Positions 1 through 22,981 of a DNA stretch of 22,981 nucleotides are shown in pieces. Position numbers and translations under genes: made by a program. Source of the DNA: Candidatus Desantisbacteria bacterium CG1_02_49_89 (lineage in GTDB: Bacteria > Desantisbacteria > UBA1551); assembly GCA_001871075.1 (NCBI GenBank), contig MNUP01000084.1, positions 1 through 22,981 on the forward strand, read 5' to 3'. Position 1 is the stretch's first letter, and each line of letters opens with the position of its first letter. Below the pieces are notes generated by a model. It saw only the letters and a list, made by a program, of their open reading frames with translations. It did no database searches and was not told the origin of the DNA.

Positions 1-1
1 T

Positions 2-86
2 TGTCATTGCGAGCGACCAAAGGGAGCGTGGCAATCTCGATTTTTAGGTCAAGATTGCTTCGTCGTTAACACTCCTCGCAATGACA
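2..86. repeat. Dispersed palindromic element with 12-bp terminal inverted repeats
   Basis: The ends TGTCATTGCGAG (2-13) and CTCGCAATGACA (75-86) are perfect 12-bp inverted repeats. An inner GCAATC/GATTGC pair continues the fold, so the 85-bp unit can form a long imperfect hairpin. From memory, elements with these ends are scattered through many unrelated bacterial genomes as short non-coding palindromes. No ORF is inside. From 87 to 281 I see no gene and no clear structure. Confidence 0.75.
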
Positions 87-281
87 GCCCAAATGTAAAG
101 ATCTGTTAGAGACACTACACTAGTCATGTTGTGATTTATACGTATATATTATGAACTTATAGGGAAATTCAGCCTGAAAATCACTTCGCAATTCTGCTTT
201 AAAACAGTCCGCCCGCCTTTTTCACCAGACTCGTTTAAAATCCTCTGAAAAAAAGAAAAACGGTATACCTTTTATTTTCTC

Positions 282-310
282 TTGACAAAATATTGAAAAT
301 AGTGTATAAT
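282..310 (+). promoter_or_regulatory. Consensus sigma-70 promoter of the RHH/PIN pair
   Basis: TTGACA (282-287) and TATAAT (305-310) are both perfect consensus hexamers separated by exactly 17 nt. Transcription would start near 317, giving a short leader before the ribosome binding site at 334-340. The strength is notable for a toxin-antitoxin operon, and it suggests control by repression. The near-palindrome GGTATACC at 262-269 lies just upstream and could be an operator, though that is only a guess. Confidence 0.8.
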
Positions 311-344
311 ATATGTATTACAGATGTATTACGAAGGAGGGATT

Positions 345-566
345 ATGAGGAACATTGTGTCAATAAGCCTGCCGGAAAATTTACTTAAAAAGGTCAAAAG
401 AGAGAGCAAAAAAGAAAATATTACTTCAAGCGAATTGATCAGGAAAACGCTGAACGGGTATTTTTTTATTACCGAATTCAGGCAAATTCAGCAGAAGGCA
501 TTAAGTGAGATAAAGAAAAAAGGCCTGAAGTTAACTGACGAAGAAATATTCAAGAGAGTATCTTGA
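345..566 (+). CDS. Ribbon-helix-helix (CopG-like) antitoxin
   Basis: This 73-residue protein resembles the small MetJ/Arc/CopG-type DNA-binding antitoxins. Its N-terminus, RNIVSISLPENLLKKV, has the alternating pattern of the DNA-contacting beta strand, followed by a Lys/Glu-rich helix and an ITSSELIRKTL second helix. The start at 345 is chosen over an in-frame ATG at 324 because AAGGAGG (334-340) sits 4 nt upstream of it; the 324 start would place that site inside the coding sequence. The gene overlaps the PIN gene by 4 nt, the usual antitoxin-first arrangement. By family knowledge it should neutralise the toxin and repress the promoter at 282-310. Function is inferred from pattern and context, not from a close match. 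Confidence 0.75.
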   Translation: MRNIVSISLPENLLKKVKRESKKENITSSELIRKTLNGYFFITEFRQIQQKALSEIKKKGLKLTDEEIFKRVS

Positions 567-964
567 AGATCCTGTTTGACACAAATGTTCTGATCGCGGG
601 ATTTATAAACAAAGGCACGTGCCGGGATGTTATTTTAATCGCTCCGACCATACATCAGGTCTACTATACGGATTTTATAATAAGCGAGCTGCAAAATGTA
701 TTAAAGGATAAATTCGAGGTTTCAGAACCCACGATAAAAAGATTCCTGCTGCTTATTAAAAAATATTTTAACAGGGGAGAAGCCGCCCCGGTCATTCCGC
801 GGGTCTGCCGCGATGTTTCCGATAACCAGATACTTGCCGATGCTTCATTTAATAATGTCGATATGGTAATAACCGGCGATACGGATATTCTGGAGATAGA
901 GATTTATCAGGGAATTAAGATGATCTCCCCAAGGGAATTTATGGAAAATTACAGAGGGTCTTAA
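563..964 (+). CDS. PIN-domain toxin (putative ribonuclease)
   Basis: This 133-residue protein has the PIN nuclease acidic set: Asp6 in LFDTNVL, Glu42 in ISELQNVL, Asp87 in VSDNQIL, and Asp106/Asp108 in TGDTDIL. These residues bind Mg2+ or Mn2+ in PIN toxins, which usually cleave RNA. The length and the VITGDTDIL ending fit the 'putative toxin-antitoxin system toxin component, PIN family' group. The start codon is TTG at 563, inside the antitoxin's last codons (TTGA overlap), so translation is probably coupled. All catalytic positions are intact, so the toxin looks functional. The RNA target is unknown. No terminator is obvious after the stop at 962-964. Confidence 0.85.
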   Translation: MKILFDTNVLIAGFINKGTCRDVILIAPTIHQVYYTDFIISELQNVLKDKFEVSEPTIKRFLLLIKKYFNRGEAAPVIPRVCRDVSDNQILADASFNNVDMVITGDTDILEIEIYQGIKMISPREFMENYRGS

Positions 965-1087
965 AAATCCTACCTCAAACCACCGTTTGACATCGCAATT
1001 CGCTTCCTTTAATATTAACTGCCGGGATTCTCAATAAACAGGAAAAAAGGCATACCTTTATTTTCCTTATAAATCAATACATTTTTC

Positions 1088-1115
1088 TTGACTTTTCACA
1101 ATATTATAGTATAAT
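1088..1115 (+). promoter_or_regulatory. Probable sigma-70 promoter of prfB
   Basis: TTGACT (1088-1093) and TATAAT (1110-1115) are separated by 16 nt. Predicted initiation near 1122 would give a leader of about 150 nt before prfB. The 965-1087 stretch has no gene. It contains two blocks resembling sequences upstream of the 282-310 promoter: TCGCAATTCGCTTCC at 993 and GGCATACCTTTATTTTCC at 1049. Confidence 0.65.
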
Positions 1116-1124
1116 AAATGAGTT

Positions 1125-1265
1125 ACTTCATACGGATGCATGCGGATTGAAAGCACGGATGCAAACGGATAATTAAATGATTATTGCAAAAGTCAAATTG
1201 TAAATTGCAAAATGTAAATTTAAAAACCTTGCTTTTGACTCATAATTCATAACTCATAATTTGCG
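1125..1265. repeat. Iterated-word leader upstream of prfB
   Basis: Three short words are iterated here: CGGATGCA/GCGGATT variants (1133-1171), TTGTAAATTGCAAAATGTAAAT-like words (1184-1220) and TCATAATTCATAACTCATAAT-like words (1241-1260). TGCAAAAGTCAA (1184-1195) and TTTTGACT (1235-1242) are partly complementary, so the arms may pair. The array ends directly before the prfB ribosome binding site (GGAG, 1265-1268). No ORF is supported in it. Confidence 0.55.
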
Positions 1266-1273
1266 GAGCAGAT

Positions 1274-2372
1274 ATGAACGAAGACATAAAATCCGAAATA
1301 AAGAATATATTAGATATATTAAATGACCTGGGGAGGTATCTTTGAGATAGAGAAGAAGCAGGCGGGCGTATCCCTCCTTGAAAAAGAATCCGCGCAGCCT
1401 TCCTTCTGGCAGGACAAAGACCGCGCTCAGAAAGCCATCTCTGAACTAAATAACCTGAAAAGCACAGTTGATTCCTGGACCAGCCTGAAACGCAGGGCTG
1501 AAGAAATAGCGGGGCTTCTTGGAATGATGGAGGAGGAAGACCCGCATTTGCTTGATGACATCACGCGCGACCTGCGGGACCTGCAAAAGGGCGTTGAAAG
1601 CTTCAAGCTGCTGATGGTTCTCAGCGGCCCGTATGACAAGCATAACGCGATCTTTTCGGTCCACCCCGGAGCAGGGGGAGTTGAAGCGTGCGACTGGGCG
1701 GACATGCTGCTCCGGATGTATCTGAGGTGGATGGAAAAGAAAGGATTGAAAGCCCAGGTAGTCGATATAATTCCGGGCGGCGAAGCGGGCATAAAGAACG
1801 CGACCCTGATAGTTAACGGGGATTACGCGTACGGATACCTGAAAGCGGAATCAGGCGTGCACAGGCTTGTGCGTATTTCACCGTTCGACGCGAACAAGCG
1901 AAGGCACACATCATTCGCGTCAGTTGACGTGATCCCGGAAATAGAAGGCACGGAAGTACCTGTAGAAGACAAGGACCTGATAATAGAGACGTTCCGCTCC
2001 TCAGGCCCGGGCGGGCAGCACATGCAGAAGACTTCCTCAGCCGTGCGCATCACGCACGTTCCCACAGGCATCGTGGTTTCCTGCGAAAATGACCGCTCCC
2101 AGTTCAAGAACAAGGAAAGCGCGATGAAGGTCCTCCACTCAAGGCTTTTTATAGTTGAACGGCAGAAGCAGGAAGATGAGATTGAGAAGATACGCGGGGT
2201 AAAAGAGGATATCGCCTGGGGCAGCCAGATACGCTCATACGTGCTTGAACCATACCAGATGGTGAAGGACCTGCGCACCGATATCGAGACCAGCAATGTG
2301 AACGCGGTGCTGGACGGCGACCTGGACATGTTCATCGAAGGCTACCTTAGAAAACGTGTCAGCGTGTCATAG
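1274..2372 (+). CDS. prfB: Peptide chain release factor 2, with programmed +1 frameshift
   Basis: RF2 recognises UGA and UAA stop codons and triggers peptide release on the ribosome. The first reading frame starts at ATG 1274 (GGAG at 1265-1268) and runs 23 codons to an in-frame TGA at 1343-1345. Skipping T1343 joins it to the frame beginning GAG at 1344, giving 365 residues, the same length as E. coli RF2. The RF2 hallmark tripeptide SPF is present in RISPFDANKRRHTSF. The catalytic GGQ lies at about residues 246-248 in SGPGGQHMQKTSSAVR; the usual Ala before GGQ is Pro here. The stop is in a repeat: the last residues RVSVS are written in the word CGTGTCAGCGTGTCA. Calling the gene from ATG 1323 alone would lose the true N-terminus. 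Expression should be autoregulated through the frameshift. Confidence 0.95.
1331..1345 (+). promoter_or_regulatory. prfB programmed frameshift signal
   Basis: The Shine-Dalgarno-like GGGAGG (1331-1336) is followed by TAT and then CTT TGA (1340-1345). Family knowledge: this arrangement, with 3 nt between the SD-like run and the CUU codon and a slow UGA, makes the ribosome slip +1 when RF2 is scarce. The flanking protein sequence reads smoothly only after the shift (LGRYL then EIEKKQ), which supports it directly. Confidence 0.95.
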
Positions 2373-2693
2373 TGTCAACGTGTCAGAGTAAAAGATTACC
2401 ACGAAATCACGAAAGTGTCACGAAAGCACGAAAATCTGCTTTCTTTTTACAGGGATTTAAAGAGATTTAGATTCCGTCTTACGTCGTAAGTCGTACGTCG
2501 TTCGCAAATGATTTTAATAATACGTAAGACGTTCGACGCATGACGGCATTATGAATCCCGTTGAATCCCTGTTAAATGTATTTCTCAGTGAACTCAGTGG
2601 CAAAATTCGTGGAAATTCGTGGAAATCCGTGGTTGCAAAGGCAGTTGTCAGTTGTGAGTTGCCAGTAAAAGCCAAATATCTATAAGGTAGTCT
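2352..2693. repeat. Gene-free spacer made of several iterated short words
   Basis: From the end of prfB the spacer runs through successive words: GTGTCAGCG/GTGTCAACG (2355-2388), CACGAAAG/CACGAAAT (2400-2434), an ACGTCGTAAGTCGTACGTCG arm (about 2470-2500) facing a TACGTAAGACGTTCGACG arm (about 2520-2545), ATTCGTGGAAATTCGTGG (about 2605-2630), and CAGTTGTCAGTTGTGAGTTGCCAGT (2642-2667). The ACGTCG arms are approximate reverse complements of each other. The first array contains the prfB stop codon. I find no supported ORF between 2373 and 2848 and no canonical terminator. Confidence 0.7.
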
Positions 2694-2738
2694 CCCGCCT
2701 CAAAGAGGCGAGGTCTCGCCCGCTGAAAGACGGGCGGA
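2694..2738. repeat. Two-hairpin modular repeat, copy 1
   Basis: Stem 1 is CGCCTC/GAGGCG (2696-2701 with 2705-2710). Stem 2 is CGCCCG/CGGGCG (2717-2722 with 2731-2736). Between and overlapping them is the 14-mer GGCGAGGTCTCGCC (2707-2720), identical in all three copies in this window, which can itself fold (GGCGAG/CTCGCC, loop GT) in competition with the flanking stems. Confidence 0.8.
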
Positions 2739-2769
2739 CAGTGAACTCAGTGGCAAAATAGTATTTCTC

Positions 2770-2823
2770 CCCGCCCTGCGCAAAGGCAGGGCGAGGTCTC
2801 GCCCCGATATTAATCGGGGCGGA
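2770..2823. repeat. Two-hairpin modular repeat, copy 2
   Basis: Stem 1 is CGCCCTGC/GCAGGGCG (2772-2779 with 2786-2793). Stem 2 is CGCCCCGAT/ATCGGGGCG (2800-2808 with 2813-2821). The invariant 14-mer core lies at 2790-2803. Over about 53 bp this copy is almost identical to the one inside lpd (7815-7867). It ends about 25 nt before the lptC start, so it may form part of that mRNA's leader. Confidence 0.85.
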
Positions 2824-2848
2824 TGTGCCCTCTGTGGTGGGCTTTTGA

Positions 2849-3430
2849 ATGAAAAACCTGCGGTTTTTGTGGATCTCTCTGGCTGTCGGCGGCATAATCA
2901 TCCTGATAGTCCTGGGCAGGCAGTTCGGGGTCCACACGCTTGCTGATATAGCTTTAAAGAAAGAGATAGTGCTTCCTTCGGAATCAGGCAAGACCCCGAC
3001 TTTCGAGATCAAGGATTTCAGGCTTGTGCAGACCGTGGGCAAGAACAAGCAGTGGGAACTGAAAGCCCTTGAAGCATACGAGTATGAGGAAGGGGACGAG
3101 ATAGAGATACACGGGACTGAAATAAAATTTTTCAAAAAAGACAATGTCCTCGCGCTCACCCTGAAGGCGGACCAGGGAGTTGTGGATTCAAAAAACAGGG
3201 ATATAGGCATGACCGGTTCGATCGAGGCGGAAACTCCCGACGGTTTGAAGCTTAAAACCCAAACGCTGCGCTGGCTGGCGAAAGATGAGAAGCTTGTGAC
3301 GGACGACCGCGTGACGGTCACAAAGGGAGAGGTAAGGATAGACGGCCAGGGTTTTGAAGCTGACGCGGGCATGGGGAAACTGCAGGTAAAGAAGAAAGTA
3401 AGGGTTAAGATAGCAAGGGATGTGAGGTGA
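2849..3430 (+). CDS. lptC: LPS export protein LptC-like, single membrane anchor
   Basis: This 193-residue protein has an N-terminal membrane segment (about residues 6-24, LWISLAVGGIIILIVLG) followed by a soluble region with the LptC/DUF1239 pattern: a KQWELKALEAYEY strand, repeated beta strands (IEIHGTEIKFF, TLKADQGVVDSKNRDIGMTGSI), then LKTQTLRWLAKDEKLVTDDRV and an IDGQGFEADAGMGKLQV ending. LptC is the inner-membrane-anchored periplasmic part of the Lpt bridge that passes LPS from LptB2FG to LptA. The start at 2849 has only a weak GTGGTGGG ribosome site, because repeat sequence runs close to the gene. The stop lies 3 nt before dapA, so the two are probably co-transcribed. LptA/LptB are not in the window. 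Identification rests on pattern, so LptC-like is the safe name. Confidence 0.75.
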   Translation: MKNLRFLWISLAVGGIIILIVLGRQFGVHTLADIALKKEIVLPSESGKTPTFEIKDFRLVQTVGKNKQWELKALEAYEYEEGDEIEIHGTEIKFFKKDNVLALTLKADQGVVDSKNRDIGMTGSIEAETPDGLKLKTQTLRWLAKDEKLVTDDRVTVTKGEVRIDGQGFEADAGMGKLQVKKKVRVKIARDVR

Positions 3431-3433
3431 GGG

Positions 3434-4318
3434 ATGCAGCCAATAGAAGGCTCATACGTTGCCCTGATAACGCCTTTCAGGAACGGCAGGATCGACGAGG
3501 GAAGGCTCAGGCGGCTTGTTGATTTCCACATAAAGAACAGGACAGACGGGATCGTTCCGTGCGGCACGACGGGTGAATCTCCCACGCTTTCCCACGAAGA
3601 GCACAAAAGAGTGATCAGGATAGTCATAAACCAGGCGCGCGGGAGAATACCCGTGATGGCAGGCACCGGCTCAAACAGCACGGATGAAGCGCTTGAGCTG
3701 ACAGCTGACGCAAAGAAGAGCGGGGCTGATTCAGCCCTGCTCGTGTGCCCTTATTACAACCGCCCCATGCAAAGGGGGATGTACCTGCACTTCGGAAGGA
3801 TAGCGTCCAGGGTAAAGATCCTGATCTTCATTTATAACATTCCTTCGCGCACAGGCGTGAACCTGGAGCCGGAAACGCTTGCGATGCTGAGCAGAGATTT
3901 TTCCAATATCGCGGGAGTCAAGGAAGCGAGCGGGAGCGTTGACCAGGCACGCAGGATAATTAAATTATGCGGAAGGAACTTCTGCCTGCTTTCAGGGGAC
4001 GATGCGCTGACGCTTCCCATGATGGCTGTTGGTGGCAGGGGCGTTATTTCAGTGCTTGCTAACATAATGCCGGGGGAAGTGTCGCGGATGGTGAGGATGT
4101 TCCTCACGGGCGATGCAGGGGCGGCAATGAAGATACATCGCAGGCTCCTGCCGCTTATGAAGGCGCTTTTCATAGAGACAAATCCCATTCCGTTGAAGAC
4201 GGCGATGATGCTTATGAAGATGGATTCCGGTGAGATGAGGCTTCCGCTTTCGCCTATGTCGGCGCAGAACCTGGTAAAACTGAAGAAGACGCTGCGGCAG
4301 TTCGATCTCCTTAAATAG
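3434..4318 (+). CDS. dapA: 4-hydroxy-tetrahydrodipicolinate synthase
   Basis: DapA condenses pyruvate with aspartate semialdehyde, the first committed step of lysine and diaminopimelate synthesis, in the cytoplasm. The 294 residues fit the class I (Schiff-base) aldolase TIM barrel. Visible motifs are GTTGE (residues 44-48, catalytic Thr), YNIPSRTG with Tyr134 and Arg139, and GVKEASG with Lys163 as the Schiff-base lysine. The start at 3434 follows a purine-rich GAGGTGAGGG, and the gene is only 3 nt after lptC. dapB follows 105 nt later across a repeat spacer. Nothing is missing from the active site. The related N-acetylneuraminate lyase family is less likely given the neighbouring dapB. Confidence 0.95.
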   Translation: MQPIEGSYVALITPFRNGRIDEGRLRRLVDFHIKNRTDGIVPCGTTGESPTLSHEEHKRVIRIVINQARGRIPVMAGTGSNSTDEALELTADAKKSGADSALLVCPYYNRPMQRGMYLHFGRIASRVKILIFIYNIPSRTGVNLEPETLAMLSRDFSNIAGVKEASGSVDQARRIIKLCGRNFCLLSGDDALTLPMMAVGGRGVISVLANIMPGEVSRMVRMFLTGDAGAAMKIHRRLLPLMKALFIETNPIPLKTAMMLMKMDSGEMRLPLSPMSAQNLVKLKKTLRQFDLLK

Positions 4319-4411
4319 TACATCGTTCATCGTTCGTCGTTCATCGCTAAGATTTTTACTTTCTAATTTTTCTAAAGTAGTACTGCGATGCACGATGCAC
4401 GAAGAACGAGT
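4319..4411. repeat. Iterated-word inverted arms between dapA and dapB
   Basis: The left arm repeats CATCGTTCATCGTTCGTCG-like words (4320-4346). The right arm repeats GCGATGCACGATGCACGAAG-like words (4386-4411), roughly the reverse complement. They are separated by an A+T-rich loop of about 40 nt. The right arm keeps a reading frame open upstream of dapB (from ATG 4388), but this is repeat sequence, not protein. The same word family recurs at 22512-22592. Confidence 0.75.
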
Positions 4412-4423
4412 AACGAGGTGTTT

Positions 4424-5200
4424 ATGATTAACATAATCGTGAGCGGGGCATGCGGGAAGATGGGTTCGCGGATAATCGCCAATCTTGACGCGCAGCGCGA
4501 TATGAGACTTGTCGGGGCAATAGAGAGAAAGGGATGTCCAGGCCTGGGGAAAGAAGCAGGCAGGGGAGTGGTGATCACAAGTGACCTGCGCGCGGCAGCG
4601 GGCGGGGCAGACGTACTTATTGAATTCTCCAGCCCGGAAGCGTCCCTGGAGCACCTGCGCGCCGCGGCATCAATGAAGCTGCCGGTGGTCCTTGGAACGA
4701 CCGGTTTCAAACCATCCGGGATCGCCGAGATCAGAAGGATTGCGAAGAGGATCCCCTGCGTTTTTTCCCCGAATATGTCCGCAGGCATGAATTTTCTTTT
4801 CAGGGTTTTGAGGCAGGCAGCCGGGTCGCTTAAGGACTACGACGTTGAGATCATAGAGATGCACCACAATATGAAGAAGGACGCTCCCAGCGGGACAGCG
4901 CTCAGGCTTGCGGGTATTGTTGCCGAAGCTATCGGAACTGACCTGGGCAGAAGCGGGATTTACGGAAGGAAAGGAGCAGTGGGGGCAAGGGGAAGGAAAG
5001 AAATAGGCATTCACGCTGTGCGCGGAGGGGATGTTGCGGGGGACCACACCGTGATCTTCGCGGGTCAGGGCGAAAGAGTGGAGCTTGTCCACCGCGCTTC
5101 CGGAAGGGACGCGTTCGCCCTGGGCGCGCTCAATGCCGCAAGGTTTGCCGCAAAAGCGAAGCCGGGGCTTTACGGCATGGAAGACGTCTTTAATAAATAA
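4424..5200 (+). CDS. dapB: 4-hydroxy-tetrahydrodipicolinate reductase
   Basis: DapB reduces the dapA product with NAD(P)H to tetrahydrodipicolinate. The N-terminus, INIIVSGACGKMGSRI, is the nucleotide-binding loop. EFSSPEASLEHLRAA, VVLGTTGF and FSPNMSAGMNFLFRVL follow. The substrate-binding signature EMHHNMKKDAPSGTAL contains the catalytic His and Lys, and the C-terminus has IHAVRGGDVAGDHTVIF and GERVELVHRASGRDAFA. The start is set at ATG 4424 (258 residues) rather than the in-frame ATG 4388, because the extra 12 residues are encoded by the repeat arm and GAGGTG lies at 4412-4417. With dapA upstream this forms a lysine/diaminopimelate pair. Confidence 0.95.
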   Translation: MINIIVSGACGKMGSRIIANLDAQRDMRLVGAIERKGCPGLGKEAGRGVVITSDLRAAAGGADVLIEFSSPEASLEHLRAAASMKLPVVLGTTGFKPSGIAEIRRIAKRIPCVFSPNMSAGMNFLFRVLRQAAGSLKDYDVEIIEMHHNMKKDAPSGTALRLAGIVAEAIGTDLGRSGIYGRKGAVGARGRKEIGIHAVRGGDVAGDHTVIFAGQGERVELVHRASGRDAFALGALNAARFAAKAKPGLYGMEDVFNK

Positions 5201-5287
5201 TATACGTCGTAAGTCGTACGTCGCCCTGCGGGTCGTACGTGAATTGCATTGTATTTACGTTCGACGCATGACGTCCGACGTTTGACG
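5201..5287. repeat. Iterated-word inverted arms between dapB and glnA
   Basis: The left arm has TACGTCGTAAGTCGTACGTCG followed by a small CCCTGCGGG hairpin (about 5202-5238). The right arm has TTACGTTCGACGCATGACGTCCGACG (about 5255-5287). The arms are approximate reverse complements. The same ACGTCG word family occurs at 2470-2545 and 13774-13893. Confidence 0.7.
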
Positions 5288-5292
5288 GTTTC

Positions 5293-5309
5293 TTTTTTTT
5301 GGGGGGGGG
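5293..5309 (+). promoter_or_regulatory. T8-G9 homopolymer tract at the glnA ribosome binding site
   Basis: Eight T (5293-5300) are followed directly by nine G (5301-5309), 3 nt before the glnA ATG at 5313. The G run is the only Shine-Dalgarno-like sequence available, so slippage in it would change spacing to the start codon. It could also hide a sequencing or assembly length error. Confidence 0.6.
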
Positions 5310-5312
5310 TTA

Positions 5313-6635
5313 ATGAAGACTGCGCAGCAGGTTCTGAAAACGGTAAAGGAAAAGGGGATCAAGTTTGTCCGGCTTTGGTTCACGGATATACTCGGGCAGC
5401 TCAAGTCTTTTGCCATTACTCCGAGGGAGCTTGAAATGGCTTTCAGGGAAGGGATGGGTTTTGACGGCTCTTCCATAGAAGGGTTCGCCCGCATTGACGA
5501 AAGCGACATGATAGCAAAGCCCGATCCCTCGACTTTCCAGATGATCCCGTGGATCCCGTCTGACAGGCCTGAGGCGAGGATGTTCTGCGACATACTCACG
5601 CCTGACGGAAAACCTTATGAAGGCGACCCGCGCTATATACTGAAAAGGAACCTTGCCGAGATAGCAAAAAAAGGCTATACGTACATGGTGGGCCCAGAGC
5701 TGGAATATTTTTATTTCAAGGACAGCGCTTCTCCGGCGGTGCTTGACCAGGGCAATTACTTCGACCTGACCACGCTTGACGCGGGAAGCGACCTGCGCAG
5801 GGACACGATAAACGCGCTTGAGGCAATGGGCATAAGCGTGGAATTCAGCCACCACGAGGTTGCGCCCAGCCAGCACGAGATCGACCTGCGCTACACGGAC
5901 GCGCTCTCCATGGCTGACAACGTGATGACATACAGGATGGTAGTGAAAGAAGTCGCGATGAGTTACGGTTTCTTCGCTTCCTTCATGCCCAAGCCGATAA
6001 GCACGGTCAACGGAAGCGGCATGCACGTGCACCAGTCACTTTTCAAGAAAGGATCCAACGCGTTCTTCGACTCCGGGGCAAAATACCACATTTCAAAAGC
6101 GGCCAGAGGATTTATCGCCGGGCTGCTCAGGCACTCCGAAGAGATCACCTCCGTCACAAACCAGTGGGTGAATTCATATAAGAGGCTTGTGCCTGGGTAC
6201 GAAGCCCCTGTTTACATATCATGGGCGCAGCGCAACCGTTCCACGCTCATAAGGATCCCGATGTACAAGCCGAAGAAGGAGAAGGCGACAAGGATCGAGT
6301 TCAGGAGCCCGGACCCGGCGTGTAACCCGTACCTGGCGTTCTCGGTGATGCTGACAGCCGGGATGCAGGGCATAGAACAGGGTTACGAGCTTCCCGTTCC
6401 TGTTGAAAGGGACCTTTATAAGATGGATGACGCGGAGAGGAAAAGGCTGGGCATAAAATCGCTTCCGGGAAGCCTTATCGAGGCGGTTGCCATGACCGAA
6501 AAGAGCCAGCTTGTGAAAAAGGCGCTGGGCGACCACATATTCAGCCATTTTATTGCGAACAGGAAGATCGAATGGGACAACTACAGAAGGCAGGTCACCT
6601 CATACGAGATAGAGAAGTATCTTCCCATTCTGTAA
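5313..6635 (+). CDS. glnA: Glutamine synthetase, type I (GSI-alpha-like)
   Basis: The enzyme makes glutamine from glutamate, ammonia and ATP as a cytoplasmic dodecamer. The length of 440 residues matches GSI-alpha enzymes (about 440-445) rather than the roughly 470 of GSI-beta. Visible motifs are GFDGSSIEGF (49-58), the metal/glutamate site GPELEYFYF, HHEVAPSQHEIDLRY, NGSGMHVHQSL, KRLVPGYEAPVYISWAQRNRS and IEFRSPDPACNPYLAF. Arg60 in EGFARIDESDM corresponds to the arginine used for feedback inhibition in Bacillus subtilis GS. The region after RDLYKMDDAERKRLGIKSLPGSL looks GSI-alpha, so control by adenylylation is unlikely (inference). The start follows a G9 tract that acts as the ribosome site. 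No GlnR-type operator was recognised. Confidence 0.97.
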   Translation: MKTAQQVLKTVKEKGIKFVRLWFTDILGQLKSFAITPRELEMAFREGMGFDGSSIEGFARIDESDMIAKPDPSTFQMIPWIPSDRPEARMFCDILTPDGKPYEGDPRYILKRNLAEIAKKGYTYMVGPELEYFYFKDSASPAVLDQGNYFDLTTLDAGSDLRRDTINALEAMGISVEFSHHEVAPSQHEIDLRYTDALSMADNVMTYRMVVKEVAMSYGFFASFMPKPISTVNGSGMHVHQSLFKKGSNAFFDSGAKYHISKAARGFIAGLLRHSEEITSVTNQWVNSYKRLVPGYEAPVYISWAQRNRSTLIRIPMYKPKKEKATRIEFRSPDPACNPYLAFSVMLTAGMQGIEQGYELPVPVERDLYKMDDAERKRLGIKSLPGSLIEAVAMTEKSQLVKKALGDHIFSHFIANRKIEWDNYRRQVTSYEIEKYLPIL

Positions 6636-6716
6636 GATGATGTCAGCGATGTAAAATATGATTTCAGCGATAAAGTATTAGATCGCTGTAATCGTAAGTT
6701 AAAAATCGCTGTAATC
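6636..6716. repeat. Iterated TCAGCGAT / ATCGCTGTAATC arms
   Basis: TCAGCGAT occurs at 6643-6650 and 6664-6671, and its complement-type word ATCGCTGTAATC at 6682 and again at 6705-6716. The right arm ends at the HU gene's ribosome site (AAGGAG, 6717-6722). The same word reappears at 10230-10262, between lipB and lipA. Confidence 0.7.
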
Positions 6717-6727
6717 AAGGAGCAGAA

Positions 6728-7000
6728 ATGAATAAATTGCAGATGATCGAGAAGATAGCGGCTGACGTCAAGATAAACAAGGCAAAGGCGGGAAGAGCGC
6801 TGGAAGTTCTTATTAACGGCATGGTGTCTTCTTTGAACGAAACGGGCAGGTTCATACTCGCCGGGGTGGGTGTTTTCAAGGTTAAAATGCGCAAGGCAAG
6901 GGTTGCAAGGAATCCCAAGACAGGCGCTCCCGTGCAGCTCCCCCAGAGGAAAGCGGTCGCGTTCCACGCGTCCCGCGAGCTTAAGTCAGCTATCAAATAA
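6728..7000 (+). CDS. HU/IHF-family DNA-bending protein
   Basis: This 90-residue protein has the HU fold: an N-terminal helical dimerisation part (MNKLQMIEKIAADVKINKAK), the GRFILAGVGVFKVKMRKARV beta strands, and the DNA-intercalating arm with RNPKTGAPVQLPQRKAVAF. The arm Pro sits in the RNPKTG motif typical of HU/IHF proteins. It ends in a short C-terminal helix. The AAGGAG ribosome site lies at 6717-6722. As a nucleoid protein it would bend DNA non-specifically. HU-alpha, HU-beta and IHF cannot be separated from sequence alone, and the last helix is slightly divergent (FHASRELKSAIK). Its place between glnA and lpd carries no obvious functional meaning. Confidence 0.92.
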   Translation: MNKLQMIEKIAADVKINKAKAGRALEVLINGMVSSLNETGRFILAGVGVFKVKMRKARVARNPKTGAPVQLPQRKAVAFHASRELKSAIK

Positions 7001-7078
7001 CGTGTAACGTGTAAGGTGTAACGTGTAAAGCAAGATTAGATTTTTCGTTACACGTAACACGTGACACATTACACGATT
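7001..7078. repeat. Iterated CGTGTAA / TTACACG arms between the HU gene and lpd
   Basis: The left arm (7001-7028) is CGTGTAA-type words in tandem. The right arm (about 7046-7075) is CGTTACACGTAACACGTGACAC-type words. The reverse complement of the right arm aligns along most of the left arm, with an A+T-rich loop near 7029-7045. It is the clearest example in the window of the two-arm design. Confidence 0.8.
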
Positions 7079-7092
7079 TTCTGGAGGTTGAG

Positions 7093-8541
7093 TTGGCGGA
7101 ATACGATGCGATAGTGATAGGCGGGGGTCTGGGAGGCTATATATGCGCGATCAGGACCGCGCAGCTGGGCGGAAAAGCCTGCGTCATAGAAGAGGATAAG
7201 ATCGGCGGGACCTGCCTTAACCGCGGGTGCATCCCGACAAAGGCACTTCTTACGACTGCGGGACTATTTTCCAGGATCAAGAAAGCAAAGGACTTCGGCA
7301 TTAAAGCGGAAGGCTGTTCCGTGGATTTTACGGCAATGATGGACAGAAAAGAGAAAATAGTTGCGCGCCTGCGCGCCGGCGTTGAATTCCTGCTGAAGAA
7401 CAATGGGATCGATATCGTAAAAGGAAAGGGAAAGGTCACGGGAAAAGGAACGGTGGAGGTTACGGGAGGGACCGAGCCGCAGAAAACCCTGAGCGGCAGG
7501 AATATAGTTGTGGCGACCGGTTCGGTTGTTGCCAGGGTCCCGGGCATAGAATGCAACGGGACAAACATTATTACAAGCAATGAGATGCTTTCTCTCGCGA
7601 GCGTTCCTTCAAGCCTGCTCATAATAGGCGGCGGGGTAATAGGATGCGAATTTGCCAGTTTATTCTCGGAAATAGGGACCAAGATCACGATCGTTGAAAT
7701 GCTGCCCCAGATACTCCCGCTCGAAGATGAAGAGATCTCGAAGACGTTCAGGCGGATGCTTGAAAAACAGGGAATAAAAATATACACCGATACTAAAGTA
7801 AATGCAGTGGTCAGCCCGCCCAGCGCAGAGGCTGGGCGAGGTCTCGCCCCGATATCAATCGGGGCGGACGGCCAGTCGTCAGTGGTCAGCGAATTGTCAA
7901 ACGGGGAAAAGATAGAGACCGAAAAGGTGCTGGTCTGTACCGGGAGAGCGCCGAACGGAAGCGGGCTGGGCCTGGAAGAACTCGGCGTCAAGATGGACAG
8001 GGCCAGGGTTATAGCAGACGAAAAAATGCACACGAATATAGAGGGGATTTACGCGGTCGGTGACGTGAACGGCGGGATCATGCTCGCACACGTCGCAACA
8101 GCGGAAGGGGTCGTAGCCGCGGAGAATATTATGGGAAAAGACAGCAGGATGGATTACACGGCGGTCCCCGGCTGCATTTTCACGTTCCCTGAGATCGGCT
8201 CGGTCGGCCTTACCGAAAAAAAGGCGAGAGAAACAGGAGCGGAAGTTACTGTCGGCAGGTTCCCGTTTTCTGCATGCGGGAAAGCCATCGCGATGGGTGA
8301 GCCGGATGGTTTTGTCAAAGTCATAGCGGATAAATCCGGCAAGGTCCTCGGTGTCCACATAATAGGCCCTGAAGCGACAAACCTCATAGCCGAGGCAGCG
8401 GTCTGCATCCGGAATAATATCGGCATTGAAGGGATAGCGAAGACCATACACGCCCATCCAACCCTGCCCGAGGCTGTTGTTGAAGCCGCGCTTGACACAA
8501 GAAGCGAAGCTCTTCAGATCCTGCGCAAAAAGATCGGCTGA
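7093..8541 (+). CDS. lpdA: Dihydrolipoyl dehydrogenase (E3) with in-frame repeat insertion
   Basis: E3 reoxidises dihydrolipoyl groups of 2-oxoacid dehydrogenase or glycine cleavage complexes using FAD and NAD+. The FAD loop is IGGGLGGYICAI. The redox disulfide is Cys41-Cys46 in GGTCLNRGCIPTK. The NAD-binding GGGVIGCEFASL follows, then the second FAD motif IYAVGDVNG and the C-terminal catalytic HAHPTLPEAVVEA. The start is TTG 7093, with GGAGG at 7083-7087. The 482-residue length includes about 25 extra residues (roughly 242-266), encoded by a repeat copy just before GEKIETEKVLVCTGRAPN. Removing 75 bp between two 11-bp direct repeats restores normal spacing. lipB and lipA lie downstream, but no E1/E2 or GcvH genes are in the window. 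Confidence 0.95.
   Translation: MAEYDAIVIGGGLGGYICAIRTAQLGGKACVIEEDKIGGTCLNRGCIPTKALLTTAGLFSRIKKAKDFGIKAEGCSVDFTAMMDRKEKIVARLRAGVEFLLKNNGIDIVKGKGKVTGKGTVEVTGGTEPQKTLSGRNIVVATGSVVARVPGIECNGTNIITSNEMLSLASVPSSLLIIGGGVIGCEFASLFSEIGTKITIVEMLPQILPLEDEEISKTFRRMLEKQGIKIYTDTKVNAVVSPPSAEAGRGLAPISIGADGQSSVVSELSNGEKIETEKVLVCTGRAPNGSGLGLEELGVKMDRARVIADEKMHTNIEGIYAVGDVNGGIMLAHVATAEGVVAAENIMGKDSRMDYTAVPGCIFTFPEIGSVGLTEKKARETGAEVTVGRFPFSACGKAIAMGEPDGFVKVIADKSGKVLGVHIIGPEATNLIAEAAVCIRNNIGIEGIAKTIHAHPTLPEAVVEAALDTRSEALQILRKKIG
7805..7890. repeat. Two-hairpin modular repeat, copy 3, inserted in lpdA
   Basis: CAGTGGTCAGC occurs at 7805-7815 and 7880-7890, exactly 75 bp apart (25 codons). Between them are stem 1 CGCCCAGC/GCTGGGCG (7817-7824 with 7831-7838), the invariant core GGCGAGGTCTCGCC (7835-7848) and stem 2 CGCCCCGAT/ATCGGGGCG (7845-7853 with 7858-7866). 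Compared with copy 2 the T-A pair of stem 1 is A-T here, a compensatory change. The reading frame stays open through the element. Confidence 0.9.
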
Positions 8542-8568
8542 AAGCTGAAAGGTGAAAGCTGAAAGTTC
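8542..8568. repeat. Short GCTGAAAG / GGTGAAAG word array
   Basis: AAGCTGAAAGGTGAAAGCTGAAAG follows the lpd stop codon immediately. I see only one arm. The rest of the spacer to 8630 is A+T-rich, ending in the AAGGAG ribosome site of the mscS-like gene. Confidence 0.55.
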
Positions 8569-8630
8569 AAGAATTCTAATTTACAAATAGCATTTAGGTT
8601 TTATTTTAATCTGCTTTTTAAGGAGAAAAG

Positions 8631-9557
8631 ATGGAACAGTTCATGAAGGGCTTACGTATTTATTTTGATACACTTTTAAAAAAGATCCCGCTCCCGCTGG
8701 GAATCGTGTGGATATTAATAATCCTTGCTATCTACCTGATCTACAAAATTTTTACCAAATTGATAGAAAAAGCTCTGCTGAAAGCGTCCCGCGGCGACAT
8801 AAACAGGGTAAAAAGCGGCATCAGGATATGGCGCATATTATACTGGGTGATAGCGATCATACTCCTCCTGGCAGGCACAGGCGGCAATCTTGCTACACTC
8901 GGGCTTTCAGCTGCATTCCTGGGTATGGTACTCGGCTGGTCTTTGCAGCGCCCCGTAACAGGAGTCGCGGCATGGTTCCTGGTTACGCTTACGAAGCCTT
9001 TCAAGATAGGGGACCGCGTCATTATCGCGGGCGTGATCGGAGACGTGCAAAATATCGGAATAATGTATGTTACGATGGAGCAGGTGGGCGGCACAACAGG
9101 CGGCGAGGAGAAGTCAGGCCGAGCCGTGTTGATACCCACCGCGGTCCTTTTTGACCAGGTGATCTTTAATTATACTATGAGAGAGGAAGAAGTTCAGGAA
9201 TCCAAGTATATCCTTGACGAGATCATCATCAGGGTTGCGTATGGTTCCAACTGGAATGCCGCGGAAAAAATACTTATAAGCGCGGCAAAGGAAATAACTA
9301 AAGACATTATCGGGGAGATACGCAAGGAGCCTTACATACGCGCCGAATTCATTGACTGGGGAGTATATATGCGCCTGCGTTATTACACGCGTCCGGTCGA
9401 AAGGCAGGAAATTTCAACGAATATCACAAAAGTTATTTTTCACAAATTTGCGGAATCCAAAGAAGTAAAATTCGCATACCCGCACTCAGAAGCGGAAATT
9501 ACGTATATCGCGAAAGCCGGGGAGAAGGTTCCTTTTCACCCCGAAACTGGTAAATAG
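8631..9557 (+). CDS. MscS-family small-conductance mechanosensitive channel
   Basis: This 308-residue integral membrane protein has three hydrophobic segments: about 21-40 (PLGIVWILIILAIYLIYKIF), 66-80 (LYWVIAIILLLAG) and 88-117, the Gly/Ala-rich pore helix (LGLSAAFLGMVLGWSLQRP). The MscS beta domain follows, with TKPFKIGDRVIIAGVIGDVQNIGIMYV, then LIPTAVLFDQVIFNY and an alpha/beta C-terminal domain. Family knowledge: such channels open under membrane tension to release solutes during osmotic downshock. The stretch VTMEQVGGTTGGEEKSGRAVLIP is longer than the usual loop before IPN. The AAGGAG ribosome site lies at 8620-8625. It has no evident link to the flanking lipoate genes. Confidence 0.9.
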   Translation: MEQFMKGLRIYFDTLLKKIPLPLGIVWILIILAIYLIYKIFTKLIEKALLKASRGDINRVKSGIRIWRILYWVIAIILLLAGTGGNLATLGLSAAFLGMVLGWSLQRPVTGVAAWFLVTLTKPFKIGDRVIIAGVIGDVQNIGIMYVTMEQVGGTTGGEEKSGRAVLIPTAVLFDQVIFNYTMREEEVQESKYILDEIIIRVAYGSNWNAAEKILISAAKEITKDIIGEIRKEPYIRAEFIDWGVYMRLRYYTRPVERQEISTNITKVIFHKFAESKEVKFAYPHSEAEITYIAKAGEKVPFHPETGK

Positions 9558-9579
9558 ACGCTGATCTACACGGATCATA

Positions 9580-10239
9580 ATGGCTGAAATAAATGTAATA
9601 GACTTAGGATTAGCAGATTACGAAAAAGCAAAGCGCGTGCAGGACGAACTGATAGAGGAAAGGCTATCCGGGAAAATACCGGACACGCTGGTTTTGTGTG
9701 AACACAATCCTGTCATAACAATAGGGCGGAAGGGCGGGAAAGAAGACCTGCTCGTTTCTGAAGAATTCCTTAGACGGAAAAAAATCAGGGTTTATCACGT
9801 GGAGCGCGGCGGGGAAGCCACGTACCACTGCCCGGGGCAGCTGGTCGGATACCCGATCTTCAACCTAAGATTTTTAGACACAGATTTACACAGATTTTTG
9901 AGAAAGTTAGAAGAAATAATAATAAATACACTAAAAGAAACGGGGATAGACGCGCAAAGGCGCGAAGGATACACGGGGGTTTGGGTCCCGGCCCCGGACG
10001 GACCGGCGAAAATCGCTTTCATAGGGATCAGCGCAAGGAGATGGGTGACATACCACGGTTTTTCGCTCAACGTTGACTGCGACCTCACGCCGTTTGAATG
10101 GATAGTGCCATGCGGCATTAAAGATGCAAAAGTAACTTCCATAAAAGCGTGTCAGCGTGTCAACGTGTCAACGTGTCAAATAAAAACCATAAAAGAAACA
10201 ATCATAGATAATTTCAATAGAGTTTTTAAATCGCTGTAA
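9580..10239 (+). CDS. lipB: Octanoyl-[ACP]:protein N-octanoyltransferase
   Basis: LipB moves octanoate from acyl carrier protein to lipoyl domains, the first step of lipoate assembly. Visible motifs are RGGEATYHCPGQLVGYP (76-92), KIAFIGISARRWVTYHGFSLNV with catalytic Lys144, and IVPCGI with catalytic Cys178. The usual Gly in TYHGPGQ is Cys84 here. The 219-residue length is typical. No clear ribosome site precedes ATG 9580; the short spacer carries CTGATCTACACGGATC-like words. Residues 190-200 (ACQRVNVSTCQ) are encoded by the GTGTCAACG word array, and the last three codons TCG CTG TAA lie in another word, so the C-terminus is partly repeat-derived. lipA follows 24 nt later, a probable operon. 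Confidence 0.94.
   Translation: MAEINVIDLGLADYEKAKRVQDELIEERLSGKIPDTLVLCEHNPVITIGRKGGKEDLLVSEEFLRRKKIRVYHVERGGEATYHCPGQLVGYPIFNLRFLDTDLHRFLRKLEEIIINTLKETGIDAQRREGYTGVWVPAPDGPAKIAFIGISARRWVTYHGFSLNVDCDLTPFEWIVPCGIKDAKVTSIKACQRVNVSTCQIKTIKETIIDNFNRVFKSL
10147..10178. repeat. GTGTCARCG tandem words inside lipB
   Basis: GCGTGTCAGCGTGTCAACGT continues with another ACGTGTCA unit, about four units of an 8-9 nt word, in frame within the lipB C-terminal region. The same word occurs at the end of prfB (2355-2388) and across the end of lipA (11106-11170). Confidence 0.8.
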
Positions 10240-10262
10240 TCGATCATTATATCGCTGACATC
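10230..10262. repeat. ATCGCTGTAATC words across the lipB stop and lipA leader
   Basis: ATCGCTGTAATCGATC (10230-10245) includes the lipB stop TAA (10237-10239). ATCGCTGACATCA (10250-10262) ends right before the lipA ATG, which leaves no room for a ribosome site. The word matches 6643-6716. Confidence 0.65.
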
Positions 10263-10263
10263 A

Positions 10264-11190
10264 ATGAGAAAAAAACTACCGGAATGGCTTAAGAAAAAAA
10301 TTCCCTGCGGTTCTGTGACAACGGAAAAGATCCTTGAAAGGAACCGGCTGAACACGGTCTGTGAAAGCGCCCATTGCCCCAACCGGGGAGAATGTTTTTC
10401 CGGAGGCGAAGCGACTTTCATGATACTGGGCAGCGTGTGCACGCGTAACTGCGGTTTCTGCGCTGTCCGCAAAGGAGTGCCTGCCCCGGTTGACGAAGGT
10501 GAACCGGCGCGCCTGTCAAAGGCGGTGGCCGAGATGGGGCTTAGATACGTTGTTATAACCTCGGTCACAAGGGACGACCTTCCGGACGGCGGCGCCTCGC
10601 AATTCGCTGGAACCGTAAGGGAGCTGAGGAAGGATTTTAACGGCAGCCTGGGCATAGAGCTGCTTATACCTGACCTTAAAGGCAGCACGGAAGCGCTTAA
10701 GATCATACTGGAACAGAACATAACGGTCCTGAACCATAATCTTGAAACAGTGAAACGGCTTTATCCGGTTGTAAGGCAGAAGGCGGATTATCACCGGTCG
10801 CTTGAGCTCCTGCGCTCGGTAAAAAAACAAAGGCCGGATATGTTTACGAAGTCCGGGCTTATGCTGGGCCTGGGAGAGACGAAAGACGAAGCGCTGATGG
10901 CGATGAAAGACCTGCGGGACGTTTCCTGCGACCTGCTGACGCTGGGCCAGTACCTGCGGCCCGGGCCCGGGCAGGTGGAGGTCGCGGAATTCATAGAACC
11001 GGAAAGGTTCGCGGAGTATAAGCGCATTGCGGAAAGCATGGGTTTCTCAGGGGTTGCAAGCGGGCCGTTCGTGCGCAGCAGCTACCAGGCAGGCCAATTA
11101 CTAAATACGTGTCAACGTGTCAAAGTATCCCGCCCAACAAGCGTTGGCGGGCAGGCATCGTGTCAACGTAACTACAAGGATTTTTATTAG
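10264..11190 (+). CDS. lipA: Lipoyl synthase (radical SAM), repeat-derived C-terminal tail
   Basis: LipA inserts two sulfur atoms into protein-bound octanoyl groups using two 4Fe-4S clusters. The auxiliary cluster motif CESAHCPNRGEC uses Cys33, Cys38 and Cys44. The radical-SAM motif CTRNCGFC uses Cys59, Cys63 and Cys66. GETKDEALMAMKDLR and YLRPGPGQVEVAEFI are standard, and the C-terminal RSSYQAGQ carries the serine that ligates the auxiliary cluster in known structures. The family normally ends soon after this. Here about 28 further residues (281-308) are encoded by GTGTCAACG words and a CCCGCCCAAC hairpin, so the tail is probably repeat read-through rather than a functional domain. No Shine-Dalgarno precedes ATG 10264, so translation may be coupled to lipB. 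Confidence 0.95.
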   Translation: MRKKLPEWLKKKIPCGSVTTEKILERNRLNTVCESAHCPNRGECFSGGEATFMILGSVCTRNCGFCAVRKGVPAPVDEGEPARLSKAVAEMGLRYVVITSVTRDDLPDGGASQFAGTVRELRKDFNGSLGIELLIPDLKGSTEALKIILEQNITVLNHNLETVKRLYPVVRQKADYHRSLELLRSVKKQRPDMFTKSGLMLGLGETKDEALMAMKDLRDVSCDLLTLGQYLRPGPGQVEVAEFIEPERFAEYKRIAESMGFSGVASGPFVRSSYQAGQLLNTCQRVKVSRPTSVGGQASCQRNYKDFY

Positions 11191-11242
11191 AATCTGGGCT
11201 CGGTATTTACGCTGACACGCTGACACGCTGATACGTTGATAC
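11106..11242. repeat. Inverted word arms spanning the lipA stop codon
   Basis: The left arm (11106-11170, inside lipA) has ACGTGTCAACGTGTCAAAG, then a hairpin CCCG(c)CCAAC/GTTGGCGGG (11129-11151), then CGTGTCAACGTA. The right arm (11207-11242) has TTTACGCTGACACGCTGACA followed by CGCTGATACGTTGATACGC. The arms are approximate reverse complements, and the lipA TAG (11188-11190) lies in the loop. The hairpin resembles the one at 13791-13812, including the one-base bulge. Confidence 0.8.
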
Positions 11243-11258
11243 GCTTTTGGAGTGAAAG

Positions 11259-12437
11259 ATGTACGAGGCAAGCGACAGGCTTAAAAGTCTTCCGCCTTAT
11301 CTGTTCGCGAAGATAAAGAAACTGAAAGACGAGATAAGGAGCAAGGGTGTTGACGTGATCGACCTGGACATGGGTAATCCGGACAGGCCGACGCCCCAGC
11401 ATATCGTGGACAGGCTCTGCGACACGATAAAGAACCACCCCAGCACGCACAGGTACCCCCAGGCGAAGGGGATGCCGAAGCTGCGTTCGGTCATCTCGAA
11501 GTGGTACAGTGAAAGGTTCGGGGTCGAGATCGACCCGGAAAAAGAAGCACTAGTGCTGGTCGGCTCGAAGGAAGGGATCTGCCATTTTTCAATGACCTAC
11601 ATGAATCCCGGGGATATCGCTCTGGTGCCTGACCCGACTTATCCGGTCCACTTCAACGGAGTTTACCTTGCGGGTGGCAGCGTCTACGGCATGCCGCTGC
11701 TTGAGCAGAACGGTTACATACCGGACCTGAAAGCGATACCGCAGGACATCGCGCGCAAAGCAAAGATAATGTTCATCTGCTACCCGCACAACCCGACAAC
11801 CGCGGTCGTGGAGAACCTGGATTTTTACAGGGAAGTCGTTGAATTCGCAAAAAAGAACAATATAATCGTTGTAAGCGACATCGCGTATTCCGAACTGACA
11901 TTCGACGGGTACGTCGCGCCCAGTTTCCTGCAGGTGCCCGGAGCAATGGACGTGGGAGTGGAATTCCATTCCTTTTCGAAGAGCTATAATATGGCCGGAT
12001 GGAGGATGGGTTTCGCGGTAGGGAACGCGGAGATCCTGGCGAACCTTGAAAAATTCAAGTCCTTCGCGGATTACGGCGTGTGCACGGCGATCCAGCTAGC
12101 GGGGGTTGTCGCGCTGTCAGGCCCACAGGACTGCATTGAAGAAACAAGGCAGGTTTACCAGAGGCGCAGGGACGTAATGCTCGAAGGCCTGGAAAAACTC
12201 GGGTGGCACGTCAACAAGCCGAAGGCCACTATGTACCTGTGGGCCCCGGTCCCGGAGAAATACAAAGGAATGGGCTCGATGGAATTCAGCGAATACCTGC
12301 TGAGGGAAACGGGCGTGGCTGTGTCGCCGGGCAGCGGTTTCGGAAAACACGGCGAGGGATACCTGCGCATAGCGCTGGTCACCCACGAGACACGCTTTCA
12401 CGACGTGCTCCTCCGCTTTAAAAAAATACTAAAATAA
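11259..12437 (+). CDS. Class I/II PLP aminotransferase (possible diaminopimelate or alanine type)
   Basis: This 392-residue fold-type I aminotransferase has an LDMGNPDRPTPQHI N-terminus, KGMPKLRSVISKWY, an NPTTAVV loop with Asn, SDIAYSEL with the PLP-binding Asp/Tyr, the Schiff-base lysine in SFSKSYNMAGWRMGF, and a C-terminal GEGYLRIALV with the carboxylate-binding Arg. The ribosome site TGGAGTG lies at 11246-11252. The sequence style matches enzymes labelled LL-diaminopimelate aminotransferase-like or alanine aminotransferase (AlaC-like). With dapA, dapB, hom and thrC in the same window, a role in diaminopimelate or alanine/aspartate transamination is plausible, but the substrate cannot be fixed from sequence. 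hom follows within 30 nt, a probable operon. Confidence 0.88.
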   Translation: MYEASDRLKSLPPYLFAKIKKLKDEIRSKGVDVIDLDMGNPDRPTPQHIVDRLCDTIKNHPSTHRYPQAKGMPKLRSVISKWYSERFGVEIDPEKEALVLVGSKEGICHFSMTYMNPGDIALVPDPTYPVHFNGVYLAGGSVYGMPLLEQNGYIPDLKAIPQDIARKAKIMFICYPHNPTTAVVENLDFYREVVEFAKKNNIIVVSDIAYSELTFDGYVAPSFLQVPGAMDVGVEFHSFSKSYNMAGWRMGFAVGNAEILANLEKFKSFADYGVCTAIQLAGVVALSGPQDCIEETRQVYQRRRDVMLEGLEKLGWHVNKPKATMYLWAPVPEKYKGMGSMEFSEYLLRETGVAVSPGSGFGKHGEGYLRIALVTHETRFHDVLLRFKKILK

Positions 12438-12462
12438 TTACCACGTAAAAATTGGCGGTGTG

Positions 12463-13770
12463 ATGAATAGGAAAGTAATTAATATCGGGCTGATAGGGTT
12501 CGGAAAAGTTGGCGCCGGCGTCGTCAAAATACTGCAGGATTCAAAAAAATTCATCGGGGAGAAGATCGGCAGCCCCGTAGTCCTGAAAAGGATCGCGGAC
12601 CTTGACATCAGGACCAGCAGGGGCGTGAAGGTCGCAAGCGGCGTTCTTACCGCTGATTCAAACCTGGTCATTAACGATCCCGGAATAGACATAGTCGTTG
12701 AGCTTACCGGTTCCGAGTCGGCCGGGAAAAAGCTGATATTGAAAGCCCTTTCAAAGGGAAAGCACGTGGTCACAGCCAACAAGGCCGCGGTCGCCGGCAG
12801 CTGGGACGAGATATTTTCCGCGGCGGGCAGGAACAAGGCCGGTTTTTATTTTGAGGCTTCGGTAGGCGCGGGGATCCCGGTGATACAGGCGATACGCGAA
12901 GGGCTTGCCGCTAACCGCATTTCTCAGATCTTTGGCATCGTGAACGGCACCACGAACTACATCCTGACGCAGATGGCAAGATCAGGCAGGACTTTTGACG
13001 GCGCGCTTTCCGAAGCGAAGAAAAAAGGTTTTGCGGAGCCGGACCCAACCCTTGACATCAACGGTTCGGACAGCATGCACAAGATAGCCATCCTTTCCTC
13101 GCTCGCTTTCGGGAGCGTTGTGAGGCCCGGGGACATTTCAGTCGAGGGGATAGAAAAGATCGACCCGGACGATATCAGGTACGGGAAGGAATTCGGTTAC
13201 ACGCTGAAGCTGCTGGCGGTCGCCAAAAGGACGGACGGCAGCGTGGAAGTGCGTGTCCACCCAACCTTCCTGCCTGACAGCCACCTGCTTTCTTCGGTGG
13301 AAAATGAGTTTAACGCGATCTATGTGGTAGGCGACCTTACAGGGCCTATTGTCCTTTACGGTCGGGGCGCGGGCCAGATGTCGGCGGCAAGCGCTATAGT
13401 GAGCGATATAATTCACCTGGGGCAGCGTATCGTACGCGGCGCCGCAAACGGCATTTGCGCGCCATGGCCCGGGCGGAAAAAAGGCGCGGGCCTGAAGATA
13501 AACTGCGCGAAAGAGATGAAAAGCAGGTGCTACATGCGTTTTTCAGTCGTGGATTCTCCCGGCGTGCTGGCAAAGATCTCCGATATCCTTGGAAGGAACG
13601 GCATCAGCATAGCGCAGGTCATACAGAAGGAAGAAAAAAAGAACAATATTGTCCCGGTGATCATGATGACCCACGAGGCTGTTTGGGAAAACATCGGAAA
13701 GGCCCTGGGCCGGATCGACAGGCTGGGCATCGTCAAGAGAAAAACCGTTCTGATCAGGGTGGAAGAATAA
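12463..13770 (+). CDS. hom: Homoserine dehydrogenase
   Basis: The enzyme reduces aspartate semialdehyde to homoserine with NAD(P)H, the branch point to threonine and methionine. INIGLIGFGKVGAGVV is the nucleotide-binding loop. VVTANKAAVAG and FYFEASVGAGIPVIQAI follow, then GIVNGTTNYILTQM, EPDPTLDINGSDSMHKIAIL (substrate site) and VLYGRGAGQMSAASAIVSDI. The C-terminal part (about 350-435) has an ACT domain, YMRFSVVDSPGVLAKISDIL, which in this family binds threonine or another effector for feedback control. ATG 12463 is preferred; GTG 12460 directly before it is the alternative, with GGCGG at 12454-12458 as ribosome site. It lies between an aminotransferase and thrC, so flux to threonine is the likely purpose. 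Confidence 0.96.
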   Translation: MNRKVINIGLIGFGKVGAGVVKILQDSKKFIGEKIGSPVVLKRIADLDIRTSRGVKVASGVLTADSNLVINDPGIDIVVELTGSESAGKKLILKALSKGKHVVTANKAAVAGSWDEIFSAAGRNKAGFYFEASVGAGIPVIQAIREGLAANRISQIFGIVNGTTNYILTQMARSGRTFDGALSEAKKKGFAEPDPTLDINGSDSMHKIAILSSLAFGSVVRPGDISVEGIEKIDPDDIRYGKEFGYTLKLLAVAKRTDGSVEVRVHPTFLPDSHLLSSVENEFNAIYVVGDLTGPIVLYGRGAGQMSAASAIVSDIIHLGQRIVRGAANGICAPWPGRKKGAGLKINCAKEMKSRCYMRFSVVDSPGVLAKISDILGRNGISIAQVIQKEEKKNNIVPVIMMTHEAVWENIGKALGRIDRLGIVKRKTVLIRVEE

Positions 13771-13773
13771 AAC

Positions 13774-13893
13774 CGTCATACGTCATACGTCCCGCCCAGC
13801 AAGATTGGCGGGCAAGCTTTACGTCGAACATGAACTGATAAAAATAAGCCTTTTATGTTTTTAACGTACGACGTACGACGCTCGACGAACGAC
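13774..13893. repeat. Iterated ACGTC arms with nested hairpin between hom and thrC
   Basis: The left arm is CGTCATACGTCATACGTC, followed by a nested hairpin CCCG(c)CCA/TGGCGGG (13791-13798 with 13806-13812) and TTTACGTCGAACATGAAC. The right arm is AACGTACGACGTACGACG followed by CTCGACGAACGAC (about 13862-13893). The nesting shows two repeat families combined, one inserted into the other. Confidence 0.75.
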
Positions 13894-13911
13894 AATAAGG
13901 AGCAAAAGAGC

Positions 13912-15000
13912 ATGTGGAAAGGCGTGATAGAAACTTATCGAAGATACCTGCCGGTGTCAGATAAAACCCCGGTAATTACCATGCTTGAAGGGAATACCCC
14001 GCTCATCGAGGCAAAAAATCTTTCCAAATATTTGTGTAGTGGCAGAGCTTGCTCTGCTCTCAGGATTTTTCTGAAATACGAAGGCCTTAACCCGACAGGT
14101 TCTTTCAAGGACCGCGGCATGACCCTCGCGATCTCCAAGGTAAAAGAGGAAGGTTTCAAGGCTGTTATCTGCGCTTCCACCGGCAACACTTCGGCTTCGG
14201 CCGCGGCATACTCGGCGCGCGCGGGATTGAAATGCATAGTCCTGATACCGAAGGGTTCCATAGCTCTGGGGAAATTATCGCAGGCATTGATACACGGTGC
14301 TCAGGTCATCGCGGTCAACGGCAATTTTGACCAGGCTCTTGAAGTTGTGCGGGAGATAACTCAAAAATACCCGGTTGCTGTGGTGAATTCCATAAATCCT
14401 TACAGGATAGAGGGCCAGAAAACCGCGTCTTTTGAAATATGCGATGTGCTGGGAAAGGCCCCGGATTTCCAGGTGATGCCTGTGGGGAACGCGGGCAATA
14501 TTACCGCGTACTGGAAGGGATACAAGGAATACAGGAAAATAGGCAAGATCAGCAGGCTCCCGAAGATGTGCGGGTTCCAGGCAAGCGGGTCAGCGCCGAT
14601 AGTGAAAGGCCATCCCATAAAGAATCCGCATACCATAGCCACCGCGATCAAAATAGGGAATCCCGCAAGCTGGAAATACGCGGAAGCGGCAAGGGATGAA
14701 TCCGGCGGGTTGATCGATTCAGTGACTGACAAAGAGATAATCAGCGCGTACAAGCTCCTTGCGTCTCTTGAGGGTGTGTTCGCAGAACCTGCCTCGGCCG
14801 CATCTATAGCCGGTCTTATCAAGTTAGTCAAACGTGGCTATTTCGTGCGTCGTGCGTCGTGCGTCGTGCGTCGTCCGACAATCGTATGCATTTTAACGGG
14901 ACACGGGCTAAAGGATCCTGACAGGGCGATCGCTTCCGTGAGATCGCCGGCAGTAGTTGAGCCTAAACTTGACAAAGTCATGAAAGTCATTAAAATATAG
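13912..15000 (+). CDS. thrC: Threonine synthase carrying two repeat-encoded segments
   Basis: ThrC converts O-phosphohomoserine to threonine with PLP. The Schiff-base lysine is in [11 protein letters not shown], the PLP phosphate loop is [12 protein letters not shown], and [17 protein letters not shown] and [16 protein letters not shown] are typical of the short bacterial form. The start is ATG 13912 with AAGGAG at 13897-13902; upstream in-frame codons from 13855 are repeat sequence. Two segments look foreign: residues 42-50 (CSGRACSAL), written by a GCAGAGC-TT-GCTCTGC hairpin, and [11 protein letters not shown] near the C-terminus, written by a 7-nt tandem array. Neither touches the recognised catalytic motifs, so the enzyme may still work. 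It probably forms an operon with hom. Confidence 0.94.
14042..14057. repeat. Palindrome GCAGAGC-TT-GCTCTGC inside thrC
   Basis: A perfect 7-bp stem with a TT loop adds about nine codons where the family normally runs from the KYL region straight to the [10 protein letters not shown] motif. The same design (GC-TT-GC centre) is seen in the palindrome that breaks the HEPN gene at 21740-21759. I could not find an unambiguous target duplication here. Confidence 0.6.
14844..14878 (+). repeat. Heptanucleotide tandem array inside thrC
   Basis: CGTGCGT is repeated exactly four times (14844-14871), followed by a degenerate unit CGTCCGA. Because 7 is not a multiple of 3, gain or loss of one unit would frameshift thrC before its last roughly 40 codons; only changes of three units keep the frame. 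Confidence 0.9.
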
Positions 15001-15024
15001 GTATTCTGAAAAAATAGAATACCT
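14999..15024 (+). terminator. Possible terminator hairpin overlapping the thrC stop
   Basis: AGGTATTCT (14999-15007) pairs perfectly with AGAATACCT (15016-15024) across an A-rich 8-nt loop. The stem begins in the TAG stop. It is A+T-rich and not followed by a clean U run, so it is a weak candidate. From 15026 to 15100 the spacer has ATTACACAGATTT-like and ACTAATCACTTCTCAC-like words. Confidence 0.35.
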
Positions 15025-15116
15025 TGATTACACAGATTTTTAAACCAGATTACACCGATTAGAATATTATTTGACTTTTTACTAATCACTTCTCACTTTT
15101 CACTGTTGTATTGTGC

Positions 15117-15190
15117 GGGCGGTTAGCTCAGTTGGTTAGAGCGCTACACTCACATTGTAGAGGTCACAGGTTCGAATCCTGTACCGCCTA
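15117..15190 (+). tRNA. tRNA-Val (anticodon CAC)
   Basis: The acceptor stem GGGCGGT (15117-15123) pairs with ACCGCCT (15183-15189), with one G-T pair at the end. The D-arm is TAGCTCAGTTGGTTAGAGC. The anticodon stem CTACA/TGTAG holds loop CTCACAT with anticodon CAC, and the T-arm is ACAGG-TTCGAAT-CCTGT. The discriminator is A15190. CCA is not encoded, unlike the neighbouring tRNA-Asp. Confidence 0.95.
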
Positions 15191-15431
15191 GTCCCGATTG
15201 ATGTAATCGGGACAGAGCAATCGAAAATAGAGAATAGAACAATGGATAAAAACTTAAGGAGATTGCGGTCTATTCTCCATTTTCCATTCTCAATCTTTTG
15301 TCTCGCTTCGCGAAAAATCAGAGCAATGGAGCAATTGAGCAATAGAGAATAGAGAAAGGAAATTGCGACATAGCGGTTTATTGCTCTATTCTCAATTTTC
15401 AGTTTTTTACTAATGACAAATGACCAATGAC
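15191..15431. repeat. Hairpins and AGAGCAAT/GAGAATAG word arms between the tRNAs
   Basis: A perfect hairpin GTCCCGATT/AATCGGGAC (15191-15199 with 15205-15213) directly follows tRNA-Val. Then come AGAGCAATCGA and AGAGAATAGAACAATGG words facing CTATTCTCCATTTTCCATTC, a CTCGCTTCGCGA palindrome (about 15302), a second set of AGAGCAATGGAGCAATTGAG words facing TTGCTCTATTCTCAATTTTC, and TAATGACAAATGACCAATGAC words (15411-15431). No ORF is supported. Confidence 0.75.
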
Positions 15432-15440
15432 TGTAGTTCC

Positions 15441-15519
15441 GGGGACGTGGTGTAGCCTGGCCTAACACGCTGCCCTGTCAAGGCAGAGACCGCGAGTTCG
15501 AATCTCGTCGTCCCCGCCA
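15441..15519 (+). tRNA. tRNA-Asp (anticodon GTC), CCA encoded
   Basis: The acceptor GGGGACG (15441-15447) pairs with CGTCCCC (15509-15515). The discriminator is G15516, followed by an encoded CCA (15517-15519). The anticodon stem CTGCC/GGCAG holds loop CTGTCAA with anticodon GTC, and the T-arm is GCGAG-TTCGAAT-CTCGT. The D-arm GTGTAGCCTGGCCTAACAC is unusual compared with the common bacterial TAGCTCAG form but folds. Confidence 0.95.
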
Positions 15520-15524
15520 GGATT

Positions 15525-15660
15525 TTCTGCTCTGCAGAAAATCAGAGCAATCGAGCAATAGAGAATGGAGCAATAGATCAAGGAATGTCGAGATTGCGGT
15601 CCATTGTTCCATTTTCTATTCTCAAGTTTTGATATCTATTGCTCTATTTTCTATTTTCGG
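15525..15660. repeat. Second AGAGCAAT/GAGAATGG word array after tRNA-Asp
   Basis: A palindromic GATTTTCTGC/GCAGAAAATC hairpin (about 15523-15544) is followed by AGAGCAATCGAGCAATAGAG words and then by facing arms TCCATTGTTCCATTTTCTATTC and TATTGCTCTATTTTCTATTTTC. It uses the same word family as 15214-15400, so two copies of the design flank tRNA-Asp. The spacer to 15710 has no gene; AGGGAG at 15701-15706 serves the next CDS. Confidence 0.7.
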
Positions 15661-15710
15661 ATCCGTCAATCTTCTATATATAGAATATATCATTTATTAT
15701 AGGGAGAAGC

Positions 15711-16478
15711 ATGTCTGGCAAAGGACCCGGTATAGCGGTTCAGCTCTATTCGGTAAGGGATGACTGCGCGAAGGATTTCGCGGGAACCCTGAAAGCAGTC
15801 GCAAAAATGGGATATGAAGGTGTGGAGTTCGCGGGCTACTACGGAAAAAGCGCTCAGGAGCTGAGGAAGATGCTCGATGACCTGGGACTGAAGGCAGCCG
15901 GGACCCATATCGGGCTGGACACCCTGATGGGCGGGGAACTTGAAAAGACCGCGGAGTTCAACCGGATCATCGGAAACAGCTTTCTGATAGTACCGGGGCT
16001 TGCGCCTGAAAGGATAAGTTCGATATCCGCCTGGAAGGAAACCGCCAAGATTTTTAACGGCATTGCCGCAAAGCTGAAACCACTGAGAATGTATACCGGC
16101 TACCACAACCACATTATAGAATTCAAGGCATCGGAAGGCCAGCTCCCGTGGGACGCGTTTTTTTCAAACACGGACGCAAGCGTGGTGATGCAGCTTGACA
16201 CCGGTAACGCCATGCACGGCGGCGTGAAAGCCGGCGAGATCCTCGATTTTGTTAAAAGGTACCCGGCAAGGGCCTTAACGGTCCACCTGAAGGAATTTTC
16301 GCAGTCAAACGATAAGGCGCTCCTTGGCGAAGGTGATGTTATGTGGAAGGACCTATTCAAGATGTGTGAGACGATCGGGGGGACCATGTGGTACATCGTG
16401 GAACAGGAAAGCTACGCGTATCCGCCGCTTGAGTGCGTGGAGAAATGCCTGCAGAATTATAAGCGCATCCACGGCTGA
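15711..16478 (+). CDS. Sugar phosphate isomerase/epimerase-like TIM barrel
   Basis: This 255-residue member of the xylose isomerase-like (AP endonuclease family 2) superfamily shows IAVQLYSVRDDC at strand 1 and the metal or substrate residues in GVEFAGYYG (Glu), GYHNHIIEF (His), QLDTGNAMHGG (Asp), TVHLKEF (His), GEGDVMWKDL and YIVEQESY (Glu). This set of Glu/Asp/His ligands is what such divalent-metal enzymes use. The exact sugar is not predictable. The ribosome site AGGGAG is at 15701-15706. A Gfo/Idh/MocA oxidoreductase follows 43 nt downstream; this pairing is common in operons for uncommon sugars or inositol-like compounds, so a shared catabolic role is likely but unproved. Confidence 0.85.
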   Translation: MSGKGPGIAVQLYSVRDDCAKDFAGTLKAVAKMGYEGVEFAGYYGKSAQELRKMLDDLGLKAAGTHIGLDTLMGGELEKTAEFNRIIGNSFLIVPGLAPERISSISAWKETAKIFNGIAAKLKPLRMYTGYHNHIIEFKASEGQLPWDAFFSNTDASVVMQLDTGNAMHGGVKAGEILDFVKRYPARALTVHLKEFSQSNDKALLGEGDVMWKDLFKMCETIGGTMWYIVEQESYAYPPLECVEKCLQNYKRIHG

Positions 16479-16521
16479 TACCCCCGTCCCGAAGGTCCCG
16501 AAGTGAGAAAGGAGAAAAGGA

Positions 16522-17583
16522 ATGGCAAAGGTGAAGGTTGGAATTATCGGCGCCGGCGGTATAGCGCAGGTGGCCCACATCCCCAATTTCCAGAAGATCA
16601 CGGGTGTGGAGGTCGCGGCAATATCGGACCCAAACGAGGAGAAGTTGAAGTTTGTGGCCGGTAAGTTCAAGATCGGCAGTTCATTTACCGATTACAGGAA
16701 AATACTGGAAATGGACGATATTTCCATAGTAAGCATATGCTCCCCGAATTTTGTTCACAAGGAGCACGCAGTGGAGAGCCTAAAAAGCGGGAAACACGTG
16801 CTTTGTGAAAAACCGGTCGCAATGAGCGGGGCGGAAGCGCGCGAAATACTTGAAACGGCGAAAACCACAAAGAAAAAATTCATGGTCGCTTTCCCAAGCA
16901 GGTTCGCGCCCGGCGCCGTGTTTCTCAAGAAGCTGGTGGACAGGGGAGAGTTCGGGGAGATTTATTACGCGAAAGCAAGCTGCCTGAGGAGAAGGGGCAT
17001 CCCGGGCCTGGGCGGATGGTTCACAACCAAAAAGATGTCCGGCGGCGGGCCCCTTATAGACATCGGCGTGCACATACTCGATAAGACGTACTGGCTGATG
17101 GGGGCTCCTGAACTCGTAAGCGTTACCGGGGTGACCTACCAGAAATTCAAAGACAAGGCTTTTGACGGCGGATGGCCTCCGGTGGAAACAAGGGTCGGGG
17201 ATAAATATACCCAGCCGCTTGACGTGGAGGACCTTTCATCCGCATTTATAAAGTTCAGCAACGGCGCCAGCCTTTTCCTTGAGGCGTCCTGGGCGGGAAA
17301 TTCGGAGGGCGGCACATCCCTTTCCCTTTTCGGCACGAAGAAGGGCGCCAAGGATGACGGCGCATCCCTTAAGATCTATGACGAAGTGAACGGCGTCCTG
17401 CTTGACAATACCCCGGTCCTTCCCGGAGCAGATACTTATTTCGAGGAAATAAAGCATTTTGTTTCCTGCGTTCTGGAAGATAAAGAGCCGGTAACCAAGC
17501 CGAACGAGATCCTGAATGTCATCCGTATAATAGAGTCAATTTACCTGTCGGCTGACACCGGGAAAGAGATACGATTAGAATAA
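16522..17583 (+). CDS. Gfo/Idh/MocA-family oxidoreductase
   Basis: This 353-residue NAD(P)-dependent dehydrogenase has the N-terminal Rossmann loop VGIIGAGGIAQVAHIP, the acidic AAISDPNEEK, VSICSPNFVHKEHAVESLKSGKHVLCEKPVA with the family's EKP signature lysine, and a C-terminal alpha/beta domain with GGGPLIDIGVHILDKTYWLMG containing the conserved catalytic-region Asp and His. The AAGGAG-type ribosome site is at 16509-16514. It likely oxidises or reduces a sugar or cyclitol with the upstream isomerase. It ends at the left edge of the A+T-rich block, so its original downstream neighbour may have been the DJ-1/PfpI gene at 21922. Confidence 0.92.
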   Translation: MAKVKVGIIGAGGIAQVAHIPNFQKITGVEVAAISDPNEEKLKFVAGKFKIGSSFTDYRKILEMDDISIVSICSPNFVHKEHAVESLKSGKHVLCEKPVAMSGAEAREILETAKTTKKKFMVAFPSRFAPGAVFLKKLVDRGEFGEIYYAKASCLRRRGIPGLGGWFTTKKMSGGGPLIDIGVHILDKTYWLMGAPELVSVTGVTYQKFKDKAFDGGWPPVETRVGDKYTQPLDVEDLSSAFIKFSNGASLFLEASWAGNSEGGTSLSLFGTKKGAKDDGASLKIYDEVNGVLLDNTPVLPGADTYFEEIKHFVSCVLEDKEPVTKPNEILNVIRIIESIYLSADTGKEIRLE

Positions 17584-17592
17584 GGGGGATCT

Positions 17593-17781
17593 ATGTCAAA
17601 AAATAGGGAAATACAAGTAAAAGTATCTTCTTTTGAAAAGATTTTTAAGGAAACAGTTGGTAATAAAGCGTATGTAAAAATGACAAAAGAAGAGAGAAAA
17701 GTTATCCACGAAATGAGTGAATGTCAGATGAAGGGTGGCCCTATCGGTTCTGCAGTTATAAAAGAACCGTCAACAAGATAA
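17593..17781 (+). CDS. Small hypothetical protein paired with a PIN protein (candidate antitoxin)
   Basis: This 62-residue protein is not recognised. It begins MSKNREIQVKVSSFEKIFKE, is Lys/Glu rich, and ends with KGGPIGSAVIKEPSTR, a low-complexity tail. There is no visible DNA-binding motif, membrane segment or signal peptide. AAGGGGG at 17582-17588 is a fair ribosome site. It ends 1 nt before a PIN-domain gene, the size and order expected of an antitoxin, which is the only basis for that suggestion. It is the first gene on the A+T-rich side of the composition boundary. Confidence 0.6.
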   Translation: MSKNREIQVKVSSFEKIFKETVGNKAYVKMTKEERKVIHEMSECQMKGGPIGSAVIKEPSTR

Positions 17782-17782
17782 T

Positions 17783-18433
17783 ATGATAAACTATCTTTTT
17801 GATTCTTCCGTAGCTATTGAATGGTATGCACCAAAGTCAACATTTAGAACCCAATCAGAATTCTATAAAAGCTGTGCTTTAAGAGCAAAAATAGCTTTTC
17901 AGAAAGAAGAAGGAAAAGCTATTCTTTTTATACCTTCATTTTGCATAGCAGAAGTCCGTAATATTTTTGGTAAATGGTATTTACGCCACAAAAATATTTT
18001 TAATTCTAAAAATCCGAAAGCTCATTACGAAACTTGTTTTAATAAATTCATTGCTCATGTTCATGATAGAAAATTTTTCTATTCTTATGATCTTAACAGG
18101 TACCATAATCTTAACACTACCGAGGTAATTGAAGTAGAGCATACTACAGATACGGAATTTGATGCTTCAGGATTGACTCCAGGAACAAACAATACAATTA
18201 TTGAAGCAGAGTTTAAAAAGAAAGATTCTCATGATAGTATCTCGAAGCATCATTTAACTTCATTCGATATTTTGATTATTGCAATGGGAATGGAGCTCAA
18301 AAGAATGAAGGGAGAGGAAATATATTTAGTAACTAATGATAAGAGGATGGCTCTTATTTCGAGTAAAAAATCCGAATTCCCAAAACCACTTTATTGGTCT
18401 GATCTTAATGTTCCGGATCTTCCAACAGCTTAG
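17783..18433 (+). CDS. Large PIN-domain protein (putative nuclease)
   Basis: This 216-residue protein is longer than typical PIN toxins (about 130-150). The PIN acidic residues can be placed: Asp7 in YLFDSSVAIEW, Glu57 in IAEVRNIF, Asp162 in TSFDILIIAMG and Asp186 in LVTNDKRMA. About 80 residues between the second and third motifs (NPKAHYETCF to KKDSHDSISK) are an insertion rich in charged and aromatic residues. It starts 1 nt after the small ORF with no strong ribosome site, which suggests coupled translation. By family knowledge it would be a metal-dependent ribonuclease, acting as a toxin or as a nuclease of the island. The methyltransferase follows 10 nt later. Confidence 0.75.
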   Translation: MINYLFDSSVAIEWYAPKSTFRTQSEFYKSCALRAKIAFQKEEGKAILFIPSFCIAEVRNIFGKWYLRHKNIFNSKNPKAHYETCFNKFIAHVHDRKFFYSYDLNRYHNLNTTEVIEVEHTTDTEFDASGLTPGTNNTIIEAEFKKKDSHDSISKHHLTSFDILIIAMGMELKRMKGEEIYLVTNDKRMALISSKKSEFPKPLYWSDLNVPDLPTA

Positions 18434-18443
18434 GAGGTATAAA

Positions 18444-19421
18444 ATGAAAAAAAAATTACTTAAAAAAATGATTAAAAAAAGAAAAAAGAAAAATAGAAAA
18501 AAAATCATAACTAAGAAATTAATTCTAACAAGACAAAAAAAACAGAGAATTGATAAATTAGAAGAACAAAATATTACCTATAATACTGCAATGCAAACTT
18601 CAGTTTTAACTACTCAAAAAGAGTTAGAAATTAAGGGAAAACCTTTCTTTAGAGAAAATGGAATTGCCATCTTGCATGATGACATACTCACAACACAGTT
18701 GATACCAAATAATAGCATTGATTTGATTGTGACTTCGCCACCTTATAATGTAGATATTCACTATGGACAGCACAAAGATAATATGACTTATGAGGAATAT
18801 CTTGAATTTACCAGAAAATGGTTAAAAAAGTGTTTTGATTTAGCAAAGGATGATGGAAGATTCTGCTTGAACATACCTCTTGACAAAAATAAAGGAGGTC
18901 AGCAGAGCGTTTGTGCAGACATAACGACTATTACAAAACAGATTGGATGGAAATACCATTCCACTATAATATGGAATGAACAGAACATCTCAAAAAGAAC
19001 AGCATGGGGTTCCTGGCTTTCAGCTTCTGCTCCTTATGTTATAGCCCCGGTTGAAGTTATTTTAATACTTTATAAGAAGGACTGGAAAAAAACAGGTGGA
19101 AGCAAGAAATCGGATATTGACAGAAAAGAATTTATGGATTGGACAAATGGCGTTTGGACTTTTATGGGAGAAAGTAAAAAAAGAATAGGTCATCCCGCGC
19201 CATTCCCGGTAGAGCTTCCACGTAGATGTATTAAATTATTTACTTTTGTTGGCGACACAGTATTGGACCCATTTCTTGGTAGCGGTTCTACCTTAGTTGC
19301 AAGTTTTTTGACAGGCAGGAATGGCATAGGTGTAGAAATTGACAAAAACTACTGTGAGCTTGCAAAAGATAGATTGACAAAAGAAGCTAAGATAGATCAG
19401 TTTAAATTAGATTTAAAATAA
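18444..19421 (+). CDS. Beta-class DNA methyltransferase (N4-cytosine or N6-adenine)
   Basis: This 325-residue enzyme has catalytic motif IV as TSPPYN (97-102) before the SAM-binding motif I DPFLGSGST (275-283), the order that defines the beta class. HPAPFPVELPRRCIKLFTFVGDTVLDPF and GIGVEIDKNYCELAKDRL are standard for solitary or restriction-linked enzymes. TSPPY is common in N4-cytosine enzymes but occurs in N6-adenine enzymes too, so the base is not decided. ATG 18444 is chosen because TAGGAGGT (18431-18438) lies just upstream; a longer frame from 18336 overlaps the PIN gene. The first 35 residues are mostly Lys/Arg, written in A-tracts including A9 at 18447-18455. With the next HNH gene it looks like a restriction-modification pair. 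Confidence 0.9.
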   Translation: MKKKLLKKMIKKRKKKNRKKIITKKLILTRQKKQRIDKLEEQNITYNTAMQTSVLTTQKELEIKGKPFFRENGIAILHDDILTTQLIPNNSIDLIVTSPPYNVDIHYGQHKDNMTYEEYLEFTRKWLKKCFDLAKDDGRFCLNIPLDKNKGGQQSVCADITTITKQIGWKYHSTIIWNEQNISKRTAWGSWLSASAPYVIAPVEVILILYKKDWKKTGGSKKSDIDRKEFMDWTNGVWTFMGESKKRIGHPAPFPVELPRRCIKLFTFVGDTVLDPFLGSGSTLVASFLTGRNGIGVEIDKNYCELAKDRLTKEAKIDQFKLDLK

Positions 19422-19444
19422 TTCATCCAAGGAGAGATGAAAGA

Positions 19445-20032
19445 ATGGAGAATAATGATTTAGTACAATCTGATTTGATAATGGAATATTTCAAAAAACA
19501 TTCTAAAAAAGAAATCGCTCATCCTGAAATTGTAGATTGGGTTGTGAATGAATACAAAAAAAGAACAGGAAAAGTTTTTCGAGATCCTGACAGGGCAATA
19601 AGGAAATTATCGCAGGAGGGACAACTAATTAAAATTAAAAAGGGAGTTTATAAATATGACCCTGATTTTGTAATTAATAAGGCATTAGAAGATTTTACCA
19701 TAGAACAGAAAGAAGCTATTTTTAAAAGAGATAGGTATAAATGTGTAGTATGTGGTCGTGGAACTAAAGATGGAGTAGAAATACATGCTGACCATATACG
19801 CCCAAAAGATTTGGGAGGTAAGGCAGAAATAGAAAATGGTCAGACTTTATGTGCACAGCACAATTTTCAAAAGAAAAATTACAAACAAACAGAAACAGGC
19901 AAAAAAATGTTTATTAGACTTTATGAATTAGCTAAAAAATATAAAGATCAAAAATTGAAAAAATTCTGCAAAGATGTATTGATGACATATGAAAATCATA
20001 AAATTAATTGTCATATAAAGTGGGAAAAATAA
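19445..20032 (+). CDS. HNH endonuclease, probable restriction partner
   Basis: This 195-residue protein has an N-terminal helical or winged-helix-like part (SDLIMEYFKKHSKKEIAHPEIVDWV to GQLIKIKKGVYKY) that probably reads DNA, then an HNH nuclease domain: CVVCG (Cys100, Cys103), ADHIRPKDLGG (His117), ENGQTLC (Asn131, Cys136) and AQHNFQKKN (His139). The histidines and Asn are the expected catalytic and metal residues, and the Cys pairs suggest a structural zinc site. It starts 23 nt after the methyltransferase with AAGGAG near 19429. This pairing with a beta-class methyltransferase is typical of type II restriction-modification systems with HNH nucleases. The recognition site is unknown. Confidence 0.87.
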   Translation: MENNDLVQSDLIMEYFKKHSKKEIAHPEIVDWVVNEYKKRTGKVFRDPDRAIRKLSQEGQLIKIKKGVYKYDPDFVINKALEDFTIEQKEAIFKRDRYKCVVCGRGTKDGVEIHADHIRPKDLGGKAEIENGQTLCAQHNFQKKNYKQTETGKKMFIRLYELAKKYKDQKLKKFCKDVLMTYENHKINCHIKWEK

Positions 20033-20095
20033 AAAATTGGTAGCTTACATTTGAATTTATTTAATCTATTTTTATGAATAAAAATGGAGATAAAA

Positions 20096-21229
20096 ATGAA
20101 AATAGAAGACGAAAAATTGAGTGAAGAAGAATTTATTGAAGAGGATAACAAAGATGAAGAAGAAAGCCCAATAAAAAAGGGTGGAAGTAGAAGAGTCGCT
20201 ACTTATCCTATTGACTTTACAATAGATTCTATAAATAATCAGATAGAAGCAGATAATATTCTACTAGATGAAGATTTTCAAAGATATTTGGTATGGGATG
20301 AGAATAAACAAAGTAAATTGATCGAATCTCTTTATTTAAATATTCCTATACCAGTTTGTTATTTTGCTGAACTTGAAGATGGGAAATATTCAGTTATTGA
20401 CGGAAAACAGAGACTAAGTTCAATAAGTATCTTTTTATCGAATGATTTAATTTTAAAAAATTTAAAAATTGCTTCAGAATTAAACGGAAAAAAACAAAGA
20501 ACCCTTGAACCTGAACAATTAAGAAAAATTGAATCTCGAACAATTCGCTGTATAGTTATTTTAAAAGAATCTGATTCCGATGTTTGTAGAGAAATTTTTG
20601 ATCGTCTAAATTCAAATTCTGTTCCTCTTAATAAACAGGAATTACGAAATAGCACTTTTCGTGGAAAATTTAATGATTTTTTAAAAGAATTAGCAAAAAA
20701 TAAGGCATTTCAAAATATAAGAGGAGTTGATAAAGAAGATAAACGCATGAATGATTGTGAATTAGCATTAAGATACTTTGCGTTTAAAGAAAAATTATCA
20801 AGTTATAGACCTCCACTTGCAGAATTTCTAGATAACTATCTTAAAGAAGGAAATAAATTTAGTGATGAAAAGATTGAATTAGAAAAAAAGGCATTTATCG
20901 AAATTGTTAAAAAAATTCATTTCGTTTTTGATAAAAATGCATTTAGAAGATATGATTTAATACAAAAAGTCTGGGAAACTCGTATCAATAAAGCTATTTT
21001 TGATGTTATAATGTTAAGCTTCACAAATATCGATATACAAACAATTAAAAAAGATAAAGAAAAAATCATTGATGCTTTTAAAGATATATGTGGCCTTACT
21101 GAATTTAATGAATCTATTACTACTTGGACAAAAACAATAAAAGCTATAAATGCAAGGTTGAATTTGTGGCGAGACAGATTAGAGGGAGCAGGAATAATCT
21201 TACCAAAATTTATAGTGAGCTCTAAATAA
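20096..21229 (+). CDS. DUF262 protein (ParB-like/GmrSD-N-type)
   Basis: The protein has 377 residues from ATG 20096. This start is chosen over the in-frame ATG 20084 because GGAG at 20086-20089 lies just upstream of it. After an acidic low-complexity N-terminus (EEEFIEEDNKDEEES) comes the DUF262 core: LLDEDFQRYLVWDENKQSKLIESLYLNIPIP and VIDGKQRLSSI (about 100-110). The latter is the DGQQR nucleotide-processing motif of the GmrS/DndB/ParB-like group, with Lys for the first Gln. CREIFDRLNSNSVPLNKQELRN follows, then a helical C-terminal part. DUF262 proteins are frequent in defence loci, where some form the NTPase-like part of modification-dependent restriction (GmrSD, BrxU). The GmrD (DUF1524) HNH half is absent here. 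It is followed 2 nt later by a HEPN gene. Confidence 0.87.
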   Translation: MKIEDEKLSEEEFIEEDNKDEEESPIKKGGSRRVATYPIDFTIDSINNQIEADNILLDEDFQRYLVWDENKQSKLIESLYLNIPIPVCYFAELEDGKYSVIDGKQRLSSISIFLSNDLILKNLKIASELNGKKQRTLEPEQLRKIESRTIRCIVILKESDSDVCREIFDRLNSNSVPLNKQELRNSTFRGKFNDFLKELAKNKAFQNIRGVDKEDKRMNDCELALRYFAFKEKLSSYRPPLAEFLDNYLKEGNKFSDEKIELEKKAFIEIVKKIHFVFDKNAFRRYDLIQKVWETRINKAIFDVIMLSFTNIDIQTIKKDKEKIIDAFKDICGLTEFNESITTWTKTIKAINARLNLWRDRLEGAGIILPKFIVSSK

Positions 21230-21231
21230 AG

Positions 21232-21922
21232 ATGAACTCTTTCGAAGCTTTTCTTGAAAGGCAAAATGAAATCAAAAGACTTATAGAAATAATAAAAAGT
21301 TTGGGCGAACCTATAAATGAAGAACTACGTAAAAAAATAGGTACATTAAATCGTGCTGTTGTTGTTTTATTATGTAGTCACATCGAAGGTTACATAGAAG
21401 ATTCAATAATAGAATTTATAGATGAAATATGTAAAAACAACTTGCAGTGCCAAAAAATCCCAGAGAAATTAAAGGTTAATTATTTCAAAAAGGATTATGA
21501 TACTTATGGAAGTAAACCAGAAAAAGCAAAAGATTTATTTTGTCTTCATAGTAAATTATGGCAAGATAGTCAAAATTTGATTGTAGGAGATTTAGATGGA
21601 ACACAAATAACAGAGGAATTTAATAATCCCGAACCTCCAAAAATTAAAAAATTATTTGAATATATCGGTTTTAATGAGTTATGGAATAAAATTATAGATA
21701 AAAAACATATAAAAGATTTAGCAAAAATATGATTTAACCCCCCGCGGCTTGCCGCGGGGTAATTCAAAAATTATTGTTGAAAACCGTCATAAAATTGCTC
21801 ATGGTGATTCCACATTTACAATTACGACCGATGATGCAATTCGTTATCGTGATTCTACGGCCATGATTGCATATGAAATAAATAGAATTTTAGAAATTCA
21901 TTTACAAAATATACTATTATAA
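21232..21922 (+). pseudogene. HEPN-domain nuclease gene (RiboL-PSP / MAE_28990-like), frameshifted by palindrome insertion
   Basis: The intact part encodes 166 residues. LNRAVVVLLCSHIEGYIEDSIIEF is the HEPN N-terminal helix typical of the MAE_28990/MAE_18760-like group. Translation stops at TGA 21730-21732, yet the +1 frame immediately continues with KIIVENRHKIAHGDSTFTI and on to RILEIHLQNILL before TAA 21920-21922. That tail contains the HEPN catalytic R-x4-H motif (RHKIAH). Deleting 43 bp between two CAAAAAT copies (21722 and 21765) gives DLAKIIVENRHKIAHGDS in one frame and a 215-residue protein. The break is caused by a 36-bp palindromic element. As it stands the product lacks its catalytic motif and is probably inactive. 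HEPN nucleases are RNases found as toxins or effectors, and DUF262 genes often neighbour this type. Confidence 0.88.
21729..21764. mobile_element. 36-bp palindromic insertion with 7-bp apparent target duplication
   Basis: The core is CCCCGCGGC-TT-GCCGCGGGG (21740-21748 with 21751-21759), a perfect 9-bp G+C-rich stem in an otherwise A+T-rich gene. CAAAAAT lies on both sides (21722-21728 and 21765-21771). Removal of the 36-bp element plus one CAAAAAT copy restores the gene exactly. It is too small to encode anything, so any movement must depend on an outside enzyme. Confidence 0.85.
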
Positions 21923-22509
21923 TGAAAAATATAAATAATATATTTATATTGGGGGTGATTCTGGCAATGAGCATCCATGGAACAGTCGCGGGCGGAAAGA
22001 AGATCCTGATGGTGATCGCTGAAAAAGGGTTCAGGGACGAGGAACTGCTTGTGCCGCAGAAGGAATTTGTGAAGAACGGGCTAAACGTGATCGTTGCCAG
22101 CACTTCTGCGGGCGAGGCGGTCGGAAAGATATCGGCAAGGGTCAAACCCGACGCGGAACTGTCCAGGGTCAATTTTTCTGACTATGATGCGATTGTAGTC
22201 GTGGGAGGCCCGGGTTCTTCCGAGTATTTATGGGATAATAAGGTCCTGCGCAAGGGCCTGGTTGAAATGCAGGCAAAAGGGAAGGTTGTTACGGCTATCT
22301 GTATTTCTACCGTTGTGCTTGCCAGAGCGGGAGTCCTGAAGGGGAAAAAGGCAACCGTATTCCCGGACCCGGAAGGCATAAGCGAGCTGAAAAAAGCAGG
22401 TGCGATCTACGTAAACCAGCATGTGATCACGGATGGAAAAATAGTAACTGGCGACGGTCCCGATGCCGCTCTTGAGTTCGCCCGTGCGGTCATAAAGCTT
22501 TTGAAATAA
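21922..22509 (+). CDS. DJ-1/PfpI-family protein, possibly exported
   Basis: This 195-residue protein has KKILMVIAEKGFRDEELLVPQKEF with the conserved Glu, DYDAIVVVGGPGSSEYLWDN, and VVTAICISTVVLARAG with the nucleophilic Cys at the elbow, then GKKATVFPDPEGISELKKAGAIYV. The family includes glyoxalase/deglycase-like and chaperone or protease-like proteins; the reaction here is not predictable. The N-terminus from ATG 21922 (KNINN, then IFILGVILAMSI, then HGTVAGG) looks like a signal peptide but has no ribosome site and overlaps the HEPN stop. ATG 21967 has GGGGGTG (21951-21957) upstream and would remove the peptide. Composition becomes host-like after about 21950, so the island boundary may lie inside this start region. 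Confidence 0.88.
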   Translation: MKNINNIFILGVILAMSIHGTVAGGKKILMVIAEKGFRDEELLVPQKEFVKNGLNVIVASTSAGEAVGKISARVKPDAELSRVNFSDYDAIVVVGGPGSSEYLWDNKVLRKGLVEMQAKGKVVTAICISTVVLARAGVLKGKKATVFPDPEGISELKKAGAIYVNQHVITDGKIVTGDGPDAALEFARAVIKLLK

Positions 22510-22511
22510 CG

Positions 22512-22592
22512 TTCTTCGTACATCGTTCATCGCTTAAAAAGAAATTAATGATATTTTTTTTTGCGAAGCACGATGAACGAAGCACGATGCAC
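22512..22592. repeat. Iterated CATCGTTC / CGATGAACGAAG arms after the DJ-1 gene
   Basis: The left arm is TTCTTCGTACATCGTTCATCG (about 22512-22533). The right arm is GCGAAGCACGATGAACGAAG followed by CACGATGCACG (22563-22593). The loop is A+T-rich, with a run of T. It is the same word family and layout as 4319-4411, 18 kb away, and again ends at the ribosome site of the next gene. Confidence 0.75.
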
Positions 22593-22604
22593 GAAGGAGG
22601 CCCT

Positions 22605-22981
22605 GTGGATTTTAAATACTCGATGGCGGAGTTCCTGCCGTTCAGGGACAAAAAAGAGTGTCAGCGTGTCAGGAAGATCAAAAAAGAAGATCTCTGCAAA
22701 CACCCAAATAAGCAGTTCAAGATCAGGATAATAGAGGACGCGAACGAGTTCTACACGGAATTCGCGCTTGACATTGTAAAGCGCATCCGGGAATCCCGTG
22801 ACAGGGGCAGGAGATTCGTAGGGATTTTTCCCGTAGGCCCAATGCCGCAGTACCCGATCGCGGCAAGGATAATCAACGAGATGAAGCTTCCGATGAAACA
22901 CGTCCATACCTTCAACATGGACGAATACGCTGACGAGAACGGAAATACCGCTCCTTTGAATTGGCCAGGTTCGTTCCAGAA
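22605..22981 (+). CDS. Glucosamine-6-phosphate deaminase/isomerase-like protein (partial, 3' end outside window)
   Basis: The gene starts at GTG 22605 with AAGGAGG at 22594-22600. The next in-frame ATG is 22623, a possible alternative. 125 codons are visible and the gene runs off the window end. MAEFLPFRDKKECQRVRKIK is followed by EDLCKHPNKQFKIRIIEDANEFYTEF, then the phosphosugar-binding-like FVGIFPVGPMPQYPIAARII and the HTFNMDEYADENGNTAP motif, whose Asp-Glu-Tyr pattern matches the NagB-type YFNMDEY site. It is related to long NagB-like proteins that convert glucosamine-6-phosphate to fructose-6-phosphate. The sugar gene pair at 15711-17583 lies upstream, on the other side of the island. Confidence 0.8.
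   Translation, partial: MDFKYSMAEFLPFRDKKECQRVRKIKKEDLCKHPNKQFKIRIIEDANEFYTEFALDIVKRIRESRDRGRRFVGIFPVGPMPQYPIAARIINEMKLPMKHVHTFNMDEYADENGNTAPLNWPGSFQ

Follow-up and report, generated by a model that had tools for sequence, protein, structure and literature searches.

Few palindromic repeats are known to become part of proteins, and those of Rickettsia and of certain REP-rich genomes are the most familiar. The palindromic repeats of Rickettsia (RPEs) and Wolbachia (WPEs) occur in spacers and in frame in pre-existing genes, including DnaE, at solvent-exposed parts of the product; RPEs are 100–150 bp long, reside in obligate intracellular Alphaproteobacteria, and can be represented by different element groups at one locus in orthologues (PMC3767692). 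GTAG/CGTC REPs, which are short, high-copy palindromes, include intragenic copies (Opitutus terrae, R. conorii and others), with dimers that encode 20–30 residues in genes, and in two Xanthomonas a single recB site holds different REPs (PMC3733652). REPINs are REP doublets moved by RAYTs, in which an inverted pair of palindromes acts as the unit, shows compensatory changes, folds as a single-strand hairpin and carries no autonomous gene (PMC3116915). Additionally, direct repeats of a heptamer (TAACTGA) form short arrays in spacers of Beggiatoaceae and others (PMC4679880).

Here we describe, in a distant lineage, a tagless two-hairpin family of which empty, filled, spacer and in-frame copies are found within one genome. 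Its in-frame copies hit DNA polymerase as well as amino-acid, cofactor and central carbon enzymes, and the same loops carry unrelated repeats in a sister genus. The source genome is a draft in 150 contigs, the window is the whole stretch of 22,981 nucleotides analysed, and the comparison within the phylum is with one other genome, of the same order (G001, hereafter the sister genome). Taken together, the data lead us to read the repeat, with a probability of roughly 0.7, as a lineage-specific, REPIN-like, non-autonomous mobile element that is selfish, inserts precisely and is tolerated in surface loops; its spread by an HUH Y1 enzyme is the weaker part of this reading.

The insert in lpdA

The lpdA product is a bona fide dihydrolipoyl dehydrogenase (E3), matching TIGR01350 above the cut-off with an E value of 7e-165. 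The features of the gene and its insert, together with two intergenic copies of the same family in the window, are as follows.

2694..2738, + strand: intergenic family copy, 45 bp, with a short tip in hairpin 1
2770..2823, + strand: intergenic family copy, 54 bp, upstream of the ORF at 2849
7093..8541, + strand: lpdA, dihydrolipoyl dehydrogenase (E3), insert-bearing, 482 aa (TIGR01350 549 bits, cut-off 409; full-length alignment with PDB E3s)
7808..7814, + strand: heptamer word TGGTCAG, left of the lpdA element (flank register analysis)
7815..7868, + strand: inserted two-hairpin element, 54 bp, read in frame (18 codons), within VVS-PPSAEAGRGLAPISIGAD-GQSS (R1 covariance model 77 bits, E 6.5e-13; ends CCCGCC...GGCGGA common to dispersed copies)
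7815..7840, + strand: hairpin 1 of the lpdA element, CCCGCC-CAGCGCAGAGGCTG-GGCGAG (fold z -6.5; tip covariation over 44 unique copies)
7835..7848, + strand: invariant core GGCGAGGTCTCGCC, the joint between the hairpins (76 exact genome copies, control 0)
7843..7868, + strand: hairpin 2 of the lpdA element, CTCGCC-CCGATATCAATCGG-GGCGGA (fold z; tip covariation)
7869..7889, + strand: heptamer words CGGCCAG TCGTCAG TGGTCAG, right of the lpdA element (flank register analysis), predicted by AlphaFold2 to encode the second strand of the E3 β-hairpin

The preliminary description of this DNA had recognised an in-frame insertion of a structured two-hairpin repeat in E3 and had taken its length to be 75 bp, the distance between two CAGTGGTCAGC copies, expecting that its deletion would restore normal E3 spacing. 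The two copies do lie exactly 75 bp apart, at 7805 and 7880, and the insertion is real and in frame; its size, however, is 54 bp (18 codons). Specifically, the KIYT-to-RAPN spacing is 60 residues in the lpdA protein and 41–49 residues, with one of 56 and a median of 45, in E3 homologues (n = 55); removing 54 bp leaves 42 residues, whereas removing 75 bp leaves 35. A 75-bp insert is ruled out by this spacing and by the AlphaFold2 model, from which one strand would be lost. The near-identity to the intergenic copy at 2770–2823 is borne out, with 93% identity over the 54 bp at 7815–7868. As RNA, the insert folds into two adjoining hairpins at -38.9 kcal/mol, with a z score of -6.5 against shuffles, and the DNA fold of the other strand has a z score of -5.8 against shuffles. 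When the insert peptide was looked for in 55 other aligned E3 homologues, none (0/55) carried it.

An AlphaFold2 model of the lpdA E3, built on an alignment of 47 E3s, has a mean pLDDT of 94.2 and a pTM of 0.92. Its sole internal stretch with pLDDT below 50, residues 248–256, sits in a loop between strands 236–240 and 264–268, and the insert is therefore read as the predicted disordered tip of a surface β-hairpin, with the heptamer words on each side coding for its strands. The earlier suggestion that the insertion lies in a tolerant loop is supported. The element landed at the turn of this β-hairpin, adding 18 residues as a disordered loop.

A dispersed two-hairpin family in spacers and conserved genes

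Family members follow the plan CCCGCC-tip-GGCGAG GT CTCGCC-tip-GGCGGA, in which GAGGTCTC links two hairpins tail to tail, and are usually 45–57 bp long. The core has 76 exact matches in the 2.48-Mb genome, compared with 0 for its reversed control, and three occurrences in the window against 0.13 expected (at most two mismatches). The half-element pattern matches 135 times in the genome; the control has 8 matches and the sister genome 3. Both covariance model R1 and the half-element pattern raise the family count, and the copy counts that matter are not based on R1 alone. At least 91 distinct two-hairpin copies are present in the loci read (about a hundred genome-wide), and the genome-wide search proposed in the preliminary description has therefore yielded many further copies rather than none, and conserved genes hold at least ten of these.

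The 71 bounded copies start with CCC(G/A)CC and finish with GG(C/T)GGA. The feet and the joint of the element are nearly invariant, and both tips vary in sequence and length yet remain paired. In hairpin 1, 0.94 of tip positions are paired, compared with 0.65 ± 0.03 when arms are shuffled among copies (44 unique copies); for hairpin 2, the corresponding values are 0.875 and 0.60 ± 0.04. The stems are thus maintained by compensatory change. Tip modules recur across copies in many combinations, and variants include a perfectly symmetric form (TCCGCC..GGCGAGATCTCGCC..GGCGGA), a form whose joint is 13 bp long and a subfamily in which the left hairpin is altered. The majority of copies lie in spacers and not in open frames. 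Judged by sequence, long-tipped copies at two loci (L044 and L066) adjoin two apparent tRNA-Ser genes on the opposite strand.

No such family was found in the sister genome, which has no core matches, two marginal covariance-model hits and three half-pattern hits. A search of 290 genomes with the left half and the core found one match each in 2 of the 288 genomes outside the order, and viral contigs gave 47 core-only matches; in both searches, the contexts listed show no two-hairpin element. Plasmid and phage matches to the element were not found, and in the window Rfam recognises only tRNAs.

Besides E3, in-frame copies occur in at least nine conserved proteins, among them DnaE, Ddl, HisF, ThiL, a LeuC/homoaconitase-type enzyme, a fumarase alpha-type subunit (FumA), QueE (twice) and a B12-radical SAM protein; further in-frame copies lie in a glycosyl-hydrolase-like protein that matches no family and towards the N terminus of several exported proteins. 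Where 90 or more open codons lie on each side of a copy, one frame is kept throughout (7/7). The length is a multiple of three in all 13 coding copies, compared with 19 of 58 copies elsewhere (p = 6e-6, a per-copy count), and in 9/9 when the exported proteins are left out (p = 2e-4). The core is open in all six frames, reading GEVSP/ARSRP/RGLAP and GETSP/ARPRP/RDLAP, and coding copies are read in several of these, with peptide cores RGLAP, GEVSP, ARPRP, ARSRP, GETSP and RDLAP. Selection would have removed out-of-frame and core-disrupting insertions, the survivors in genes being multiples of three in surface loops, and a core free of stops in every frame would make survival within genes likelier.

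The sister genome offers a second view of these loops. Its Ddl orthologue is shorter by exactly 18 residues at the element. In HisF (L272), the element is part of a 62-residue composite insert that also comprises other dispersed repeats (with matches in contigs 96 and 66) and heptamers, and the sister HisF is without the entire 62 residues. In the sister E3 (L100, 2219–2241), the same loop holds an unrelated hairpin, GGGTACCCACTGAAGGTGGGTGC, which belongs to a small family in that genome. Additionally, the sister ThiL and LeuC-type proteins (L269 and L271) have several in-frame GTAG REPs (GTAGTGGCAGA..TCTGC) and other hairpins in the loops where the source genome has the element. These shared loops may be either landing places that are hit repeatedly or places where old inserts have been overwritten, both of which have been discussed for RPEs (PMC3767692). 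True GTAG REPs are found in both genomes of the order, with 119 copies in the sister genome and 12 in the source genome. One GTAG REP, GTAGTGGCAGAGCTTGCTCTGC, lies in frame in the threonine synthase gene thrC (13855–15000) at 14036–14057 of the window, where the product is 5 residues longer than 2zsj.

Target sites and heptamer arrays

Empty and filled versions of the same context coexist in the genome. Specifically, GCAAGCCTA^AAGGCTTGCCCT is empty at 5 places and filled at 2, and ATTG^TAACTCAGGG is empty at 4 places and filled at 12; in both, joining the sequences on either side of a filled site gives the empty site exactly, with no base gained or lost. The element thus enters its targets precisely and without target duplication, at points with a loose YYG^NA preference, and for these two contexts cut-and-paste enzymes that make 7-bp duplications are excluded. 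Single-strand transposition by HUH Y1 enzymes of the IS200/IS605 family is precise in the same way and leaves no target duplication.

The flanks, once joined across the element, have a period of 7, with a match of 0.50 at lag 7 compared with a background of 0.255 (z = 11.5); z is 9.0 at lag 14 and 3.7 at lag 8. This period runs past the first heptamer on both sides of the element (L2–L1, R1–R2 and R2–R3). In the window, 51 tandem-repeat rows lie between 1195 and 22596, many with a period of 7 or 8 and about four units, each imperfect and with its own word, in spacers and at gene ends. Because the arrays run on past the first unit and are plentiful where the element is missing, they are a seat of the element and not its scar. 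The preliminary description had left the 11-bp repeat beside the lpdA insert as either a target-site duplication or part of a word array; it is part of an array of heptamer words, and comparison of empty and filled sites elsewhere in the genome reveals no duplication. Within thrC, at 14843–14874, 4.6 units of TCGTGCG form a perfect heptamer array, by which the product is 7 residues (three heptamers) longer than the threonine synthase 2zsj.

Some copies of the ATTG^TAACTCA site hold another hairpin, TCCCAAAGGGACCCCTTTGGGG, in place of the element, and one hybrid copy (L064) has TCCCAAAGGGACCCCTTTGGGG fused to the right half of the element. The element is also found inside other hairpin repeats.

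Mode of spread and relation to known systems

Our best guess for the mobiliser is an HUH Y1/RAYT enzyme. Copies may have spread in trans through such an enzyme, of the IS200/IS605-RAYT kind, which would recognise the folded hairpins and insert them without duplication. The source genome has ten Y1 genes (PF01797), and the element family is beside none of them (flanks 0/10), contrary to what a REPtron would lead one to expect. On contig 23 (L135/L136), two adjacent Y1 transposase genes are flanked by GTAACTCA-tagged hairpins (GTAACTCAGGGCTTCAGCCCTGA and GTAACTCAAACCTTCAGGTTTGA), an arrangement resembling a REPtron in which the tag is GTAA. The element has inserted into copies of the GTAA-tagged hairpin family that flanks this Y1 pair. 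The copies in the genome give no sign of present-day mobility.

The main rival does without a transposase: at replication forks, template switching or gene conversion would copy or exchange the hairpins and so account for swapped tips, nesting in other hairpins and hybrids. The hybrid copy, the ATTG^TAACTCA site that holds either hairpin type, the tip modules recurring in many combinations and the lack of a linked transposase all speak for it, and the highly variable tips are a counterpoint to the mobile-element reading, such that recombination between hairpins as a route of spread is hard to exclude. However, in contrast to the varying tips, the CCCGCC and GGCGGA ends and the core are strictly conserved, as expected of a protein-recognised unit, and precise empty and filled sites occur at unrelated targets with a site preference. 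We therefore regard this rival as unlikely, though as the most serious competitor of a mobile element.

That the insertion is functional, as a regulatory RNA hairpin or a selected E3 loop, is very improbable. Intergenic REP-like hairpins can alter mRNA stability or termination (PMC3733652), yet the same family lies in unrelated proteins in different frames and with different peptides, which argues against a shared peptide function as well as against ribosomal skipping; moreover, the E3 loop is disordered in the model, and the unrelated hairpin of the sister E3 stands at the same place. The insert peptide shows no sign of function and is tolerated selfish DNA.

A conventional MITE with a 7-bp target-site duplication is scarcely credible. 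The initial heptamer signal pointed that way, as left and right heptamers beside the element are alike only in register 7 (0.463 compared with 0.306 ± 0.019), and such a duplication was then ruled out by the extension of the arrays, which continue with period 7 on both sides and are common without the element, and by the empty sites, where the duplication is zero. A 7-bp duplication would also require coding lengths of 2 mod 3, whereas all those observed are 0 mod 3.

The byp elements reported in yeast mitochondria are mobile hairpins inside genes. That the present element is similarly skipped by the ribosome or cut from the RNA, leaving an enzyme without the peptide, is highly improbable. Very stable RNA hairpins within a reading frame speak for it, but the coding copies are all in frame and stop-free (7/7 in the same frame, 13/13 multiples of three), which skipping would not need, and the 18-residue loop is compatible with the E3 fold as modelled by AlphaFold2.

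On the reading as a selfish mobile element, essential proteins can gain new peptide from selfish DNA and stay intact, and the system opens to test by what route such DNA turns into protein sequence, which loops accept repeats and which enzyme moves repeats scarlessly. We tentatively propose that, in this sparsely sampled phylum, seamless hairpin insertion and heptamer array growth may form a continuing process that adds repeat-derived peptides to the same core-enzyme loops, genus by genus and with different families; selfish DNA could then be a main source of loop-length variation in the core proteome, with heptamer arrays as landing pads for a new, tagless kind of hairpin.

In mode, the element resembles both RPEs and REPINs. 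The likeness to RPEs that the preliminary description pointed out is supported, with one family in spacers and in frame in conserved genes, at loops, and is a likeness of behaviour, in which shared sequence would not be expected; distinct from RPEs, the element is 45–57 bp long, has two separate hairpins with swappable tips and heptamer-array seats, and has empty and filled sites in one genome. Like REPs, it is a short, high-copy palindrome mostly in spacers, but it bears neither a GTAG nor a CGTC end tag and has no linked RAYT. With REPINs it shares paired inverted palindromes and compensatory pairing, whereas it is conserved at the hairpin feet and the central joint, variable in both tips, without an adjacent RAYT, and has many genic copies. 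Unlike a REPtron, it does not flank a Y1 gene; unlike a MITE, it makes no target-site duplication; and unlike byp-like skipped elements, it is not independent of frame. The Beggiatoaceae heptamers use one word per genome, whereas here there are many words, with hairpin elements between units. Its insertion without target duplication agrees with movement of the IS200/IS605 type.
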